Source of the DNA: a virus
DNA: 64,000 bases
Reading direction: 5' to 3' (one strand)
IMG/VR virus record: IMGVR_UViG_3300048928_000639
Coordinates: 1-64,000 of that record
The notes under the pieces are model-generated. The model ran no database searches. It saw only the letters and a program-made list of their open reading frames with translations, and was not told where the DNA came from. Position numbers and translations under genes: made by a program. This document shows positions 1 to 64,000 of this stretch, in pieces (the stretch's first letter is position 1; every line of letters starts with the position of its first letter).

Positions 1-420
1 CGCCATCTCGCGTTCCAGTTCCTCCTGGAGAAGGGCGAGCGCCCGCCACGCCAGCGCGGCGCTCTCGCGGGTGCTACCGTCAAAGCCGCCACGGCCGACG
101 AGGTGGCGCATGATACAGTCCGCGTGATCCATCGACTTGCCGCGCACGTGATGCATTTCCTCGCCGGGATTATGCTTCTCGTTGCCGTCATAGGAAAGCC
201 GCGCCACCTCGGCCAGTGCGTCGGGGAAATAGTCGAGCAAGCCGCGCGCCATCGGGTAAGTCTTGCGGGTGGCGCTGTCGGCGTCGATCACACGCTGGCG
301 GGGCGCGGCGGGGTCAAGTGGCGGCATGGCGTCCTGACACTTGTTCGTCGCGTAGCACTTGCCGTTGCCACAGCGCGCCGGGTTGCACCGCATGTTGCCG
401 TCGTGGAAGGGGTCGATCAT
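1..420 (-). CDS. DUF5664 dATP/dGTP diphosphohydrolase-like protein, 3' end outside window
   Basis: The ATG at 420 overlaps the upstream stop (ATGA); the frame stays open to base 1, so the C-terminus is missing. Visible residues include LLDYFPDALAEVARLSYDGN, then HHVRGKSMDHADCIMRHL and a final helix with ALAWRALALLQEELERE. This is the layout of the DUF5664 / dATP-dGTP diphosphohydrolase N-terminal family, which has a conserved RHL motif and a hydrophobic helix ending in EE. A Cys-rich N-terminus (CNPARCGNGKCYATNKC) precedes it. A role in the phage dNTP pool is inferred from the family only. It is the last visible gene of the unit started by the promoter at 750-784. Confidence 0.65.
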   Translation of the reverse strand, partial: MIDPFHDGNMRCNPARCGNGKCYATNKCQDAMPPLDPAAPRQRVIDADSATRKTYPMARGLLDYFPDALAEVARLSYDGNEKHNPGEEMHHVRGKSMDHADCIMRHLVGRGGFDGSTRESAALAWRALALLQEELEREMA

Positions 421-650
421 GGACGTCGCACCTGACTGAGACCCGCATTGCCGAGCACCCGCACGGCGCTCGCCCACTCACTGTTGACCGCGGTCAGAAA
501 CGCGCCGCTCGGGACGGTGTTGAAGTCGTTCAGTGCGGCCTGCAAATTGTCAGCGGACTCGGCGAGCTTGAACTTGACCAGTTCGTCGTGCTCGGTGTGC
601 ATGGCGTCGCGAAGCTGATGGATGAGGTGCAGCGAAGGGGAGTAGGGCAT
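417..650 (-). CDS. Hypothetical protein (77 aa)
   Basis: Start ATG at 650 shares a base with the stop of the preceding small membrane gene (TGATG); its own stop overlaps the next start by ATGA. Longer TTG-initiated versions of the frame run through the small upstream gene and are less likely. The protein begins MPYSPSLHLIHQLRDAMHTE and is mostly helical and mildly acidic. No family was recognised. Confidence 0.6.
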   Translation of the reverse strand: MPYSPSLHLIHQLRDAMHTEHDELVKFKLAESADNLQAALNDFNTVPSGAFLTAVNSEWASAVRVLGNAGLSQVRRP

Positions 651-742
651 CAAATGCCCCAGCCGTTGCGAATGAAGCCTACGAGCCATGCCAGAAGGGC
701 GATTGCGAACGGCGCGACGAGGAAAAATGTTATGGTGGCCAT
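650..742 (-). CDS. Small hydrophobic membrane protein (30 aa)
   Basis: The 30-residue product MATITFFLVAPFAIALLAWL... is one transmembrane segment followed by a short polar tail (GFIRNGWGI). It is the first gene behind the promoter cassette at 750-784, and its ATG lies only 7 nt from the inferred -10, so the message may be leaderless. The TGATG junction with the next gene supports its reality. Function unknown. Confidence 0.55.
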   Translation of the reverse strand: MATITFFLVAPFAIALLAWLVGFIRNGWGI

Positions 743-749
743 ACCCGCA

Positions 750-784
750 ATCCTGCCTCAATTAATCTTGAGAGTCAAGATAAA
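750..784 (-). promoter_or_regulatory. Promoter-operator cassette P1
   Basis: Palindrome at 762-784. Read leftwards: TTGACT (773-778 on the plus strand), 17 bp, then CAGGAT at 750-755. The core carries GACTC (a GANTC site). It drives the genes from 742 leftwards. Confidence 0.65.
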
Positions 785-2014
785 TCAGGCCGCAGCTACC
801 ATCTCAGGCGTGAGCGTGATGCGGCCGACCTCGCCGAAGCGCTTGCTGTAGGTGATGACTTTGGCGGAGCGGCCGGACAGCCAGTTTGAGCCATAGGCAT
901 CCGGCGGCGCCAACGTCTCGTGCTGTTCGATCTTCATGATGTTGGTCGTGCGCAACTCGTCGGAATGCTTGTGGCCGGTGTGACCATAGGAATACTTGGT
1001 CCGACCGAACAGTTCGCGGAACATGCCGGCGAATACGCGATCGACCTCTGCGGTCTTTTTCTTGTGACCATGGTGATAGAACAGCGACGTCAGTCCATGT
1101 TCGACGGCGACGTAGGTGCTCGGGCTCGTCTCCACGGTGACGCGCGGCTCGTCCTCATAAAGGGCCGCAAACAACTCGCGCAGCCATGATCCGCCTGCTT
1201 CGTCGTGGTTGGCGTCCGACATGATGATGTGCACGGAGGTGTGCTTTGCAAGGAGCATCCGCACAATCTGACGGACGATTCGGATCGCTGCCCGGATCAT
1301 TTTTTGCAGACGAGAATCGGCGTCCAGGACGTGGTGATGCGCCGGGGTGACGCTCGACTTGGAGTCATGGTGCAGCAAGTCACCAAGCTGTGCGAGAACC
1401 GCAAAGGTAGAGGCGGGGGATTGTGCAATCGCCGCAGCAAACCAGGCGACGATCAGTTTTTCCGCGATTCCCAAGTCCCAGTCCGCAGATCGGGTTTCTT
1501 CGCCCCAGGCCAACATACCCAGATGCACGTCGGTGATTGTGTACTGACACAGCAGATCCTCGTTGCTATGCGGGACGGGCAAAACCGGCTCGGCGCGGGG
1601 CAGGTCGCTCTTGAGCGCGTCCATGACGGCGCGCATTGCGAGATCACGCGCAACCGCGTCAGGTTCGGCCCGGATCCAGTCCTGAATGACGCGACCATCG
1701 GGATCGCGGTTGATGGTCATTTTGCCGAGCATGTGCGTCGGCGGCATCTCCCACACTTCGCCGTGTTCTTTGCGCTGCGTGACGTGTTGTTTGCCGTCGG
1801 GGGCTGTCGTCACCCGTCCGACTTCGAACCCCGGCATCGCCGCCGGCGTGTCCAGTAGCAGGCCGCGCGCGGCGGCCACTTTCAGGCGACAACGATAGGT
1901 GTTGTAGGGCAAACCCAGCGCGTCTGCCGTGGTCTGCGTGGCTTTGTTGCCAGCGGCGCGGTAAGCTGCGGCAGCTTCTCTCGCCAGATCGTCGGATAGC
2001 GGGGGTGTGGGCAT
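785..2014 (-). CDS. Phage calcineurin-like metallophosphoesterase with N-terminal HTH-like segment
   Basis: 409 aa. The first ~60 residues resemble a winged helix/HTH (AYRAAGNKATQTTADALGLP). The catalytic part shows the metallophosphoesterase motif series: TDVHLG (D-x-H), QLGDLLHHD (GD), DANHDEAGG (the GNHE/D position), YHHGHKKK and YGHTGHKH (GHxH). Such two-part proteins are common in tailed phages; the substrate is unknown. Its ATG shares a base with the stop of the upstream gene. It ends right at the P1 cassette, so it closes the lysis unit. Confidence 0.8.
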   Translation of the reverse strand: MPTPPLSDDLAREAAAAYRAAGNKATQTTADALGLPYNTYRCRLKVAAARGLLLDTPAAMPGFEVGRVTTAPDGKQHVTQRKEHGEVWEMPPTHMLGKMTINRDPDGRVIQDWIRAEPDAVARDLAMRAVMDALKSDLPRAEPVLPVPHSNEDLLCQYTITDVHLGMLAWGEETRSADWDLGIAEKLIVAWFAAAIAQSPASTFAVLAQLGDLLHHDSKSSVTPAHHHVLDADSRLQKMIRAAIRIVRQIVRMLLAKHTSVHIIMSDANHDEAGGSWLRELFAALYEDEPRVTVETSPSTYVAVEHGLTSLFYHHGHKKKTAEVDRVFAGMFRELFGRTKYSYGHTGHKHSDELRTTNIMKIEQHETLAPPDAYGSNWLSGRSAKVITYSKRFGEVGRITLTPEMVAAA

Positions 2015-2340
2015 CAGCGATGACTCGCCAGCATCTTGTCCAGCCGGTCGCCGAGGCGATTGATGGCTTCCACGATCTTGCCCTCCAGGTGTTCGAGATT
2101 GCCTTTCGAAGCGTATTCCTTGGCGGCAGCGACGCGATGCTCGACGAGTGCAGTGTCGAGACGGTCAATTTCGATCTTGTTGCCGGCAATGGCTAGCGTG
2201 GCAGCACGGGCAGTATCGCCAGCCGCGTCGGCCTTTGCTTCCGCCTTGTTCAGTCGATCGACCACGCGCACCAGCACGCCACCAAGGCCCAGAGCCACCG
2301 TCACGGAGATACCTACGATAGTCCAGTATGCGGTATCCAT
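2014..2340 (-). CDS. Membrane-anchored coiled-coil protein
   Basis: 108 aa. One N-terminal transmembrane segment (YWTIVGISVTVALGLGGVLV) is followed by a long charged helix (DRLNKAEAKADAAGDTARAA ... HLEGKIVEAINRLGDRLDKML). The fold resembles lysis-cassette proteins of the XhlA type or DUF1515-like proteins, but no exact family is claimed. It lies directly behind the spanins, with TGATG junctions on both sides. Confidence 0.65.
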   Translation of the reverse strand: MDTAYWTIVGISVTVALGLGGVLVRVVDRLNKAEAKADAAGDTARAATLAIAGNKIEIDRLDTALVEHRVAAAKEYASKGNLEHLEGKIVEAINRLGDRLDKMLASHR

Positions 2341-2423
2341 CAGCGTGTCACCGCGTGGCGGATAGCGAGGATCAGCAGCAGGATCATGACGACGGTGCCG
2401 ACGCGGACAAGATAGTCTTTCAT
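2340..2423 (-). CDS. Single-span membrane peptide (27 aa)
   Basis: The product MKDYLVRVGTVVMILLLILA... is a single transmembrane helix with basic ends. Start ATG at 2423 overlaps the o-spanin stop (ATGA), and its stop overlaps the next start (TGATG). Small hydrophobic genes of this kind often belong to lysis cassettes. Function not determined. Confidence 0.5.
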   Translation of the reverse strand: MKDYLVRVGTVVMILLLILAIRHAVTR

Positions 2424-2668
2424 CGCCCGTCCTTTCGCCAGCAACGCTTGTTCACGCCGGTTTGGTTGTGCTTCCGGACGGCTTCAATCGTATCGGAGGT
2501 ATCGTTCAGATAGTCGTAGTGGATCGAACGCCAGCCGGCGCAACGCGCCTTACTTGCACTCGGGCTCTGTCCCGCTGTTACGGTTGAACGGGTCGCTTCG
2601 AAGCATCCTGCGGTCGGAAGGCATAGGACCAACAGTGCGGTCAGCGTCAGTGCGCGCCGTTTCCCCAT
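2420..2668 (-). CDS. Outer-membrane spanin lipoprotein (Rz1-like)
   Basis: 82 aa from the ATG at 2668. It has a signal sequence with a lipobox (LTALLVLCLPTAGC), so the mature protein starts at a lipidated Cys, followed by a short soluble part with three further Cys. The first ~40 codons lie in another frame inside the i-spanin gene (2550-2930), the classic Rz/Rz1 nesting. Its role is to fuse inner and outer membranes in the last step of lysis of a Gram-negative host. An upstream in-frame start at 2725 is less likely because it would precede the signal peptide by 19 residues. Confidence 0.75.
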   Translation of the reverse strand: MGKRRALTLTALLVLCLPTAGCFEATRSTVTAGQSPSASKARCAGWRSIHYDYLNDTSDTIEAVRKHNQTGVNKRCWRKDGR

Positions 2669-2930
2669 CGCGAGTTTCCTTGACCAGGGCTGAGTCCCAT
2701 TCTGATTGCTTGACGGCGAGACCATGGTTCATGCCCCTGGTAAATGTTGCGGAGTACCCGAAGGCGATGACGGCCACGACGATGGCCCATTTGCGGAGAT
2801 CGGTAATCGCGGCGAGGGCCGGCGGCATCAACACGGCGACCGCGACGGCGCCGCAGCCGATCAGCGTGCCGAGCGTGGCGCTGCTCCAGAACAAAGACCA
2901 CGCGCTATAGAGCGACCATGCGCCGAACAT
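2550..2930 (-). CDS. Inner-membrane spanin (Rz-like)
   Basis: 126 aa. Two hydrophobic segments (LFWSSATLGTLIGCGAVAVA and WAIVVAVIAFGYSATFTRG) are followed by a charged periplasmic-type tail. The o-spanin gene is embedded out of frame in its 3' half, which is the main reason for the call. Most i-spanins have one membrane segment, so the two-segment topology is unusual. Start ATG at 2930 overlaps the preceding stop by TGATG. Confidence 0.6.
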   Translation of the reverse strand: MFGAWSLYSAWSLFWSSATLGTLIGCGAVAVAVLMPPALAAITDLRKWAIVVAVIAFGYSATFTRGMNHGLAVKQSEWDSALVKETRDGETARTDADRTVGPMPSDRRMLRSDPFNRNSGTEPECK

Positions 2931-3007
2931 CAACGTTGCCCCTCACTGCCGGCGGTCCACGCGATGAGCGCGAGAAAGGCGAGGGCGAGCAGATAGAGGG
3001 GCCACAT
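2930..3007 (-). CDS. Small membrane peptide in lysis cassette (25 aa)
   Basis: The product MWPLYLLALAFLALIAWTAG... is a single hydrophobic helix with a short polar end. It starts 2 nt after the endolysin stop and its stop overlaps the i-spanin start. It could be an accessory holin or pinholin; the sequence alone does not decide. Confidence 0.5.
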   Translation of the reverse strand: MWPLYLLALAFLALIAWTAGSEGQR

Positions 3008-3009
3008 GG

Positions 3010-3633
3010 TCAATTCTGCCACCATCGTTTCGGAGGTTTGACCGGCTTGTATTCGGCGAGAGGCGGCAGATCCTCGATGGGTTCGTTGGAACGTGACGCC
3101 ACGTACCAACTCGCTTTCGGTTCGCTCAGACCTTCCAAGCACAGATCGCGCTCGCTCTTGCGGCCATCACCGATGCCGCTACGGCGGGCTACGAGGCCTC
3201 TGCGAACCTGACCGTCGGAACGCACGTACCAGCCGGTGAAGGCGTTGCAACCGCCGCGAATGTCGCCCGTATTCATCTTGGCCAGCATGGGCGACCGTCC
3301 CACGGCGGCAGACCCGGCGTTGAACGATGCGTCAAGCAGAGATGACGCAGATTTTTTCGGGATCGGCGCGGTGATGCGTTTGTTCAACGCGTTGAGATAC
3401 TTGGGCAGCGCGAGCGCAAGGCGCTGTTCGCATTCCTGCTTGGTGAACCGCTGCCCAACCTTCACGTCGCCGTCAACGCTGGTGAGGCCGTTGCAATAGG
3501 TGATGGGGTGACCTGTACCGATCATGTCGCGCTTGGCGACCGGATCCATGCCTTCCCACCCCATTAGGAAGGGAACGGTGATCGCGATCACTGCTGCGGA
3601 GCCCGTCAGGCCCTTTTTGGTGCCGGGCGTCAT
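3010..3633 (-). CDS. Endolysin, GH24 lysozyme with N-terminal SAR-type anchor
   Basis: 207 aa. Residues ~11-25 (SAAVIAITVPFLMGW) form a weak hydrophobic segment directly before the catalytic Glu of WEG, as in signal-arrest-release endolysins. The E-x8-D spacing (E27, D36) and the T-x-C-N-G stretch (ITYCNGLT) match the phage T4/P21-type lysozyme triad, although a few residues are inserted between Asp and Thr. It cleaves the glycan backbone of peptidoglycan. The holin gene is immediately upstream (ATGA overlap) and the spanins are downstream. Confidence 0.85.
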   Translation of the reverse strand: MTPGTKKGLTGSAAVIAITVPFLMGWEGMDPVAKRDMIGTGHPITYCNGLTSVDGDVKVGQRFTKQECEQRLALALPKYLNALNKRITAPIPKKSASSLLDASFNAGSAAVGRSPMLAKMNTGDIRGGCNAFTGWYVRSDGQVRRGLVARRSGIGDGRKSERDLCLEGLSEPKASWYVASRSNEPIEDLPPLAEYKPVKPPKRWWQN

Positions 3634-3878
3634 TCGCTGCCATCCGCTTCAGGGCGCGTCTGCTTGGTAAAGCGGGCGGCGAGGGCGGCGGCGGATGCGC
3701 CGAACGTGGCGACGCCGCACGTAATGGCCAAGGTGATCGGACCAATGGGCATCGCGACGGCATAGGCGCTGAGAACACCAATGGTCGCCACGATCGCGCT
3801 AAACACTGCCCCCGCGATCAGGAACCGCACCGACCAGGCGTTCTTGAGCACCCATTCGGCGTCGTCAATCAGCCTCAT
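3630..3878 (-). CDS. Holin (two-segment membrane protein)
   Basis: 82 aa. Two transmembrane stretches (FLIAGAVFSAIVATIGVLSA and PITLAITCGVATFGASAAAL) and a basic/acidic C-terminus. An N-terminal amphipathic part (MRLIDDAEWVLKNAW) resembles the holin family common in alphaproteobacterial phages. ATG at 3878 is preferred over an upstream TTG. It is the first gene after promoter cassette P2 and overlaps the endolysin start by ATGA. It forms the lethal membrane lesion that triggers lysis. Confidence 0.7.
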   Translation of the reverse strand: MRLIDDAEWVLKNAWSVRFLIAGAVFSAIVATIGVLSAYAVAMPIGPITLAITCGVATFGASAAALAARFTKQTRPEADGSE

Positions 3879-3940
3879 GCCGCACCCCGTAGGGGCGTTT
3901 CGAGCCAATTGATGAGGCGGCGGGAACAGGACATGCCGCC

Positions 3941-3975
3941 AAAGTACGCTAATTAATCTTGAGAGTCAAGATTAA
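3941..3975 (-). promoter_or_regulatory. Promoter-operator cassette P2
   Basis: Palindrome 3953-3975, with both 10-bp arms perfect. Leftwards: TTGACT, 17 bp, TACTTT (3941-3946). GACTC in the core. It heads the holin-endolysin-spanin unit. Confidence 0.7.
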
Positions 3976-4198
3976 CGGCGCTGGACGGGGTTGGGTGGGT
4001 GGGGTAGGTTGCATATCCTGGATTTTCTCACCCCCTTGGCCACAGCCGCGTCAAAGCTCCCCGAAAGAAGAAGTGGTCATGCGTATCTCCATGCGGAATC
4101 GACCGCGGGGGGGGTTCCGGGCGGTCATGGTGGTCATCAGGTTTAGATTGGTCGCCCGCGCCCTTCTGGGCTACGCTGGAGCGTCAGAGATCTCTACT
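3976..4198. other. Intergenic stretch between acyltransferase and lysis promoter
   Basis: 223 bp. A G-rich run on the plus strand (tggacggggttgggtgggtg and onward) and an AGAGATCT-type short palindrome near the acyltransferase stop. A 28-codon minus-strand frame from 4137 is too poor to call. No convincing terminator or gene. Confidence 0.5.
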
Positions 4199-5284
4199 CT
4201 AGGCTTCTGAATATGCCGTAATGCTAGGAACAGGCTGAGGTACTATCCTCGTGCCTAGATATCGGAATCGTGACTCTACAAATCGGAAGTTCATATCGCT
4301 AAGTACGGCGGTAAATACCAACGCAACAGCGCAGCGAATTAGGACATTGGAATCCGGAGAAAACTGAACAAACATCTCGCGAGTGAGCATGAACATCGGC
4401 ATATGCACCAAGTACAAACTATATGATCGCGACCCGACAAATACCAAGGCGGCTTTGACTGGGCTTTCTCCCATAAAGTAGGACTTGTTATACGATGCGA
4501 CCCAGACCATGACGGCACTAATGACCGTAACCACACTCAAGCTCCGGGCGAACGGTTGAGACGCCGCCCACGCCAATGCTGCGATGAGAGCCACAGAAAA
4601 GATCGGGCGCAGCCAGAAGTGCCGCAGCATCACGGGTTCTATTTTATGATATGTAATAGTTTGAGAAAACATCGAGAGCAGAACACCGAGCGCCAAAGCG
4701 TCTGACTTTACCATATTCTCTATCGAGAAACCGGGGGTCCGCAGCCACACCATCTGAGCGGCAACTAGCGCAGACAATACGAACAGAAACCATTTGCGCG
4801 GCAAAAATAGAACGATGGGTAGGATGAAATAAAACTGCTCTTCAAGGGACAGAGACCAGTACTGCGGGGCTTCCCCACAGACATACTGTCCACTTCCGCA
4901 CAAGTGCAGATTGAAGTTTGCAATAAAGAGCAACGCCGCCGCGGCGTCTCGTAAGGTGGGGCCAACTGCGTCTTTTCCAAGGATAGCAACAAGGACCACT
5001 GAGATGGCTAGCCACACCCAAGCAGATGGAAGGATCCGCCATGCTCTCCGTTTCCAGAAACTAGCGAGAACTGTCCAGTCCATGCTGGACTTCAAGAGAC
5101 CCCGTGAAATGACAAATCCAGAAATGACAAGGAAAAGATCTACGCCGGACCAGAAAGCAAAGAATGGAATAGCCCAATTATGTGCCGGAGCGACAGCAGT
5201 GAAGTGCTGGTACAACGTAAAGAGAATTGCGACCGCTCGCAAAACCTCAATGTCATAAATCTTGCCCACTCTTGTGGATCGCAT
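4199..5284 (-). CDS. Acyltransferase 3 family O-acetyltransferase
   Basis: 361 aa from the ATG at 5284, which has a good ribosome site (GGTGGA, 6 nt upstream); an in-frame ATG at 5317 lacks one. About ten hydrophobic segments. Family hallmarks are IYDIEVLRAVAIL...H, WSGVDLFLVISGFV, the RR..RI.P element (WKRRAWRILPSAW) and WSLSLEEQFY. Members transfer acetyl groups to cell-surface sugars. Sitting beside the tail-fibre genes, it may modify host O-antigen or capsule (serotype conversion, superinfection exclusion). Base composition is visibly more A+T-rich than its neighbours, suggesting recent transfer. Confidence 0.85.
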   Translation of the reverse strand: MRSTRVGKIYDIEVLRAVAILFTLYQHFTAVAPAHNWAIPFFAFWSGVDLFLVISGFVISRGLLKSSMDWTVLASFWKRRAWRILPSAWVWLAISVVLVAILGKDAVGPTLRDAAAALLFIANFNLHLCGSGQYVCGEAPQYWSLSLEEQFYFILPIVLFLPRKWFLFVLSALVAAQMVWLRTPGFSIENMVKSDALALGVLLSMFSQTITYHKIEPVMLRHFWLRPIFSVALIAALAWAASQPFARSLSVVTVISAVMVWVASYNKSYFMGESPVKAALVFVGSRSYSLYLVHMPMFMLTREMFVQFSPDSNVLIRCAVALVFTAVLSDMNFRFVESRFRYLGTRIVPQPVPSITAYSEA

Positions 5285-5317
5285 TATTTTCCACCAAATA
5301 GGACAATAATCGTCCAT

Positions 5318-6129
5318 CTATCTATAATAGGTGATAAGCCCCTGCAGCACAACCGAGGTTGTTAGCATTTCGACAGTTAGGGACACAGCAGGCGACCCCG
5401 TCGCGCTGGTAGAGACCAGCGGCGCAGAGGTAGATCCTGGAGTGACAAACCCGCTCAACTGGGTCTGCCCGGCGCCGGCATTAACGCCCTGATAGTTGGT
5501 AAGACCGACATAGCCGCGCGTTAATGTTGATGAAGCCGGGAATGGCAGGCCAGATAAAGACAGCGCTCCTGAGCCCCCGCCGGTCCCCGAAAGGTAAAGA
5601 TAGAACAGCGCCTGAACGACATGACCGGTTACGGTATAAGAGCCTTCCTGAATGGCATACGTCGGGGAGCCGCCTCCCGCGCATATCAAAATTGGCGTCC
5701 ACGGCAAGGGCGCTCCACCTACCTCATTGCCATTAATAAATAGAGGACCTGGCACTTTCACTGCATGCGTTGAATCGCCAAGTTCGATTGCGTCTTGCGT
5801 ATCGATTTTAATCAGTGGATGAAGATCGATCCCGTTGGCGCCAAGGCCCAGTAGCGGGGAATTATTTGGAGCCGTAGCCCAAGCACCCGAAAATGCAGCT
5901 TTGTGAAACTCCACACCGTACCGGTGCTGTTCAACACCGCCAACTATGGATTTCGCCCCGGAATTATCGTCATAAAATACGGTGTCGAACACTGAGCTTA
6001 CGCTGAAGACGGAACCGTATAGTGACCCGATACCTTGCGTTCCGATGTGCCAAGCATATGCGGCTATTTTATTCGCTCCGCCTGTCGCAAAAACTACGCC
6101 ATATTGCGCGTTTGAGCTGTTTGGGGGGG
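5318..6129 (-). CDS. Tail fibre protein, C-terminal part in shifted frame
   Basis: This frame continues the protein begun at 6479 after a C7 tract (6123-6129 on the plus strand). The reading NSSNAQYGVVFATGGANKIA onwards is a plausible fibre sequence rich in Gly, Ser, Thr and Ala and ending LQGLITYYR. A GTG- or ATG-initiated separate product is possible but has no ribosome site. Removing one C restores one continuous protein of about 386 aa. Confidence 0.6.
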
Positions 6130-6479
6130 CCGGCATCCGCACCGGAAAAGTTGTTGTTGTTGAACTCGTAGCACGTCAAAAGCCTACGGAATCCTGTGTC
6201 TGCTACACAAACAGTATTCCTTCCGTAGATGTTCCCCCCATCCTTACGCCCGATGACAACGTCAAACCACCCCATGCCGAATACGTTGTAAGGGTCATTT
6301 CCGCCGACTGCGTGGTCAACCGCGATCTGCCCGCCGACCGTAGGCTTCGTCGGGTCGGCTGTCGCAAAAACCGAACTGTACCACATATTTGCGGTGACAC
6401 TTGCGCCAAACCAGTTGTTAGGGACCGCCGTCGTCGGCGCTCCAACTGTCTCTATGGTCTGAGTTTGCATCAGTGACAT
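6069..6479 (-). CDS. Tail fibre protein, N-terminal part (ends after frameshift)
   Basis: ATG at 6479 (MSLMQTQTIETVGAPTTAVP). Up to about residue 120 it reads as a normal fibre protein; past the C7 tract the frame gives an unlikely basic tail (KQLKRAIWRSFCDRRSE) while the +1 frame continues sensibly. Explanations are phase variation by tract slippage, programmed frameshifting, a true mutation or a base-calling error. Confidence 0.6.
   Translation of the reverse strand: MSLMQTQTIETVGAPTTAVPNNWFGASVTANMWYSSVFATADPTKPTVGGQIAVDHAVGGNDPYNVFGMGWFDVVIGRKDGGNIYGRNTVCVADTGFRRLLTCYEFNNNNFSGADAGPPKQLKRAIWRSFCDRRSE
6123..6129 (-). other. C7 homopolymer at reading-frame break in tail fibre gene
   Basis: Seven C on the coding strand, inside GCCGG-C7-AAACAG counted from the GGC codon. 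A change of one base joins the two halves of the fibre protein. Confidence 0.7.
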
Positions 6480-6488
6480 ATACTAACC

Positions 6489-8114
6489 TCACATCATCAG
6501 GGTAAAGGTGAGCGTGTTGTCAGCAGTATTATTGAAGGCGTTGGCGTTGGTTCCATCGCCTATTTCATTCGCCGAAACTATATGAAACCCAAAAGCAGCG
6601 ACGCTGTAATTTGTCGAGCCGGTAGCTAGAATGGGCACAGTTCCAGACGAAGAATATGCGGCTATCTTCGTCGATACGACGGCTGCAGTATTATCGTAGC
6701 CGATACCGCAGACAGCAGAAGCGTTGGCCGCGCCGCTTGCCACTGCCGCTGCACTGTAAATGGCGATGAAGGAATCTTCTGCCATTCCGGATACGAACGA
6801 CACTTGGTTACCAGCGCTGCCTCGCGCTTGCCTAGTTATCGCAGTCGCGTATCCGTAGGATGCTCCGCTATCTTTTGAGAAAGAGACCGCATGGTGGCGG
6901 TTATACATATTCCAGATGCCTAGAAACCCCGCGACACCGCCAGAACCAGATCCGCCGATGATCCAGTTGAGCTGGGAAGACGGATCGCTGCGCGTGGTCC
7001 CGACGTAGGTGCCGCGGCTCGCCGCAGGGCCGTTTGTGATGCTGGCGTTGTTCAGGAGAACGCCGTTGACCATGACGAGCGTAGTTCCTGCGGAGCGCGT
7101 CGTGTCGTTCGTCCAATCAGGACCGTGAGTCAGTCGCCGCGTTCCACTGTCGTCCCAGACGAACCAATCGTTGAGCTTGCTAGCACCGATTGCCGCAGGA
7201 TTCTTGGTGGTGTCGGTTGTTGCTACCGACAACTCCGAGAACGCAGTCGGAACCATGTTCGTGCCGTCGTAAAGCGGGATCTGGTTTCCGACGTATGGCG
7301 TATAATAGATCGCACTTTTTGCGCTCTGCGTCGTCGTCATCACCGGGACGCCAGTCTGTAGAGTCAATCGCCCCTGTGGTGGCGAAACGAACTGAAGATT
7401 CGCGGCTGCCTGTCCACGCTGCGTCGCAGTCAGCGATTGTGCTATGTCCGTCCGCACGAAATCCGTATCTGCGCGCACTGCTGCAGTTCCGAGATCACCA
7501 CGTAGTTTTAATGATTGATAGTTCGTCCCGTCCGACCAGATCAGCGCGCCCTGGTTTTGTGCCAGCACAAGGGTTGTAACCCCATCGATCGTCGAGGTGG
7601 CCGGTGTGATGGTGACGGAACCCGCGCCTTTATTCTTCACCCAGACGGCCCAGCCATCCATGAACAGGTTCGACACTGACGCTTGCGCCAGCGACACAGC
7701 GATTGCGCTTGCGTTGCTATAGGTGACGACGAAACCGAGATCGCTATTGTTCAGCGTGTCAGTCGTTCCGGTCACCGCGCGGGTACCGCGCACGCCGTCC
7801 ATGTCGTCAGCCGCCTCAATGAAACGGACTTGCGCCGTACCGGACAGTGTGATGCGTGACGTTCCGAGGGTGCCGCTGATGCGCGAGGCCAATACCGTCG
7901 TGCGCGCGAGAGACGTGCCGGACGCAGTGTAGACGCCCTTGCCAAGCTCCCAGTTGTTGCCGTCCACGATCAGGTAGGTATAGGTCCGCCCATCTATGGC
8001 GCCCGCTTCGGACGGAAGCATGAACAGTTGCGAATACGCCGCGCCGAGCGTGATGGGAGTCGAGTTTCCGGTCGCGCTCGTGAGAACGCGAACAAGATTG
8101 ACCTTGTGCGACAT
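6489..8114 (-). CDS. Tail fibre / receptor-binding protein
   Basis: 541 aa, Gly/Ser/Thr/Asn-rich, low in Cys and Lys. The N-terminal ~90 residues include the module GRTYTYLIVDGNNWELGKGV followed by a T-rich segment, which is common at the head of alphaproteobacterial phage fibre proteins. The middle holds a beta-rich stretch with SVTITPATSTIDGVTTLVL, and the C-terminal part looks like a trimeric beta domain. It probably attaches to the tail tip and contacts the host surface; the receptor is unknown. Confidence 0.65.
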   Translation of the reverse strand: MSHKVNLVRVLTSATGNSTPITLGAAYSQLFMLPSEAGAIDGRTYTYLIVDGNNWELGKGVYTASGTSLARTTVLASRISGTLGTSRITLSGTAQVRFIEAADDMDGVRGTRAVTGTTDTLNNSDLGFVVTYSNASAIAVSLAQASVSNLFMDGWAVWVKNKGAGSVTITPATSTIDGVTTLVLAQNQGALIWSDGTNYQSLKLRGDLGTAAVRADTDFVRTDIAQSLTATQRGQAAANLQFVSPPQGRLTLQTGVPVMTTTQSAKSAIYYTPYVGNQIPLYDGTNMVPTAFSELSVATTDTTKNPAAIGASKLNDWFVWDDSGTRRLTHGPDWTNDTTRSAGTTLVMVNGVLLNNASITNGPAASRGTYVGTTRSDPSSQLNWIIGGSGSGGVAGFLGIWNMYNRHHAVSFSKDSGASYGYATAITRQARGSAGNQVSFVSGMAEDSFIAIYSAAAVASGAANASAVCGIGYDNTAAVVSTKIAAYSSSGTVPILATGSTNYSVAAFGFHIVSANEIGDGTNANAFNNTADNTLTFTLMM

Positions 8115-8130
8115 GATTATTCCTTGGGAG

Positions 8131-8928
8131 TTAGGATGCGATAGCGAGGATGCGGAGTTTGCGGGTGCGACCGTCGATCTCGGGTCGGTAAGTGACGACC
8201 GAGACGGGCGCGTAGGGCGGACTGATCGTCTTGCCGGTGGTGATGAATGGTGGCTTGACTGAGACGGCTACTAGAGGGGACATCAGAACGACGCGACTCG
8301 ATAGCTCCCCTTCACCGATGGAAAATTGACCGATCGAGGATGAAGCGATTTCGCCATATGGCGTCACCATCGTGATGGTGTTACGTGCGTCGATGTAGTT
8401 GCCGCCGAGGATTGATGGCGGACTAGTCGTAACTGCTACCGATACCGCTGGCGGGCGATTGTTCGAACTGATGGAAATGCCGGGATTGAACCCCGTCACC
8501 ATCACATTGGCTGCGGTAGGAGCAACCGACTTTCCCGCAGTGATAAACGGTGCACTCTTGGTAACTGCGACCGCAGCCGCCCCGGCCGTTACCAGTTTGC
8601 CGGCGGCGACAAGTGGTGCAGCCGTGGATACCGCCACAACAGCAGCGCTAACCGTGACTGTTGCACTGATCTGAATGCTACCGGCTACAGTCATCACCGT
8701 GACTGCGGCAGCGTCTGGTTTGATCGTTGCGCCCGTCAGGATATTCGGCGCGACAAGCGCGACTGTGACGGTTCGCCCGCTGGGGGAAACTGAGCCGCCG
8801 CCATGGATGACCGGCGCCGCAGTGATCGCTGCAACGGCTATACCCGCCGGCGCATAGACAATTGCGTCGGCTACGTCGCCTGATAGTTCGCCAATTGCTC
8901 CTTGGCCTATCGCGTCGAAGCCGATCAT
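8131..8928 (-). CDS. Repeat-containing structural protein near tail fibres
   Basis: 265 aa built of about six to seven degenerate ~28-residue beta repeats of the form V-x-V-x-x-x-A-P-x-I-x-x-G-K, for example APLVAAGKLVTAGAAAVAV and APFITAGKSVAPTAANVMV. The start (FDAIGQGAIGEL) is echoed near the C-terminus (IGQFSIGEGEL). Virtually no Cys or Trp. Probably a fibre-network or baseplate-associated structural protein. No named family recognised. Confidence 0.55.
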   Translation of the reverse strand: MIGFDAIGQGAIGELSGDVADAIVYAPAGIAVAAITAAPVIHGGGSVSPSGRTVTVALVAPNILTGATIKPDAAAVTVMTVAGSIQISATVTVSAAVVAVSTAAPLVAAGKLVTAGAAAVAVTKSAPFITAGKSVAPTAANVMVTGFNPGISISSNNRPPAVSVAVTTSPPSILGGNYIDARNTITMVTPYGEIASSSIGQFSIGEGELSSRVVLMSPLVAVSVKPPFITTGKTISPPYAPVSVVTYRPEIDGRTRKLRILAIAS

Positions 8929-8931
8929 GGC

Positions 8932-9366
8932 TTAATAACTGAACTTTACGATGCCGTTGGTGGCGTCCCAGACAATCTTGAAGTCAGTGGTGTCGCCCGC
9001 CGATTGCGCCTGACCGAAGTCGATATAGACAAGCGGCTTGTTGCTGGTGCTATCGTAAACCAGGGCCGCGTAGGCCGGGCCGATCGAACCGCCGGACGCG
9101 GTCTGCGTGACGTTGTCGGCGGAGAGCACCGCATCGTTGGTGGTGACCTGCGTGACCGCGACCGTGGTCAGGGTCTTGCCGCCAGATGTCCAGCCGTTGC
9201 CCGAGACTTCTTTGGCTCCGGACCCGTCGACCGAAGCTACGGTCGTCTGCGACGCGGTGAAGCTCGCGGTATTGTCCAGGAGTTTAACCTTCACCGTGGT
9301 GTAGGTGACTTCCTTGTTGACGATGAGTTTGACGGTGTGGTCGTAGAGCGACATGGTGACGGCCAT
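8932..9366 (-). CDS. Putative tail/virion protein (144 aa)
   Basis: Begins MAVTMSLYDHTVKLIVNKEV, then a Thr/Ser-rich beta protein ending YIDFGQAQSAGDTTDFKIVW...KFSY. Proteins of this size and pattern recur in siphovirus fibre regions as small decoration or baseplate proteins. It lies 3 nt from the repeat protein downstream. Function inferred from position only. Confidence 0.55.
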   Translation of the reverse strand: MAVTMSLYDHTVKLIVNKEVTYTTVKVKLLDNTASFTASQTTVASVDGSGAKEVSGNGWTSGGKTLTTVAVTQVTTNDAVLSADNVTQTASGGSIGPAYAALVYDSTSNKPLVYIDFGQAQSAGDTTDFKIVWDATNGIVKFSY

Positions 9367-9423
9367 AGGGGAGTCCTTCCGAGCAAGAGCGGTGTCAGTT
9401 CAGGGGATGAAGTAGCTTGGGCG

Positions 9424-10368
9424 TTAGCGGTAACCGGTCAGCGTGATGCCGATGCCAGACAAGGTCGCATCGCGGGGCGTCGGCGCGGCGATGGTGAGAA
9501 TGTCGCCAGGTGCGAATGCTGTATTGGAGGCGCAAGCCAGCGTCGCGAAATTGACCCCGATCGCGAACGTGATCGTCGCGAACTGTGTGCCGTTCTTTTT
9601 CACCGAGTAAACGGCACTGGCGGTCGATGCGATGGTCGCGTGTGCGTAGCTCGCAGCGAGCCCGGCGTAGAACGTCGTTGCCTCCGGGCAGATCCACTTG
9701 AGGACTGTTTCACCCGTGTCCGGTCTGTCGCTGTCATCCATTGCCAGATAGACGGTGTCGCCACCGGCGACGATCTGCGTCCACCATGTTGGACTAGTTG
9801 ACGGAAGGTGATTAAGGTTGCCTGCCTGCAGCGATAGGTACAGTTTGCCACCAAACGAAACGAGCGCCCGCGCGCCGTAGGTCGTCGCTGCACTATACGG
9901 GGTCGAGTCAAACGAGACGGGATTACTGATACCCTGGTAGGCCCAAAGCCCATCGATCTTCAGCCACTCCTTGCCGGTCGACGGCTGACGAGCGTACTGC
10001 CCCTCGTCACCGCGTGACGGGTCCGGTACCAATTCGTCAGGCCCGACGAACCAAAAGAAACCTTCCTTGTTGAGCGCCGCAACGAGCGTCGAGACATCCT
10101 TGGCAGCTTCCACACCAACGACGCGGGACGGAAAGTTCTGGACGATAGTGTAAGCGACGTTGGTCAGCGCGCCGACATGCGGGACCGCCATCGTCAGGTG
10201 CGTGACGTCGGTGACATCAGTGATCTCGATGCCGGGCAGAAGGTTGTTCAAATAGATAGTGTCACCAACCTTGACGTTGGTGCCCGACCAAATGGTCCCG
10301 ACACCAGTGATCATAGCGGAGCCGTCCGACACGGAAACCGTGCCGGTCGTGTAGGTTTGGACGGTCAT
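9424..10368 (-). CDS. Tail fibre protein with carbohydrate-binding-like module
   Basis: 314 aa. The N-terminal ~95 residues form the beta module TGTVSVSDGSAMITGVGTIW known from phage fibre and adhesin proteins. A central segment (YSAATTYGARALVSFGGKLY...SPTWW) has the aromatic pattern of chitin-binding type 5/12 modules (Y..G..V...G..Y......W). The C-terminal ~100 residues look like a beta-sandwich. Likely a host-surface glycan contact. Confidence 0.6.
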   Translation of the reverse strand: MTVQTYTTGTVSVSDGSAMITGVGTIWSGTNVKVGDTIYLNNLLPGIEITDVTDVTHLTMAVPHVGALTNVAYTIVQNFPSRVVGVEAAKDVSTLVAALNKEGFFWFVGPDELVPDPSRGDEGQYARQPSTGKEWLKIDGLWAYQGISNPVSFDSTPYSAATTYGARALVSFGGKLYLSLQAGNLNHLPSTSPTWWTQIVAGGDTVYLAMDDSDRPDTGETVLKWICPEATTFYAGLAASYAHATIASTASAVYSVKKNGTQFATITFAIGVNFATLACASNTAFAPGDILTIAAPTPRDATLSGIGITLTGYR

Positions 10369-10376
10369 GGTGATCC

Positions 10377-10706
10377 TTACGGCGTCGGGATTTCGTCGGG
10401 TGTCGTGGCCGCAGCGATTGCCAGCATGAGCTGCTGTCGCTTCAGTTCGCGCTCGGCGGCATTGTCTGGCTTGCCAGCGACGTCGATAGCAAACGCGATG
10501 GTCGACACGCCGCGCATTTCAGCTTCGGCGGTAAACCATGCGGGAGCCGCGCCGCCAGCAAGCAAAGTCGCTGCAGCGGTTCGTTTAGCGGCGTGAGCCT
10601 GGTCGCGATGCACCTCTTTGGTCGCAAGTGCGTTAAAGTGCTCGTTGATCTTTTCCACCGCAGCGGCGCGGCGCACTGGCATCGAGTCCGGGTTTGTCCG
10701 CCTCAT
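10377..10706 (-). CDS. Hypothetical protein in tail-fibre operon (109 aa)
   Basis: Start ATG at 10706 overlaps the upstream stop (ATGA); a longer frame to 10748 is therefore rejected. The chain is mostly helical and begins MRRTNPDSMPVRRAAAVEKI. Its C-terminal helix KPDNAAERELKRQQLMLAIA ends in TPDEIPTP. Size, helical content and position just before fibre genes are compatible with a fibre assembly chaperone, but no family was recognised. Confidence 0.55.
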   Translation of the reverse strand: MRRTNPDSMPVRRAAAVEKINEHFNALATKEVHRDQAHAAKRTAAATLLAGGAAPAWFTAEAEMRGVSTIAFAIDVAGKPDNAAERELKRQQLMLAIAAATTPDEIPTP

Positions 10707-11128
10707 GCCGTCGCCTCGATGTCCAGTTTGAACGTCTGGTAGGGCCATCGATCGATGATGACCTGCATTTTGCAGGGCACCAGAGATGGCACTTCCAGAT
10801 CGGGGTCGTCGAGGGTTCCGCTATCTATCACGAAGCTGTCTGCCATTACTGCAAAGGTTGCCCCGATCGGGCACCCGCGCAGGATCGCTGCATCCACACC
10901 GCCGGCCTTGATGATCGTCCTGGACACAACAATGAACATCTGCGGGCGCTCTTTCAGCGACCCATTTCGAACGTGCCACTGCTCGGGCGACGGCAACGCC
11001 ATGGTATCTTTCATGACAAATTTGTAGCCTAGGTCGAGCAACTGCTTGTCGTAGCCATCGGGCTCATAGACCTTGTTGGCTTGGGTGATTCGTTCATCTT
11101 CATGGACAGCGAACAGCATCAAATTCAC
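10703..11128 (-). CDS. Putative tail-associated protein (141 aa)
   Basis: GTG at 11128 overlaps the upstream stop (GTGA); an ATG three codons later is the alternative. Sequence MLFAVHEDERITQANKVYEP then mixed alpha/beta with IVVSRTIIKAGGVDAAI and a C-terminal MQVIIDRWPYQTFKLDIEATA. Coupled to the other small fibre-region genes. No recognised family. Confidence 0.5.
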   Translation of the reverse strand: MNLMLFAVHEDERITQANKVYEPDGYDKQLLDLGYKFVMKDTMALPSPEQWHVRNGSLKERPQMFIVVSRTIIKAGGVDAAILRGCPIGATFAVMADSFVIDSGTLDDPDLEVPSLVPCKMQVIIDRWPYQTFKLDIEATA

Positions 11129-11562
11129 CCGATGTTTCTGAAGATGCAGAAATTCACATATATCGTGGAGTCGAATATGAGAACGCCGTCGCGATATACG
11201 TTGCGTGAAAAATTGATCGCAAAAAACTGGTTGCTTGCGATGATGCCGCCGAAGCCCGCATTGCCGGTGTCGTGATAAACCGTTTTCGACACGTCAAATG
11301 AGTTGCGACCGCTGACCACAAAGATCGGAGACTGCCCCGCGGGCGACGCGATCACAGCAGGACCGGGAGTTACCCACGCTGGGGCGAGATTGTCTGGCTC
11401 TAAGGGAGTGGCGACTACGTAGCCCGTTCCCCAAATCCGAAGCGGAGACTGGTTTCCGTCGAACAACAGATCAAACTTGTCCGCAGACCCAGCATCCGTG
11501 CTGCCGCCGCTCACCCTGAACGGTGATGCGCTGCTACCTTGCAGAACAACTCGGCGGCTCAC
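11125..11562 (-). CDS. Putative virion-associated beta protein (145 aa)
   Basis: ATG at 11562 overlaps the upstream stop. Beta-rich chain starting MSRRVVLQGSSASPFRVSGG; contains DKFDLLFDGNQSPLRIWGTG and a C-terminal aromatic segment (STIYVNFCIFRNIG). Position between the J-like tip protein and the fibres suggests a tail-tip accessory protein. Confidence 0.5.
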   Translation of the reverse strand: MSRRVVLQGSSASPFRVSGGSTDAGSADKFDLLFDGNQSPLRIWGTGYVVATPLEPDNLAPAWVTPGPAVIASPAGQSPIFVVSGRNSFDVSKTVYHDTGNAGFGGIIASNQFFAINFSRNVYRDGVLIFDSTIYVNFCIFRNIG

Positions 11563-11960
11563 CCAAGCACCTGATTGTATACCGCATATGTCATTTTTGT
11601 TGGTCCGCTAAGAGTCATGGACGCGCCACCGCCGTTGATCGTCGCCGATGAGGCAGCGTGTGTATAACTACCCATTGCGGAGGGAGATGGCCGAAGCGGA
11701 CCGACATAACTCTCGTATCCGAAGATGCCGTCCATGCTGCTATAGCTTGTGAGAAACACAATTGGCACTCGCGTCAATCCGAGCGCTACGGTTGTCGATC
11801 CGCCGACATACCCGAGCATAAGAAGCTGTGCGACTTTGCTCGAAATGTTTAGGATAAGCTGTTCGTCGCTGGCCGTCAGTGCGTCGATCCCAGCGGGGGA
11901 AACGAATACGCCCATTTCACCATTGGCTCGCTTTCCAACGACTGCGCGCCGAACTGTCAT
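11559..11960 (-). CDS. Tail-region protein, paralogue of the next upstream gene
   Basis: 133 aa beginning MTVRRAVVGKRANGEMGVFV. The first ~25 residues match the neighbour at 11957-12337 (MAVRRAILGKYNDGTFGLRC) position by position in the pattern VRRA-hydrophobic-GK-x2-(D/N)G-x2-G. The remaining sequence is beta-rich with VPIVFLTSYSSMDG and YESYVGPLRPSPS. Adjacent duplication of a small tip/fibre protein is the likely origin. Confidence 0.55.
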   Translation of the reverse strand: MTVRRAVVGKRANGEMGVFVSPAGIDALTASDEQLILNISSKVAQLLMLGYVGGSTTVALGLTRVPIVFLTSYSSMDGIFGYESYVGPLRPSPSAMGSYTHAASSATINGGGASMTLSGPTKMTYAVYNQVLG

Positions 11961-12337
11961 TGTACAGGTGCCGGGATGCGCCAGACGAGATACACCAGGC
12001 CAAAGGTGCCGCTGGCCGCCTGTGCGACGAACCCGTCCGTAGAAATGTTAGACCCGTTGAAGCCAGAGACTGTCGCCGAAATGTAGTCATCATAGACTGT
12101 CGTCCCATCGAGCCTGCGTACTTCCATAAATGGCTTGTACCCAAGGTTCGGGAACGGGATCTTGGAAAAACTGGACGTCGCGATACCAACCTGATGTATC
12201 TTTGCGATGTCCGTCCAGTTGGAGTCGAACGACATCTGGTCATCCGAGCCAAACGCGGCGTCTGCTCCCGGTAGCGAGCAGCGAAGCCCGAACGTGCCGT
12301 CGTTGTACTTTCCGAGGATCGCGCGGCGAACTGCCAT
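11957..12337 (-). CDS. Tail-region protein, paralogue of the next downstream gene
   Basis: 126 aa. Shares its N-terminal module with 11559-11960 and has the same overall plan (KIHQVGIATSSFSKIPFPNL then FMEVRRLDGTTVYDDY). The start overlaps the J-like protein stop by one base. Likely a small structural protein of the tail tip; function not known. Confidence 0.55.
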   Translation of the reverse strand: MAVRRAILGKYNDGTFGLRCSLPGADAAFGSDDQMSFDSNWTDIAKIHQVGIATSSFSKIPFPNLGYKPFMEVRRLDGTTVYDDYISATVSGFNGSNISTDGFVAQAASGTFGLVYLVWRIPAPVQ

Positions 12338-14904
12338 CAGGATCCCCAGATTTCGATACGGTCGTTCGTGAAACTCAGGACGAGGCCGCCTGTGGTACCA
12401 GAAATTGTTCCGTCGACAGTCGCGTTGCCAAAGTGAGCAGAGATGGCGGTGAGGCTGCCGACACTGATCTTGCTTGCAGTCACCGACCCGTCGAATAGCG
12501 CGTCGCCGCGGATTCCGACCTTCGCAACACCGTTGACATTTGCCACAGTGAAGATTGGAACGGCGGCACCCCCGCTGACACCCGGAGCCGATACCTGGAA
12601 CTTGTCCACGGTAACAGTGAACGACGAGATGGTTGACCCGCCATTGAACAGTTGAAATCCGGTCGCATAGCCATTGACGTCGAGCGTGACGCCGTAGGCA
12701 GCGGCAGCATATCCGTCCAGCGTGGCGATAGCCGTGGACACGCTGTGTACGCTTGAGAACGACGGCCCAAACGTCGCCGCCACCGTCACCTCATAATTCG
12801 CCAGCGCCGTCTGCGTATCGACGGCCACGGTACGGACTTCAGCGATTTCAGCTTTGGCGGTGCCGGCCGTAGCGAACAGTTGGGTCCGCACTTCCTTTTT
12901 ATTGATGTCAGTCCGCGCAGAAGTTTGAGACACAAGTGCCGCGATCTGTGCCAGACCGGTGTCGATCTTGTCGTTCAAGTAGTCTTGAACTTCGGTGACT
13001 TGCTTCTTAAGAGCGGCATCGAAGTCGACAAGCGAGAGCAGTGCGTTGGGCGTGGTGACGTCCAGCCAGTCGGACGGGAATACATCGCGCGGCGAACTCG
13101 GGATGTATTGACCCTGCGCCTGGTACTGGAAATTCGGCAGCAGGTTCTGCGAAATGATGATCGCACCAGCGGACAGGAAGTCCGTGCGCCCTTGGTGGAC
13201 AATCTCGTGATCGGACTTCCGGCGTATCGAAAACGCGACACCGGACACGCCCGCAAGACTACCGTCCCATGATAGCCGGATTGCCGGCCGCCGCGACAGT
13301 CCATCGTCATCCTTGATCGTGTAGGGCTCGGCAAACCAGTCGACGATTCCTTGCGGTGCCGGTCGCGGAAAAACGGTCGGACCTGTCGGAAACCCTTGGA
13401 AATCGGTGTTATGGTCCCAATCGTAGTCGGTCGGATCGACCTCGGTTAGATGCAGGATAACGTCGAGGTTTGCTTTGTCGGTGCCGGCATCGGCGCGAAA
13501 CAGTTTGTCCGTGTACCCATTGCGGACCGATGTCCAGGTGCCGACGTCGCCGGGCTCGACAATCCAATATTGCGGCGGGAATGCCAGAACGTGCGTGCGG
13601 GCGCGCTGCGCTTCGTCGAGTGCCGAGCGCATCAGGCGCTGGACCTGCGCCGAGTATGGCACCATGTCGAACGACGGATTGGCCAATAGCCGGCGACTGC
13701 CATCGCGTGCTTCCAGATCCGACCGATAGTACGGCGGCGCGACCTTCTGCGCCCATCCTTCGGCAGGGTAGGGGTATGACGCCGTGATGCCGTTGATGCT
13801 GTCGGCGAGGCCAAAGAACGGCTTGTAGGTCTGCTCCTCGGTGGACAGCAGATCGCCATCGGTCCACGAGAACGTCGGGCTGTCCGGAGCGCCGAGGTGG
13901 ATCTTGTAGAAGCCGCCGATCTCCGAGACGCGTCCTTGGCAAGCGGTCAGGAACGCTTCAACTGCGTTGGCAATCTGCGCGTCAACATTGACCTGACCAC
14001 CGGAACGGTAGGTCGGCTCCATACCGGTCTGGCCTTGAATCGCAGCGCGGCATTTCGCGATCTGCGTGATCCAGTTGACGGCGGGCAGCCGCGCGCCGAC
14101 CATCGACTGCAGGCCATAGAGCCAGACGCCGTTGTAGGTGACGCCGCGCAGGAGATTGTAAATCTGGACAGCAGGGAAGTTGTCGCCGTCACCGCCCCAT
14201 GTGGACTTGTCCGACCAGCGGTGCGAACCGGACCCGCCATTCGTGCTATCCTTGCTCGGGTCATAGAGCGGAATACCGGACACGGCGAACTTGTAGGCAG
14301 GAAACCCGGTAAACAACGTGTCGTTGACCAGGGCCGTGCAGACGACGTAGGCGATGCCAGTGCCAATGCGCGTCGAAGGGTAGGGACGGTCAAAACTGGC
14401 GACGCTGGTCTGCAGGAACGAGTCCGCTGTGGTCTGCGTGCCGTCGTAATACTTGACCCACAGGTGGTCTTTGCCATCCTTGAAATACTGAGTAACCGGT
14501 GCGCCGAGATTGCCATCCACCACGGGGCCAAGCGTGCAGAGTTCGCCGTTGATCCACACTTCCTGCAGCGTGCCACCAGGTAAATCCGACAGGGCGATAA
14601 CCTGCGTGAAATATGCGTTTGGCGTCTCGCCGTCGTTGCCCCATGTGTTCGCGTAGACGAGCGAACCGGCCGTGGCGCTGTAGCCCATGTTGAACGAACG
14701 CGGGACCGTGCCGCCGGACTGCAGCGTTCCCTGCAGGGAGAAATGGTTCGCGGTCGCGGCTTCGGCCTGACTCGTGTTGCCGGACAGCGCCTTGGCGACG
14801 TAGCTGATGCCAATGGACAGCGCGGCGGATAGAGCGAATGACGCTACCGACGAGACCGTGAAGAACGCCGCAGCGGCTGTTGCTATGGCCGTAAAAAAGG
14901 GCAT
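12337..14904 (-). CDS. Tail tip attachment protein J-like (host specificity)
   Basis: 855 aa. An N-terminal hydrophobic Ala-rich stretch (~1-40) is followed by the central J-type region with ISYVAKALSGNTSQAEAAT and SFNMGYSATAGSLVYANTWG. Next come fibronectin-like and beta-sandwich segments (AGVSGVAFSIRRKSDHEIVH), a coiled-coil (LDFDAALKKQVTEVQDYLND; AQIAALVSQTSARTD) and a C-terminal collagen-like/beta region with SASKISVGSLTAISAHFGNA. Size and position after the tape measure fit the central tip protein of siphoviruses. It directs host recognition and carries the fibres. Confidence 0.8.
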   Translation of the reverse strand: MPFFTAIATAAAAFFTVSSVASFALSAALSIGISYVAKALSGNTSQAEAATANHFSLQGTLQSGGTVPRSFNMGYSATAGSLVYANTWGNDGETPNAYFTQVIALSDLPGGTLQEVWINGELCTLGPVVDGNLGAPVTQYFKDGKDHLWVKYYDGTQTTADSFLQTSVASFDRPYPSTRIGTGIAYVVCTALVNDTLFTGFPAYKFAVSGIPLYDPSKDSTNGGSGSHRWSDKSTWGGDGDNFPAVQIYNLLRGVTYNGVWLYGLQSMVGARLPAVNWITQIAKCRAAIQGQTGMEPTYRSGGQVNVDAQIANAVEAFLTACQGRVSEIGGFYKIHLGAPDSPTFSWTDGDLLSTEEQTYKPFFGLADSINGITASYPYPAEGWAQKVAPPYYRSDLEARDGSRRLLANPSFDMVPYSAQVQRLMRSALDEAQRARTHVLAFPPQYWIVEPGDVGTWTSVRNGYTDKLFRADAGTDKANLDVILHLTEVDPTDYDWDHNTDFQGFPTGPTVFPRPAPQGIVDWFAEPYTIKDDDGLSRRPAIRLSWDGSLAGVSGVAFSIRRKSDHEIVHQGRTDFLSAGAIIISQNLLPNFQYQAQGQYIPSSPRDVFPSDWLDVTTPNALLSLVDFDAALKKQVTEVQDYLNDKIDTGLAQIAALVSQTSARTDINKKEVRTQLFATAGTAKAEIAEVRTVAVDTQTALANYEVTVAATFGPSFSSVHSVSTAIATLDGYAAAAYGVTLDVNGYATGFQLFNGGSTISSFTVTVDKFQVSAPGVSGGAAVPIFTVANVNGVAKVGIRGDALFDGSVTASKISVGSLTAISAHFGNATVDGTISGTTGGLVLSFTNDRIEIWGS

Positions 14905-14907
14905 ACG

Positions 14908-15372
14908 TTACAGGCCCTTCAGATAGTGCACTTCAGCGCCGCGATAACCGCGTCGTGCGTAGAGTTTGCCAACGGCAGGATCGTCGCCCATGCCCGCCAC
15001 GCCAGCGAACGCGCAACCTTGACCCCGTGCCCACGTTTCATAGGCGTCAAGCATTCGAACGGCAGCGGTGCCGCCGCGGTGCGCTGGCTCAATCCACCAC
15101 AGCGATTCCTTGGCCACGCGCACGGGGCCGTAGGGGTGTTGGAAAGCCGTCACCATTAGAATGCCTTGCGCCACCCCCTCCACATCGTGGAGGAAGCACG
15201 CGGCGTTGCGGGACTTGAGGTGCAGCAGAAACAGCCGCTCCGCGCAGGCAGCGTCGAATGGAAAGACGAAGCCGGACACACCGGTCGCCGAGTCGAAGCC
15301 AGCGCCCTCGCGGCTATTGCGCAGCAGTTCAACGACGCGGGCGGTATCCGCTGTCGTCGCGCGACGGATCAA
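14908..15372 (-). CDS. GNAT-family N-acetyltransferase
   Basis: 154 aa if started at the TTG (15372) whose bases overlap the upstream stop (TTGA); the frame extends further upstream but would then lie inside the tail gene. N-terminal IRRATTADTARVVELLRNS, central beta strands (ACFLHDVEGVAQGILMVTAF), then the acetyl-CoA loop-like AHRGGTAAVRMLDAYETWA and C-terminal KLYARRGYRGAEVHYLKGL. GNAT proteins are regularly seen beside tail-tip genes of siphoviruses; the acceptor is unknown. Confidence 0.8.
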   Translation of the reverse strand: MIRRATTADTARVVELLRNSREGAGFDSATGVSGFVFPFDAACAERLFLLHLKSRNAACFLHDVEGVAQGILMVTAFQHPYGPVRVAKESLWWIEPAHRGGTAAVRMLDAYETWARGQGCAFAGVAGMGDDPAVGKLYARRGYRGAEVHYLKGL

Positions 15373-16052
15373 GGCTTGAACGCCATATTGAGCGCCTGTC
15401 CGATACCCGGCGGCGCACTGGACACGACGCCACTCGCCTTGCCCCAAAAGTGCTGCCACTCGCCAACGACCGAGACGTCCGCGTAGAACGTGTCGCCGGG
15501 TGCGCGCAGTTGCTGGCTGGCGTCGGAGCGCGTGTCGGAATTCGACCGCGTCATTTCCTGCGTATGGCTGGTGCAGGTGAGGGTGACCGCCGCGCCTTCG
15601 TCGTTTTCTTTGGGGGTGGTAATTTCGATGTTGTCGATGAAACCGACGAACCGGGGTGGCGCCGGCGCAACCAGGGTCTGCGTGTCCGGGTCATAGATGC
15701 CGCGGAAAATCTGGACCTTGCCGAACTTGCACTCATAGGTGCGAATGAGATCGTTGGCGCGATCATCTTCCGGCGACAGCGTGATCGTGACGTTCTGGAC
15801 CGTGAGGTTCGACACAAGTGGGATGTCGCTGATTTGAATCAGCGAGCCGGCGCCGAAAAATGTGCGGCTGGTGCTACCCCCGGTCTCGGGGTCAATCACG
15901 TCGACCGTGGTGCTACCGACGTCTGACCAATAGCCGTCGTAGACGGGCTCGCCAGTGATGCGGTCCTTGACCTCCAGCCAGAGGAAGTCGCGAGCCTCAA
16001 GGGCGCGGGCTTGGAGGGCGGCGTAAACTTCAGACGAGACTTCGCGGGTCAT
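15369..16052 (-). CDS. Minor tail protein (tail tip, L-like)
   Basis: 227 aa. MTREVSSEVYAALQARALEA then beta-rich DFLWLEVKDRITGEPVYDGY, with repeated VTIT/TLTCT strands. This pattern and the position between the distal-tail protein and the J-like protein fit the L or DUF2163-type minor tail proteins that connect tail tube and tip. It is the first gene after promoter cassette P3. Confidence 0.6.
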   Translation of the reverse strand: MTREVSSEVYAALQARALEARDFLWLEVKDRITGEPVYDGYWSDVGSTTVDVIDPETGGSTSRTFFGAGSLIQISDIPLVSNLTVQNVTITLSPEDDRANDLIRTYECKFGKVQIFRGIYDPDTQTLVAPAPPRFVGFIDNIEITTPKENDEGAAVTLTCTSHTQEMTRSNSDTRSDASQQLRAPGDTFYADVSVVGEWQHFWGKASGVVSSAPPGIGQALNMAFKP

Positions 16053-16115
16053 GGAATGGTGACCTCGCGGCTCGGGTAGGGTAGGGTGTGCCGGACGCTA
16101 GTCTACGGCTCGCAG

Positions 16116-16167
16116 ACCGTAACAGATTGACTACCCGATGTCAAATTATCTTGAGAGGCAAGATTAA
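16116..16167 (-). promoter_or_regulatory. Promoter-operator cassette P3 (variant)
   Basis: The palindrome (16145-16167) has TTGCCT in place of TTGACT, so GANTC is lost (GAGGC). A separate -35 TTGACA lies just downstream (16139-16144 on the plus strand), 17 bp from TACGGT (16116-16121). Heads the J/fibre unit. Confidence 0.7.
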
Positions 16168-16805
16168 ACCGCCTGCACGACCTTGAAGCTGACCAGGCTC
16201 GATGTGTTGTCATTCATCCGTGGCGAGATCGACCCCGGCTGGAGACAGAACAGCCCCCGTGGCGACTTCAGGCGCACCGCGGCGCCCACCGTCCAGCCCG
16301 GTCGGATGAACGGGCGCACCTCGAATTGCGCCGTCGTCCCCGCGCCGTTGGCGGTTACCGCTTCCATGACCTGGTGCAGCGCGCGGCTACCGGCGTAGTC
16401 GAACGACAGGAAGCAGCCGACGGACAGTTGCATGCCGGCATCGAGCCCTGATAGCGCCAATGCCTTGTTGTTCGCGTTGACCGAAGCGAGCACGCCGGTG
16501 TCACCGAATGCGCCGGTCGGATAGGCGCGGGGGTACTGTGCAGCCGCGCGCATGTCACCAGCCTCGAACAGGTTGGTGACCCCGTCGAGGCTATTCAGCA
16601 TCGCCTCGTAGGCCAGCGCGTCGGCGTTGGACATCGGGACCGTGGTGAATTCGCCTGACCAGATGCCGCTGCCCATCGACTTGCCGATCGTGCGCCCGTA
16701 GGCGGTGCGGCTGAGTTCTTGCCGCGTCACCAGTTGCAGGGGGACGGTTTCCGCTGAGAAGTCGACGGCGGTCATGATGTCGGTGCGCGGGAATGTGAGG
16801 GTCAT
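16164..16805 (-). CDS. Distal tail / minor tail protein
   Basis: 213 aa. MTLTFPRTDIMTAVDFSAET followed by beta segments GIWSGEFTTVPMSNADALAY and FIRPGWTVGAAVRLKSPRGL. This layout is shared by minor tail proteins encoded directly after the tape measure in alphaproteobacterial siphoviruses. ATGA overlap with the tape-measure stop. Confidence 0.65.
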   Translation of the reverse strand: MTLTFPRTDIMTAVDFSAETVPLQLVTRQELSRTAYGRTIGKSMGSGIWSGEFTTVPMSNADALAYEAMLNSLDGVTNLFEAGDMRAAAQYPRAYPTGAFGDTGVLASVNANNKALALSGLDAGMQLSVGCFLSFDYAGSRALHQVMEAVTANGAGTTAQFEVRPFIRPGWTVGAAVRLKSPRGLFCLQPGSISPRMNDNTSSLVSFKVVQAV

Positions 16806-19000
16806 AGTTGGCGCTGTTTCTTTGCTGTGGCGACTGCGGCGACCACTCGCGACGGCAGTTCGGCCTTCAGGGTGTCGAGTTGCTGCTGGACCCGTGCAAG
16901 GCCGGCGGGGTCCGCTCCCGTGGCGTCGATAGTGATATAAACCGGTGCGGAAATGGATCCGCCCGCGCTGCCCACGGCCTTCATCTGACCGGGTGTCAGA
17001 ACCGACTCGTCCGTACGGATGATCGCTGCACGCTCGCCGGGACCGATACCAGAATGGAAACGCGGGGCATCGTTGAAGTGTGCCGGATGGACGTAGCGGG
17101 TCGGGCCGGGCGCGTCACCGGGACCATAGCCGGTGTGGTTGACGGTCGGACCGACGAATGCCGGCGTACCGAAACCGGGTAGTTCTCCGCTACTCCCGCC
17201 ACCAACGCCGAACAGAGACGCAAGACCGCCGCCGGTGGAGCCCCCAAAGGCTGACTTCCACAGATTTTGCGCGGCCATGTCCATGAGCTTGGACGACAAC
17301 GCATCGAGCGCTGAGATGCCCGCTTTTTTGAGCGCGTCGAAGAACGTCGCGCCCTGTGCCAGTGATTGCCTGAATGTCTGCATCGGTCCGCGCACCAGGT
17401 TTTCATAGGCAAACCGCATGTTGTCGGCGTTTTGCGCCGCCTGCCCAAGTGCCGACGCTTCGCTCTGAATTCGCGCTATCTCACTGGGCTGGAGTGTCCG
17501 GCCTGCGCGGCGGGCTTCGTTGATGGCGTTCTGCGCAGCGGCGTAGGCGTTTGCCGGGCCGATCGCCATGCCGATGGTCGCCGCATCGATATTGGCGGCG
17601 TCGGTACTCGCCTTGATCTGGGTGATGCCGAGAGATTGTTCCGAAGCAAGGCGCTTCAGAACTTCGACCTTTTTTTGGTCGATCGAAACGCCACTCAACC
17701 GCGCCTGTGCGACGGATAGTTCGACCTGACGCACAGCGTCGGCAGCAGAAGCAGTCTGTCCAAGGAGCCCAAGATATTGCTGTTGAAGAGCCAACTGGCG
17801 CTGAAGCACTGCGGGGTCAACCGGAGCCTTATTCGCAGCAATGCTACCGCCGGCGCCGGTGCCTTTGTAGAAGTCATCGACGTTGGAGGTGGCGGTCAAT
17901 TTACTGGCAGTGCCGTCGCGGGCACCCATCTTCAAGACGGTACCGAGCGTGAATTCGCGCGTGCCGGACATGGTGGCCAAGGCTTTGACGCCGATGTCGT
18001 TCAACTGCATCAGCCAACCGCTTGCGCTCAGTATCGCGCTCTGGCTGCCTTGTTTGAAACTGATCCAGACACGGCTCCACGCTTCGTCGAACGCACGCGC
18101 CTTGGCAATCATCTGCTGTTCGGCGCTTTCGCCAAACTTGGTCGTCTCATTCATCGCAGCCTTGATTGCGTCCTTGCCTTGCGACAAGAACCGAACCCAC
18201 TCCATTGTAGCAGGCAGCCCCATTTGTTGCAGAAGTTGCAAACGCTGTTGATCACTGGTGGCGCGCTTGATCAAGTCCGAAGCATTCAACAGCGACGATT
18301 CGAAATCCTTGGCGCTCATGTTGTTAGCGCGGAACACGTCCGCAAGACCACCCATGTTATTTTTTGCGTCATAGACAGACGCTGCAAACTTGCTCATCGC
18401 CGTCTGGAATTCGGTGACGTCGATACCCTTGAACTCCGCGACCGTTTGCAGGGCACGCAGTGCACCAGTGGATGTACCGGCAGCGCGAGCAACATCGTCG
18501 AGCGCGAGTGTCGATTGCTTAAACGACGAATAGATCAGGTAGCCTGCCGCACTGACTGCAGTAATGCCGCCAACTAGAAGCCGCATTGGTGTGATGACGC
18601 TCGCGATGCCGCTACCAATCTGCTTAATTGCTCCTCCGACGGTGGCCGTCTTGGATGACGAGAACACGTCGAAAATTTGCGAACCCTGTTGCAGCAGCAC
18701 GGTAAAGATCGATTGGTTGGGCAGCGATACGGCAATATCCTGCGCCTGCCGACCGAGGTTGATCAGTTCGTAGCTGGCGAGCTTGCCGCTCTTGGCAATC
18801 GCATCAGTGCCTTTAACCGCAGCAGATGCGGCGCCGCCGATTCCGGTCGTAGCCTTCGACGCGCTGGCGACCGCCTTTTCCAGAGCGGAGGCATTGGTCG
18901 CAGCGCCTTTGCCAGCAGCGGCGAATTTGTCGAGTGCCGATGTTGCCGCAACAGTTTGACCACTGTCGATCTTGATGCCAAGTGTCGCGATATCAGTCAT
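16802..19000 (-). CDS. Tail tape measure protein
   Basis: 732 aa, Ala-rich and helical, beginning MTDIATLGIKIDSGQTVAAT. Residues ~85-170 contain hydrophobic helices (MRLLVGGITAVSAAGYLIYS). Coiled-coil and low-complexity regions fill the centre, with a C-terminal AQNLWKSAFGGSTGGGLASL segment and a final helix rich in Ala and Val. It sits right after the chaperone pair, as in lambda. It sets tail length and is ejected with the DNA. Short for the family, so a short tail (roughly 100 nm by the usual residue-to-length ratio) is inferred. Confidence 0.88.
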   Translation of the reverse strand: MTDIATLGIKIDSGQTVAATSALDKFAAAGKGAATNASALEKAVASASKATTGIGGAASAAVKGTDAIAKSGKLASYELINLGRQAQDIAVSLPNQSIFTVLLQQGSQIFDVFSSSKTATVGGAIKQIGSGIASVITPMRLLVGGITAVSAAGYLIYSSFKQSTLALDDVARAAGTSTGALRALQTVAEFKGIDVTEFQTAMSKFAASVYDAKNNMGGLADVFRANNMSAKDFESSLLNASDLIKRATSDQQRLQLLQQMGLPATMEWVRFLSQGKDAIKAAMNETTKFGESAEQQMIAKARAFDEAWSRVWISFKQGSQSAILSASGWLMQLNDIGVKALATMSGTREFTLGTVLKMGARDGTASKLTATSNVDDFYKGTGAGGSIAANKAPVDPAVLQRQLALQQQYLGLLGQTASAADAVRQVELSVAQARLSGVSIDQKKVEVLKRLASEQSLGITQIKASTDAANIDAATIGMAIGPANAYAAAQNAINEARRAGRTLQPSEIARIQSEASALGQAAQNADNMRFAYENLVRGPMQTFRQSLAQGATFFDALKKAGISALDALSSKLMDMAAQNLWKSAFGGSTGGGLASLFGVGGGSSGELPGFGTPAFVGPTVNHTGYGPGDAPGPTRYVHPAHFNDAPRFHSGIGPGERAAIIRTDESVLTPGQMKAVGSAGGSISAPVYITIDATGADPAGLARVQQQLDTLKAELPSRVVAAVATAKKQRQL

Positions 19001-19003
19001 GGA

Positions 19004-19266
19004 CTATCCCTTCGGTGCAGCAGCGCGGCGGAATGCGGCCATGATGTCGGCGGAGGCGGGCGGGGGCGGCGGTTCGGGTGACTCGACGCCGACGGCTGCA
19101 GCAAACTGACCAGCTTGCACAAGGCGGCGCATTTCGATATGTGCGTCGAGGGCGCCTTCAAGCGCAGGGATCGACGTGTTGAGCGTTTGCTGCTCGGTGT
19201 AACCGAGCCACCCCATCCCCGTGTGGAGCAGCCGGTCGTAGTGCTCCGACCAGCCTATCCGTTTCC
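19004..19266 (-). CDS. Tail assembly chaperone, frameshift extension (T-like part)
   Basis: The open frame begins upstream of the nominal ATG at 19216. It is reached from the upstream chaperone by a -1 shift at GGGAAAC (19261-19267) and reads KRIGWSEHYDRLLHTGMGWL, then a helical part and a Pro-rich linker (ESPEPPPPPASAD). As in lambda G/GT, the fusion would be the minor product that recruits tube subunits to the tape measure. Confidence 0.75.
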
Positions 19267-19584
19267 CAAGTCGTCCTTGGGCTCGGTCTGCGCCACGTAG
19301 TCGCGACCGCCATTGGCCAGCCAGTTGACGTAGACCTTCACCGACTCGTACAGGTCGAGCATACCGGCCTTGAACACCGCATCCTCGACGTCCTTGACGG
19401 GCTTGCCGAGCGCGGCGGCGATGACGAAGGTGATTGAGTCCTGATCGATATCCGCAAGGCGCTCATTCGCGGCGCGAAAGCTGCCGAAGTGGCGATTAAT
19501 CTTCTTGGATGCGTCCAGCGTAAACCGGAGCAGGGTGGGCTCTCCGTCGAGGGTGATCTCGACGCCGTCCGTGGATACGTTCAT
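19255..19584 (-). CDS. Tail assembly chaperone (G-like part)
   Basis: 109 aa. MNVSTDGVEITLDGEPTLLR, then helices ASKKINRHFGSFRAANERLA and FVIAAALGKPVKDVEDAVF; these match the gp10-type chaperones of gene transfer agents and HK97-like phages. It lies between tube and tape measure and ends in DDLGNG at the slippery site. First gene after cassette P4, with GGAG upstream of the ATG. Confidence 0.75.
   Translation of the reverse strand: MNVSTDGVEITLDGEPTLLRFTLDASKKINRHFGSFRAANERLADIDQDSITFVIAAALGKPVKDVEDAVFKAGMLDLYESVKVYVNWLANGGRDYVAQTEPKDDLGNG
19261..19267 (-). other. -1 programmed frameshift site GGGAAAC
   Basis: X-XXY-YYZ heptamer (G GGA AAC in the zero frame) placed three codons before the stop of the chaperone gene. 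The -1 frame runs open into 19004. Lambda uses GGGAAAG at the same place. Confidence 0.8.
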
Positions 19585-19614
19585 GCTGACTCCGGTGCAA
19601 AAATTGGCTGACGC

Positions 19615-19649
19615 ACCGTAGCGAAATTAATCATGAGAGTCAACATTAA
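19615..19649 (-). promoter_or_regulatory. Promoter-operator cassette P4
   Basis: Palindrome 19627-19649. Leftwards: TTGACT, 17 bp, TACGGT (19615-19620). GACTC core. Drives the chaperone-tape measure-distal tail unit. Confidence 0.7.
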
Positions 19650-19666
19650 AGGAGGTTGCGAGGGCC

Positions 19667-19940
19667 ATGATTGCCCGCTATTTTGCCGAAATGCGCATGT
19701 TGATCGTCATAATCGTGGTTTTGGGGGGTAGGTGGGCTCATCTATACCCGCATCCCTGTCCCCGCCGCACCGGCACCCCCAGTCAGCGAAGTCGATCGGA
19801 TCCACGCGGCCTGTGCTGAACAATTCGCCCCGGATGCGGAGCGGGTAACGGATTGCAGAATGGCCGCCGCCTTGCGTGCCCGAGGTGCTGCGGAGCGCGA
19901 GCGCATCGTTCAGGAGTACAAGGCGGCGAACGGTCTCTGA
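19667..19940 (+). CDS. Small membrane/periplasmic protein on the opposite strand, frame broken at G6
   Basis: One of only two plus-strand genes left of the switch. ATG at 19667 has a strong ribosome site (AAAGGAGG at 19648-19655). It begins MIARYFAEMRMLIVIIVVLG, a membrane anchor. At a G6 run (19723-19728) the frame fails, but the +1 frame continues as a sensible protein: VSEVDRIHAACAEQFAPDAE, then RVTDCRMAAALRARGAAERE, to the TGA at 19940. Two Cys and a charged helix fit a small periplasmic protein. Either a pseudogene, a slippage-controlled gene or a base-count error. Confidence 0.5.
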
Positions 19941-19943
19941 CCC

Positions 19944-20666
19944 TTACGGCAGGTGCGGGGTCTCGACGATCGATCCCGATTTGATCGACAGCATGAACTT
20001 GGTCATCGTGATGTTGTCCACGCCGCTGTAGTTCGTCGGCGCCGACATGACCTTTGCCTTCATCAACTGGTTCGTCGGGGCCGGGACGGTCGTCATGGTG
20101 TTGCCGACGCCAGCCGAACCGGTGGTCGCGATGCCGGTGCCGGCCGCCGCGTTGGTCAGGCTGGTCGCGACGGCAAACGTATTGGTCAGGAGCGTCGCGC
20201 CGGCGCAGATGTAATAGGTCGTGCCGGCAGTGATGCCGGTCGGCAGCGTACCAGCACCGGCGGCGAACTTGACGCCAGTCAGGGCGGGCAGACCGTGCGC
20301 TGTCGACGAAACCAGACCGGGCGTCGCGATGGAAATGCCGACGGTGCTGACGGCGGCCGGCACAGCATCGTTCGCGATGATCTTGAAGTTGTAGTCGAAG
20401 TCGGTGTTGAGCGCAGCAAGAACGGCCTGCTGACCGGCGTCGCCGGAGCTTTTCGCACCTTCGATGGTGGTGCTGCCGTCATCATAAGAGCCCTTGAACT
20501 TCTCCGTCCCGCGCGTCTTGAGCGGGTTGAAGGTGATCTCCTTATATACGCGACCAAACTCGGGGATCGTCGTGATCTCAGCGATTTCCACGTAGGTGTC
20601 GGTCGTCGGGTCCGACTGCGTGGTGCCGATGAGGATGGTCGTGCCGGCAGAGGTATTCGCGCCCAT
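19944..20666 (-). CDS. Major tail tube protein
   Basis: 240 aa. MGANTSAGTTILIGTTQSDP with ITTIPEFGRVYKEITFNPLK and GSYDDGSTTIEGAKSSGDAG is the tube-protein core (V-like, HK97/TP901-type). An inserted Ala/Thr/Gly-rich Ig-like segment (~110-190) precedes MKAKVMSAPTNYSGVDNITM and a beta C-terminus. Gene order terminator-tube-chaperone supports the call. Confidence 0.85.
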   Translation of the reverse strand: MGANTSAGTTILIGTTQSDPTTDTYVEIAEITTIPEFGRVYKEITFNPLKTRGTEKFKGSYDDGSTTIEGAKSSGDAGQQAVLAALNTDFDYNFKIIANDAVPAAVSTVGISIATPGLVSSTAHGLPALTGVKFAAGAGTLPTGITAGTTYYICAGATLLTNTFAVATSLTNAAAGTGIATTGSAGVGNTMTTVPAPTNQLMKAKVMSAPTNYSGVDNITMTKFMLSIKSGSIVETPHLP

Positions 20667-20678
20667 GTCTGATAGTCC

Positions 20679-21128
20679 TTACGTGATGATGAGGTAGGAG
20701 ATGCTCACTGGAAACCGAACCCACGGGGCATCCTTGACCGCGGCGGCAATAACGGGAAGCTTCTGAAACTGAAGTTGGTACGGCGCCGCGGGGAGCACGA
20801 GGCCGATCGGGAAACGCGCGGCGACCAACGCGGCGATTCGCAACAGCGCGGCTTCACCGGCGCCATCGGGACCAACCGCGTCCACCTGGAAAATGCCGCG
20901 ATTGAATGTGCTGGCCTTGGCGGCGGTGAAAGACATGCCAGGACGATCCGGCTCGGCGCGCAGGATGTTGCGAGCATCGAGGTAAGCTTTGCCGGCTGTC
21001 GGGGTGTAGGTGGTGCTCGGGCTGGCGACGGGCAGCGCGGCAAATGGCGTCACCGGAGACAAGAGCGCCGGGCTGGTCAACTGCGCCATCAACGCATTGA
21101 GGACGAGGACGTCAACGGGTTCGGTCAT
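20679..21128 (-). CDS. Tail terminator protein
   Basis: 149 aa. MTEPVDVLVLNALMAQLTSP, then YLDARNILRAEPDRPGMSFT and FNRGIFQVDAVGPDGAGEAA; this resembles DUF4128-type tail terminators (GIFQVD...G...A). It caps the tail tube and docks it to the head. It lies between the HNH cassette and the tube gene; the HNH gene stops 1 nt before it starts. Confidence 0.75.
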   Translation of the reverse strand: MTEPVDVLVLNALMAQLTSPALLSPVTPFAALPVASPSTTYTPTAGKAYLDARNILRAEPDRPGMSFTAAKASTFNRGIFQVDAVGPDGAGEAALLRIAALVAARFPIGLVLPAAPYQLQFQKLPVIAAAVKDAPWVRFPVSISYLIIT

Positions 21129-22004
21129 TTACGCTGCCTGTCTTTCACCTTGGAGAAATTCGGCAAGCTGCGCAGCGTTGTTGTCGCCATAGCCAAAACG
21201 TTTATGGAATGCGAGGTGGCAGGTTTCGCAAAGCGTGATGCCGTTGCTGACTTCCCATCGAAGGGTCCGGTTTGCGTTGTAACTTTCAATATGGTGACCG
21301 TTCAGATTGCCCCCATCGGCGTCTTTACAAGACTGACAAGTAAACCGATCCCGCTTGAACACCTCATTCCGCCATGCGACTTGCTTTGCGTTATCGCGAC
21401 GATTCAAACGTTCTTCGTCCGTAAGGTCGTCTCGCCAGTTCGGGTTTGCCGGACCGTTGCGGGTGTCTCCGATAACCTGGGAAAGCGTTTTGTGCGGAAC
21501 ACCATGGGTATCTAGGATTCGAGTGATAGCCGAAGTACATGTACCGCCAAGACGCGCCAACTCTTTAATGGAGAGATGGGGACGCGTTTTATACGCCATC
21601 ACTATCGCGATGTCTGAAACTGCCGGCTTGGCCCGTAGCGGCGACACTGCGCCGCGTTTGGTATCATTACACGCTCGAATACTAACGTTTGCACGACGTA
21701 AACGTGTGGCGACAGTGGGTCCAGAGCACCCAAATCTTTCAGCGATGCGCTCAATCGACCACATTTTAACGAGGTATAATTCAGTAATTTCGATAATCGG
21801 TAGACCCACACGCGGGGGCTTAGGGCGAACGCAATTCCCGACTTTTCGAACCGGGATGCCAGCCTCTTTCATTGCCGCGAAAACAGGTGGGGGAGTGCAG
21901 TCGAAGTGCGAAGCGATCTGGGCTGCAGACCAAAGTTCGTCGATGTAAAGTCGTCGCAGTTCATCTACAGGGAGAAAAATTCGCTTTTTATTCCCCCGAG
22001 CCAT
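21129..22004 (-). CDS. HNH homing-type endonuclease
   Basis: 291 aa. Residues ~10-190 hold two or three HTH-like repeats (LRRLYIDELWSAAQIASHF; ITELYLVKMWSIERIAERF; ELARLGGTCTSAITRILDTH). The C-terminal nuclease reads CQSCKDADGGNLNGHHIESY ... GITLCETCHLAFHKRFGYG, with paired CxxC zinc ligands and the HH catalytic pair. It interrupts the otherwise fixed order tail-completion/tail-terminator and is more A+T-rich, so it is an inserted selfish gene. Its ATG is 6 nt from the -10 of cassette P5. Confidence 0.88.
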   Translation of the reverse strand: MARGNKKRIFLPVDELRRLYIDELWSAAQIASHFDCTPPPVFAAMKEAGIPVRKVGNCVRPKPPRVGLPIIEITELYLVKMWSIERIAERFGCSGPTVATRLRRANVSIRACNDTKRGAVSPLRAKPAVSDIAIVMAYKTRPHLSIKELARLGGTCTSAITRILDTHGVPHKTLSQVIGDTRNGPANPNWRDDLTDEERLNRRDNAKQVAWRNEVFKRDRFTCQSCKDADGGNLNGHHIESYNANRTLRWEVSNGITLCETCHLAFHKRFGYGDNNAAQLAEFLQGERQAA

Positions 22005-22010
22005 GCGCGC

Positions 22011-22044
22011 ATATTACGGAATTTATCGTGAGAGTCAAGATTTA
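22011..22044 (-). promoter_or_regulatory. Promoter-operator cassette P5
   Basis: Palindrome 22022-22044, overlapping the stop codon of the gp10-like gene. Leftwards: TTGACT, 16 bp, TAATAT (22011-22016). GACTC core. Drives the HNH gene, probably as a leaderless message, then the terminator and tube genes. Confidence 0.7.
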
Positions 22045-22449
22045 CTTCGGCGCCTCCGCGGCGGCCTTTGCGACCACCTGCGGGAATTCAGCGACGGTGA
22101 TGCGCACGACGCCGCTCGGCGCTTGTTTGGAGTGTCCATACTCCAATTTTCTGGAGTAGGCGAGCGACGAAGTCATCGCGATATAGTCACCAGCTTTCAT
22201 GCCAGCGACGGCCATGTTTAGCCGTGCAAAAGATGGCGCCCCGCTCTTATCGATCGTGCCGGGGACGCCTTCCGGGATTGCGTTAAGCGACACCAACCAG
22301 GAAGACTTGAAACGCCCTTCGTCGACAGGCGATTTCTGGATCACGCGACTTAACAGGTCCAAAGAAGTACGCCTGACCACTAACGTCGCATTACCCTTCG
22401 CCTTTTCAACAAACCGTGCGATGTCCAGCTCAAACGACCCGAGCGCCAT
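22042..22449 (-). CDS. HK97 gp10-like tail completion protein
   Basis: 135 aa. RTSLDLLSRVIQKSPVDEGR, then FKSSWLVSLNAIPEG and YSRKLEYGHSKQAPSGVVRI are the signature of the HK97 gp10 family (SPVDTG..K.SW ... Y...LEYG.S..AP.G..R). It joins head connector and tail. The final TAA lies inside the P5 palindrome. Confidence 0.88.
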   Translation of the reverse strand: MALGSFELDIARFVEKAKGNATLVVRRTSLDLLSRVIQKSPVDEGRFKSSWLVSLNAIPEGVPGTIDKSGAPSFARLNMAVAGMKAGDYIAMTSSLAYSRKLEYGHSKQAPSGVVRITVAEFPQVVAKAAAEAPK

Positions 22450-22453
22450 GCCC

Positions 22454-22825
22454 CTACACTCGACACTGACAGTCGAACATCACGACCGTTCCCGCAGGCT
22501 GCAGCGGATCCGCCTTGACCACGGGGTAGTCGACACCGCCGACCGTCACGCTGTCCGGCGCTGTAACGGACGTAACGCCCTGCAGCGCGAGCGGACCCGC
22601 CGCGACCAACCAGCGCTGGTCCGTCGCGAGCACCGAGTCACCCTGCAACTGCTTCCAGGTGAATTCGACACGCACCGCAAATGTCGCGTAAGCAACGGGT
22701 GTCAACGTCTGGTCCCACGCCGGGCCGGTCGTCACCTGCTTGGTCACGGCAGCGGGACCGCCGAAGTCCGCGATCAGTTCGTCGGCGTCGTCGCGGCTCT
22801 CCAGATAGTCGAAGGGGTCGCTCAA
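22454..22825 (-). CDS. Head-tail connector / stopper-like protein
   Basis: 123 aa. MSDPFDYLESRDDADELIAD, then beta strands with VAYATFAVRVEFTWKQLQGD and SVTVGGVDYPVVKADPLQPA. The size, the ..VGG..Y.V....P..P.G pattern and the place between adaptor and gp10-like protein indicate a neck protein. Confidence 0.65.
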   Translation of the reverse strand: MSDPFDYLESRDDADELIADFGGPAAVTKQVTTGPAWDQTLTPVAYATFAVRVEFTWKQLQGDSVLATDQRWLVAAGPLALQGVTSVTAPDSVTVGGVDYPVVKADPLQPAGTVVMFDCQCRV

Positions 22826-23379
22826 GACCGCACCAAGCGCACGTTGCCGCTTGTCGCACCCGGCGAACTGGTCACCAACCCGCGCAGCAGGCCGTCAATG
22901 GCGATGTAGCGGTCCACCGCGGGCGCGCCGTCCATGTAGACGATGTCCTTGCGCAGCGGTCCGACCGACTTGCCGATGCTCTTAATCATGCCACCGCGCA
23001 CCAGCGTCGGCTCCAGCTTCGTCCCTGCGAAGGCAAGAAGTGACGCTTCGCACTGTGCATTTTTGATCTGCACGGGTATCGCATCGATGGCGATCTGGAA
23101 CCCCTCGCCATCCACAAGCGGGTACGTGTAGCTGCGCCACAGTGTGCGATAGCCATCAACGCGCGGCCATGCGAGCGCCTGAGTCTGCGTTGCTGCGATG
23201 CCAACCCATCGTCCGCGATAGGCGTTTTCAAGGTATGCGACGCCCTTGTGTAAGACGACTCCCAACTCATCGTCGGTACCGCTCACGCCGCGACCAGTCT
23301 TATCGCAATACGCATTGAATTCCTGTAGCGTAATGTAGCTGTCTGCGTCGGCCGAGCCGGGAGTCGTGACGATGGTCAT
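22822..23379 (-). CDS. Head-tail adaptor, DnaT-like family
   Basis: 185 aa. SADADSYITLQEFNAYCDKT, then AYLENAYRGRWVGIAATQTQ and LAWPRVDGYRTLWRSYTYPL; this is the phage family annotated as putative DnaT-like ssDNA-binding protein (SY.t..eada Y....ALi.A...ld..y...G........L.WPR). In phages it serves as the gp6-type adaptor on the portal. ATGA coupling to the next gene. Confidence 0.8.
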   Translation of the reverse strand: MTIVTTPGSADADSYITLQEFNAYCDKTGRGVSGTDDELGVVLHKGVAYLENAYRGRWVGIAATQTQALAWPRVDGYRTLWRSYTYPLVDGEGFQIAIDAIPVQIKNAQCEASLLAFAGTKLEPTLVRGGMIKSIGKSVGPLRKDIVYMDGAPAVDRYIAIDGLLRGLVTSSPGATSGNVRLVRS

Positions 23380-23389
23380 CTGAAATCCT

Positions 23390-23758
23390 TCAATAGAATA
23401 CCATCACGTCCCAGCCGTGGACGTCGCACACTTCAGCGGCAAGGCGCCGGAATGCGCCGTTGTGCGTGTTAGCTGTGCCGCGCCGATCCATGCCGAGTTC
23501 TTCAAGGTGCAGATGGATCAACTCATGGGCCATCTTTCGGAACAACGTGTCCGTGTGGCCAATTGCATTTTTCGAAGCGGTGATCGTGTGCTGCCTGCCG
23601 TCCCACTGGTAATGCGCGCAGTGAGACCTGAATCGCCCGACTTTGAACGCTACATCTTCGCCGTCGGGCATTCCCCAGCGACTGAACGGCGGCGTCAGCA
23701 CCAGATAGTCATAGACGGCACGAAGGGTCTCGGGTGTGAATTCAAGACCCTTCGCCAT
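23390..23758 (-). CDS. SprT-like zinc metalloprotease domain protein
   Basis: 122 aa. Contains MAHELIHLHLEELGMDRRGT (HExxH) and NGAFRRLAAEVCDVHGWD, the downstream Glu/His-bearing helix typical of SprT-like phage proteins. Lies in the connector cluster, so a role in virion maturation or in degrading a DNA-bound protein is possible. The substrate is not known. Confidence 0.75.
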   Translation of the reverse strand: MAKGLEFTPETLRAVYDYLVLTPPFSRWGMPDGEDVAFKVGRFRSHCAHYQWDGRQHTITASKNAIGHTDTLFRKMAHELIHLHLEELGMDRRGTANTHNGAFRRLAAEVCDVHGWDVMVFY

Positions 23759-23768
23759 TGTCGGACCT

Positions 23769-24086
23769 TTACTTCGCTGCGAGCGCCGCTTCGATCACGG
23801 CGACGGCCTGGTCCTTGTTCTCGACTGCGCGGCCGGTGATCGCCGCAGCAATCGCCTTCAGTTCGGCGACGTCGCCGTCCCGCCAATCTTCTTTCAGCGC
23901 ATCGAGCGGGCTCGGCGGTACGGCAGGCGGGGGCGGCACGGGCGGACCCGGCGGCGGCATCAGCGGCGGAATGAACAGTTCGAACTTGGACGGATCGGCA
24001 TCATATTCGGACTGGTTGACGTCAACGAAGTCCCCCTGGTTTTCGCCCCAGGATTTTACTTTCACGGTCGGGCAGGAATAGCTCAT
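23769..24086 (-). CDS. Small capsid-region protein with Pro-rich linker
   Basis: 105 aa. N-terminal beta segment (MSYSCPTVKVKSWGENQGDF), a Pro-rich linker (~40-60) and a C-terminal three-helix unit (WRDGDVAELKAIAAAITGRA, then AVAVIEAALAAK). This C-terminal unit recurs in phage proteins next to the major capsid gene. Role unknown. Confidence 0.55.
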   Translation of the reverse strand: MSYSCPTVKVKSWGENQGDFVDVNQSEYDADPSKFELFIPPLMPPPGPPVPPPPAVPPSPLDALKEDWRDGDVAELKAIAAAITGRAVENKDQAVAVIEAALAAK

Positions 24087-24164
24087 GTGGGTCTTTCTGC
24101 GTGGTGGATACTATGAGGGGCACCGCTTCGGCTGCGATGCCCCCTTACTATCCGCGCGCGGCGT

Positions 24165-25331
24165 TTAACCGAGCAGGAGGCCACAATAGCGCGGGGCGAT
24201 CATCTTGACGCCCCATGCGAGGTTGACTTCGTAGCGAACCTGACGCTTCTGCTTATAGACGCAGAATTCGTAGGCGATGCCGGACACGGGATCCTGCACC
24301 ACCATCACGTCGTCCGCGTCGTCGCCGCCTTCCGGCATCGCCGGCGCGCGGGTGGCCAACTGAATGGCCGAACGCTGGAAGAACATGTTGCGGGTAGCCG
24401 CCGCGACCACGGTGATCGCCTTGGTAGCCGCCGACATGGCGACCTTGATGCCGGGCTCGGCGATAACCAGGGTGCCACCGTTCGAGATATCGGCATCACC
24501 GCTGACCACGACGTACTGGTTGGTGTCGCCGGCGAAGGTGATGATGTCACCGGCGATCAGCGTACCGGTGCCAGCCGAGGCGAGGGTGAACGTGGTCGAA
24601 CCGACCGCGTAACCCGTGTTGTCCGTGGTGGCAGAGGCGCCGGTACCCGCGGTGACGGCGCGCGCCACCTTGTCGGAGTTGTGGACCATGAAGTTTTCCA
24701 CGGTGCCGATGGCACCGGTGCGGAGCAGGGCGTCGCTGCCCGCTTCGTTCACCTTGAACAGGCCGGACTGCTTACCGCGGATCTTGGCGATGGCCGCCGA
24801 GCCGAGAACCATGTGCCAGTCCGACTTCGGAGCGCCGTTGTCCTCTAGAACCTGCGCCGAGTTGGCGAAGTCCGACAGGTCGGCAGCGGTGCCGAACGGC
24901 GTAGTGCCGGCGGTACCGACTGCGCGGCTGGCCTTGAGGTGCAGAGCCGCGAGGTCGGTCTCGACTTCATTGCTCAGAGTGCGTAGCGCCTGCGCGATAC
25001 GGTCCCGGTTGATCTGACCGAGCGTGCCGGCATTCTGCAGACCCTTGGTCTCCTCGCCGGTGATGCCGAACGGAACGGAGCGCGCCTTGGTGATCTGCAT
25101 GTCGACGTAGTTGATGGTCTGCGCCGGAGCGGAGGCCGCAACGTTGGTGACAGTCAGGTCTTCCGCCGCCATGGCGCCGACGACGGGCGAACGGATGTTT
25201 TCGTTGATGGCAGCGCGGACGGCCGACGCGTCGCGCGAAACAGCCGGGATGAAGCCGATCTGTTCGCGAGCCACGACGTCCATCGCGGCATAAATGTCGG
25301 GCACGAGCCCGGTGAGAGTGAGAATAGCCAT
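24165..25331 (-). CDS. Major capsid protein, P22 coat-like
   Basis: 388 aa. MAILTLTGLVPDIYAAMDVV, REQIGFIPAVSRDASAVRAA, TINYVDMQITKARSVPFGIT and DRIAQALRTLSNEVETDLAA match the P22 gp5-like coat family. A typical Gly/Thr-rich insertion follows (FTLASAGTGTLIAGDIITFA). The C-terminus is YKQKRQVRYEVNLAWGVKMI. Position between scaffold and connectors agrees. Confidence 0.9.
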   Translation of the reverse strand: MAILTLTGLVPDIYAAMDVVAREQIGFIPAVSRDASAVRAAINENIRSPVVGAMAAEDLTVTNVAASAPAQTINYVDMQITKARSVPFGITGEETKGLQNAGTLGQINRDRIAQALRTLSNEVETDLAALHLKASRAVGTAGTTPFGTAADLSDFANSAQVLEDNGAPKSDWHMVLGSAAIAKIRGKQSGLFKVNEAGSDALLRTGAIGTVENFMVHNSDKVARAVTAGTGASATTDNTGYAVGSTTFTLASAGTGTLIAGDIITFAGDTNQYVVVSGDADISNGGTLVIAEPGIKVAMSAATKAITVVAAATRNMFFQRSAIQLATRAPAMPEGGDDADDVMVVQDPVSGIAYEFCVYKQKRQVRYEVNLAWGVKMIAPRYCGLLLG

Positions 25332-25381
25332 GTGTCGTAGTGCCTTTCAGGGGTGATGCGGGCTGTTCAGCGCGCGGGTTG

Positions 25382-26152
25382 TCAGTCGATGACTTTGAAA
25401 CCCTCTTTGATCTTTGCGGCTCGCGTGTAGACGTCGAGCGCATCGAACTCGGAACGGGTCAGAGTCTTTCCACCGGCATCCCGCCGCTGGCCTTTCGGGT
25501 CCGAACCGGACCCGCCGCCCGCACCTTCGAAAAGGCTCGGGAATTCCTTGATGGTGTCCTTGACCAGGTCATCGAAGGTCGCAAGACCGCCGGGACCGCT
25601 GCCGACCATCGGCGTGACGCCGTCGGCTTCCATGATCGAAGAATTGGCGCGACCGTTGTCGTCAAATTCGATCTTGACGCGGTCGCCGATGAGGCGCGGC
25701 AGCGCGGCCATACCCTCGGCGGAAGCCTTCGCCTTGGTCAGCGCCGTGGCGAGACTCGTGTTGACGATTGCGGACTTGGCGATGCTCAGTGCGGATGCTT
25801 CGCGTTTGGCGGCGGCGCCGACAGCTTCGTCGCGCTCCTTCTTGGCGTTGCCGAGATGTGTCGCAAGCACTTCGTCGAACTTGCCGGCCTTCTTGAGCGC
25901 GTCCTCCGCCTTGACACGTTCGGCTTCCAGGCGCTGCTCGATTTCGTCCGGCGACACGCCGAGACGTTCCCAAGCTGCGACCTTGTCCTTCGCGGCCTTG
26001 TTCAGGCTGCGTTCGGAGGCGAGGGCAGTCTTGAGACCGGCAACATCGGGCACTTCGAAGTCGAGGACGAACTTGCCGTCCTTCTCGACGTAAGCGCCGC
26101 GGGCGGCTTCGGGAACGGAATCGAGGGTGTCGACAGTCTGGGCCAAGGCCAT
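25382..26152 (-). CDS. Scaffolding protein
   Basis: 256 aa, highly charged and helical (ASERSLNKAAKDKVAAWERL; RLEAERVKAEDALKKAGKFD; HLGNAKKERDEAVGAAAKRE), with a Gly/Ser linker and a basic C-terminal helix (DVYTRAAKIKEGFKVID). That composition and its place immediately before the coat gene define a scaffold. It is expected to leave or be removed during maturation. Confidence 0.8.
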   Translation of the reverse strand: MALAQTVDTLDSVPEAARGAYVEKDGKFVLDFEVPDVAGLKTALASERSLNKAAKDKVAAWERLGVSPDEIEQRLEAERVKAEDALKKAGKFDEVLATHLGNAKKERDEAVGAAAKREASALSIAKSAIVNTSLATALTKAKASAEGMAALPRLIGDRVKIEFDDNGRANSSIMEADGVTPMVGSGPGGLATFDDLVKDTIKEFPSLFEGAGGGSGSDPKGQRRDAGGKTLTRSEFDALDVYTRAAKIKEGFKVID

Positions 26153-26209
26153 TGCAGAATCTCTCTGGTGGGGTGGTGGCCAAGATCCCCTTGGCCGTGG
26201 GTTGGTTGG

Positions 26210-27328
26210 TTACTTGCGCTCGGCTTTCGCGCGCAATTGTTCTGTGGTCAGCGGTCGGCCGTTCTGGTCGAGCAGATCGCGGAAACCGATCTTGCCGTCG
26301 CGCCAGAGTTGCGCCTTGCCGACGCCGAGGACGGTGTCTTGTCGCTGTTCCGATTGTTTCTTCAGCCACTGCTCAAACGATTGCTGCGCGGGGACTTGAC
26401 CATCCATCGAAGCCCGCGTCGTGTGCGGGATTTCTTCCATGTCAATGCCGAGGTCTTTCCAGCTTTTCAGTATTGGAATACTGGTCGATCGGCAGCCACG
26501 GTGCAGTTTGCCTGGACCTTCCAACCACGCCGGCCCGCCGTCCTTCGGCTTGTGCGCGTCGTCGTTGCTGTAATGGTGCCCGTCGCGCGTGATGCACCAA
26601 AGCGACGTGCGCGTGTCCAGGGTCGCATGCCATTGCAGCGAGACAATCAGGTCGTCGTTCTCGGCGTACATCGCCTCGCGGCCGACGTTTGCAGCGGTCT
26701 GCACCGACGAGCGCACCAGGCTTTCCGCCGAACGCCGCGAGATATCCGTGATGCCGGGTTGGGTCGCCGTGCCGCGGACGCGCTCAATCAGTTTCGAATT
26801 CGGTTCGCCCATCGCGACACCGGTTCGCATCTGGTCGGCGAATGCATTGGCCAGTCCGCCGGCCTGCCGCGACCACCACTCCTTGGTTGGCGCCTTGTCG
26901 ATCAACACGTCGCTCAAGAGGTTGGTTAGCGCGGCGCGGGTCAGACCCGATTCGGAAAAGGTCGCATGCACCGAAGCGTTGATCGCGTTGCCGGTCCAGG
27001 TTGCCTCGGCGTCGATGATCTCGCGAATCTCGCGACCCATCAGCGTCGACACGTCGCGGTATGTGCCGCGGATCGTGTCTTGAACTTCCTTCAGCAGCGC
27101 GGAGAGCCGCTTGCGTTGTGCTGCGATCTGTCCGACACCGGTTGGGTCGATCTTGGCGACAGCGGCGATCAGTTCCTTTTCCAGTTCGGCGAGGAACACG
27201 AGAACCTTGTCACGGGTACCGGCCTCCAGCCGCAACAAATCGATTGCCCGCTCCATGTACAAGTCGACTATCGCTTCGTTGCTGGTCAGGCTAGTCGGTT
27301 GCGGATCGACCTTGGTGGGGAGCGTCAC
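26210..27328 (-). CDS. Head morphogenesis protein (SPP1 gp7 / Mu gpF-like)
   Basis: 372 aa, GTG start overlapping the portal stop. Helical N-terminus; the conserved C-terminal fold shows ESLVRSSVQTAANVGREAMY, ATLDTRTSLWCITRDGHHYS and LHRGCRSTSIPIL, the RT-S..C...DG ... H..CR family signature. Minor head protein associated with the portal. Confidence 0.88.
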   Translation of the reverse strand: MTLPTKVDPQPTSLTSNEAIVDLYMERAIDLLRLEAGTRDKVLVFLAELEKELIAAVAKIDPTGVGQIAAQRKRLSALLKEVQDTIRGTYRDVSTLMGREIREIIDAEATWTGNAINASVHATFSESGLTRAALTNLLSDVLIDKAPTKEWWSRQAGGLANAFADQMRTGVAMGEPNSKLIERVRGTATQPGITDISRRSAESLVRSSVQTAANVGREAMYAENDDLIVSLQWHATLDTRTSLWCITRDGHHYSNDDAHKPKDGGPAWLEGPGKLHRGCRSTSIPILKSWKDLGIDMEEIPHTTRASMDGQVPAQQSFEQWLKKQSEQRQDTVLGVGKAQLWRDGKIGFRDLLDQNGRPLTTEQLRAKAERK

Positions 27329-28725
27329 GCGTCAGGTCCGAGTGGCATCGGCGGACCATTGAGCACCACGCTATCCGCCTTGATGCGGTCCAACGTAACT
27401 TCGACGTCCGTGGTCTCAGGCAACACGCCGCGGCGGATAAGCGCCTCGATGTAAGTCTGATTGTCGATCTTGCCGGCAATGACGGCCTGCGTGAGCGGGG
27501 CCAGATCGCCGCGCATGGCAGAGACCCCAAAGTCAGTATTGACCTCGACCTCGCCACCGGCGTCCTCACCAAGCCCCTGGTACTCTGCCATATAGCCCAG
27601 TGACTGCTCCAGCGCATCGCCGAGCGATCGGGCCATCATGGCGAGCGGAGAATTCTCTTTGTCGTTGTCGCGTATTTCACCAGTCGCCGACTGACCGCCG
27701 GGGCCGTCAATCAGAAGCTGCAGGCCGACCGCAGCCATCTGGCGTTCGAGATTGTCCAGATCCTTGTCGCCCGAACTGATGGCGGCACCGCTGTGTTCGA
27801 CGTAACCGAGTTTGGCATTCACGTCCGAATTTCGGATCGCGCTACCCGCTCCGATGACGATCTTATCGTCAGCGCCGCAGCCCGCATAGAACAGGATCGG
27901 CACCCGCGCGACATGGAGGATATTGCGCTGGTCGGACTGCGACTGCCAGTGTGCGGCGTTGATTTCCGCCAGCTTCTCCAGTGGCGGCTCGAACGTCATG
28001 AACCCGGTGCGGTTGATATAGAACGGCACCAGTGTGATTTTGGGCAGGCGAGATGTGCCAGCATCGAACAACTGCCACTCGCCCTTGGCATCCTTGCGCC
28101 ACGTTTCCCACGCGCCGGGGGTGATCACCTTGATCTGTTCGACTTCCGACTCGTTGAAGTCGCCGTCTGGAACGGTGATGCACTCCTTGACGCGGATCTG
28201 CGTCAGGGTTTCGGCGCCGTCAATCATCGTCGATTTCCAGCCCAGCAAATTTTCGAGCGGGATGTAAACGAGAAAAGGACGAAGGCCTGCGTTCTTCTCG
28301 TCAGCGATCGTGGCGGGGGCGCCGTCCTCGCGCACGACAGACGGCGGCAGGTCCACCAGGATGTAGCCGCCGCCGGTGACCATGCCGTCGAGAAACACGT
28401 CGCGGGCGAACACATTGAGATGCCGACCGGTCAAGTCGATATCCTCGGCGAAATCCACCAGTTCCGGCGGCACATCGTCCTTGAGAACGACCGGCTTGGT
28501 GAACACCTTGCCGGTCATGTCGCCGACGGTCTTGGCGAACGCGTTGAACAGCGTGGAACGCCGCAGACGCGCCTGATAGGCGTCGTCCGACTCGGCGTAC
28601 TCTTTCGGCAGGTACTTCTCGCCGGCCTTGCGCATCGCCCGCGTGCCGCCCATGAGCGTGCGCGGCAACTCGGCGCAGTCAATCATGTGCTGCTGCGATT
28701 TGATTACCGTGGAGACATCAGCCAT
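27325..28725 (-). CDS. Portal protein (DUF4055 family)
   Basis: 466 aa. MIDCAELPRTLMGGTRAMRK, KYLPKEYAESDDAYQARLRR, NAFAKTVGDMTGKVFTKPVV and DGMVTGGGYILVDLPPS are hallmark stretches of DUF4055 portals. The C-terminal tunnel-loop/crown region includes ESAVAVG-like helices (LAMMARSLGDALEQSLGYMA). Dodecameric ring at the capsid vertex through which DNA is packaged. Confidence 0.9.
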   Translation of the reverse strand: MADVSTVIKSQQHMIDCAELPRTLMGGTRAMRKAGEKYLPKEYAESDDAYQARLRRSTLFNAFAKTVGDMTGKVFTKPVVLKDDVPPELVDFAEDIDLTGRHLNVFARDVFLDGMVTGGGYILVDLPPSVVREDGAPATIADEKNAGLRPFLVYIPLENLLGWKSTMIDGAETLTQIRVKECITVPDGDFNESEVEQIKVITPGAWETWRKDAKGEWQLFDAGTSRLPKITLVPFYINRTGFMTFEPPLEKLAEINAAHWQSQSDQRNILHVARVPILFYAGCGADDKIVIGAGSAIRNSDVNAKLGYVEHSGAAISSGDKDLDNLERQMAAVGLQLLIDGPGGQSATGEIRDNDKENSPLAMMARSLGDALEQSLGYMAEYQGLGEDAGGEVEVNTDFGVSAMRGDLAPLTQAVIAGKIDNQTYIEALIRRGVLPETTDVEVTLDRIKADSVVLNGPPMPLGPDA

Positions 28726-29981
28726 TAAATGCGAAGCTCCTGGCTGGACGTCGTGCGAGCGCGGCGGACTGATTCGATTTTGTAGCGAATTCCATCGATG
28801 CAGTGATTGTTCTTGTCTTCAAGCTCACTCGTGATAAGGCCCGTTTTCTTGTCGACCTTGTACGAATAGAGCTTGAGTTCATCGATGGTGTGGAAGCAGT
28901 CCGGATGCACAACGATGTCGTATGACTGCAGGAACGTGACGCCTTCTTCGACCGAACCGGGTCCCTTGATGGCCGCGGTCATCTGCGGAAAGCCGTTCCG
29001 CTTCATGTAGCTGATGGTCTCGGGTCGCGCGCTGTCCGCTACAAACGGAACTGTCTGCGCAAGCGATCTCCAGCTGGGATCGCGAGCCTTCGCCTCTGAC
29101 CAATCGGGGTCGAGCTTCTTAAACAGCGCCGGCGTGCGATCGATCTCACAGCCGATCTGCCAAACTTCTCGCCAGATATAGAGCGTTCGCCCGCGAATAA
29201 AGCCGAGCGTGGCCACCGTCGGATCAACCGAGAAGCCCCAGTCGCCGCCGCCAAGGATGACGTCACCGGGCTGACGCTCAAACCGTTCCACTTTCCAGTT
29301 GCGAAAGACCTGCGCCTCGGAATTCTGCCGATAGCCACCGCGCCACACCCAGTTATATTTGTCGGCGTCGCGGAGCTTGTCGCGCTCCATGTCCCGGCGC
29401 AGATCCTCGGGAAACCAGGGGTTGTCCTCGAAATTGACCGTGACCAGTGCGAAATCGGGATCGTTCGCCGCGATGTTGTCGTTGAAGAACTTGTCGACCG
29501 GGTCCGTTGCGAATTCGGGGTTCCAAGAGAACCACTGTTCGGTGCCTGGTGTGCGGAAAGTGGGGATGGCCAGATCAAGCGAACGTTGGGTGAGCGTCTG
29601 CGACTCTTCGTACCAAACCCGGTTAAAGCCCTCTAGCGACTTGATGCTAGCGGCCGTGTGGTTCTGCAGCCCACGAAACACGAACAGCGAATCGTTCGGG
29701 CCGGTGATCTCGCGTTCCGTGATCTTGAAATGCCCACGGACATCGTGCTTGTTGATCTTGTCCTCAAGCAATTGCTTGACTGAGTCCTTGATCGAATTCT
29801 GTACTTCGCGGACGCAGGCGCCGCGCACATGGCCACGAAAACAATCCCGAACAAATCGCTCGGCGAAATAGTGGCTCTTGGCACCGCCGCGCCCGCCTTT
29901 AGCGCCCTTGAATCGCCGTGGGGCCGTAAGTGGGACGAACGCGCGGGGCGTCGAAAGCCGGAATGCTGTATCTGCGATCAT
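28725..29981 (-). CDS. terL: Terminase large subunit
   Basis: 418 aa. ATPase motif KGAKGGRGGAKSHYFAERF (Walker A), Walker B FNRVWYEESQTL, adenine/coupling segment FRTPGTEQWFSWNPE. The nuclease domain has GGGDWGFSVDPT and ADSARPETISYMKRNGF (RuvC-like Asp residues), ending with NNHCIDGIRYKIES. XtmB/terminase_3-type packaging motor. Overlaps terS-like and portal genes. Confidence 0.93.
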   Translation of the reverse strand: MIADTAFRLSTPRAFVPLTAPRRFKGAKGGRGGAKSHYFAERFVRDCFRGHVRGACVREVQNSIKDSVKQLLEDKINKHDVRGHFKITEREITGPNDSLFVFRGLQNHTAASIKSLEGFNRVWYEESQTLTQRSLDLAIPTFRTPGTEQWFSWNPEFATDPVDKFFNDNIAANDPDFALVTVNFEDNPWFPEDLRRDMERDKLRDADKYNWVWRGGYRQNSEAQVFRNWKVERFERQPGDVILGGGDWGFSVDPTVATLGFIRGRTLYIWREVWQIGCEIDRTPALFKKLDPDWSEAKARDPSWRSLAQTVPFVADSARPETISYMKRNGFPQMTAAIKGPGSVEEGVTFLQSYDIVVHPDCFHTIDELKLYSYKVDKKTGLITSELEDKNNHCIDGIRYKIESVRRARTTSSQELRI

Positions 29982-30409
29982 GAGGCGACCGGTGCAGCGG
30001 GGTCGATGATCGTTTCAATGATCTCGGTTATCTCGCGGGGTTTGTCCGAACCGGGTTTGGTGCTCACCGCACCCTTCGGCGCATAGGCCCCCGCCATCTC
30101 CTTGGCGATCTGCTCCAGGTACTGCGCGCACGGCGCGCCGCGGTCCCGCTCCTTGACGTACATACGGTTCAGTTCGGCGACGCGCACTTCCAGCTTGGCG
30201 GTCGGCGCGTCCAGGAACTTGGCCAGTTCAGCGTCAGCGTAGGCGATCCAATCCGGCGGTAGCTTGTCGCGCTCGCAACCCGCCACGTCGTCCAAGGTGA
30301 TCTTCTCGCCGTTAAACCGGCGCGGGAAGGCGGCGACGATGGCATCAGGGGTGATGAAGGTGGCGCGCTGGCTGACAATGAATGCGTACTGGTCGCGGGT
30401 CAGAGCCAT
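29978..30409 (-). CDS. Putative terminase small subunit
   Basis: 143 aa from the ATG at 30409 (MALTRDQYAFIVSQRATFIT). An N-terminal HTH-like helix pair (TPDAIVAAFPRRFNGEKITL) and a central coiled stretch (AKLEVRVAELNRMYVKERDR) precede YLEQIAKEMAGAYAPKGAV. Position directly before terL and size fit a DNA-recognising small terminase. The ORF extends upstream but without start support. Confidence 0.65.
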   Translation of the reverse strand: MALTRDQYAFIVSQRATFITPDAIVAAFPRRFNGEKITLDDVAGCERDKLPPDWIAYADAELAKFLDAPTAKLEVRVAELNRMYVKERDRGAPCAQYLEQIAKEMAGAYAPKGAVSTKPGSDKPREITEIIETIIDPAAPVAS

Positions 30410-30814
30410 GGACAACGCTACAAGGCATCCCGCCCTGTCCTTCCTCCGCCCGCCAGCAGCCTGCGGCGGCAATCGTAACGCGGCGCGACGCCCCGCAGGC
30501 TCGTTCGCAATAGTTCCCCTTTCGACCTCGTCCGCTGCACGCGTGACTCAAACGGTCGTCGGCGACTTACCACGGGGATCCCCGCCGATTGGCTGTACGT
30601 TTATGCTCCGCCGAGACCGCGACTCGGGATGGCATGCCATCCCGAATTGGAAAAACACTCTCGAACGCCGCCGGACGCTGCGGACGCGGCACCCTGAAAT
30701 ACGATTTGGCGGTGGGCCGTCTTGGTGCGGCGGCGCACGGGAGTGCTCAAAGGAAAAGGCCGCACCGGAGTGCAGCCCTTTGGGTCATTTTGACGGGATT
30801 CCACGAGTGACATG
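30410..30814. other. Long non-coding leader before terminase genes, candidate packaging region
   Basis: About 400 bp between promoter cassette P6 and terS with no convincing gene on either strand. It contains a 22-bp perfect palindrome (30624-30645) and a 12-bp one, CGGGGATCCCCG (30573-30584). Non-coding sequence beside terS is where pac or cos sites often lie. Confidence 0.45.
30624..30645. repeat. 22-bp perfect palindrome upstream of terS
   Basis: Arms TCGGGATGGCA and TGCCATCCCGA with no spacer, centred on GCATGC. Could be a terminase or regulator binding site or a hairpin in the leader RNA. Confidence 0.6.
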
Positions 30815-30866
30815 TTTTTATCATACGGCTACCCGCTTGTCAACTGATCGTGAGAGACAAGATTAA
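30815..30866 (-). promoter_or_regulatory. Promoter-operator cassette P6 (variant)
   Basis: Palindrome 30844-30866 with TTGTCT instead of TTGACT (GANTC lost, GAGAC). Downstream -35 TTGACA (30838-30843 on the plus strand), 17 bp, TAAAAA (30815-30820). Heads the terminase-head-neck unit. Confidence 0.65.
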
Positions 30867-31243
30867 TTAGCGGGGTTACGCATCTCCAGGCCGTACCGGA
30901 TGCCCTCGCGGATCGTTTCGACCTTGTCGAGATCGATCTGCTTCAGCCCCGATGCGCGCTGATCGGCGACCCAGAGACCGACAAGGAATTCTTCGTCGAA
31001 TTCGCTGGTGTCCACGGGCTCCACCAACGCCGCCACGTTGTAGGAATCGTCGAGCCACTTCGCGGGCGCCGGCATGAACGGGCATTCGCCATCGGCGCCA
31101 GAGGCAGTGTGCAGCGCCAGAATCAGGCCATTGGCGTAGCCGTGGAGATACGGATTGGCGTTGAAATTGCCGGGCGACTTGGACACGTCAACCATGTTCT
31201 GGAGATCGGTGACGACTTTGGCGAGGCGTTCTTTCGGGGTCAT
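30863..31243 (-). CDS. Conserved phage hypothetical protein (126 aa)
   Basis: MTPKERLAKVVTDLQNMVDV, SKSPGNFNANPYLHGYANGL and AKWLDDSYN form a pattern I recognise from many phage genomes (PKERL..V..DLQ..VDVSK.PGN.N..PY.HG.ANGLILA) without a known function. The ATG at 31243 overlaps the upstream stop; the stop codon lies in the P6 palindrome. Confidence 0.65.
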   Translation of the reverse strand: MTPKERLAKVVTDLQNMVDVSKSPGNFNANPYLHGYANGLILALHTASGADGECPFMPAPAKWLDDSYNVAALVEPVDTSEFDEEFLVGLWVADQRASGLKQIDLDKVETIREGIRYGLEMRNPAN

Positions 31244-31812
31244 ATCGTCTGTTCCTTCTTGAGGTCGGTTATGGACTTGGTCGGGTCGAATGTCCACGCA
31301 TGGGCGCCGCGAGGCACCGAGCCGCGCAGCATGGCGAAGTGGCGGATGCCCGCCACGAAGTGGATCTTGGCGGTGCCGGCGCGCCAGTGGCCGCTGGCGT
31401 CCAGTTCCGACAGCGGCGTCTCGGCGAACAGGACCGCCTTGACGATGCGCAGCGGGATGGTGTCGCAGAGGTCCGCGCGCCACGACTGGTACGCCTTGAC
31501 CAGGTCGGAGGCGTGGGCCGCGATGTAGTCGGCGGTGTCGGGTCGGCGCGGACCGGTCGGCATGTCCGGTTCGGAGTCGCGCTGCACTGGCGTACCCATG
31601 GAGAAGTGATAGGCGGCGAGCAGGTCATCCGCCGCAGTCTCCTCGTAGACGTTCAGGGTGCCGGACCGCTTGATCTTGGCGTAGGGCGGCTCGCGCATGC
31701 GGCTTGGGGCGGGGCGGCCATTGGCACGCACTTCGGCGGCCCATTTCTGATAGGCGCGCTTCTGCTTGCGCTCCTGCTTGGTCTTTTCGGCGGCGAGGCG
31801 GGGGTTATACAA
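31240..31812 (-). CDS. Hypothetical phage protein (190 aa)
   Basis: Best start is TTG at 31812 with GAGGTG 7-8 nt upstream; a longer frame to 31983 runs inside the neighbour. Basic N-terminus (RLAAEKTKQERKQKRAYQKW), then KRSGTLNVYEETAADDLLAA, CDTIPLRIVKAVLFAETPLS and AHAWTFDPTKSITDLKKEQ. No known domain. Confidence 0.55.
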   Translation of the reverse strand: MYNPRLAAEKTKQERKQKRAYQKWAAEVRANGRPAPSRMREPPYAKIKRSGTLNVYEETAADDLLAAYHFSMGTPVQRDSEPDMPTGPRRPDTADYIAAHASDLVKAYQSWRADLCDTIPLRIVKAVLFAETPLSELDASGHWRAGTAKIHFVAGIRHFAMLRGSVPRGAHAWTFDPTKSITDLKKEQTI

Positions 31813-32068
31813 GGGGCACCTCGCCGTTAGCCACGCGCGCGAACGCATCGCCGCGTGCAATTGACTTAACACGGCTTGACCAGTGCGGACGGTCGCGCGG
31901 AACATTGCGGAACGCCTGTCGCTCGGCGTCGTCCCAGTTGCGGGCTTGAACGACCACCACGACATCGCGACTCGGATGGTCAAGGCTGCTGTCCTTGAGG
32001 TACGGGTGACGACCGCTCAGATGCATCGTTACGCTGAATGGATATCGCTTGCGCTGGAACAGGCTCAC
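31805..32068 (-). CDS. Hypothetical protein (87 aa)
   Basis: GTG at 32068 overlaps the upstream stop (GTGA). Contains KRYPFSVTMHLSGRHPYLKD and VVVVVQARNWDDAERQAFRN, a beta strand-helix pattern with the shape of small phage proteins that resemble DUF-type ferredoxin-like folds. Function unknown. Confidence 0.55.
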   Translation of the reverse strand: MSLFQRKRYPFSVTMHLSGRHPYLKDSSLDHPSRDVVVVVQARNWDDAERQAFRNVPRDRPHWSSRVKSIARGDAFARVANGEVPLV

Positions 32069-32388
32069 TCGCCACCGCCTTGCCTAAGCGCATCCACCAC
32101 CGCACCGACAATCGTCCCCGGCACGCCCGACGAATCGCGCGTCAGGGTCTTGGCGATCGTCTCCATCGGAGTGCCGTATTGCAGCGCCAGGGACAGCAAC
32201 ACCGCACCGTCTCGGGCGATGCTCTCGACCTGTTCACCGCTTTTGCCGCCATTGATGAACACTTCACCTATGCGACCGTCCGGATAGTAGCCGGCGGTGA
32301 TCGTGTGGTTGCGATTGAACCCGCCGAACTCGACGTCGAACGTCTCGCAGTAACGGCGGTTGGGTAGGGCTTCGCGGCGGGAGGTCAT
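32065..32388 (-). CDS. TSCPD domain protein
   Basis: 107 aa from the ATG at 32388 (ATGA overlap). The core FDVEFGGFNRNHTITAGYYP, GRIGEVFINGGKSGEQVES, LLSLALQYGTPMETIAKTL and PGTIVGAVVDAL follows the TSCPD domain found at the C-terminus of vitamin-B12-dependent ribonucleotide reductase and as a standalone phage protein. A regulatory role near nucleotide reduction is possible, but no reductase gene is visible in the window. Confidence 0.7.
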   Translation of the reverse strand: MTSRREALPNRRYCETFDVEFGGFNRNHTITAGYYPDGRIGEVFINGGKSGEQVESIARDGAVLLSLALQYGTPMETIAKTLTRDSSGVPGTIVGAVVDALRQGGGE

Positions 32389-32765
32389 GGCGACACCGGC
32401 GGCGTGGGCAGAGGCATCCAGTGCGATGCATGGTGCACCCGGCACTTTTCGCCGTTCTGCCATTCACCAAGGTTGTATCGGGCGACATCGGCGCACGAAA
32501 ACTTCGTGTTGACGCCTGTGTTTTCCCAAACGAGAACCCACGTACCGTCCTTCGGCGCCGTCTCGATCGGCTGCCATTTCGGGTCTCGACGCATCGCCAG
32601 TGCGTGCCAATCGCGCGCCAGTTTCACAAAGACAAACCCGCCGCAATTGATGCTGATGGCGCCGCTTACGGTGACGTGAACTGAATCGGCATAGGCTGCC
32701 CCAGCACCTTCATCGGGACCACGCCATAGTTCGCGGTCAGTGTTCTGGGCTGCTTGGTCGCTCAT
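32385..32765 (-). CDS. DUF551 domain protein
   Basis: 126 aa. The C-terminal half has WQPIETAPKDGTWVLVWENT ... HHASHWMPLPTPP, the DUF551 pattern (W.PI.TAP.DG..VL.w ... THWMPLP.PP) widespread in phages. The N-terminal half (SVHVTVSGAISINCGGFVFV) is a separate small module. Function unknown. Confidence 0.75.
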   Translation of the reverse strand: MSDQAAQNTDRELWRGPDEGAGAAYADSVHVTVSGAISINCGGFVFVKLARDWHALAMRRDPKWQPIETAPKDGTWVLVWENTGVNTKFSCADVARYNLGEWQNGEKCRVHHASHWMPLPTPPVSP

Positions 32766-32989
32766 GACGCCACCCGCGCGCCCGGCGGCACACCGCCGAC
32801 CATATTGCTCCGAACGCCATACGAGCCGCCGACCGTGCCGGGCAGTTCGTACCGCTCAACCCGCACCTTGGCGTAGCCGCGCTTGACCCAGTAGTCGGTC
32901 AGGTGGCGGCAGAGCGCGTCGGCGCCGCTGCGGGTGGTGAGGTCGGCACCGGCGAGGGGGTGCTTGCGGTCGCGTTTGAATTTGGTCAC
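32762..32989 (-). CDS. Hypothetical protein (75 aa)
   Basis: GTG start at 32989 with GGAG upstream, first gene after cassette P7. Basic N-terminus MTKFKRDRKHPLAGADLTTR, then LCRHLTDYWVKRGYAKVRVE and a Gly-rich C-terminus. No family recognised. Confidence 0.55.
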   Translation of the reverse strand: MTKFKRDRKHPLAGADLTTRSGADALCRHLTDYWVKRGYAKVRVERYELPGTVGGSYGVRSNMVGGVPPGARVAS

Positions 32990-33012
32990 GGGCGCTCCTG
33001 ATTGCTGGAGCG

Positions 33013-33047
33013 ACGGTGCCTTAATTAATCTTGAGAGTCAAGATAAA
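33013..33047 (-). promoter_or_regulatory. Promoter-operator cassette P7
   Basis: Palindrome 33025-33047. Leftwards: TTGACT, 17 bp, CACCGT (33013-33018). GACTC core. Drives genes 32989 to 30863. Confidence 0.65.
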
Positions 33048-33056
33048 AGTGCAGGG

Positions 33057-33347
33057 CTAGTAGGGAGGCGGCGGTACCACCACGGCCCGCTCCGCCCTCA
33101 ACCTATACACGTACTGCGCCGAACAGCCCACCAGCATCGCGACCGTCCCCGCATCATACGCCGCCAGTTCCTGCACGCGCCGGCGCACCTTACTGCTCCG
33201 GGTACGCGGCGCCCTGGAGCGGCCGGGGCGGTGCTGGCGCAGCGCGGCGTAGACCGTGGATAGGCTAGTGGCGAGGTGGGTCGCTATGGCGGCAGGCGTG
33301 TTGCCGGCGTCGTGTAGGGATAGGATTTGGGGCAGGTGGGGTGTCAC
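33057..33347 (-). CDS. Small helix-turn-helix protein with PPPPY C-terminus
   Basis: 96 aa, GTG start overlapping the upstream stop. Two HTH-like units: SLHDAGNTPAAIATHLATSL-STVYAAL and LAAYDAGTVAMLVGCSAQYV, linked by a very basic stretch (RPGRSRAPRTRSSKVRRRV). Likely a DNA-binding regulator. It ends VVVPPPPY, a C-terminal tag shared with three other genes of this strand. Confidence 0.6.
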   Translation of the reverse strand: MTPHLPQILSLHDAGNTPAAIATHLATSLSTVYAALRQHRPGRSRAPRTRSSKVRRRVQELAAYDAGTVAMLVGCSAQYVYRLRAERAVVVPPPPY

Positions 33348-33514
33348 TCCGCCACCGCCTTTCGCTTCACGGGGCGAACCAAGATGTTTTTGCTGTTCAT
33401 CGAACGAGCGATCTTCATGGCTTCTGTCTTGGAGACACCAGTCAGCACAACATCGTCACCTTTCGGGGCGAGGGTGTTGTAAACTTCGTACTTCTGGGTG
33501 CTGCTGCGGGTCAT
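33344..33514 (-). CDS. Small basic protein (56 aa)
   Basis: MTRSSTQKYEVYNTLAPKGD, then a strand-helix-strand (VVLTGVSKTEAMKIARSMNS) and a basic tail. First gene behind cassette P8. GTGA overlap with the next gene. No assigned function. Confidence 0.5.
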   Translation of the reverse strand: MTRSSTQKYEVYNTLAPKGDDVVLTGVSKTEAMKIARSMNSKNILVRPVKRKAVAE

Positions 33515-33547
33515 TTGCGTCGTCCGGTTCGGCGTTTCGATGTACTC

Positions 33548-33582
33548 ACCCTAATGACTGGAATCATGAGAGTCAACATTAA
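33548..33582 (-). promoter_or_regulatory. Promoter-operator cassette P8
   Basis: Palindrome 33560-33582, with the downstream arm degenerate. Leftwards: TTGACT, 17 bp, TAGGGT (33548-33553). GACTC core. Confidence 0.7.
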
Positions 33583-33606
33583 TTCGCAACTGTCGTGCAA
33601 ACTAAT

Positions 33607-35223
33607 TCACACCACCAGGCTCGGCATCGGCACCACCATACTACGCCCGTCAACACCAACTTGTAACACTGAAGTCCGCGACAGCCCATTCGGGATCAAA
33701 ATGCCCACCACCTCGCCGTCCACCACCCGCAGCCACTTCGCCTTGTCCGCGAACGGCAGCAGCGTCGCCGGCAAGCTGTGCCGCTCTGAGGCTGTGTCCA
33801 CCTCGCCGGTGCTGTAGCCCTTGCGCACAGCCGCCCAGCCGCCCTCACGATCGACGTTCTTGGCGAAGCTGCTGATGAGGGCCGCACCAGATGGGGTTTC
33901 CAGCAGCGCCTGTGGCTTGCGTTCCGTATCGCCCCCACCGGTGCGCATGTCGTAATTACACGAGGGACAGTCCAGCACGCCCTTCTGCACCGGTTCGAGA
34001 CAGGCGGGGCAGAGTTTGGTCATCGGTTCGTCGCAGGACCAGCAGCGCATGGCTGCGACGGGCACGCGGGCGGAGCAGTCGCACGAGACGAACGCGACCT
34101 TGGATTCCTTCGGGCGAATAAAATCAAGAGGACCAAATTCTTCACAGTTCCCAGAAAAATCAAGTAGCAAGCCGTCTGCTTTACCGCGGCGAATCGATTC
34201 CTCAATGTTGCCGCCGACTGTGCGCAAAAGACGACCGACGATCTGTATCCACAAACTCAGCGACTTCGTTCGACGTCGACATACAAGCATGTCGATTTCC
34301 TGGACGTCGAACCCCGTGGTCAAGCATTCCACATTCACGATTGCGCGAATCCTGCCGCTGCGCAGCGCCTCGACGGTGTTGTAGCGATTCAGCGCGTCTG
34401 CTTTGGTGCGGTCACCGAGCACCAACCCGGTCGGAATACCCCACTCGTTCATGCGCTTGTGCATGGCGATGGCTGCCTTACGACTTGCCTCGAACACGAG
34501 CCACGACCTGCGTTCACGACCATAGTGCAGCATCTGTGGTATGTGCTGGTCAATCGCCGCGATCATCTGTTTATCTTGCGATGCGCCTGTGTAGTCGCCC
34601 TGAACGACAGCCAGCTTCGATGCGTCCATGGTGTCGTCGAGCGTCGCGGAGTAGGGGGCTACCAAGTAGCCATCGCGAATGCCGTCGACAATACCGTAGC
34701 GGTAGACGATCCTGTCATAGGGTGCGCCTTCGCCGTCGACTATTGGCCCGCCTTGTGTTCGCCAGGGGGTGCCTGTGCCGCCGTTGATTCGGATATCGCC
34801 GAGTCCGCGACGTAATGTCTGCAGCATGCCAGAAGACCCGAACTGACTCAGATGCGCCTCATCCTCCTGGAGAAGCGTGATCGGACCAAATGAGTTTGCA
34901 AAGTTATAAACGCTCTGGATCGATGCTGAGATCATCGGGCCGCGCCACGTTCGCTCGCCAAGGGCTGCGGAGTTGATACCTACGGTGATGCCGAGTTCGG
35001 TCCCTGCCTTGGCAATTTGTCCAACGAGTTCACGAGTAGGAGCAACAGTCAGAACGCGACCGCCGCGCTCAATCTCCCGTTTGCCGATCAGACCGTAGGT
35101 GTGCGACTTGCCAGAACCCACACACATATCCATGACAGTTCGTTTGATACCAGACTGCCATGCGGCCTCGACAGCGTCGGCGGCTTCGACTTGATGGGGG
35201 CGGTAGTTGAATTCTTTTATCAT
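33607..35223 (-). CDS. Superfamily 2 DEAD/DEAH-type helicase with zinc ribbon
   Basis: 538 aa. Motif Q/I region YRPHQVEAADAVEAA and MCVGSGKSHTYGL (Walker A), APTREL (Ia), EDEAHL (II; DEAH-like), NGGTGTPWR (III), VNVECLTTGFDVQEID (V) and QIVGRLLR (VI, arginine finger). After ~370 there are Cys pairs (CDCSA, CWSCD, CPACL, CPSCNYD) forming zinc ribbons. Probably acts in phage DNA replication or recombination. Overlaps the GIY-YIG gene stop by ATGA. Confidence 0.88.
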   Translation of the reverse strand: MIKEFNYRPHQVEAADAVEAAWQSGIKRTVMDMCVGSGKSHTYGLIGKREIERGGRVLTVAPTRELVGQIAKAGTELGITVGINSAALGERTWRGPMISASIQSVYNFANSFGPITLLQEDEAHLSQFGSSGMLQTLRRGLGDIRINGGTGTPWRTQGGPIVDGEGAPYDRIVYRYGIVDGIRDGYLVAPYSATLDDTMDASKLAVVQGDYTGASQDKQMIAAIDQHIPQMLHYGRERRSWLVFEASRKAAIAMHKRMNEWGIPTGLVLGDRTKADALNRYNTVEALRSGRIRAIVNVECLTTGFDVQEIDMLVCRRRTKSLSLWIQIVGRLLRTVGGNIEESIRRGKADGLLLDFSGNCEEFGPLDFIRPKESKVAFVSCDCSARVPVAAMRCWSCDEPMTKLCPACLEPVQKGVLDCPSCNYDMRTGGGDTERKPQALLETPSGAALISSFAKNVDREGGWAAVRKGYSTGEVDTASERHSLPATLLPFADKAKWLRVVDGEVVGILIPNGLSRTSVLQVGVDGRSMVVPMPSLVV

Positions 35224-36173
35224 GCGACACGCGAGTAGGTTTCGCCTGCCAACAGTCGGCGAATCTGCGACAGGTTTCGAGCGCCGACCTTCTCTGCAAT
35301 AGCCGCCGCGTCATGCCCCATTGACGACAAGAACCGAGCGTCACGAATTTGCTGTGGCTTCAGGCGGTCCTCGGCAGCGCACATGACGCGCTCGGCATAG
35401 CTGGCGTCTAGCCAATTCGCGGCAGCCATCGGGTTCGGTAGCCCTTTGCGGGTTACGCGCTCAAAGAAGCGATTGATGATCGCCTGCCTGTCGTCCGGTA
35501 CAACCCGTTCATTCTTGCTGATTGCGCCGATGCTGCGGAGATACGCAAGCCCCTTGTTTCCGCCTGGGACCATGTTCAACCCGAGTGGGTAGAGCGAATC
35601 GCTCGCGACGTAGGCTTCCTCCATGTCCAAGGCTGTCTGCTCCGTCAAACCACATGCGACGATCAGATGATGCGACATGATATTCGCGGCGCCATGGTAC
35701 TGGCGAATGGCTCGGTGAAAGCGATAATGTGACCCTGAATCGGCACCGCGCAGATGCTCGCCCCATCGTGTCCGCCATCCGCGTTTAGTGATGCCGGTAT
35801 AGATCGCACCTTCGATGGGCGTGGCATCGCCGATCGTGACGAACTGATGTTGGTAGAGTTGATAGCAGCCCGAGCGGTCTTGCGTACCCGTCAAAACCAT
35901 CCACAGCGGTAACGCCGTCACTTCCACGAAGTCAGCCTGCTTGACGAAAATGCTAAGCGTAATTTGATCGGACGGTCTCACCTCGGGAGAGGGGATAAAC
36001 GTTGCGCAGAACTCCTGCGTGTTATCGTCGATGCGGACCTGCAGGTTGCCAGTTGGCATTGGCTCGTCAGGGCGCAAATCCCAGTTGTTGAGAACGTGAT
36101 CGATAAATCCGACGTAACCGCGCCCGAGGCCGGTAACATGGCGGAATAGGTCGCGGTCTACGCTTCGCATCAT
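35220..36173 (-). CDS. GIY-YIG-type endonuclease domain protein
   Basis: 317 aa. The segment GAIYTGITKRGWRTRWGEHL ... MSHHLIVACGLTEQTALDME has the GIY-YIG order (hydrophobic-Y-x-G-x-T, Arg, His, then the metal-binding Glu in LDMEEAYV). The N-terminal ~110 residues and a C-terminal helical region (LSSMGHDAAAIAEKVGARNL, HTH-like) would provide DNA recognition. Could be a homing-type or a functional replication nuclease. Confidence 0.65.
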   Translation of the reverse strand: MMRSVDRDLFRHVTGLGRGYVGFIDHVLNNWDLRPDEPMPTGNLQVRIDDNTQEFCATFIPSPEVRPSDQITLSIFVKQADFVEVTALPLWMVLTGTQDRSGCYQLYQHQFVTIGDATPIEGAIYTGITKRGWRTRWGEHLRGADSGSHYRFHRAIRQYHGAANIMSHHLIVACGLTEQTALDMEEAYVASDSLYPLGLNMVPGGNKGLAYLRSIGAISKNERVVPDDRQAIINRFFERVTRKGLPNPMAAANWLDASYAERVMCAAEDRLKPQQIRDARFLSSMGHDAAAIAEKVGARNLSQIRRLLAGETYSRVA

Positions 36174-36191
36174 CGCTCTCCTGCTGCCCGC

Positions 36192-36226
36192 ACAATGGCG
36201 AATGCAACCGTGAGAGTCAACATTAA
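36192..36226 (-). promoter_or_regulatory. Promoter-operator cassette P9
   Basis: Palindrome 36204-36226, with a weak downstream arm. Leftwards: TTGACT, 17 bp, CATTGT (36192-36197). GACTC core. Heads the nuclease-helicase unit. Confidence 0.6.
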
Positions 36227-36361
36227 TTAGTAAGGAGGCGGTGGCACCTCAGCAGCCAACAACTCCACCAATATCTCCAACTGCTCCGCGGTCAGCAGAT
36301 AGTGCGGGGGATCGCCGAGCACCGTGGCGCCGGCCTCGATTGCGGCTTGGTCAATGGTCAC
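36227..36361 (-). CDS. Small acidic protein ending PPPPY (44 aa)
   Basis: Best start is GTG at 36361, overlapping the lipoprotein gene out of frame (a longer frame to 36427 is possible). MTIDQAAIEAGATVLGDPPH, then YLLTAEQLEILVELLAAEVP and the PPPY end. Its TAA touches the P9 palindrome. Unknown function. Confidence 0.5.
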   Translation of the reverse strand: MTIDQAAIEAGATVLGDPPHYLLTAEQLEILVELLAAEVPPPPY

Positions 36362-36503
36362 GGTGACAATCCGCGACCGCCGCAGCGGTCCAGCCCCAGT
36401 GCGGCTTGGCGCAACCTGCGACGTCACTGGTACGAACCGCGGGGTCGTCGCAGGAGCAGAGCAGGAGGGCGGCGAGGGTGAGTAACGTGGCCAGTTTGAT
36501 CAC
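36351..36503 (-). CDS. Small lipoprotein (50 aa)
   Basis: GTG at 36503 overlaps the upstream stop (GTGA). Signal peptide with lipobox: MIKLATLLTLAALLLCSC, then DDPAVRTSDVAGCAKPHWGW. The short mature chain contains two further Cys. Overlaps the next gene out of frame by 11 nt. A cell-envelope (possibly superinfection-related) role is only a guess. Confidence 0.5.
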   Translation of the reverse strand: MIKLATLLTLAALLLCSCDDPAVRTSDVAGCAKPHWGWTAAAVADCHRDH

Positions 36504-36823
36504 GCCGCAATCCTTTCCTGTACTGAGACATTAACCAACATCGCCGCGGTTGGCTTCACCCGCCCCAACGCAACGGCAGCCTCTTTGCGCCGCACCTCGG
36601 ATCGCATAGCGAAGTCGATATGCAACTTGAACCGCTGCATCTTCTGCCCGAACCCCTTGGGCATCGGTCCGACCCAACTGGACTTCGGCAGCCACTGGTC
36701 GCCGTTGACCGCGACAGGGCGCCAGCGAAACGTCTTGGTCACGCGACCCGCCTTGACGCGGACGATCACATGCCATTCGTGTGCATCCAGGATGATACTT
36801 GGGGAGCGGTAGAGGGTTGTCAT
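36500..36823 (-). CDS. Hypothetical protein (107 aa)
   Basis: ATG at 36823 overlaps the upstream stop. MTTLYRSPSIILDAHEWHVI, VRVKAGRVTKTFRWRPVAVN and LPKSSWVGPMPKGFGQKMQR, ending in a helical basic C-terminus. Beta-rich N-terminal half. No named family. Confidence 0.55.
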   Translation of the reverse strand: MTTLYRSPSIILDAHEWHVIVRVKAGRVTKTFRWRPVAVNGDQWLPKSSWVGPMPKGFGQKMQRFKLHIDFAMRSEVRRKEAAVALGRVKPTAAMLVNVSVQERIAA

Positions 36824-37089
36824 GACTTCGGCTCCGCGCGTACCGCAAAAGCTCGGACTGAACCGAACACCACCGCGGTAGGTGGCGTCATGGTTGAATG
36901 GCATCGACGCGGGTCGCACCAAGTTTGCGTGCCAATGTAGTCGATAAACTCTCGATGCTTTTGCGGGACTGGTGCGCCTTCGGGAAGAATACTCCAAGGC
37001 AATCCAGCGTTCGGCCCAAAACGATCAGGCTTCGGCGGGTCGATGCGAACCCCCGCGTCAGTGAAACCGTAACGCTTCGTGGCACTCAC
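36820..37089 (-). CDS. Hypothetical protein (89 aa)
   Basis: GTG at 37089 overlaps the stop of the 31-aa gene (GTGA). Reads MSATKRYGFTDAGVRIDPPK then PVPQKHREFIDYIGTQTWCD, with two Cys. No recognised domain. Confidence 0.5.
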   Translation of the reverse strand: MSATKRYGFTDAGVRIDPPKPDRFGPNAGLPWSILPEGAPVPQKHREFIDYIGTQTWCDPRRCHSTMTPPTAVVFGSVRAFAVRAEPKS

Positions 37090-37181
37090 TTGCCCAACTC
37101 CCGTGCCACTTGATCCGCTTCCGCCCACGCGACACCGGCACCGAGCAGCAGGGTCAACAGATATTGATAGGTGCGAGGCAT
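37086..37181 (-). CDS. Small secreted or membrane peptide (31 aa)
   Basis: MPRTYQYLLTLLLGAGVAWA followed by EADQVARELGK. Looks like a signal peptide with an AWA cleavage site and an 11-residue product, or a single membrane anchor. ATG preceded by GGGAG. First gene of the P10 unit. Confidence 0.45.
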   Translation of the reverse strand: MPRTYQYLLTLLLGAGVAWAEADQVARELGK

Positions 37182-37206
37182 CGTGGGCTCCCGTTTAGTT
37201 GCTGCT

Positions 37207-37240
37207 ACCGTATCGAATTAATCATGAGAGTCAAGATAAA
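37207..37240 (-). promoter_or_regulatory. Promoter-operator cassette P10
   Basis: Palindrome 37218-37240. Leftwards: TTGACT, 16 bp, TACGGT (37207-37212). GACTC core; the upstream gene's TGA stop lies within the TTGA of the arm. Confidence 0.7.
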
Positions 37241-37395
37241 TAATCAGGAGCGAGAGCCGAAACGTACCCCTCGACCTCATCGGGCACCAACTCCACCTCG
37301 CGCGGGCAGACCTGCTCGTCATCGGCGTCCCAGACGCGCCGGCATGCGACGCAACGGATCTGATTGTCGCGGGTGGGGCGGGCTTGGCAGGTCAT
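37231..37395 (-). CDS. Small zinc-ribbon-like protein (54 aa)
   Basis: MTCQARPTRDNQIRCVACRR, VWDADDEQVCPREVELVPDE: CVAC plus Cys-Pro downstream suggests a metal-binding knuckle. It ends in DYLS with the TGA supplied by the P10 palindrome. TGATG overlap upstream. Confidence 0.5.
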   Translation of the reverse strand: MTCQARPTRDNQIRCVACRRVWDADDEQVCPREVELVPDEVEGYVSALAPDYLS

Positions 37396-37835
37396 CACCA
37401 GCCGACCTTGAGCGACATGACGCGCCCGTATGTGCCATCGTTGTGCAGCATCGACGCTTTGATCGCGTCTTTCGGATGAGCACCTACGAACATAGCGCCG
37501 AGCGCGACTTCGCGACCAGATCCGATCGCATGATACGGTGCCTTAACCACGTAATCGCGGGTGTGCCCCTTGTGGCTTTCATACAGTGTCACCTTGCGCC
37601 TGCTGGTGATCACCATGGCACAACTGAACGCTGTCTCTGGCGGAATATGCGGCTGTTCACCTCCGTTTTTGAACCACTCCAAGAACGCCACGATCCACCA
37701 CGCAGCGCCCGCGGCACCAGCGACCGCACCGTCCTCGCGTTTGGCAATCTTCTCGATTTGGGCGTCACGCAGACCGTTGTCAGTCAGGCCAGTGTCGGCT
37801 GCGATGATGCCCGAACGATAGGCGATCGTGGTCAT
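37395..37835 (-). CDS. Proteasome/HslV-like Ntn-hydrolase protein
   Basis: 146 aa. The start MTTIAYRSGIIAADTGLTDN matches phage Ntn-hydrolase homologues of HslV, in which Thr2 becomes the N-terminal nucleophile; a Lys (IEKIAKREDG) and a Gly-rich turn (AVAGAAGAAW) follow, and the later part has IGSGREVALGAMFVGAHPKD as in HslV-type beta subunits. Possibly a protease or a non-proteolytic relative; the substrate is unknown. Confidence 0.75.
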   Translation of the reverse strand: MTTIAYRSGIIAADTGLTDNGLRDAQIEKIAKREDGAVAGAAGAAWWIVAFLEWFKNGGEQPHIPPETAFSCAMVITSRRKVTLYESHKGHTRDYVVKAPYHAIGSGREVALGAMFVGAHPKDAIKASMLHNDGTYGRVMSLKVGW

Positions 37836-38362
37836 GCTGCATGCGCCTTTGCCAAAACCGCCAATGCAGCATTCGCAGCCCGCGTCTGCGCGAGCGCGTC
37901 GTTCAGCGCTACATGCGGTGGTGGGACTGCATATTCCTTCGGGTTGATGCCGGCGAGGTCATACAGCGTCCTTGTGTCGCGCAGGTTCCAGAACTTCCAT
38001 GGGGGTTCGCGGCCGGTCGCATCGTAGAGCGCGGTCAGCATCGGGCCGTCAAACGACGCGCCGTGCGCCCAGATCAGCGGATCCGCGCCGCCGCTGGCCC
38101 AATTGATCCAACTGGAGAGGTAGTCGAGCGCGGTGCCGACGGGCAGGGGATTAGACGTCGCGGCGGCCCATGCGGCGCGATCCTGTTGTGCCCACCACGC
38201 TTCGGTCTTGGGGGCGATCGTCAACCCGAGCGCCTGCTGCTCCGAAATGTTGAGGTTGATGGAGCAATGCGCCTCGTCACTGAAGCGGACCAGTGCAACG
38301 GACATCACGACGCCGCCGGGGCGGGTCGATAGCGTTTCGCTGTCGAGCATCAGGTGGGTCAT
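37832..38362 (-). CDS. DEDD-type 3'-5' exonuclease
   Basis: 176 aa. DSETLSTRPGGVVMSVALVR (DxE), HGASFDGPML (second Asp) and PPPHVALNDALAQTRA (HxxxD-like) form the exonuclease I-III motif set of the phage Rv2179c/DexA-type RNase-T superfamily. Could edit nucleic acids during replication or degrade host RNA/DNA. Confidence 0.8.
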   Translation of the reverse strand: MTHLMLDSETLSTRPGGVVMSVALVRFSDEAHCSINLNISEQQALGLTIAPKTEAWWAQQDRAAWAAATSNPLPVGTALDYLSSWINWASGGADPLIWAHGASFDGPMLTALYDATGREPPWKFWNLRDTRTLYDLAGINPKEYAVPPPHVALNDALAQTRAANAALAVLAKAHAA

Positions 38363-38577
38363 TTGGTATCCTCTGGCACTGCGCCGAATTGATTGAGCAC
38401 GCGCGCCATGTGCTCGCCGGTTGTCGGCTCACTGGTGAAGCCGTCTTGCAGACTAGCCAAGATGAATTTGCCCGGCGCGCTGCTCATGCGCCCGATCAAG
38501 TTGCGCTCGCCATGACGTGTTGGCATGATCGCGATACAACCGGGCCGAATGTCGGCAGCTGTCCAGTTATAGGTCAT
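38359..38577 (-). CDS. Hypothetical protein (72 aa)
   Basis: ATG at 38577 with GAGGAG about 8 nt upstream. MTYNWTAADIRPGCIAIMPT, then RHGERNLIGRMSSAPGKFIL and MARVLNQFGAVPEDTK. Compact mixed alpha/beta protein, no known family. A 59-nt gap separates it from the upstream gene. Confidence 0.55.
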   Translation of the reverse strand: MTYNWTAADIRPGCIAIMPTRHGERNLIGRMSSAPGKFILASLQDGFTSEPTTGEHMARVLNQFGAVPEDTK

Positions 38578-38636
38578 CTCAAACACTCCTCTATGCGTCG
38601 CAGAACGGCGCGCGGGTCAGTCATGGGTCGGTGGTG

Positions 38637-39068
38637 CTAGTTGTCGAACCAGAACACGATCCGATATTCGGACAGATCACCTTCGTCGTCCTCGACATCG
38701 AACCAATACGAGGCCGGATACTTGGCCTGATAGCTCTCGATGTCGAGTGGCGCTTCTTGCGCATATCGAACCGTGTTGTAGAGCTTCGCGGCCTCGTCGA
38801 GCGCCATCCACGAATGCGAATGTCCGTCACCGTTCCAATCCGCGACGTGATACTTGGTCAGCGCACTACAGTCGTCGGGCAGCCCTTTGGGCGACGGTCC
38901 CGGACCACGGACGCCAGCCATTGCCGCGAAGCGGAGATAGTGACGTTCGGTTACGGCGGGGTAGCTGCGAGTGTCTTTGTAGCCGGACTGATGCCCGCGG
39001 AAGCTGTTGAGACCGAGCCAACCGTCGGCGGTCTTGCGCTCCAATACCATGTGAATATCGCAACTCAT
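38637..39068 (-). CDS. Conserved phage hypothetical protein (143 aa)
   Basis: MSCDIHMVLERKTADGWLGL, RHYLRFAAMAGVRGPGPSPK, GLPDDCSALTKYHVADWNGD and HSHSWMALDEAAKLYN. This pattern (CDIH..LE.. ... RNY..FA.LAGVRG.....P.GLP.D.S ... D.HS.SW) recurs in many phages, function unknown. First gene of the P11 unit, with GGAG upstream. Confidence 0.65.
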   Translation of the reverse strand: MSCDIHMVLERKTADGWLGLNSFRGHQSGYKDTRSYPAVTERHYLRFAAMAGVRGPGPSPKGLPDDCSALTKYHVADWNGDGHSHSWMALDEAAKLYNTVRYAQEAPLDIESYQAKYPASYWFDVEDDEGDLSEYRIVFWFDN

Positions 39069-39092
39069 GTCGCTCTCCTTTGATCTGTCGCC

Positions 39093-39126
39093 ACCGTATC
39101 GAACTAATCGTGAGAGTCAACAATAA
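39093..39126 (-). promoter_or_regulatory. Promoter-operator cassette P11
   Basis: Palindrome 39104-39126. Leftwards: TTGACT, 16 bp, TACGGT (39093-39098). GACTC core. Confidence 0.7.
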
Positions 39127-39339
39127 TCAGCGCGAAGGTAGCTTTGGTCGCGAATAGTGCCAACCCGTCGCTTTTGACCCTGCCTTCTCCAACCACCGCG
39201 CGTGGTCTTTCGCCCACACATCGGCACCGGTGACGTCGTTCCATTCGATTCGACTGATCGCTTTGGCTGCCGCCGCTGTTGCCATGATAGCGTACAGGTT
39301 CTTGATTGCCTCATCGACGGCTTTGCTGCGTGTGGTCAT
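39127..39339 (-). CDS. Hypothetical protein (70 aa)
   Basis: ATG at 39339 overlaps the upstream stop. Helical protein: MTTRSKAVDEAIKNLYAIMA, TAAAAKAISRIEWNDVTGAD, then WAKDHARWLEKAG. Last gene of the P12 unit. No family. Confidence 0.5.
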   Translation of the reverse strand: MTTRSKAVDEAIKNLYAIMATAAAAKAISRIEWNDVTGADVWAKDHARWLEKAGSKATGWHYSRPKLPSR

Positions 39340-39725
39340 ACTGTCTCCTCGCACTTTGCCCCTGAGGTAGAACCCGCCATCCACGCATCCAGCGTCTCGA
39401 ACACCTCGACCGTTGGCCAGTGGTGAAAGACGTTCTCCCGATATCCGATGACAATCAGGCGCTTGCCACGGGCGAGACCGTAACCGAACTCGACATGCCG
39501 CCCGCCACCTGTGCTCGGTGTGCCACGCGGGAACGTGAACGACACCACAGTGTCTGCGGCATCCACATCATCAAGATCGAGCACCGCGATCTGTTCGCGC
39601 GTCAGACCTTCCTCGCCGCCGAACACCCATCGCGCCGTAATGTCGTGGCCCGCTGCGATTAGCCGTTTAGCCACAGCCTCCATCTTCTCGCGGTCGCCGA
39701 ACGGTGCGGCCAGATAGATTTTCAT
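39336..39725 (-). CDS. Nucleoside 2-deoxyribosyltransferase-like protein
   Basis: 129 aa from the ATG at 39725. MKIYLAAPFGDREKMEAVAK, GHDITARWVFGGEEG, LDLDDVDAADTVVSFTFP and GGGRHVEFGYGLARGKRLIV. This is the Rossmann-type layout of nucleoside 2-deoxyribosyltransferases/DUF4406 (YLA.PF ... D...AD.vv ... G...E.GYA...gK.v). Would act on nucleosides or act as a sensor; the catalytic Glu of GRHVEFGYG is present. Confidence 0.75.
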   Translation of the reverse strand: MKIYLAAPFGDREKMEAVAKRLIAAGHDITARWVFGGEEGLTREQIAVLDLDDVDAADTVVSFTFPRGTPSTGGGRHVEFGYGLARGKRLIVIGYRENVFHHWPTVEVFETLDAWMAGSTSGAKCEETV

Positions 39726-39889
39726 ATCGCATCGCCTTCGCTGTTGATGGTTGTGCCATAGAGGCGGTTGGGAACGTCGAACAGCCGCGCCCAAAGGGCG
39801 GGCTCGTCGAGGGTGGGTGCGGGGCGTATCAACCTGTCCCACTCGGACCAGTTGAAGTCGTTGGGAATGATGACCTTGCCACTTTGCAT
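39722..39889 (-). CDS. Hypothetical protein (55 aa)
   Basis: ATG at 39889: MQSGKVIIPNDFNWSEWDRL, IRPAPTLDEPALWARLFDVP. Acidic with several Trp. ATGA-coupled. Function unknown. Confidence 0.45.
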   Translation of the reverse strand: MQSGKVIIPNDFNWSEWDRLIRPAPTLDEPALWARLFDVPNRLYGTTINSEGDAI

Positions 39890-39890
39890 C

Positions 39891-39992
39891 CTACCAACTC
39901 CAAATCGCAATTGCGGTTGCTACGATCAGCACCGCTCCAATTGTCGCGAGGCGCAGCGCATGCCACGTCTGCAGATCACGGGTCAGACGCAT
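39891..39992 (-). CDS. Small membrane peptide (33 aa)
   Basis: MRLTRDLQTWHALRLATIGA followed by VLIVATAIAIWSW, one membrane helix with a basic N-terminus. Overlaps the upstream gene by 10 nt. Confidence 0.45.
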   Translation of the reverse strand: MRLTRDLQTWHALRLATIGAVLIVATAIAIWSW

Positions 39993-40321
39993 TGCAGCCC
40001 TGCCGCGGTCAAACACACCTGCTGACCATGCCCCCACCGCATCAGCCCCTGATCGACCAACTCCTGCAGCGCATCGCGCCAGATGGTCGCGGTCTCGCCG
40101 GCATCGGTGTAGGCGCGCAGTTGCGTGTCCATGAAGTGCCACTGCCACCTGGTCACGCTGCCGGCCGGGCTGTGGAGGCGGAGGAAACGCAGTTGTTCGA
40201 CGGTGGGCGCCCAAAGGGCCAACGGCGACGCTGCGACCGCTGGCGTCTCACAGTTGCATTCGGGACGATGCTCGTGGCAAACGCAGGCGCGGACTTTGTG
40301 GAACGTCATGTGACAGATCAT
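39983..40321 (-). CDS. Hypothetical protein, winged-helix-like (112 aa)
   Basis: MICHMTFHKVRACVCHEHRP with four early Cys/His, then VEQLRFLRLHSPAGSVTRWQ, DALQELVDQGLMRWGHGQQV and CLTAAGLQCV. The last part has the shape of a winged helix (L..Lv..GLv......v.LT..G). Possibly a small DNA-binding protein. ATGA overlap upstream. Confidence 0.5.
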   Translation of the reverse strand: MICHMTFHKVRACVCHEHRPECNCETPAVAASPLALWAPTVEQLRFLRLHSPAGSVTRWQWHFMDTQLRAYTDAGETATIWRDALQELVDQGLMRWGHGQQVCLTAAGLQCV

Positions 40322-40500
40322 CGGCGAACCGCGCCGTCGTAGCTAACGCAGCGATGATCGTTGCTGGTCATCCCCGACGCGACCCAGTTGGTCGCTTTCA
40401 GTTCTGCATAGACGCGTTCGCATTCGGACTGCGAACCAATCCCCGACACGGTGCCGTAGCTGTGCCCCGCTAGAAAGATGAGTAGCCAAACGGTCGTCAT
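40318..40500 (-). CDS. Small secreted protein (60 aa)
   Basis: MTTVWLLIFLAGHSYGTVSG looks like a signal peptide, followed by QSECERVYAELKATNWVASG and a C-terminal Cys. TGATG overlap upstream. Two Cys in the mature part would permit a disulphide. Function unknown. Confidence 0.5.
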   Translation of the reverse strand: MTTVWLLIFLAGHSYGTVSGIGSQSECERVYAELKATNWVASGMTSNDHRCVSYDGAVRR

Positions 40501-40748
40501 CAGTATTTCTCCCCCACCAGTATCAATCCGATCTGCGTGTCGGTCAGGACCGCTTCGTGCGGCCATCGTTGCCCCAAATAGTCGTGACAGGCTCGTGTAG
40601 TGCAGCAACTGTACGCCCACGACCTGCGCTGCATGTAGCGATGGCGCAGCTTTTGCGACGGTGTGAACGCGTCGAAATTGGCTTGGGCGCGCTTGACCAG
40701 TGCGTCGAGGTCAAGGCGCGGCGGGCATGGTTTGCTGCGGAGAGTCAT
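40500..40748 (-). CDS. Hypothetical protein (82 aa)
   Basis: ATG at 40748. MTLRSKPCPPRLDLDALVKR, AQANFDAFTPSQKLRHRYMQ, SCCTTRACHDYLGQRWPHEA: basic helical protein with a Cys pair. Unknown family. Confidence 0.5.
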   Translation of the reverse strand: MTLRSKPCPPRLDLDALVKRAQANFDAFTPSQKLRHRYMQRRSWAYSCCTTRACHDYLGQRWPHEAVLTDTQIGLILVGEKY

Positions 40749-40870
40749 GTCAGTATCAACCCAATTGCAGCCACATCGACCACGACGCACATAAGCAGCA
40801 ACACCGCAGCGGCAGGGGCGTAATCAAACCCGTCGTTCGCCTTGCAGAACCGCACGAACAGGTACGTCAC
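40745..40870 (-). CDS. Small membrane protein (41 aa)
   Basis: GTG at 40870 overlaps the upstream stop (GTGA). MTYLFVRFCKANDGFDYAPA, AAVLLLMCVVVDVAAIGLIL: a single strongly hydrophobic helix at the C-terminus. Not detectable as a gene by length alone; coupling supports it. Confidence 0.45.
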   Translation of the reverse strand: MTYLFVRFCKANDGFDYAPAAAVLLLMCVVVDVAAIGLILT

Positions 40871-41220
40871 GTTCCTGACCCCGCCACAAAACACAACACC
40901 CGGTCATTCAGCACGCACAGATGCGACCGACCATCCGGACTGTCGCGCTCCTGCTCGACCTTCTCGGCGGGGATGACAAACCACTTGCCGTCCGACTCGC
41001 GCTGCGCGTGCCAAGTGCCGGTGGGATCCTGCGTCGCTTTCAGTGCAGGGGCGCAGTCATCCATGTTGCAACAACTAATCCAAGGCGCATCGGGCATCTT
41101 CCAGGTGGCGTAGAACTCGCCGGCGACGTCGAGCGCGGCGTGATCGTGCGCCGATACGCGCGCCCCTGTGGCGAACAGCGCGAGGCAGATGAGAACGGCG
41201 ACACCGCGAAGGTTCAGCAT
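40867..41220 (-). CDS. Periplasmic Cys-rich protein (Rhizobiales-type small family)
   Basis: 117 aa from the ATG at 41220. Signal peptide MLNLRGVAVLICLALFATGA, then HDHAALDVAGEFYATWKMPD, SCCNMDDCAPALKATQDPTG, WHAQRESDGKWFVIPAEKVE and SPDGRSHLCVLNDRVLCFVA. I recognise this DH..D..G.FY.TW..PD.P..SCCN..DC pattern from small exported proteins of Bradyrhizobium-like bacteria. It points to the host range; function unknown. Confidence 0.65.
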   Translation of the reverse strand: MLNLRGVAVLICLALFATGARVSAHDHAALDVAGEFYATWKMPDAPWISCCNMDDCAPALKATQDPTGTWHAQRESDGKWFVIPAEKVEQERDSPDGRSHLCVLNDRVLCFVAGSGT

Positions 41221-41513
41221 GATGCAAAGCTCCGAAGGAATGGGTCTGTGCTGCAATCGTAGTTGATTAGGAACAGGTGGGATGGATCGATCGGCTTCGG
41301 TTCGACGCGGCGACCCATCTTGACGCGCACGATCGGCTTGAACTGACTTCGGTAGCCTTGAATGACCCAGTGCGACATCTCGACTATGACCCGGTCACCA
41401 CTTGTGCGGAGAACGACACCTTCGTCCCCGAGACGCACCACACCCTCGACTTCTCGCACACAGCGCACGCGCGTCCCTGCGGGCCATTCGATCCGTTGGG
41501 CTGCTGTGGTCAT
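41214..41513 (-). CDS. Hypothetical protein (99 aa)
   Basis: ATG at 41513 overlaps the upstream stop. MTTAAQRIEWPAGTRVRCVR, VEGVVRLGDEGVVLRTSGDR and VEMSHWVIQGYRSQFKPIVR. The beta-rich first half resembles a small SH3-like barrel (G..V....G.v.....G.V). No assigned family. Confidence 0.5.
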   Translation of the reverse strand: MTTAAQRIEWPAGTRVRCVREVEGVVRLGDEGVVLRTSGDRVIVEMSHWVIQGYRSQFKPIVRVKMGRRVEPKPIDPSHLFLINYDCSTDPFLRSFASC

Positions 41514-41737
41514 ATCGTCCACCCAGCGCCCATTGCGAGTGCGCGCCAGTAGAGATGTCCTTCAGAAGTGTCGCACCAATAGAATAGGTCGGCGAGGGTT
41601 TCTCCTGCGTTGCCGATGGGCGCAGCGCGTTGCAGTGTGAGAAGTGGGCCAATTCCACCCTCATCATACGTAGCCTCCGCAATCCGCTGGCAGTGGAGCG
41701 GGAAGGCCGCTGCGATCTGTTCGAACCGGGTTGTCAT
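41510..41737 (-). CDS. Hypothetical protein (75 aa)
   Basis: MTTRFEQIAAAFPLHCQRIA, TYDEGGIGPLLTLQRAAPIG, DLFYWCDTSEGHLYWRALAM. Mixed helical protein, no family. ATGA-coupled on both sides. Confidence 0.5.
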   Translation of the reverse strand: MTTRFEQIAAAFPLHCQRIAEATYDEGGIGPLLTLQRAAPIGNAGETLADLFYWCDTSEGHLYWRALAMGAGWTI

Positions 41738-41871
41738 CGGCGGGTCTCCAGCGCTACGGCGATACGCACGAGCGCCGCTTCGATGCGGTTGAATCGCTCA
41801 AAGCCCGGTATGGTGATAAAGATCAGGAACAGCCACAGACAGGGCCAGAAATAGCCGGGGTGCTCTTTCAC
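41734..41871 (-). CDS. Small membrane protein (45 aa)
   Basis: GTG at 41871 overlaps the upstream stop. MKEHPGYFWPCLWLFLIFIT followed by IPGFERFNRIEAALVRIAVA: one transmembrane helix then an amphipathic helix. A longer frame to 42189 is a shadow of the upstream gene. Confidence 0.5.
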   Translation of the reverse strand: MKEHPGYFWPCLWLFLIFITIPGFERFNRIEAALVRIAVALETRR

Positions 41872-42158
41872 AGCGACACCAGCCCATTCGCCGCGCGCAG
41901 GGTCGCACCAGACTGCGCCCCATCCCACCCAAGGTCTCCGCCAGCCTCGATCTGCCGCAGCCGACGCGCGACGGCCCGCTTGCCGTTCAGTCCGGCCTGC
42001 GCGTACTGGATAGATTTGGTCTCGCGCTTCGCAGCACGGGCCTGCTTCTTGCGCACCAACGCAGCGGCAGCTTCCAACTGGCGCAGGAGGAAGTCGGGGA
42101 TCATCGGACCCCATTCGAGCTTGATAATGCTGAGCACGTCGCCGCCGAGGTCGTACAT
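41868..42158 (-). CDS. Hypothetical protein (96 aa)
   Basis: ATG at 42158, first gene after cassette P12. MYDLGGDVLSIIKLEWGPMI, LLRQLEAAAALVRKKQARAA, GLNGKRAVARRLRQIEAGGD, ending in LRAANGLVSL. Basic helical protein; no family. Confidence 0.5.
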   Translation of the reverse strand: MYDLGGDVLSIIKLEWGPMIPDFLLRQLEAAAALVRKKQARAAKRETKSIQYAQAGLNGKRAVARRLRQIEAGGDLGWDGAQSGATLRAANGLVSL

Positions 42159-42187
42159 TTGATGGTCCCCTATTCCTACTGACACTC

Positions 42188-42221
42188 ACCGTATCTAATT
42201 AATCTTGAGAGTCAAGATAAA
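42188..42221 (-). promoter_or_regulatory. Promoter-operator cassette P12
   Basis: Palindrome 42199-42221. Leftwards: TTGACT, 16 bp, TACGGT (42188-42193). GACTC core. Drives the 13 tightly coupled small genes down to 39127. Confidence 0.7.
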
Positions 42222-42577
42222 TCGGCACGAAAAGACGCAGCCGCTGCATTCCCGGCCAGGTTGCCAATCAGACACAGGTAGACCGGGATTCCTTCAACCG
42301 TGATCCAATCCTCGCCATCAGGCCCCTCGGCGCAGCCCACGTCGCTCTCCAGGCAATCGCACTCACGCGCCACCTCACGCGCCACCCATGCCCACGGGGC
42401 ACTGGCGTCGCCGGGGACGAAGCGGGCCTTTGCCCATGGGCGCCCGTCGAGATGCGTGATGTGGACTGGCGTGAGCGTCGGGTGGGGCAGTACGTTGTTG
42501 CGGGCTGCCACGCGGGTCACGGCGGCGCGCTGCATGCGAGAGATATCGATCAGGTTGTCTATCGCGTCGTAGGTCAT
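42212..42577 (-). CDS. Hypothetical protein (121 aa)
   Basis: MTYDAIDNLIDISRMQRAAV, HPTLTPVHITHLDGRPWAKA, WVAREVARECDCLESDVGCA, GEDWITVEGIPVYLCLIGNL. Its TGA stop is inside the P12 palindrome. Cys cluster CDC...C in the centre. Function unknown. Confidence 0.55.
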   Translation of the reverse strand: MTYDAIDNLIDISRMQRAAVTRVAARNNVLPHPTLTPVHITHLDGRPWAKARFVPGDASAPWAWVAREVARECDCLESDVGCAEGPDGEDWITVEGIPVYLCLIGNLAGNAAAASFRADLS

Positions 42578-42810
42578 GACAAAGCCTCCACCAGTTTGCG
42601 CAGCATGATGCCCGTGCCACGGTGGCCCATCTCGTCGTATTCGTTCGCCACGCTCTCGATCGCCTTCAGCAATTCATAGCGCGACACCGGTGCATCAAGG
42701 CGTGCTGCCGCTTCCCTTGCGGCCCGTTCGCGGTCCCGCTGGTCCTCGCGTTGCGCTTGCGCCGTTTGTTCAATGGCGCCGAACATTTGCTTGGTGGTGC
42801 GGTGGGTCAT
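42574..42810 (-). CDS. Hypothetical helical protein (78 aa)
   Basis: MTHRTTKQMFGAIEQTAQAQ then a charged coiled-coil-like helix (DQRDRERAAREAAARLDAPV) and LLKAIESVANEYDEMGHRG. ATGA overlaps on both sides. Unknown. Confidence 0.55.
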   Translation of the reverse strand: MTHRTTKQMFGAIEQTAQAQREDQRDRERAAREAAARLDAPVSRYELLKAIESVANEYDEMGHRGTGIMLRKLVEALS

Positions 42811-43013
42811 GACTGCGGATACTCACCCTCGACATAGGCGCGAGCTTCATCGGTCAGGCGACCGGCCTTAAGCATCAGGCGAGCGAGCAACACGTCCGCT
42901 TTATTCTTCTTTGCAGCGTTCAAACCTGCTCGCACCTGTTCCATGGTGCGCAGCGGGAGACCAAGTCGTTCTGCATCGGCTTGCAGCATAGAGGCGATGG
43001 TGGGGTGGGTCAT
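42807..43013 (-). CDS. Hypothetical helical protein (68 aa)
   Basis: ATG at 43013 with AGGAG upstream; first gene of the P13 unit. MTHPTIASMLQADAERLGLP, TMEQVRAGLNAAKKNKADVL, LARLMLKAGRLTDEARAYVE. Longer frames upstream cross the promoter. Unknown. Confidence 0.55.
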   Translation of the reverse strand: MTHPTIASMLQADAERLGLPLRTMEQVRAGLNAAKKNKADVLLARLMLKAGRLTDEARAYVEGEYPQS

Positions 43014-43036
43014 TGTTCGCTCCTGTTGGTGCAATG

Positions 43037-43070
43037 ACCATAGCAATCGAATCGTGAGAGTCAACATTAA
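43037..43070 (-). promoter_or_regulatory. Promoter-operator cassette P13
   Basis: Palindrome 43048-43070. Leftwards: TTGACT, 16 bp, TATGGT (43037-43042). GACTC core. Confidence 0.7.
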
Positions 43071-43510
43071 TTTGTGACCGAGGCTGCAGGTGCTGCGATT
43101 TGGTGTTGAGTGGTGCGGGATTACCTTGGACCAGTGGACCAGCGCCGTGGTCCGTTCATGTTCCATTTTGCCATTGTTTTTGTTGTGTTATTTCTATTTT
43201 AGACTCTGGACCAAGGAATATTGAAAAGACTACTGCCAGAATTGGGAAATCCCATTCAACACGTAATAGCAAATACACGTACTAACGCGCACTCGCAGAG
43301 ACCCCCGAAAAGCACCCCGGCTGTCCTATTGCAAAACCCGTGTTCCACTGGTCCAAGAGTCTAAATCGAAAATACGTCAATGATTTCAACGGAAAAATGG
43401 ACCAGCCCATTTCGCGCATTTGATGTAGTTGTATCGTCTGCAACTTACAGTAACCTGCGATTACGTGTTGAGCACTTGACCGCACCATTCCGGCTCAACA
43501 TCTATTCGCA
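43071..43510. other. AT-rich non-coding iteron region, candidate replication origin
   Basis: 440 bp without a gene, clearly lower in G+C than its surroundings. The heptamer TGGACCA occurs at 43127-43133, 43135-43141, 43207-43213 and 43398-43404, and inverted (TGGTCCA) at 43349-43355; a near copy (TGGTCCG) lies at 43148-43154. Two longer copies, TTTTAGACTCTGGACCA (43197-43213) and TGGTCCAAGAGTCTAAAT (43349-43366), form an interrupted inverted repeat and each carry a GANTC site. T-rich tracts (43160-43200) could be the unwinding element. It adjoins the methyltransferase and primase genes. Confidence 0.5.
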
Positions 43511-43795
43511 ATGACCAGTACAGCACAGACGATCTCTCAACTCGAAATCGCAGGCTTCACGCACCTCCAGCGCTCGTGCGAAGCGCCAGGATGCCCGCCG
43601 CTCATGTCGGAAATATCGTTCGCTAGGATGCGGGAGATGCGCGCTGACGCCGGTGACATGACGCTCGAACAGGTGCGGGCCAAGATGCCGTGTAAGCGAT
43701 GTGGCGCGCGGATGATGTGGTTGTCACCGGTGGACCTGCGGGAACAGGAGGCGCGGTTGAAGGCGCACTCGTACCCGGATTGGAGTCGTCGTTAG
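43511..43795 (+). CDS. Zinc-finger-like small protein on the opposite strand
   Basis: 94 aa, one of two plus-strand genes in the left arm. MTSTAQTISQLEIAGFTHLQ, CEAPGCPPL, MSEISFARMREMRADAGDMT and MPCKRCGARMMWLSPVDLRE: two Cys pairs make a zinc knuckle. No clear ribosome site before the ATG; an internal ATG at MSEIS is an alternative. It converges with the C5 methyltransferase, their stops overlapping. Directly next to the iteron region, so a role in replication control or as an origin-binding factor is conceivable. Confidence 0.6.
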   Translation: MTSTAQTISQLEIAGFTHLQRSCEAPGCPPLMSEISFARMREMRADAGDMTLEQVRAKMPCKRCGARMMWLSPVDLREQEARLKAHSYPDWSRR

Positions 43796-45402
43796 GTGCG
43801 AGGCATGAACCGAGCGATGCGCTCGCCGACCCACCTGAATTTGGGCACAGCCCACGAGTTGCCGAGCACCTTGTAGCGCGGACCATCTGGACACTGGTCA
43901 GCGCCCTTGCCGCGCCACGGGATCGCTGTGTAGTCGGGCGACCACCAACGACCAGCATGATCCAGCCACGCGCCAGGGTAGGTGGAGTCGCACTGCCACT
44001 GGAAACCCTGCAGGCGCTCGCACTCACGCGGGGTGAGCCGACGGACGGCACTGGTCAGGACATGCGGCTTGTCACCGCCGCCACTGCTGGCGCGCAGTGC
44101 CGTAGCGACATCGCCGCCGAGTTCGGCTGTCGCGCCACCCTCCCGACCACGCAGGGCAACTGGGTAGGCGATGGCGGGCATGACACCGGCGTTCGCATGG
44201 CTGCCGCTGTGACCGCCTGCGCGTAGCGTTGGCGAAAGCTCATAGGTGGCGTCGGCGCCGTAGTCCTTGGCGCTGAAACAGATGATCGGCGTGCCTCGAC
44301 CGGTCCCGTCCTCGCTCGCGTCCGCACCTTCGGCTTTGAGCGCATGACTGATCGGACCAGTGACGCTGACCGCCATCAACATTCCGCACTCGGCGTCTTG
44401 CTGTGTGGCGCTACCTGCGGCTTTGCCGTTCGCCTGGAGCGTTCCTGTGATCTGCGGCACATAGGTCTGTAGGGTATGGTCGCAGCTGTCGTTTGGCTTG
44501 CCGAGCAGCGAGCGCGACAACGCAGGCACCAGTCCGCCGTTCAGGTCGAAGTCGGTCCCAAGTCCGCCACTGCCTTCAGGGCGCGAGCTAAGGGTTCCGG
44601 TAACGCCTTGCCCCGCTTCTCGGCTCGGCGGAGAATTCCGGCGCACGCCTTCCGGCTCAAAAAGTACTGCGGCGGGATCGGCCCCGTTTCCAAAATCTGC
44701 GATAACGATGACACGCTCGCGTCGTTGTGCCAGGCCAAAAAATTGTGCGTCCTTGACAGCCCAGGCGGCGCGTCCTTTGGGTCCAGTGACCACCCCGTAC
44801 CGTGGCCATTTGATGTAGTGGGCGCGCTCCTTGGCGCTCCATCCCCATGCTCGATTGAACTTGCCGACGACAGGCCGCGGAGTGGCAGGAAGGAAGGGAC
44901 CGTCTGCTCCGACAAGTCCCGCCAAAAAACATCCGAAGGCGTTGTCTTTGGTGCTGAGAACGCCGGGGACGTTCTCCCATACGACGTTGCGGAGACCATT
45001 GCCTTCAGCGAGTTCATGCGCCAGTCCTACGAATGCGAGGGTGAGATTGCCGCGGGCGTCGTCCAGCGAGTTGCGCGCACCGGCGATGGAGAAGGCTTGG
45101 CATGGCGTACCGCCGCACAGGATGTCCACGCGACCGAGCCACTTGGTTTTGACCTTGGTGAAGTCGCCATGATTCGGGACGCCGGGGTAATGGTGTGCCA
45201 GCGTGGCGCTCGGAAACTTCTCAATCTCGGCGACACCAACGCACTTCCAGCCGAGCGGCGTCCAGGCAACGCTCGCCGCCTCGATGCCCGAGCACACTGA
45301 AAAGAACGTCAACTCGTCGGGTTGGAGCGCAAGCGCGGCCGCTGCGAACGACGGACCGGCATAGATGACGTTGCCGTCGCGGCGCAGGGTGAAGTGGGTC
45401 AT
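43792..45402 (-). CDS. C5-cytosine DNA methyltransferase
   Basis: 536 aa from the ATG at 45402. Motif I FFSVCSGIEAASVAW, motif IV GGTPCQAFSIAG (catalytic PC), motif VI VVWENVPG, motif VIII FGLAQRRERVIVIAD and motifs IX-X TPRECERLQGF and LGNSWAVPKF are all present. A long variable insertion between VIII and IX (~255-430) is typical of phage-encoded enzymes. It modifies phage DNA, most likely against host restriction. The ATG is 6 nt from the -10 of P14, so the message may be leaderless. Confidence 0.92.
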   Translation of the reverse strand: MTHFTLRRDGNVIYAGPSFAAAALALQPDELTFFSVCSGIEAASVAWTPLGWKCVGVAEIEKFPSATLAHHYPGVPNHGDFTKVKTKWLGRVDILCGGTPCQAFSIAGARNSLDDARGNLTLAFVGLAHELAEGNGLRNVVWENVPGVLSTKDNAFGCFLAGLVGADGPFLPATPRPVVGKFNRAWGWSAKERAHYIKWPRYGVVTGPKGRAAWAVKDAQFFGLAQRRERVIVIADFGNGADPAAVLFEPEGVRRNSPPSREAGQGVTGTLSSRPEGSGGLGTDFDLNGGLVPALSRSLLGKPNDSCDHTLQTYVPQITGTLQANGKAAGSATQQDAECGMLMAVSVTGPISHALKAEGADASEDGTGRGTPIICFSAKDYGADATYELSPTLRAGGHSGSHANAGVMPAIAYPVALRGREGGATAELGGDVATALRASSGGGDKPHVLTSAVRRLTPRECERLQGFQWQCDSTYPGAWLDHAGRWWSPDYTAIPWRGKGADQCPDGPRYKVLGNSWAVPKFRWVGERIARFMPRT

Positions 45403-45408
45403 CCGCTC

Positions 45409-45443
45409 ACACTGCAAGAATTAATCGTGAGAGTCAACATAAA
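45409..45443 (-). promoter_or_regulatory. Promoter-operator cassette P14
   Basis: Palindrome 45421-45443. Leftwards: TTGACT, 17 bp, CAGTGT (45409-45414). GACTC core. Drives the C5 methyltransferase. Confidence 0.65.
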
Positions 45444-45446
45444 AGG

Positions 45447-47615
45447 TCAGTAAGGAGGCGGGCTGGGCGGCAATACCACGCCCGGTGACGTTGGCAGCGG
45501 CACCGCGTTCCCGCCACGGATGATGACGCGCGGCCGGTTGTCGGCGGTCTTGCTGACCAGGTAGCGCACGACGTGCTCAATGTGCTTTGGCAGTATCTCG
45601 GGGCCGCGGTACCAACCACGCGTCCGCGTGCCACCGATGTACGGCTGGACTCGACGAAACCCCATCTTCTTGAGGATCGCGTCGCGGGCACCGTGGACAT
45701 TGCGCCAGTTTGAATAGTCGCAAAGGTCGACGATATCGTCGACCGACACGAACGCCTGCTTAGTGTGCTCGGTCTCGCCGAACCATGACCATAGCCGGCT
45801 TTCCATATCGCTGACCGAGCGGGCAGCCTCCTGGTGCGTCGCAGCGATCGCCCACACTTCACGCGGGATGTCAAAACTTTCCCCGCGCGTATGGCGCGCT
45901 GCCGCCTCACCGACCAACTGAAACACGGCGCTGCGCAGGCCGGGCAGGTCTACCTCCTGGTCGATTCTGATAGGTAAAAATCGGCGATTGCCGGATGGAT
46001 CCTCCAGCGGCGTGTCGTCGTTGGTCGAGCCGCAGAAGATGTTTCGCCGCGGTCGCTCGGTCACGGCGCGGGCATAGGCCGTGCGTCCGGCGTCGGTGGT
46101 GCGGGAAATCATCGCCTTGACATGGTTCACATTGGTATTGCCGCGCATGCCCATTTCGCTGATCTCAACCAGCATCTTGCCGGCCAGCGACAGGACCAGT
46201 TCCTTGGACGCATCACCGAGCAGGATTGAGTCAGTAAAGTATTCCGGTCGCAACGCCAGCACCGCGAGCATTGTCGACTTACCGGTGCCTTGCGGACCGA
46301 AGAAAATTGGCATCGTGTCGAACTTCACGCCAGGCGAACGAACCCGCGAGACCATGCCGCCGACCAGGCTACGCCCGACCGCGCTGTGGTACTGGTCGTT
46401 GGGGCAGGAACAATACCGGGATAGCCAAGAGTCGAGCCTTGCAGTCCCGTCCCAGTCCTTCTCCAGCGTCGCCAGCAGTTCGACGGCGGGATCGACCGGG
46501 TTGGCGTGGGCAATCGCCAACAACGTCTCCCACAGGAACTCCTTGCCGGGCCGAAAGCGCGTCTTGGTCCGGTTGGCGCGGGTGCGGAGCTTGGCCACGA
46601 CAGTGTCGTCAATGTAGGTCCAGTCCGTCCAGCGCAGGTCGAGGTCGATGCCGCCCTGGATTTCCATGCGTTCCAGCCATGCGTTCCAGCGCAGCGACAG
46701 TCCGAGGATGCCGAGCAGGACGGTCACGTTGTCGCTGTTGTCCGACTGCGGTTCCTGATTCTTGTCGTACTCCCACTTGTCGTGCGTAACGGTGATGCGC
46801 TCGACCTTTTCCTGCAGGTTCGCCGCGGCCAGCTTGATCTTACTGGTCGGCAGCGGATGCCCGGACAGGGTGATACGCCGGCACACGGCATCGAACACGT
46901 CGGCGTGCAGCAGGTTCAGCACGGCGAGCACGTCCACCACGGCGGCCGGCTTGAACTTCTGCGGCGGCTCGGACAGCGCGATCACGCGCGAGATGCATTC
47001 CAGCATGTCGGCGTACAGGCCGTGCCCGGACATGGCGGCGGGCAGCGTGGGGAATTCATCGGCGGCGGGCCGCGCCGGCGCGTTGGTCGGTGCTGCGAGG
47101 AAGTCGCGGAGGACAGGCGCGGCGAGACGCGTCAGTTCCTCCTGCCCGGCGAGCATCGGCATGCCGCCTTGCAGCGTAGCACCAGCAGCAGCCGCGATCG
47201 CCGCAACGCCTTTGAACATATCGACGCCAACTTTTCGCAGCGACCCTTTCCAGCCAAGGTCGTGAGCGCGTTTGAACAGCGTCCCCATCGTCTGGGAATT
47301 TTCGGTCGCCTCACTGGCGAAGGTATCCCATTTAGAAAGGGCGGTGTCATCTACGGTCTGATCATGACAGATGACCGCCCACAGATCCAAGCCGTTGTCG
47401 CCGAACTCGACTTTCGCGATCATGCCAGCCGATACCCAGTCCATATAGCTGGGGAAGCCGTCATTATCGAACAGCCATTGATATAACGCCTTGGCTTCGT
47501 CGATATCGTAGACGCCGACCTTACCAGCCACTGCAGCGCTACGCGTGGTTGAGCGAATACAATGCGCAACGAGCGCCGCCGGTGCCGGATAACTGTGTGT
47601 CGTCACGTCAACCAT
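45447..47615 (-). CDS. VirE-type replicative helicase / primase C-terminal part
   Basis: 722 aa. N-terminal PriCT-like region (EAKALYQWLFDNDGFPSYMD, then LGWKGSLRKVG), then the virulence-associated E ATPase: HANPVDPAVELLATLEKDWDG, FFGPQGTGKSTML (Walker A), ILLGDASKELVLSLAGKMLV with EISEMG (Walker B), IFCGSTNDDTPLEDPSGNRR (sensor/Arg). The C-terminus is Pro-rich and ends PPSPPPY. It acts with the prim-pol encoded just upstream; in many phages both are one polypeptide. Confidence 0.85.
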   Translation of the reverse strand: MVDVTTHSYPAPAALVAHCIRSTTRSAAVAGKVGVYDIDEAKALYQWLFDNDGFPSYMDWVSAGMIAKVEFGDNGLDLWAVICHDQTVDDTALSKWDTFASEATENSQTMGTLFKRAHDLGWKGSLRKVGVDMFKGVAAIAAAAGATLQGGMPMLAGQEELTRLAAPVLRDFLAAPTNAPARPAADEFPTLPAAMSGHGLYADMLECISRVIALSEPPQKFKPAAVVDVLAVLNLLHADVFDAVCRRITLSGHPLPTSKIKLAAANLQEKVERITVTHDKWEYDKNQEPQSDNSDNVTVLLGILGLSLRWNAWLERMEIQGGIDLDLRWTDWTYIDDTVVAKLRTRANRTKTRFRPGKEFLWETLLAIAHANPVDPAVELLATLEKDWDGTARLDSWLSRYCSCPNDQYHSAVGRSLVGGMVSRVRSPGVKFDTMPIFFGPQGTGKSTMLAVLALRPEYFTDSILLGDASKELVLSLAGKMLVEISEMGMRGNTNVNHVKAMISRTTDAGRTAYARAVTERPRRNIFCGSTNDDTPLEDPSGNRRFLPIRIDQEVDLPGLRSAVFQLVGEAAARHTRGESFDIPREVWAIAATHQEAARSVSDMESRLWSWFGETEHTKQAFVSVDDIVDLCDYSNWRNVHGARDAILKKMGFRRVQPYIGGTRTRGWYRGPEILPKHIEHVVRYLVSKTADNRPRVIIRGGNAVPLPTSPGVVLPPSPPPY

Positions 47616-48073
47616 GCGTAGGCATTTCCTTCAACATGGGACGGAGGAATCAGAACGAAGCCATTGCCTGCGCGGATGTCGATGATGCCGGGCACCAGCG
47701 GCGGCTGCTTCAACAGCGCGGCGTCTGTGTCCGTGGGAACGTCAAAGTACAGATGCCAGCCGGTGGATGGTGTTTGCACATGGGGCGCATAGATCGGCTG
47801 CCCGGCGGCGGTGCACCAGTCGCTCCAAGCCTTCCAGCCAGCTTCGCGGCCGACTTTCTTGACGTCAATATCCACTACTATTTTATTGCTTGGTCCGGCG
47901 ACCATAATCCAGTTGCAGCCGGGAAACTGCGCGGCCCACTCCGCCCACCGCTTGGGGTCGCGTGACCAATCGTGCGCGAAACTGGCGATCAGGCCAACAG
48001 GCGATTTTCCGCCGGCGGGAATCGGACAGAGGGCGGCACCCATGTCGGCATAACGGGCAAGCGGCTCAAACAT
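47603..48073 (-). CDS. Bifunctional primase-polymerase (prim-pol) domain protein
   Basis: 156 aa. FEPLARYADMGAALCPIPAG, GKSPVGLIASFAHDWSRDPK, NWIMVAGPSNKIVVDIDVKK (the D-x-D catalytic pair), QTPSTGWHLYFDVP (conserved S-x-H) and IDIRAGNGFVLIPPSHVEGN. Archaeo-eukaryotic primase fold. The stop overlaps the helicase start by 13 nt in another frame, so the fused primase-helicase seen elsewhere is split here. Confidence 0.85.
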   Translation of the reverse strand: MFEPLARYADMGAALCPIPAGGKSPVGLIASFAHDWSRDPKRWAEWAAQFPGCNWIMVAGPSNKIVVDIDVKKVGREAGWKAWSDWCTAAGQPIYAPHVQTPSTGWHLYFDVPTDTDAALLKQPPLVPGIIDIRAGNGFVLIPPSHVEGNAYAWLT

Positions 48074-49637
48074 GGGCCAACCGAGCCTGGAGCGCCTGCG
48101 CGGCGGGGAGCAGGGCGGCGGCGGTCCGGAAGGCTGACAGGTTTAACCGAACGGGACCGAACCGAGCGCGGATGTCAGCGACGTATTCCGCCTCGCGCTC
48201 GCACAGCACAACACAGAAGCCGCGGTTGGTCGCTGCGACGGCAGTGGTGCCAGATCCGCCAAAGGGGTCCAGGATCGTCCCGCCGGGCGGCGTGATGAGC
48301 GTGCACAGCCACTCCATGAGGCTGATCTTCTTGACGGTCGGGTGCTTGCTGCCGTTGCGGTCTGCCTTGGAGGCTTTTGCGCTGTAGAAGAATCGGGCGG
48401 CGGAGCCGGAGTCGTTGCGGGCGGCGTGTGACAACGGCGCGGCCATGTCGCCGTAGCACGTTTTGCTCGGGCGGGAGCGACCAGTCGCGTTTAGGTCACC
48501 CTGCTGTCCTTTGCTATCAGGAAACGCCCCGACCACTTCATCCGAGCCGTCATGCACCACGTTGGCGGGCCAGCGGCCTTGCACTGTCACTTCCGCACCA
48601 GGCATTCCAACGCGATCCTCTGCAACGCGGATCATGCTTGCGTTCGTGGTCGTTCCTTTGGGAGCGTACGTGCGTTCGTCTGTTCCTACTCTGCTCGCAT
48701 CAATATTCAGCGCGCCGGTGCGCCAGCGCAGCACATTGGCTGCGACCGTGCCTTCCGACAGCGGCTTGCGCGCCAGAACGATCGGCTCGAATGCGGGCTT
48801 GAGCGCAGTGCCCCATCCTTCCCATTCCGCTGCTTCGGGGGTGGCGGGTGCGGTGATGTCCACAACACGGCGAGCCGAAGCGTCGTAATCATCAGCATGC
48901 GCCGTAACCGCGAGACGAACTTCGGAGGTGTCGCGCATTTCCTTGCTGCCGACGACTTCGCGCTCAGCGGCCTCGAATGACTCGTCGAATTTGTCGCCAA
49001 TTTTGAGTGCTGCTTTGATGCGCGGCCATTCATCTCGCGTGGGCATACGACCGGTTTCGAACCACATGAAGCCACCGCCGCCAAGTGACTCGGTTGCGCC
49101 AATCAACCCGACTCGACGAGCGGCTTCGGTTTGTGAAATGGCTAATTTGGTGCGCGCTGCTTTGATTGCGGCACCAAGCAATTCAAGCGATTTCCAGTCT
49201 TTACGCTTATCAATCGCCTTGCTGACATCGAGCGACTTGGGAAAACCCGTCCCATAAAGCCACATCAAGGAGTCACGGATTTCGAACCCGGCGTCCTCGA
49301 TCGCGCAGGCCATGCGGTGATAGCCGCGCGACGAGCCGAAAGCGACGACGTGGCCGCCGGGTTTCAAGACGCGCAGCACTTCCGCCCACAACGCAGGCTG
49401 GAAAGCGATGTCGCCGCCATCCCACGCTTTGCCCATGAAGCCCGTCGAGATACGCGAGCGGCCCGCCGGCGAATTGAGGTTGAGCGATGCCGCGCCGGTG
49501 CCGCCTTTCTTGTCCGTGGTTAAATGGTACGGCGGATCGGTGACCACACTGTCCACGGAATTGTCGGGCATGGCGCGGAGGGCGTCGCGGCAATCGGCGT
49601 GAAAAAGGGTCGCCGTGGGGGACAGGGTGATACGCAT
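48066..49637 (-). CDS. Adenine/N4-cytosine DNA methyltransferase with inserted HTH
   Basis: 523 aa from the ATG at 49637 (a TTG at 49646 overlapping the upstream stop is the alternative). Motif IV VVTDPPYHLTTDKKGG, target-side region FMGKAWDGGDIAFQPALWAE, HVVAFGSSRGYHRMACAIED; C-terminal FxGxG motif PPGGTILDPFGGSGTTAVAA. Between ~155 and 230 there is an inserted XRE-like HTH (AIKAARTKLAISQTEAARRV). Sequence specificity cannot be read; it could be GANTC or any other site. Typical phage DNA modification enzyme. Confidence 0.88.
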   Translation of the reverse strand: MRITLSPTATLFHADCRDALRAMPDNSVDSVVTDPPYHLTTDKKGGTGAASLNLNSPAGRSRISTGFMGKAWDGGDIAFQPALWAEVLRVLKPGGHVVAFGSSRGYHRMACAIEDAGFEIRDSLMWLYGTGFPKSLDVSKAIDKRKDWKSLELLGAAIKAARTKLAISQTEAARRVGLIGATESLGGGGFMWFETGRMPTRDEWPRIKAALKIGDKFDESFEAAEREVVGSKEMRDTSEVRLAVTAHADDYDASARRVVDITAPATPEAAEWEGWGTALKPAFEPIVLARKPLSEGTVAANVLRWRTGALNIDASRVGTDERTYAPKGTTTNASMIRVAEDRVGMPGAEVTVQGRWPANVVHDGSDEVVGAFPDSKGQQGDLNATGRSRPSKTCYGDMAAPLSHAARNDSGSAARFFYSAKASKADRNGSKHPTVKKISLMEWLCTLITPPGGTILDPFGGSGTTAVAATNRGFCVVLCEREAEYVADIRARFGPVRLNLSAFRTAAALLPAAQALQARLAHV

Positions 49638-49642
49638 GCTGA

Positions 49643-49858
49643 TCAATACGGCGGCGGTGCGATACGAGGTGCCAACACCCTCGCCACAGCCTCATCCGGT
49701 CCCGCACACACCGGACCATCCCGCCACGATCCGCGCGCTTCCTCGACGCTGGCGATCCAGCCGCCCTCCGCCTTGGTGACGACAAGGCCGACCGCACCGG
49801 CCGCCTCCATGAGGGCCGCAAGGGACGGTGGCGACGGTGGGGGTGCGAGGTGCTGCAT
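49643..49858 (-). CDS. Small protein with Pro-rich ends (71 aa), C-terminus APPPY
   Basis: ATG at 49858 lies 7 nt from the -10 of cassette P15, suggesting a leaderless mRNA. MQHLAPPPSPPSLAALMEAA, GAVGLVVTKAEGGWIASVEE, DEAVARVLAPRIAPPPY. Fourth gene with the (P)PPPY end. Its stop overlaps a possible TTG start of the methyltransferase. Unknown. Confidence 0.5.
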   Translation of the reverse strand: MQHLAPPPSPPSLAALMEAAGAVGLVVTKAEGGWIASVEEARGSWRDGPVCAGPDEAVARVLAPRIAPPPY

Positions 49859-49865
49859 GGCGGCC

Positions 49866-49901
49866 AATATAGGCCGCATTAATCTTGAGAGTCAAGATTA
49901 A
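49866..49901 (-). promoter_or_regulatory. Promoter-operator cassette P15
   Basis: Palindrome 49879-49901, both arms perfect. Leftwards: TTGACT, 18 bp, TATATT (49866-49871). GACTC core. Drives the methyltransferase-primase-helicase unit. Confidence 0.7.
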
Positions 49902-49902
49902 A

Positions 49903-49934
49903 AACAAAGGGCGGCACTGCGCTGGTGCGGCCGC
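49903..49934 (-). terminator. Possible Rho-independent terminator
   Basis: In leftward RNA, GCGGC and GCCGC (plus-strand 49930-49934 / 49911-49915 region) can pair around a CG-rich loop, followed by CC and TTTGTTTTT. It would end the transcript of the gene at 49994-50419 just before P15. Short stem, so uncertain. Confidence 0.4.
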
Positions 49935-49993
49935 ACTGGGTAATTACTAGGTCTAGTGGCGCAAAGGCTGCGCAACCTACAAGTGGGCCGGAA

Positions 49994-50419
49994 TTAGCGC
50001 TTCTTGGGCGCGAGCTTCGGTGGCGACAGGGCAGGAGTCCACATGGTGCCATCACGGTCCAGTTCAGCATAAAGACGCAAATGCATTCCATCGCGGACAT
50101 CGACGCCTTTTTCGCCAAGTTCTTTGACGATGCGAGCGCGTTCACGCGCGTGGTCAAGGGTGCAATATTCCGGACCAGGTGTTGCGGTGCCGATTTTCAT
50201 TTCGGGTTTCTGATCGGTCAACGCCAGTTTGTAGGTTACGCGATACGCAATCTCGCCCGTCTTATGAATGACGAAACGCAGTCCGAACACCCGGTCATCC
50301 GAGTAGGTGACCTTGGTCGTAGGGTTCCGTGATGTCTGCAAATCTTCTAGGGTCTTAAACAGGAATGCTTCGGAGAAATGGGATTCTTCACTTGGCGGGA
50401 GTTTCTTACGTCGAGCCAT
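49994..50419 (-). CDS. Integrase arm-type DNA-binding domain-like protein without catalytic domain
   Basis: 141 aa from the ATG at 50419 with TTGGAGG upstream. The core VTYSDDRVFGLRFVIHKTGE, IAYRVTYKLALTDQKPEMKI, GTATPGPEYCTLDHARERAR and IVKELGEKGVDVRDG follows the DUF4102/arm-binding domain of P4-type tyrosine integrases (D..v.GLg.rV...G...f...y.......lG......sl..AR..A......G.D). The catalytic Arg-His-Arg-Tyr domain is absent. It is the first gene left of the divergent switch and its own promoter has a special copy of the palindrome, so it is the best candidate for the factor that reads the dispersed operators (inference). Confidence 0.65.
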   Translation of the reverse strand: MARRKKLPPSEESHFSEAFLFKTLEDLQTSRNPTTKVTYSDDRVFGLRFVIHKTGEIAYRVTYKLALTDQKPEMKIGTATPGPEYCTLDHARERARIVKELGEKGVDVRDGMHLRLYAELDRDGTMWTPALSPPKLAPKKR

Positions 50420-50453
50420 CTTGGCCTCCAATACTATATGGGTTCTGCTGTGG

Positions 50454-50490
50454 TACCTAGATGGCTAAAAACCTTGACTGTCAACATAAA
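50454..50490 (-). promoter_or_regulatory. Promoter-operator cassette P16 (switch variant)
   Basis: Palindrome 50468-50490 with a symmetric core TTGAC-A-GTCAA. Leftwards it has a consensus -35 TTGACA; the -10 is weak (CTAGGT or TAGGTA at 50454-50460). No GANTC. Leader with GGAGG leads to the ATG at 50419. Confidence 0.55.
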
Positions 50491-50564
50491 GTTTAGTGCA
50501 GTGCGATTTATAGTTGACATATACCCGAGTACCGAGCGCTGATTCGTTTGCTGCTCGCGGTGAA

Positions 50565-50598
50565 TTATTCTTGACTCTCATAATTACATCGGTAGGGT
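50565..50598 (+). promoter_or_regulatory. Promoter-operator cassette P17 (rightward)
   Basis: Palindrome 50565-50587. Rightwards: TTGACT (50571-50576), 16 bp, TAGGGT (50593-50598). GACTC core. Main rightward promoter for genes from 50644. Confidence 0.7.
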
Positions 50599-50643
50599 GA
50601 CCCTCGTTGCAACAAGCCCGGACGGGCAGATGAGGGACTACAC

Positions 50644-51369
50644 ATGACATTCAAGTGGAAGATTATTCGTCCGACGCCGACCGCTGCCGCGGGCGAGTTG
50701 GGAGTGACCGGTGTCGGCATCGAATGCGAGACCGGCCAGATGGGCGCGGCGGACTTCGTCGAAGCGATCCAGCGCGAGAACAATGCGTTCGTTACCATCT
50801 TCGGCTCGGCGATTCTCGCCGGTGTGATCGAAACGGCATCGGAAGGCTCGGACGATGAGCCCGAAGTGGCGGCAGCGCCGGGTGAGCCGGAAAAGCCGAA
50901 GCGAACGCGCGGCCCGAACAAGTCCAAGCAGGTGGAAGCGGTCGCACCGGCGCCGATGCCGGTCCCCGAAGCGGCTCCGCCCGCTGCTCCAGTAGTCGAC
51001 GATGGTATCCCCGAGGCGCTGCGGCGCATCGCTCCCCCGGCGCCTGTCGCCCCCGCTGCGGCTGCACCGCTCCCGCCACCTTTGATGCCCGCCGCTCCGC
51101 CGATCGCTCCCACCGCGCCGACGCCGCCTCCAGCCCCTCCTGCCGCACCGCCGACCGGCGTGCTCGCGGAGAAGATCATCGCCGACCTGAACGTCCGCAA
51201 GAGCAACCCGCTCGTGACCGACGGCGGGCAGGCCCTGGTCGACTGGCTCGCAGCGCCGCCGCTGTCGCTGGTGGTCAAGGGCGCGACCTACGATCAGGCG
51301 ATGGACGTGCTGCGCATGACCACAGACGACAAGCTGGCGGCTGCCGCGGCGGTGTTGAAGATCACGTAA
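50644..51369 (+). CDS. Pro/Ala-rich linker protein with basic patch (241 aa)
   Basis: First rightward gene. N-terminal globular part (MTFKWKIIRPTPTAAAGELG, GADFVEAIQ-like helix, AFVTIFGSAILAGVIETASE), a basic patch EKPKRTRGPNKSKQ resembling an AT-hook, a long Pro/Ala linker (~100-180) and a C-terminal helical domain (VLAEKIIADLNVRKSNPLVT, AMDVLRMTTDDKLAAAAAVL). Possibly a DNA-associated early protein. No known family. Confidence 0.6.
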   Translation: MTFKWKIIRPTPTAAAGELGVTGVGIECETGQMGAADFVEAIQRENNAFVTIFGSAILAGVIETASEGSDDEPEVAAAPGEPEKPKRTRGPNKSKQVEAVAPAPMPVPEAAPPAAPVVDDGIPEALRRIAPPAPVAPAAAAPLPPPLMPAAPPIAPTAPTPPPAPPAAPPTGVLAEKIIADLNVRKSNPLVTDGGQALVDWLAAPPLSLVVKGATYDQAMDVLRMTTDDKLAAAAAVLKIT

Positions 51370-51425
51370 CGGTCGCGGCAAAGGCGCTCGGAATGGGCCG
51401 GGCGCCGGCAATAGGAGCCACACCA

Positions 51426-51656
51426 ATGCTGATCACGGTCGTAGCTGTCCTCTGCACGCTCTCATCCGGAATGTGTGTCGAGGAAATCGTCACGGACTCC
51501 AACATGGACCCGGACGTCACCATGCAGGGCTGCCAGATCGGCGGGCAGGCCGGCATCGCAAAATGGATGGGAGAGCATCCGCTGTATCACGCGAAGTGGC
51601 GACTGGACCGGTGGAAGTGCGTATCTGGAGTCTACAACATTCGGGGGCGGGTATGA
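51426..51656 (+). CDS. Small exported Cys-containing protein (76 aa)
   Basis: ATG at 51426. Signal peptide MLITVVAVLCTLSSGMCVEE, then IVTDSNMDPDVTMQGCQIGG, QAGIAKWMGEHPLYHAKWRL and WKCVSGVYNIRGRV. Three or four Cys. A family of small exported proteins with E.IVTDS..DP..T...C..GGQ is known in alphaproteobacteria and their phages (my recollection). Stop overlaps the kinase start. Confidence 0.6.
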   Translation: MLITVVAVLCTLSSGMCVEEIVTDSNMDPDVTMQGCQIGGQAGIAKWMGEHPLYHAKWRLDRWKCVSGVYNIRGRV

Positions 51657-52135
51657 TGGACAAGCAGCGCGTCATCTTGACGGTCGGATGCCCCGGCGCG
51701 GGAAAGACAACCTTCGCACGGGAGTCGTATCCGGATTGGGTAGTTCTCTCACTGGACGATTTCCGGTCATCGCTCTTTCGGGACAAGCAAGTGTACCACG
51801 AGCAGTGCGTCACGAAACCGCGAATGCGGGCACTTCTGAACGACGCCTACGAAGATACGCTGCGAACCACTCTCGGTTACGGTTTCAACGCGATCCTCGC
51901 CAATATGCACATCTATCCAAATTCGTTTGCGAGCACCATGACGCTTCTGAAACGGTTCGACATCGCACCGGAGGTCTACGTTTTTCATGTGCCGCTCGAC
52001 GAATTGCTTCGACGCAATTTGTCGCGACCGATCTCGGATCGCGTTCCGGAAGAATTTCTCCGTAAGGCGTTCGCGGACATGTGCTCGCCCGACGTGTGGT
52101 GGCGCTCCTACGACGGCACCGTTCGACATCTTTAA
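51653..52135 (+). CDS. P-loop polynucleotide kinase-like protein
   Basis: 160 aa. MMDKQRVILTVGCPGAGKTT (Walker A), FARESYPDWVVLSLDDFRSS (D-D/x-R region as in T4 PNK: LS.DD.R), LRTTLGYGFNAILANMHIYP, YVFHVPLDELLRRNLSRPIS (lid Arg pair). AAA_33/zeta-type kinase; may phosphorylate nucleic acid 5' ends or repair cleaved RNA. No phosphatase or ligase partner is visible beside it. Confidence 0.82.
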   Translation: MMDKQRVILTVGCPGAGKTTFARESYPDWVVLSLDDFRSSLFRDKQVYHEQCVTKPRMRALLNDAYEDTLRTTLGYGFNAILANMHIYPNSFASTMTLLKRFDIAPEVYVFHVPLDELLRRNLSRPISDRVPEEFLRKAFADMCSPDVWWRSYDGTVRHL

Positions 52136-52172
52136 TCAACAACAGCGGCCACGCCGCAGAACAGTAGCGACT

Positions 52173-52562
52173 ATGACAGAAGCGATTCAACTGGCGGAGC
52201 GGGCAGGGTTAGTCCTCATTGGAAGACTCAACAGCCAACCTGTGTACTCGTGCACTGAACCCCAAGTCGAAACCCTGGTGCGCTTGGCCACTCGGCAAGG
52301 CCGCGCCGAGGCGATGCAGTTGCTGCGGGCGGAGATGAACAACCCGCTGAATGGCGCACCTGCGCGGAGTGTTGCACATGGCGTGTTCGGGGCGCTCAAG
52401 AAGCGCAACGATGCGTTCGATGCGGAGTTGGCGGCGACGAAGGCGGTAGCGGAGCCCTGCGACTACTGCGGTCCCGGCAAACGTACCGGGCTGCCGAGCA
52501 ACGCCTGTGAGAATTGTCTGAACACCGGGCTGAAGAACCCGACTGCGGAGAATTTGCGATGA
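52173..52562 (+). CDS. Zinc-ribbon protein (129 aa)
   Basis: ATG at 52173. MTEAIQLAERAGLVLIGRLN, a helical centre (ARSVAHGVFGALKKRNDAFD) and a C-terminal zinc ribbon CDYCGPGKRTGLPSNACENC. Stop overlaps the nuclease start (ATGA). Function unknown, possibly nucleic-acid binding. Confidence 0.6.
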   Translation: MTEAIQLAERAGLVLIGRLNSQPVYSCTEPQVETLVRLATRQGRAEAMQLLRAEMNNPLNGAPARSVAHGVFGALKKRNDAFDAELAATKAVAEPCDYCGPGKRTGLPSNACENCLNTGLKNPTAENLR

Positions 52563-53674
52563 CCGCCGAAACACACTCTGACCGCAGCCATGCGATCTAC
52601 GCGCCATCAATGACCAGGTGGTCAAAGGAGGGCGGCTGCACCGCGGCGCCGTTTGCTATTGCGCAGATGCCGCAGCAGGAGGAAAGCGAAGCGTCGCGCG
52701 CTGGCACCGAGGCGCACGAGGAAATCGAGCGCTGCTTCGGAAAGCTGAACGGCGAATTCGTCACGCCGGCGACAATGGACATCAAGCCGGTCGACCCCGA
52801 TCATCCGGCGGCATACGGCATCGCGCTCATGGTGTCATACATTCGCCAGTTGCCGCCGGGGCGTCTCTGGATCGAGAAGCACGTCCAGTTGACCAAAGAT
52901 ATCCACGGTACTCCCGACGTCCGCCACTGGGAGGAGACGACCGGCGTTCTCACCGTGCCGGACTTCAAGAATGGGTTCGTGGGCGTCGATGCGGACACCG
53001 AGCAGTTGAAAATATACGCTGCGGCGTCGGTCTACACCGATAATCTCGCGCTGAAATGGGCACGCCTGGTCATAGTTCAACCGAATGATTTTCGGCCCGT
53101 CCCGCGGGTGAAACAGCACGTAATGTCGGCGGCAGAACTGTTCGAGTTCGCGCAGCGCGTGGCAGCAATTCCATCGGGGCCGAAGGTGTTCAAGGCCGGC
53201 GAACACTGCGTCTATTGCCCCGTATTCGGCAAGTGCGAAGCCACGCGCGATCTGCTATCACAATTCGGCGTGCTCATGCAGCATTCGGCGGCTGACCTGC
53301 GCCCGGATCAGGTTGCGCTCGTTCTCGCAATCAAAAAGCCCGTGACTGATTGGTTCGCCGGCGTCGAGAAGCTGTGGACCAAGACCGCGCTGACCGGATC
53401 TCCACCCGATGGGATGGGGCTTTTCACCAGTGTGAAGCACCGCGTCTGGATCGACCCTGATAAGGCTCGTGCGGCGATCGTTGCAGCCAAGGGCATCGAG
53501 GCGCTGGAGCCACCGACCCCCGCGCAGGCAGAGAAGCTGGGCGTCGATATCACCGGTCTGACCGAGACACCCGAGGGTGCGCCAGTCCTCGCTTTCCTCA
53601 ACGACAAGCGCAAACCGTGGGCGCCTAAGTCGGCTGAAGCGATGTTTGCCAACATACCTGGAGTGACGTCATGA
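52559..53674 (+). CDS. DUF2800 PD-(D/E)XK nuclease
   Basis: 371 aa. SHAIYAPSMTRWSKEGGCTA, EESEASRAGTEAHEEIERCF, GVLTVPDFKNGFVGVDADTE (the D-x-K pair in PDFKNG), EQLKIYAAASVYTDNLALKW, HCVYCPVFGKCEATRDLL. This is the DUF2800/Cas4-RecB-like family found in phage replication clusters, here with a C-terminal Cys cluster. Likely an exonuclease acting in recombination with the SSB-like protein. Confidence 0.85.
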   Translation: MTAETHSDRSHAIYAPSMTRWSKEGGCTAAPFAIAQMPQQEESEASRAGTEAHEEIERCFGKLNGEFVTPATMDIKPVDPDHPAAYGIALMVSYIRQLPPGRLWIEKHVQLTKDIHGTPDVRHWEETTGVLTVPDFKNGFVGVDADTEQLKIYAAASVYTDNLALKWARLVIVQPNDFRPVPRVKQHVMSAAELFEFAQRVAAIPSGPKVFKAGEHCVYCPVFGKCEATRDLLSQFGVLMQHSAADLRPDQVALVLAIKKPVTDWFAGVEKLWTKTALTGSPPDGMGLFTSVKHRVWIDPDKARAAIVAAKGIEALEPPTPAQAEKLGVDITGLTETPEGAPVLAFLNDKRKPWAPKSAEAMFANIPGVTS

Positions 53675-54057
53675 GCGGCGGGTATGGCTACGGCGAGCAG
53701 CAGCCGACCGAGAAGTGTCCGTACTGTCAGACGCCGTGCGACGCCGATTTCGTGGACATCGGGGTTGGATATCAGCAGTGCGGCCCCTTCTATTGCCAGC
53801 GGTGTGAGGCATCGGAGATCGGTCCGTGTGACCAACCCCGCGCATTGTCAGAAACCGAGAAGGCGACAGGCTGGTACGCGCCCGGTAAAGAACCCGGTTC
53901 GTCGGCCAACGTGATCGGCGGCAAAGTCGTCTCGCATCGCGTAATGGAAACTGCCTATCGGGATAAATTCACTGGTAACGCGTTGTATGAGTTGCCCGGC
54001 GAGGTCGAAAAATGGTTCGCGGAAACGCGCAGTGCAACCGCAGGAGTGACGTCATGA
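53671..54057 (+). CDS. Hypothetical Cys-rich protein (128 aa)
   Basis: EKCPYCQTPCDADFVDIGVG, YQQCGPFYCQRCEASEIGPC: paired CxxC knuckles binding one or two metals. The C-terminal helix (VVSHRVMETAYRDKFTG) is separate. ATGA couplings on both sides. Function unknown. Confidence 0.6.
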   Translation: MSGGYGYGEQQPTEKCPYCQTPCDADFVDIGVGYQQCGPFYCQRCEASEIGPCDQPRALSETEKATGWYAPGKEPGSSANVIGGKVVSHRVMETAYRDKFTGNALYELPGEVEKWFAETRSATAGVTS

Positions 54058-54641
54058 CCAAAAAGATCGACTTCAAATCACTGACCAGCGCCGAGGTTGA
54101 GCGCATCGTGGACAAGGGGCTTCGCCATCGCAGCGGCAAGACCCCCAGCGACTATCTCGACCACTTCCTCTACATCGCGCGCCATTTCGCGTTCGCCACG
54201 CACGATGATAGTTGGGGCGAGTTCGAGAAGGAATTCGCGATCATCATTAGCCGATTGGTTCGCGCCGAAACACTGCGGCGCACATTCCAGTCCCGCGTCG
54301 TGCCATGGATGCTGCTCTGTTTCGGACCTGTCATCCCCATGAACAAGACGGAGCGCAACCATCGGTTTTTCGAGGAAGCGACCGAACTGGTGCAGTCGCT
54401 CGACATGAGCCGCGAAGATGCGCACCGCCTAGTGGACTACGTCTATGGCCGTCCGATTGGCGAGCCGGCGCAGGAAGTCGGCGGCGTGATGGTGACCCTT
54501 GCTGCGCTCTGCCACGCGAACGATTTGGACATGGCGGAAGCGGGCGAGACCGAACTGGCGCGCATCAACGAGCCCGCCGTGGTCGAGAGGATTCGACTGA
54601 AGCAGGCGACGAAGCCGAAACATGGGCCGTTGCCGGTATGA
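54054..54641 (+). CDS. Hypothetical protein (195 aa)
   Basis: Start ATG at 54054. MTKKIDFKSLTSAEVERIVD, LDHFLYIARHFAFATHDDSW, then TLRRTFQSRVVPWMLLCFGP, NHRFFEEATELVQSLDMSRE and YVYGRPIGEPAQEVGGVMVT. The last half (FFEEATEL.Q...M....A..L..YVYGRP.G...QE.GGVM.TLA.LC) follows the MazG-like pyrophosphohydrolase-type pattern used by phages to control nucleotide pools. The call of MazG-like helical NTPase is tentative. Confidence 0.6.
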   Translation: MTKKIDFKSLTSAEVERIVDKGLRHRSGKTPSDYLDHFLYIARHFAFATHDDSWGEFEKEFAIIISRLVRAETLRRTFQSRVVPWMLLCFGPVIPMNKTERNHRFFEEATELVQSLDMSREDAHRLVDYVYGRPIGEPAQEVGGVMVTLAALCHANDLDMAEAGETELARINEPAVVERIRLKQATKPKHGPLPV

Positions 54642-54961
54642 CCCATCCGCACCAAGCCCTCGTCGACCAGGGCGTCATCACCATCGCCGACGGCGTGGTG
54701 CGTCTCACGCGACAGGCTTGGGCGTTTGCCACGGACTGCACCTGCTACGCCGAGCGGCACGACGTCGTCCACTTCGTCGGGTTCAAGGACGATCGTTGGT
54801 GGAACGCAGTCAGGACGTTCGGTCGGCCGGACTTCGTGCATCGACGATGGGACGCGCGGGCCGTGGTTGAAGTGATGCCGGGCGACTTGGTCGTGTTCGC
54901 CACGGGTGACGAGACGCAGCCGGTCGATCCGTTTGCATACGATGACAGTGCTTATTTTTGA
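54638..54961 (+). CDS. Hypothetical protein (107 aa)
   Basis: MTHPHQALVDQGVITIADGV, AWAFATDCTCYAERHDVVHF, VGFKDDRWWNAVRTFGRPDF, VVEVMPGDLVVFATGDETQP. Beta-rich with aromatic clusters. Coupled to both neighbours. No family recognised. Confidence 0.55.
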   Translation: MTHPHQALVDQGVITIADGVVRLTRQAWAFATDCTCYAERHDVVHFVGFKDDRWWNAVRTFGRPDFVHRRWDARAVVEVMPGDLVVFATGDETQPVDPFAYDDSAYF

Positions 54962-54981
54962 CTCCAGACAAGGACAGCGAA

Positions 54982-55689
54982 ATGACAGACGCAATTTCGG
55001 TACTCGACCACGGCTTCGTCCGACTGGTCGACTCGATGGGCGGCGACCTTTCCGTGGCGCGAGCCGCCCGCGTCTCATATGACGCCGCGTGGCGGGCAGG
55101 GGAGGATGCAGGCAGCGACGCGAAGCTGATCAACTATCTCTGGAAAAACCGTCACACCACGCCGTTCGAGGCGGTGACGTTCACATTCGAAATCAAGGCG
55201 CCAATCTTCGTCTTTCGCCAATGGCACCGGCATCGCACCTGGTCCTTCAATGAACTGTCGGCGCGCTATCGCGAACTGCCCGAGGAATTTTACGTGCCGG
55301 CGCCTGAAGCAATCGGCGTCCAGTCCAAGGACAACAAGCAGGGGCGGGACGTGAGCGGCGAGGTCCGCGACATGCTGGTACCCTCCATGATCGACGCGTC
55401 GTGTCGCGCCGCCTTCGCAGCCTACCGAACCTTATTGGAGCATGACGTTCCTCGTGAACTGGCACGGTCGGTGCTGCCCGTGGCAACCTACAGCCACATG
55501 TTCGCAACGGTCGATCTGCTGAACCTGCTCAAGTTCCTGACCTTGCGCTGCGATAGCCATGCCCAGATGGAAATCCGGGTCTACGCCGACGCGATGCGCG
55601 ACTTGATCCGCCCCGTGGTGCCGGTCTGTCTGGCCGCTTGGTCCGCTTCTGTCGGAATTAATGTTGACTCTCACGATTCGAAAGCGTAG
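54982..55689 (+). CDS. thyX: Flavin-dependent thymidylate synthase ThyX
   Basis: 235 aa from the ATG at 54982 with AAGGACAG upstream (a TTG at 54958 overlapping the previous stop is an alternative). ARAARVSYDAAW, NRHTTPFEAVTFTFEIKAPI, then the ThyX signature RHRTWSFNELSARY, and LLNLLKFLTLRCDSHAQMEI with the terminal catalytic Arg/His region. It makes dTMP from dUMP with FAD and methylene-THF. The last codons (GINVDSHDSKA) are also the P18 operator. Confidence 0.95.
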   Translation: MTDAISVLDHGFVRLVDSMGGDLSVARAARVSYDAAWRAGEDAGSDAKLINYLWKNRHTTPFEAVTFTFEIKAPIFVFRQWHRHRTWSFNELSARYRELPEEFYVPAPEAIGVQSKDNKQGRDVSGEVRDMLVPSMIDASCRAAFAAYRTLLEHDVPRELARSVLPVATYSHMFATVDLLNLLKFLTLRCDSHAQMEIRVYADAMRDLIRPVVPVCLAAWSASVGINVDSHDSKA

Positions 55690-55692
55690 GGT
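55658..55692 (+). promoter_or_regulatory. Promoter-operator cassette P18 (inside thyX end)
   Basis: Palindrome 55658-55680 lies within the last thyX codons. Rightwards: TTGACT (55664-55669), 17 bp, TAGGGT (55687-55692). GACTC core. Drives the SSB-like gene. Confidence 0.7.
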
Positions 55693-55732
55693 CCATCCGT
55701 CACCTTTGCAGCATTCTTAACCGGAGTATCCA

Positions 55733-56569
55733 ATGACCACCGAGAAGCACAAATCCCAGCGCAGTGAGACGGCCCTGATCGGCGAAGCTCGTATCGCATT
55801 CCCTTTCCATCACGAGAAGCGCACCAAATCGGCCGGCGGTAAGCCGCTCGACAAGCCGCGTCACGATGCGGTGGTCCTGTTGCCCAAGCTCGGCGCCGCC
55901 GACGTCTGCCCGAACTACGCCAAACTTGCCGCGCTCGCCATGGAATCCGCCCGCAAGGCGTGGCCGACCAGCGTCGATGCGAACAAAAACTGGACATGGC
56001 CCGCCGGCGGCAAATGGCCGATTCAGGATGGCGACATTCCCCACGTCTCCAAACCCAAACCCGGCGTCGTCGCCAAGACGCCCGAACAGATCGCGGCGTC
56101 CAACGCGTGGCGTCAGGGATCATGGGTCATCGAAGTCTCCACCAACCTCGAACCCGGCCCGCGTGTTTGCGTGATGCAGAACGGCGTGGCGCAGGAAATT
56201 CCGGCCAAGGTCGGCCCGAACGGCGTGCAGTATTACAAGTCCGGTGACTACGGCTACGTTTCGCTCAACGCCTACTCGTTCCAGAACGAAACCTGGGGGG
56301 TCAACTACGGCTACGAGGGGGTGCTATACACACGTCCCGGCGAGGCGATCGGCAGCAGCGGCCCGCGTTCGGCATCGCAGATGTTCGGTTCTGTCGCAGG
56401 CTCGGTCGGTGCCGCTCCACCCGCTCCGCCCACCGCCCCAGGCGCACCCCCAGCACCGCCCGCACCGCCCGTCGCAACCGCCCCGCCACTGGCCCCTGCT
56501 GCTCCGCCCGCGCCGCCGGCTCCTCCGCTGCCGCCCGGTCTGCCCGCGTTCCCGCAGCCGGCGCAGTAG
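55733..56569 (+). CDS. DUF2815 single-stranded DNA-binding protein
   Basis: 278 aa. LIGEARIAFPFHHEKRTKSA, GKPLDKPRHDAVVLLPKLGA, NWTWPAGGKWPIQDGD and SWVIEVSTNLEPGPRVC, YKSGDYGYVSLNAYSFQN follow the DUF2815 (T7 gp2.5-like OB fold) pattern. A long Pro/Ala C-terminal tail (~205-278) replaces the usual acidic tail. It would coat ssDNA during replication and recombination; neighbours are ThyX, DUF2800 and the polymerase. Confidence 0.85.
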   Translation: MTTEKHKSQRSETALIGEARIAFPFHHEKRTKSAGGKPLDKPRHDAVVLLPKLGAADVCPNYAKLAALAMESARKAWPTSVDANKNWTWPAGGKWPIQDGDIPHVSKPKPGVVAKTPEQIAASNAWRQGSWVIEVSTNLEPGPRVCVMQNGVAQEIPAKVGPNGVQYYKSGDYGYVSLNAYSFQNETWGVNYGYEGVLYTRPGEAIGSSGPRSASQMFGSVAGSVGAAPPAPPTAPGAPPAPPAPPVATAPPLAPAAPPAPPAPPLPPGLPAFPQPAQ

Positions 56570-56578
56570 GTCACTAAT

Positions 56579-56614
56579 ACGGCGACTGGCTTGGTTTTGC
56601 GTACCAGTCGCCGT
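56579..56614 (+). terminator. 11-bp hairpin after the SSB-like gene
   Basis: Perfect inverted repeat ACGGCGACTGG (56579-56589) and CCAGTCGCCGT (56604-56614) with a 14-nt loop, 10 nt after the stop codon. There is no U-tract, so it is either a Rho-assisted terminator or an mRNA 3'-end stabiliser. Confidence 0.55.
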
Positions 56615-57162
56615 TCCACTAAAGCTTGAGCGATCGGGGCTTTGATCTGGTCAACGAAACGCAGTCACGGAGCAAAGAGCGCAGCGGCAGTAAAGTGGAG
56701 ACACCGACCGTTCCCTTTCGAGGGGAGACACGGACACGACGTCACACGGGCCAAGCAACATCCGGAAATCGCGACATCTGATCATCGCCCGGCGCTGCGC
56801 AATTTGCCACCAAACTCAACGGTCGTGCTCCACATATCAGGGGACTACGTCTTACGGTGCTCCGCCCAACGCAACACTCATTTCCACGCGAGAGGGTACG
56901 CCGCCCCTTCACACCAAGCGGCGTTTATAATTCCCCGTGCGACGGGGCGAATGTAGCGCAGGAGGCGAACATGAAGCTGTAGCAACCGTCTGACATACCG
57001 ATCGATTGATCGGCAGCATGCACCAACCCATACCAGGGAGTCGGCACCTGACTTGGAAGTCCGGACAGGCGTAGCGGGAAAAGGCCCCCGTAATCATAGG
57101 GCAAGGCGTGTGGGCACCGAGCGCAATGCTACATCGGTGCCAACCAATTCAAGGAGACCGCC
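56615..57162. other. 548-bp non-coding stretch with hairpins and a mini-ORF
   Basis: No gene found on either strand. Contains CCCCGT/ACGGGG (near 56933-56947), an AGGAGG ribosome site at 56960-56965 followed by ATG AAG CTG TAG (56971-56982, peptide MKL), CCGATC-GATT-GATCGG (56999-57014), and GGCACCGA/TCGGTGCC (57113-57141). No cloverleaf was found. Likely a structured regulatory RNA or leader for the polymerase unit. Confidence 0.5.
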
Positions 57163-57357
57163 ATGCGCCGCGTGAAAACCGTATCCGCCAGTCTGCCGCA
57201 CGGTGACGTCGAAATCACCATTCGCATCAAAAACACTTGCGGATTGACCATGAGCGAGGTCGAGACGTCTATGTCTGTGCTGACTGACGACGCTATGCGT
57301 TCGCTTTCCGCGGTTCGATATTTCTCCACGCCGCTGTCCGCGATCAAGGTGAAGTAG
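57163..57357 (+). CDS. Small protein upstream of polymerase (64 aa)
   Basis: ATG at 57163 preceded by AAGGAG. MRRVKTVSASLPHGDVEITI, RIKNTCGLTMSEVETSMSVL, FSTPLSAIKVK: a small beta-alpha protein. No recognised family. Confidence 0.55.
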   Translation: MRRVKTVSASLPHGDVEITIRIKNTCGLTMSEVETSMSVLTDDAMRSLSAVRYFSTPLSAIKVK

Positions 57358-57359
57358 TC

Positions 57360-57500
57360 GTGGACCTGATCGTCGATCTCATTGACCAGTTGGTGGACGC
57401 CCGCGTCAAGCACGCGCGCGGGCTGGAACACGACGTCGAGATCGCCAAGATTAAGGAACGGCTGCGCCTCGTGCTGGTCGAGAACCTGGGTCGCAAATGA
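57360..57500 (+). CDS. Small helical protein (46 aa)
   Basis: GTG at 57360, 2 nt after the previous stop. MDLIVDLIDQLVDARVKHAR, GLEHDVEIAKIKERLRLVLV. An acidic-basic helical protein. Stop overlaps the next ATG (ATGA). Confidence 0.5.
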   Translation: MDLIVDLIDQLVDARVKHARGLEHDVEIAKIKERLRLVLVENLGRK

Positions 57501-57580
57501 ACCGCGTCCTCGTCTGTGGCGGTCGTGACTTCATGGACCAGGCGCGCGTCTACGCGGTGCAGTCCGGGCGTTTGCGATGA
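57497..57580 (+). pseudogene. Remnant of a DUF2493 (SLOG-like) protein
   Basis: 27 codons: MNRVLVCGGRDFMDQARVYA, then VQSGRLR and stop. The first 20 residues match the N-terminus of the ~130-aa DUF2493/YspA nucleotide-binding family (RVLVCGGRDF.D...vy..Ld), but the rest is missing. Looks like a deletion remnant; its translation may still couple into the polymerase (TGATG). Confidence 0.55.
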
Positions 57581-59628
57581 TCGCTCGCGCAACACTCGAC
57601 GTTGAGACCCGCAGCCAGTGTGACATCACACGCGGCAACGACGTCTACCTGTCCCATCACACGACCGAACTGATCTGCGCCGATCTGGAAACGGATATCT
57701 GGAAAGCGTCCGCCGCGTTCATTCCGTCCTGCGACGGACGCGACGCGCTGGAAGCGAAAATGCGCGAAGCCGGCCTGAACGTCGTCCCACCCGAAACGAT
57801 GGTGGCGATGGTCAAAGCGACGCAGACCCTGGTCGCGCACAACTTCGCGTTTGAACAAGGCGCGATGCAGAAACTCGCCGCCGCGTCGATCGCCAACGAC
57901 CGTTGGGTGTGCACGATGTCGCGCGCGATGCGGATGGGGCTGCCCGGCGGTCTCGGCAATCTCTGCGCGGTGCTCGGGTTCGGTGACGCTGGCAAGGATT
58001 CCGAGGGCAACCGCCTGATGAAGCAGGTGTCCAAGCCGCGTCCCACCTGGTCCAAGAAACAGACCGGGCCGATGTGGTTCGATGATGCGGACCGGCTCGC
58101 ACGCATCGCGCTCTACTGCGCCCGCGACGTCACCGCCACCATGCGCGTCGACAAGATGCTGCCAGAACTGGAGCCGGAAGAACGCGACATCTGGTTGCAC
58201 ATTCACGACCTCAACCTTCGTGGCATCCCGGTTGACGTCGAGATGATCCACGGCGCCATTGCCATGTCTGAGGAAGCGATATCGGATGTGACGGACCGCA
58301 TCCGAGCCTACACCGGCGGCATGGTGCAGTCACTGAAAGCACCGGGGCAACTGGTCGCTTGGGCCGCGCGCTACGGCTACGACCTGCCATCCTGGACAAA
58401 AGAGACCGTCGCCGGCGCGCTGCAGGATCCGTCATGCCCCGAGCCGGTGCGTATCGTGGCGCTGGCCCGTCAGGAAGCGAGCCGGGGCAGCGTGGCCAAG
58501 TTCGAGAAGGCCGCAGAGATGGTGTCGACCGACGGCACGCTGAAGCACCAACTTCTCTACGCCGGCACGTCCACGCTACGACTGGCGGGCAGGGGCGTGC
58601 AGCCGCTCAACCTGCCACGCCCCAAGCTTATGGCAGACCAATCCGCGGCGAAAGAGGACATCGCCGCCGGGCGCCCGATTCGAGTGCCGTCGTGGAAACT
58701 GGACTACGACCCCGAGCGGGCGCTTGCGGCGATCCGCGCCGGCGACCTCGCCGCGCTCCGAAACATGGGCGACTCCGAGGAAATCCTGTCCGACAATATC
58801 CGCTCCATGATTGCCGCGCCGGCCGGCAAGATGATCGTCTCGCCGGATCTGTCCGCCATTGAGGCGCGCGGCGTGTTCTGGCTGGTCAAGTGCGAGAAGG
58901 CGTTGGACGTCATTCGCAAATCGGACCGCGGCGAAGGTCCAGACATTTACTGTCAGTTGGCGTCCACGATGTTCGGCTTCCCGGTCATCAAGAAAAAGCA
59001 TCCCGAGGAGCGCCAGTACGGCAAGGTCGGCATTCTCCAGTGTGGCTATGGGTCAGGTGCATCGCGCGTGGCCATGGCCAACAAGATCGAGGAGGAGATG
59101 GCCTACAAGATCGTGCAGACCTACCGCTCGGACTACCCCGAGGTGACGGCGGCGTGGCGCGATCTGGAGCGATCGGCGATTGAGGCGATCCGCAACCCCG
59201 GCTTCATGATCCCATGCTGCCACGACCGTGTGCACTTCATCTACGAGGCAGGCTGGCTGCGCATGCGGCGCCCCTCGGGGACGTGGATGTATCTGCCCGA
59301 CGCCGGCATCGACTTCGAAGGGCGGCTCTACTACCACGCATGGATCAAGGGCGCATGGCGCGAGGAGTCGATCTGGGGCGGCGTTCTGATCAACTTCGTC
59401 GTCCAAGGGTTTTGCCGTGAGATCATGTTTGCTGCGGAAATGCGCCTGTCCCGCGATCCGCGCTTCGATCTGTTCCTGCAGTGCTACGATTCGCTGACGA
59501 GCATGGTGCCGGCCGACCAGTCGAAAGAACTGTGCGAGGTGATGATCCGCGAGATGACGACGCCGGAGCCATGGTGCCAAGACTTCCCGCTCGCGGCGGA
59601 AGGCAAGCCCAAGGACCGTTACTCGTGA
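57577..59628 (+). CDS. Family A DNA polymerase with 3'-5' exonuclease domain
   Basis: 683 aa. Exonuclease motifs TLDVETRSQC (D-x-E), LVAHNFAFEQ (N..F[DE]) and ALYCARDVTATM (Y...D). Polymerase motif A MIVSPDLSAIEARGVFWLVK, O-helix/motif B ERQYGKVGILQCGYGSG, motif C FLQCYDSLTSMV. Motif C has Tyr-Asp-Ser instead of His-Asp-Glu; the catalytic Asp is kept. Phage replicase. Starts at the DUF2493 remnant (TGATG). Confidence 0.92.
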   Translation: MIARATLDVETRSQCDITRGNDVYLSHHTTELICADLETDIWKASAAFIPSCDGRDALEAKMREAGLNVVPPETMVAMVKATQTLVAHNFAFEQGAMQKLAAASIANDRWVCTMSRAMRMGLPGGLGNLCAVLGFGDAGKDSEGNRLMKQVSKPRPTWSKKQTGPMWFDDADRLARIALYCARDVTATMRVDKMLPELEPEERDIWLHIHDLNLRGIPVDVEMIHGAIAMSEEAISDVTDRIRAYTGGMVQSLKAPGQLVAWAARYGYDLPSWTKETVAGALQDPSCPEPVRIVALARQEASRGSVAKFEKAAEMVSTDGTLKHQLLYAGTSTLRLAGRGVQPLNLPRPKLMADQSAAKEDIAAGRPIRVPSWKLDYDPERALAAIRAGDLAALRNMGDSEEILSDNIRSMIAAPAGKMIVSPDLSAIEARGVFWLVKCEKALDVIRKSDRGEGPDIYCQLASTMFGFPVIKKKHPEERQYGKVGILQCGYGSGASRVAMANKIEEEMAYKIVQTYRSDYPEVTAAWRDLERSAIEAIRNPGFMIPCCHDRVHFIYEAGWLRMRRPSGTWMYLPDAGIDFEGRLYYHAWIKGAWREESIWGGVLINFVVQGFCREIMFAAEMRLSRDPRFDLFLQCYDSLTSMVPADQSKELCEVMIREMTTPEPWCQDFPLAAEGKPKDRYS

Positions 59629-59891
59629 CAGAGACGCGCGTGGTCAACATGTCGCGCGCCAAGTTCGACTTGCGCATCGATCGACGGACGCAGTGGGGCA
59701 ACCCGTTCCATATCGGTTTTCATGGCAGCCGCGACGAAGTCATCGCCAAGTACGAGACGTACATTCGCCAGCGCCCGAACCTGTTAGCGGACCTTTCTTT
59801 TTTGAAGGGCAAGCGCCTCGGTTGCCACTGTAAGCCGCTCGCGTGTCACGGCGATGTGCTGGTGCGCTTGATCTCAGAGTATTGCCCATGA
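59625..59891 (+). CDS. DUF4326 protein
   Basis: 88 aa, GTG start overlapping the polymerase stop (GTGA). RVVNMSRAKFDLRIDRRTQW, GNPFHIGFHGSRDEVIAKYE, LSFLKGKRLGCHCKPLACHG is the DUF4326 signature (V.N......D..IDR.T.WGNPF ... L.GK.LGCWC.P..CHGD.L). Widespread in phages; biochemical role unknown. Confidence 0.85.
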   Translation: MTETRVVNMSRAKFDLRIDRRTQWGNPFHIGFHGSRDEVIAKYETYIRQRPNLLADLSFLKGKRLGCHCKPLACHGDVLVRLISEYCP

Positions 59892-60229
59892 CATCCATCT
59901 TCGTATTCGGATCGAACCTCGCTGGTCGCCACGGTAAAGGCGCAGCACTCCACGCTCGTCAGCACTGCGGCGCGACCTACGGAAAAGGGGAGGGGCGCAC
60001 CGGCCTATCCTATGCAATCCCAACCAAGGGATATCGACTGGAGACGCTGCCGCTCGACCGCATCGACGTCGGCGTGCGCGCATTCATCGCCTACGCGAAA
60101 GAGCACCCGGAATTGACGTTCGAAGTGACCAGAATCGGCTGCGGTCTCGCTGGATACGTGGATGCGCAGATTGCGCCGATGTTCGCGACTGCACCGCCGA
60201 ATTGCTGCCTGCCGGCGGGCTGGCGCTGA
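59888..60229 (+). CDS. Macro-like phage protein (A1S_2505 type)
   Basis: 113 aa. MTSIFVFGSNLAGRHGKGAA, LHARQHCGATYGKGEGRTGL, SYAIPTKGYRLETLPLDRID, FEVTRIGCGLAGYVDAQIAP. The pattern IFVFGSNLAG.HG.GAA..A ... G..G.SYAIPTK ... vt.iGCGLAG....iAp.F marks this family, which resembles macrodomains (ADP-ribose binding). Could sense or remove ADP-ribose during infection; this is inference. Confidence 0.8.
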   Translation: MTSIFVFGSNLAGRHGKGAALHARQHCGATYGKGEGRTGLSYAIPTKGYRLETLPLDRIDVGVRAFIAYAKEHPELTFEVTRIGCGLAGYVDAQIAPMFATAPPNCCLPAGWR

Positions 60230-60618
60230 TGGCACCGCTCCTTAGCGAACACGACATCCAGCGAGCCTACATAATATGGGCGCGCGGCGTGCTGCGCCCT
60301 GACGACACCTGGAACGTGGAGCCCGCACTACTGCCCGGCGTCATCTGCTGGTCAGTGCCCAATGGCGGCAACCGCGATGGGTTTGAAGCGAAGCGGCTCA
60401 AGGAGGAAGGCGTGCTGGCGGGGATCCCCGATGTACACCACCTCTGGGGGCGTTTGATATGCACGGAGTTCAAGAAGCCCGGCGGCGTGCTGTCGCCAGC
60501 GCAGCGGCTGCTCATCCCGCAACTGATCGCGGCCGGCGCCACGGTTGAGGTCGTGGATAGCCTCGCCGACGCCAAGAACTTCGCTCGGCGCTGTGGGATC
60601 GTGCGTGAAGGCTTCTAG
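60229..60618 (+). CDS. VRR-NUC domain nuclease
   Basis: 129 aa. SEHDIQRAYIIWARGVL, ICWSVPNGGNRDGFEAKRLK, EEGVLAGIPDVHHLWGRLIC, TEFKKPGGVLSPAQRLLIPQ, GATVEVVDSLADAKNF. The catalytic PD..(E)-x-K series is GIPDV and TEFKKP. Standalone phage VRR-NUC nucleases likely cut Holliday junctions or branched DNA. Confidence 0.88.
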   Translation: MAPLLSEHDIQRAYIIWARGVLRPDDTWNVEPALLPGVICWSVPNGGNRDGFEAKRLKEEGVLAGIPDVHHLWGRLICTEFKKPGGVLSPAQRLLIPQLIAAGATVEVVDSLADAKNFARRCGIVREGF

Positions 60619-60626
60619 CGCTTAAA

Positions 60627-60661
60627 AGAATGTTGACTCTCACGATTAATTAATGCAAGTT
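60627..60661 (+). promoter_or_regulatory. Promoter-operator cassette P19
   Basis: Palindrome 60627-60649. Rightwards: TTGACT (60633-60638); 17 bp further CAAGTT, a poor -10. GACTC core. Upstream, TTAA-N7-TTGA (60622-60636) is one mismatch from a CtrA box. Drives the ctrA unit. Confidence 0.55.
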
Positions 60662-60695
60662 GGTCCCAACGCAACAACGACAGGGACCGAACAAG

Positions 60696-60830
60696 ATGCA
60701 GTCGATTCTCAATCTGTTGGCGACGATTTCCGCCAATCCCTTCATCGATCAGAGCACGCGGTCCTATGCGTCGCTCCTGCACAACAGGCTGTCTGGCGGT
60801 TCGCTCGGCAGCATCTTCGGGGGCTTCTGA
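60696..60830 (+). CDS. Small protein before the CtrA gene (44 aa)
   Basis: ATG at 60696 with AGGGA upstream. [44 protein letters not shown]. Hydrophobic/Gly-rich. It ends 2 nt before ctrA, so translation is probably coupled. Unknown function; possibly a small CtrA-partner or membrane-active peptide. Confidence 0.5.
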
Positions 60831-60832
60831 CC

Positions 60833-61648
60833 ATGCGCATCCTCGTAGTCGAGCCGGACGCCACTGTCGCTCAGTCGATCGAAATGATGCTGCGGTCCGA
60901 ACGCTTCAATGTCACCGTGGTTAGCACCGGTGCGGAAGCCTTCGAACTCGCCACGCTCTACGACTACAACCTGATCACGATGGCACTCGATCTGCCGGAT
61001 ATGTCGGGCTACGACGTCATCAAGCAATTGCGTCAAACCCGCTGCAATACGCCAATCCTGATCTGCTCTGGCCTCGCCGGGATCGAGGACAAGGTCAAGG
61101 GTCTCGGTATTGGTGCCGACGACTATCTGACCAAGCCTTTCCACAAGGACGAGTTGGTCGCACGTATCCACGCGATCGTGCGTCGCTCCAAGGGGCTTGC
61201 GCAGAACGTCGTCACTGTCGGCGACGTCGTTGTCAATTTCAGCAACCGCACCGTTCATGTGGCCGGTACTGACGCAGGTCTGACCGGCAAAGAGTACCAG
61301 ATGCTGGAGCTTATGGCGCTCCGCAAAGGTGCGACGATCACCAAAGAGATGTTTCTGTCGCACCTGTATGGCGGCATGAATGACCCCGATATCAAAATCA
61401 TCGACGTGTTCATCTGCAAGCTGCGCAAGAAGCTGCCAGCGGGAACCGTTGAGACGATCTGGGGTAGGGGCTACGTGCTGCGCGATCCGGAGGGCGCCGA
61501 GCAGGGATCCGGTTCGCTCGCATCAGAACTGTCGCAACTGGTCAACAGCCCGCCATGGCGCGTCGGCAAAGGGGGCAGTCTGGTCGCGCACGATAAGGCC
61601 AAGATGGCGCGGGTTTCGTCGCCGCCGTTGGCTCCGGTGCTGCCGTGA
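60833..61648 (+). CDS. ctrA: CtrA-family response regulator lacking the phosphoacceptor Asp
   Basis: 271 aa, aligning end to end with Caulobacter CtrA (231 aa). The OmpR-type DNA-binding half is almost unchanged ([60 protein letters not shown]), as is [20 protein letters not shown]. The receiver is altered: residue 51, Asp in CtrA (LILLDLNLPDMSG), is Ala ([13 protein letters not shown]), and Asp8 of the acidic pocket is Pro (VEPDAT). Lys of the KPFHK motif is kept. The C-terminus carries ~40 extra residues ([17 protein letters not shown] ...) and lacks the Ala-Ala end used by ClpXP. Predicted to bind TTAA-N7-TTAA boxes without phosphorylation. Confidence 0.93.
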
Positions 61649-61947
61649 CCGAGTCCCAACTCGCACAGTGGGTCGGTTACTGCACCATCGGCATTCTTGC
61701 TACTGGTGTAGTAGCGACGGCGGTGCTGCTCACCGTTGCGCTCTGGTTTAAGTTCGCCCCGGAATTCATCTGTCGCAAGCCTGGCGCAATCAATATCTGG
61801 TCGAACTATCGCAGCGACATTCGCAGTGGCGATGGCGAACGCATCAAGGGTGCACCAGACCTGCGCGTCACTCGCCTCATCGGCGTCGCGTGGCGCTCCA
61901 GATGGTACTTCGGCGCGGTCGTGTTCGAGAAGGACGATGGGCAATGA
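61645..61947 (+). CDS. Membrane protein behind ctrA (100 aa)
   Basis: GTG start overlapping the ctrA stop (GTGA). Transmembrane segment [31 protein letters not shown]; a basic soluble part ([40 protein letters not shown]). Translationally coupled to ctrA, so it may act with it at the membrane. No family recognised. Confidence 0.6.
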
Positions 61948-62153
61948 CCATCACCTGCCCGCAGGAAGCCGCACTCAAGTGGCTCCGGTCCAGAAACGGC
62001 ACCGGCTGCTTCGACAAACACGGGTCCTCAAGAGCACTGGCGGCGGGCGAGTTGGCGCCGGTGATGCGCTCGACGTGGAATGCCTTGCGCGACGCAGGGT
62101 GCGTAAGGATTGAGGGCAAGAGAGTGACGATCATGGAAAAGGAAGCGGTATGA
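61944..62153 (+). CDS. Winged-helix-like small protein (69 aa)
   Basis: [60 protein letters not shown]: the W..L...G........v.I pattern resembles small phage winged helices. ATGA overlaps on both sides. Function unknown. Confidence 0.5.
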   Translation: MTITCPQEAALKWLRSRNGTGCFDKHGSSRALAAGELAPVMRSTWNALRDAGCVRIEGKRVTIMEKEAV

Positions 62154-62305
62154 TTTCGGCGGCGTGTATAGCTCTCTTGACGGGGTTCGGTGTCTACCGG
62201 TCTTGCACCCGCTTCGCACATATGCGTCGTGCCGCACTGATCATCGATGCGCTGGGTGCTGCTGTCTTTATCGCTGTTGTCCACTACATCGGTGGGGGTT
62301 GGTGA
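62150..62305 (+). CDS. Small two-segment membrane protein (51 aa)
   Basis: MISAACIALLTGFGVYRSCT, RFAHMRRAALIIDALGAAVF, IAVVHYIGGGW: two short hydrophobic helices. Overlaps both neighbours by a few bases. Unknown. Confidence 0.5.
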   Translation: MISAACIALLTGFGVYRSCTRFAHMRRAALIIDALGAAVFIAVVHYIGGGW

Positions 62306-62643
62306 TGATCAAACTCCGCTACGCCGTCGCGCTCGCAGCGATCCTGTTCCTAGCCGCTCCGGCCAAGTGCGAACCAATGGTCGCGTCCTTCTACGGCTCC
62401 GAGTCCGGCAGCCGCACCGCCAGCGGCGCTCGCTTCCATCCGAACGGCCTGACCGCGGCGCATCGGACGTTGCCATTTGGTACGCGGTTGCGCGTTTGCT
62501 ACCGGGGGTGCGTGGATGTGGTGGTCAATGATCGCGGTCCCGCAAAATGGACCCGCCGATCGCTTGATCTGTCCAGGGGCGCCGCAGCGCAGATCGGGAT
62601 GATTCAACAGGGCGTCGCAACGGTTCAAGTGGAGCGACTGTGA
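62305..62643 (+). CDS. RlpA-like double-psi beta-barrel protein
   Basis: 112 aa. Signal peptide MIKLRYAVALAAILFLAAPA, then MVASFYGSESGSRTASGARF, HPNGLTAAHRTLPFGTRLRV, DVVVNDRGPAKWTRRSLDLS, RGAAAQIGMIQQGVATVQVE. The conserved AS.YG ... G..T..G..F.p...TAAH..LP.GT...V and V.vNDRGP....R..DLS..AA..lg marks RlpA-type lytic transglycosylases. Exported; may act on host cell wall at the septum, a CtrA-controlled place in the cycle. No SPOR domain. Confidence 0.85.
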   Translation: MIKLRYAVALAAILFLAAPAKCEPMVASFYGSESGSRTASGARFHPNGLTAAHRTLPFGTRLRVCYRGCVDVVVNDRGPAKWTRRSLDLSRGAAAQIGMIQQGVATVQVERL

Positions 62644-63263
62644 TGACGGGCAAACTGACAGCCCCCATCGAAGGCCTCGCGGCAGAAGCGGCTGCGAAGA
62701 TCGAAATAATACCGGCTCCCGAGAGATGGGAACTGATAGCGGTTATCCAACGTGCGTGCGTGAGCGCCGTGAATCTCGCGTTGATCGAAGATCGAAAGCA
62801 ACGCAGCAATTCCGCTGTGATAGGAGAGACAACAATGGCAACCCTCACACCCGGCACAATCTGTTCGCTCAAAAGCGGCAGCCCACTCATGACTGTCAAG
62901 AGCGTAAACGGTGCCCACGCCAATGTGGTGTGGCATTCGCACGGAAGTTTCGGACATGGACAGTTTCCACTGTGCGCGCTCAGTTGGAAAAACATGACCG
63001 AACCGATGGGAATTAACGCGACCGAGATGTCCCTGGAGGAAGCCTCATCTATTCTGCAAAATGCTCGTGTCCCGCGTATTCGTTGCAAGCCCGACGGCAC
63101 CTTATATTATATCGAACTGGACTATGGCGGGGTCGCTATCGAAGAGGCATGTCGCGTTATACGCAGCAATTCCACAGCACCAAACAACGTTCGTATCAAC
63201 GCGACAGGGGCAGACGGTCCTGCCGTAGAGTTGGTCAAGGCCAGTCTAGAAGCCCTTCGATAG
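62643..63263 (+). CDS. DUF2158 domain protein (206 aa)
   Basis: MTGKLTAPIEGLAAEAAAKI, ERWELIAVIQRACVSAVNLA, then LTPGTICSLKSGSPLMTVKS, VVWHSHGSFGHGQFPLCALS (DUF2158/YodC-like: G..V.LKSGSP.MTV ... F....L), and a C-terminal part (MSLEEASSILQNARVPRIRC; IEEACRVIRSNSTAPNNVRI). Internal ATG at 62835 with GGAGAG could make a second, shorter product. Function unknown. Confidence 0.65.
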   Translation: MTGKLTAPIEGLAAEAAAKIEIIPAPERWELIAVIQRACVSAVNLALIEDRKQRSNSAVIGETTMATLTPGTICSLKSGSPLMTVKSVNGAHANVVWHSHGSFGHGQFPLCALSWKNMTEPMGINATEMSLEEASSILQNARVPRIRCKPDGTLYYIELDYGGVAIEEACRVIRSNSTAPNNVRINATGADGPAVELVKASLEALR

Positions 63264-63283
63264 TATCGAGATCAACTGAATAC

Positions 63284-63312
63284 TTGACACATCAAGTCAT
63301 TGATGTTATCTA
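63284..63312 (+). promoter_or_regulatory. Sigma70-type promoter with internal operator
   Basis: TTGACA (63284-63289), 17 bp, TATCTA (63307-63312). Between them a perfect inverted repeat ACATCAA-GTCA-TTGATGT (63289-63306). This differs from the dispersed cassette and suggests autoregulation of the downstream regulator. Confidence 0.75.
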
Positions 63313-63334
63313 GCAATGGAAATGGAGAACGTCA

Positions 63335-63898
63335 ATGACCACATCTGGCCCTGTTGCACAATTGTTATCTGAACGGTTCGGAATGTCTCTAGGAAACGTT
63401 CAGGCGTATGCCCAAGCGCTTCGGGATGAAGATTTGCTTCCGCTGTCAGGTCGCGGCCCGTCAGCGGCAACACTTGCAGAAGCGCATATCGCCAACTGGA
63501 TGACCGCCTTGCTTGGTGCGAACGCGGCTCGCCATGGCGCGCTTTGCGTAGCGGCTTTTGACATACTGACTGTGAACGGCCGAGAACCCTGCGCGGTAGG
63601 TGCAGAGCGCAAGGGTGCGTACCATAAACTCCCCGCCAAACACAAGTTTATCGAAGCTCTAGCCACGATTCTCCGCGACCCTGTTGGGGTCATGAAGGTG
63701 ACGTTTTATGGCCCGTATCCAGCGGCAGAAATTATGACCACACGCCACATCGTTGCCTATGGTTTTTCGTCGCACCCGACCGGTACTGTGGGTAAGTTTC
63801 TCGCAAGTGCAGTCAAAGATGCCTCACCGCATTTCTATACGAGCAAGGGCGTCGGTGCGCCAATCCTGGTTGAATTGGCCGAAATGTTGAAGGAGTAA
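63335..63898 (+). CDS. Putative transcription regulator of phages/MGEs (187 aa)
   Basis: The N-terminal ~60 residues (VAQLLSERFGMSLGNVQAYA, QALRDEDLLPLSGRGPSAAT) form a helix-turn-helix typical of a family I associate with alphaproteobacterial mobile elements (LL...FGl....v..YAR.LReaGLL...GRG.SAA). The rest is a mixed domain (KFIEALATILRDPVGVMKVT; FYGPYPAAEIMTTRHIVAYG). With its own operator-promoter it is a candidate repressor. GGAGAACGTCA before the ATG. Confidence 0.7.
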   Translation: MTTSGPVAQLLSERFGMSLGNVQAYAQALRDEDLLPLSGRGPSAATLAEAHIANWMTALLGANAARHGALCVAAFDILTVNGREPCAVGAERKGAYHKLPAKHKFIEALATILRDPVGVMKVTFYGPYPAAEIMTTRHIVAYGFSSHPTGTVGKFLASAVKDASPHFYTSKGVGAPILVELAEMLKE

Positions 63899-63901
63899 AC
63901 T

Positions 63902-64000
63902 ATGAAAAGCGTCTACGAGAGCGACCAGCATCACACCGTCCCTGTTGATCGGGTAGCGATGAGGGTCTTGTCCGAAGGCGAGCACTTCGCACCGAAGTAC
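63902..64000 (+). CDS. Partial gene at window end
   Basis: ATG at 63902, open to the edge (33 codons): MKSVYESDQHHTVPVDRVAM, RVLSEGEHFAPKY. Starts 3 nt after the regulator stop, so same unit. No family recognised. Confidence 0.5.
   Translation, partial: MKSVYESDQHHTVPVDRVAMRVLSEGEHFAPKY

Follow-up and report, generated by a model that had tools for sequence, protein, structure and literature searches.

The arm-only protein at the divergent switch

The window, a 64,000-nucleotide stretch of an IMG/VR virus record of 68,044 bp whose 4 kb beyond the window were also read, contains a divergent switch with two copies of a repeated element (Table 1). Leftward, the first gene encodes a 141-aa protein, with an ATG start and GGAGG ahead of the start codon. 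Rightward, the first gene is ORF241, for which matches in Pfam and PHROG were sought and none found.

The sole Pfam match of the 141-aa protein is PF13356 (Arm-DNA-bind_3; residues 32-109, E=5.1e-8), at 33.4 bits against a gathering cut-off of 27. The core-binding domain and the PF00589 catalytic domain (R-H-R-Y) are both absent, and as P4-type tyrosine integrases are defined by these, the protein is not one of them. An earlier note on this DNA had placed an integrase arm domain with no catalytic domain as the first gene left of the switch, and it was right on both counts. The tyrosine integrase of the window phage is a separate gene, at 66977-68044 of the record. It is adjoined by a small HTH_17-like protein (record 66748-68044; L008:6748-8044); both have homologues in the relative G006 and form a probable excisionase-integrase pair.

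The note had also proposed structure prediction as a check, and the predicted fold agrees with it. The AF2 model, run on an alignment of 11 arm-only sequences (pLDDT 84.8, pTM 0.76), has strands at residues 47-52, 57-62 and 73-78 and a helix at 88-103. Its best three Foldseek matches in the PDB are solved integrase arm domains, namely 3ju0 (prob 1.00, E=3e-3), 3jtz and 3rmp, and a profile search recovers 3ju0 at E=3.6e-6. By a profile score above the gathering cut-off and a modelled fold of a three-stranded sheet plus helix, the protein is a member of PF13356. Among other profile sets, NCBIfam gave an integrase-domain model and PHROGs gave phrog_3423, of unknown function. A likeness to integrase arm domains is also known from the AP2 domains of plants. 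One match of the fold search, Alteromonas phage R7M, was dropped because it belongs to an unrelated genus.

Single-sequence IMG/VR scans with the arm protein and with the VapE primase, and an exact motif scan, returned no matches. Relatives were gathered via the large terminase (28725-29981; 80 IMG/VR loci) and then by alignments of neighbouring early genes. Three of the terminase loci (G004, G006 and G007) encode an arm-only protein with 38-40% identity over the matched part, and the early-gene alignments added the carriers G032, G033, G035, G036, G037 and G038. The comparison set, with gene calls from the analysis's own gene finder, is therefore ten phages, the window phage (G000) and nine IMG/VR relatives, with 11 arm-only proteins; G035, which is also the phage without a CtrA-like regulator, has two in tandem (58858-59669; L169:19058-19869). 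The nine relatives have the same switch, and their arm proteins are 34-52% identical to that of the window. PF13356 is the sole Pfam family that any of the 11 proteins matches, and all of them match it; they have in common an N-terminal helix and a C-terminal tail, with G111, R115, L116, E119, G124 and W127 invariant; these shared parts make them a family of their own rather than a broken integrase. Searches of cultured phages gave only full integrases or insignificant matches, and no arm relatives were found in plasmids or in Genome_contigs.

Table 1. Features of the window, and site families of the ten phages (a family has no single position).
Feature	Position	Strand	Basis or remark
Arm-only protein (141 aa), candidate master repressor	49994..50419	-	PF13356, AF2 model, Foldseek, orthologues
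Divergent switch region, 224 bp, two element copies	50420..50643		arrangement kept in 10/10 phages
ORF241, first rightward gene	50644..51369	+	faces arm gene in 10/10 phages
Variant element over arm gene's own promoter	50467..50490		TTGACAGTCAA on minus strand; similar second copies in most relatives
Element over rightward early promoter	50564..50587	+	TTGACT, 16 nt, TAGGGT region
Element copy, leftward promoter	761..784	-	motif and EM search
Element copy, leftward promoter	3952..3975	-	motif and EM search
Element copy, leftward	16144..16167	-	motif and EM search
Element copy, leftward promoter before 19255-19584	19626..19649	-	motif and EM search
Element copy, leftward	22021..22044	-	motif and EM search
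Element copy, leftward	30843..30866	-	motif and EM search
Element copy, leftward promoter before 32762-32989	33024..33047	-	motif and EM search
Element copy, leftward promoter	33559..33582	-	motif and EM search
Element copy, leftward promoter	36203..36226	-	motif and EM search
Element copy, leftward promoter	37217..37240	-	motif and EM search
Element copy, leftward promoter	39103..39126	-	motif and EM search
Element copy, leftward promoter	42198..42221	-	motif and EM search
Element copy, leftward promoter	43047..43070	-	motif and EM search
Element copy, leftward promoter before C5 methylase	45420..45443	-	motif and EM search
Element copy, leftward promoter upstream of N6/N4 methylase	49878..49901	-	motif and EM search
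Element copy, rightward promoter before ssDNA-binding protein	55657..55680	+	motif and EM search
Element copy, rightward, before CtrA-like regulator	60626..60649	+	motif and EM search
Site family G000 (window phage)			ATCTTGACTCTCAaGATTAA
Site family G004			GGTTGACAATAAACC
Site family G006			ATGTTGACaaTcAACAT
Site family G007			GTTGACAGTAAACG
Site family G032			GTTGACAGTTcACA
Site family G033 and G037			TGTTGACTTTTTGCAAAT
Site family G035			CGTTGACAAAC
Site family G036			GTTGACTtTCCGTATAAACG
Site family G038			CGTTGACATACAACGTT

Promoter elements in the window phage and its relatives

The element family of the window phage, TTAAT(C/G)TTGACTCTCA(A/C/T)GATTAA, has about 20 genome-wide copies, which point leftward (minus strand) to the left of the switch and rightward (plus strand) to its right. 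An EM search over the record gathered 20 copies; TTGACTCTCA occurs 17 times in the genome against 0.08 expected, and the window matrix has 26 matches above 14 bits in the record versus 0-1 in shuffles. TTGACT is a -35 box, with TAnnnT 16-18 nt further on in 12 of the 20 copies versus 2% at control positions, and conservation runs from this box well into the spacer. Since sigma70 does not read the promoter spacer, something else must read the element. GANTC, the CcrM site, overlaps the -35 in 17 of the 20 window elements and is missing from most relatives' sites, so methylation control, if any, would be peculiar to the window phage; GANTC/CcrM was ruled out as a general mechanism on the same ground, and the GANTC of the earlier note does not hold as a general feature of the sites.

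The distinct palindrome copy that the note had described over the arm gene's own promoter is real. Its core at 50474-50484 reads TTGACTGTCAA on the plus strand and TTGACAGTCAA on the minus strand (50484-50474), with a consensus -35 and without GANTC. Against the window motif this copy scores 22.6 bits rightward and 10.6 bits leftward, and the leftward -10 of the window arm promoter is poor (TCTAGG at 17 nt), a weakness that counts against the explanation favoured below. A strong element is present at the promoter toward ORF241 in the switch of all ten phages, and in most of them a second copy lies near or over the arm promoter; the switch of G035 has a clear leftward copy of 19.6 bits.

De novo k-mer and EM analysis, phage by phage, yielded the site families, in all of which TTGAC is constant and the downstream half is phage-specific. 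A correctly spaced TAnnnT accompanies 122 of the 196 elements from the ten phages. The gene at 19255-19584 has orthologues in G007, G032 and G036, each preceded by its own phage's element. Cross-scanning of the matrices against the genomes gave a strong diagonal preference, and at orthologous promoters the own-phage matrix gave a better fit than that of the partner phage for 293 of 296 elements (G033/G037 pair excluded), a figure that is partly so by construction, the matrices being built from the same elements, and that mainly shows the families to be distinct. A genome-wide site family was sought in eight arm-less terminase relatives (37-57 kb), which are more distant than the arm-carrying ones, and none was found. 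One more genome, G003, has G007-like sites and is a 33-kb fragment without the early region expected to hold the arm gene.

The palindromic character proposed for the site stands for G000, G004, G006, G007 and G038 and fails for G033/G037, G035 and G036, which rules out a universal palindrome. Judged from symmetry, two protomers may occupy some sites, and at the non-palindromic sites of G033, G035 and G036 a single monomer, or else an asymmetric dimer, may be enough. Many elements in G033 (L163-L166), G037 (L174-L178), G036 and G038 have only 34-35 nt from the -35 to the start codon (7 of 21 elements in G033), a spacing that implies leaderless mRNAs.

Co-divergence of proteins and sites

Just eight protein families are universal in the set of ten: the arm protein, ORF241, DUF2800, ssDNA-binding protein, VapE primase, helicase, terminase and an exonuclease with a possible N-terminal helix-turn-helix. 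The downstream half-site diverges in step with the arm protein, with a Mantel r=0.68 (p=0.0002) over ten genomes that offer few independent contrasts and in a statistic that ignores phage kinship. The correlation persists when the near-identical G037 is left out (r=0.56, p=0.0012), when arm starts are corrected to full length (0.62, p=0.0003; without G037 0.50, p=0.0033) and over four column ranges. Across the full set of phages DUF2800 (r=0.47) correlates as well, and so does the exonuclease (r=0.46), but both values rest on the G033/G037 pair; without G037 every other universal family tested is non-significant, including the exonuclease (r=0.26, p=0.10). In the motif region upstream of the -35, the arm signal is lost after G037 removal (r=0.11). 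The nearest motif belongs to the phage with the nearest arm protein in 7 of 10 cases, as compared with 6 of 10 for VapE and 0 of 10 for the terminase; the linkage of the arm gene to VapE counts against the favoured explanation.

What looks like a natural swap of arm protein and motif against terminase is seen among the relatives. G033 and G037 have arm proteins 95% identical, a motif distance of 0.06 and terminases only 58% identical, while the terminases of G033, G035 and G036 are 84-85% identical, their arm proteins 36-48% identical and their motif distances 0.38-0.53. Mapping of specificity to single residues was given up as too weak (mean r 0.20 for sheet columns vs 0.07-0.08 elsewhere). 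Taken with the co-occurrence of protein and sites and with the conserved switch, these sequence comparisons support the arm protein as a candidate operator-reader, as the earlier note had put forward.

Regulation of the CtrA type would have a response regulator wherever the sites are, varying with them. Instead, the CtrA-like regulator is found in nine of the ten phages and is missing from G035, which has sites; its recognition region is nearly invariant and its Mantel r is -0.13, which together make it unlikely as the common reader. In the window it is encoded at 60833-61648 on the plus strand (PF00072 + PF00486), with an element copy ahead, and a diverged form of ~205 aa occurs in G032, G033 and G036; such a phage protein could reset the host cell cycle.

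A putative repressor and its known counterparts

Computation establishes the fold family of the protein, the site family and its promoter context, the conserved switch, and the co-occurrence and co-divergence of protein and sites. The arm-only protein is probably a sequence-specific master transcription regulator, and most likely a repressor. It would bind at about 20 host sigma70-type promoters, in each case over the -35 box and the upstream part of the spacer, and keep RNA polymerase off by occluding both; such a site is in a repressor position, which favours repression with autoregulation. Binding at the two switch sites would silence both the rightward early promoter and that of the arm gene itself, giving a lysogeny-type or a timing switch. 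The invariant half-site would be the -35 itself, and the variable downstream half would select which phage's protein binds, each lineage thereby forming its own specificity (immunity-like) group. Tyrosine integrase matches in eight of the ten phages, seven of them above the family cut-off, suit a lysogeny repressor. A strict-threshold search of 782 alphaproteobacterial genomes turned up no prophage, so that lysogeny, like binding, repression and autoregulation by the arm protein, is what we infer.

The arm protein might read the sites and yet activate, recruiting RNA polymerase to a phage-specific promoter set. The sites are promoters, all transcription units seem to have one, and the co-divergence is silent on the sign of regulation. 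Activation nevertheless seems unlikely, as the site covers a near-consensus -35 (TTGACT/TTGACA, spaced by 16-18 nt) together with sequence downstream of it, whereas activators usually bind upstream or at the -35 edge and near-consensus promoters need little help. It is rather improbable that the reader is another protein (the phage CtrA-like regulator, host CtrA/CcrM or the exonuclease helix-turn-helix) and that the arm protein serves recombination or packaging. Neither phage candidate follows the sites in the tests above, however widespread the CtrA-like regulator and the exonuclease are, and a host factor, for all the GANTC and the TTAA at both ends of the window element, cannot account for phage-specific motifs that follow a phage protein; most of the other phages' sites, besides, have no GANTC. 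Scarcely credible is the reading that the repeats are no more than a strong promoter consensus, homogenised over the genome, which sigma70 reads without any dedicated regulator: although every copy includes a -35 box and repeated promoters are common in phages, the conserved half falls within the spacer, varies from phage to phage at orthologous promoters and changes along with the arm protein, and the arm-less relatives have no such site families.

For a repressor of this kind, the functionally nearest known system would be, by analogy, the repressor of cluster A mycobacteriophages (L5, TipsytheTRex) with its stoperators, which has >20 oriented sites and a motif that varies from one phage to another (PMC9283540, PMC6550527). 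In both, one small phage protein is paired with genome-wide sites oriented with transcription, and the motif differs between related phages together with the (putative) repressor; many oriented genome-wide sites and a motif diverging with the protein were found in the ten arm phages. Stoperators, however, also lie outside promoters and stop elongation, whereas most sites here overlap promoters. The cluster A repressor has a helix-turn-helix and a second HTH-variant domain in place of the integrase arm beta-sheet, so the arm protein, which is no helix-turn-helix homologue of L5 gp71, is not a member by homology.

The P4-type integrases KplE1 IntS and P4 Int bind sites that overlap their own promoter and thereby repress it (PMC2951348), which makes the evolutionary step to an arm-only regulator plausible. 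They share the arm-domain family and binding sites that overlap and dampen a promoter, but are complete integrases whose targets are att sites and one promoter, whereas the arm protein has no core-binding or catalytic domain, has extra conserved N- and C-terminal parts and is matched by genome-wide sites. The new use of the fold claimed in the earlier note is thus new in scale and context, self-repressing integrases being already known. Lambda-type CI/Cro systems resemble the switch in their divergent promoters, operators beside the regulator gene, heteroimmunity logic and autoregulation (which here would be presumed), and differ in that the arm protein has no helix-turn-helix or peptidase domain and its sites are spread over the genome instead of lying in operator clusters.

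A full-text search of open-licence papers found no earlier description of arm-only or DUF4102 regulators. There is perhaps an even chance that the protein represents an undescribed class of immunity repressor, in which a catalysis-free integrase arm would silence the genome via 15-24 promoter-overlapping operators, with heteroimmune groups set by the spacer half-site. The master repressor of a phage is usually a helix-turn-helix protein, and annotation would list the phages of this lineage as having no repressor. If the repressor reading is true, a second, beta-sheet fold does the master-repressor job, one can see a way in which a recombination factor may turn into a transcription factor, and ten cognate protein/site pairs are ready for testing the evolution of immunity specificity. 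PF13356 proteins without PF00589 beside divergent promoters could expose more such regulators.

Three further observations concern other genes. The primase/VapE of the window (45447-48073, minus strand) is in two ORFs (47603-48073 and 45447-47531) and in a single ORF in most relatives, which may reflect a genuine split of the gene, a frameshift or an error in sequencing. The N6/N4 DNA methylase (48066-49637, minus strand) has an apparent inserted XRE-type helix-turn-helix, a weak match (HTH_31, residues 153-206, E=0.11). At 36614-36990 of G007 (L134) a 15-nt unit, ACCTCCGTAGTGCGG, in places with GGCGG for CGTAG, recurs ~14 times and is apparently a coding pentapeptide-type repeat.
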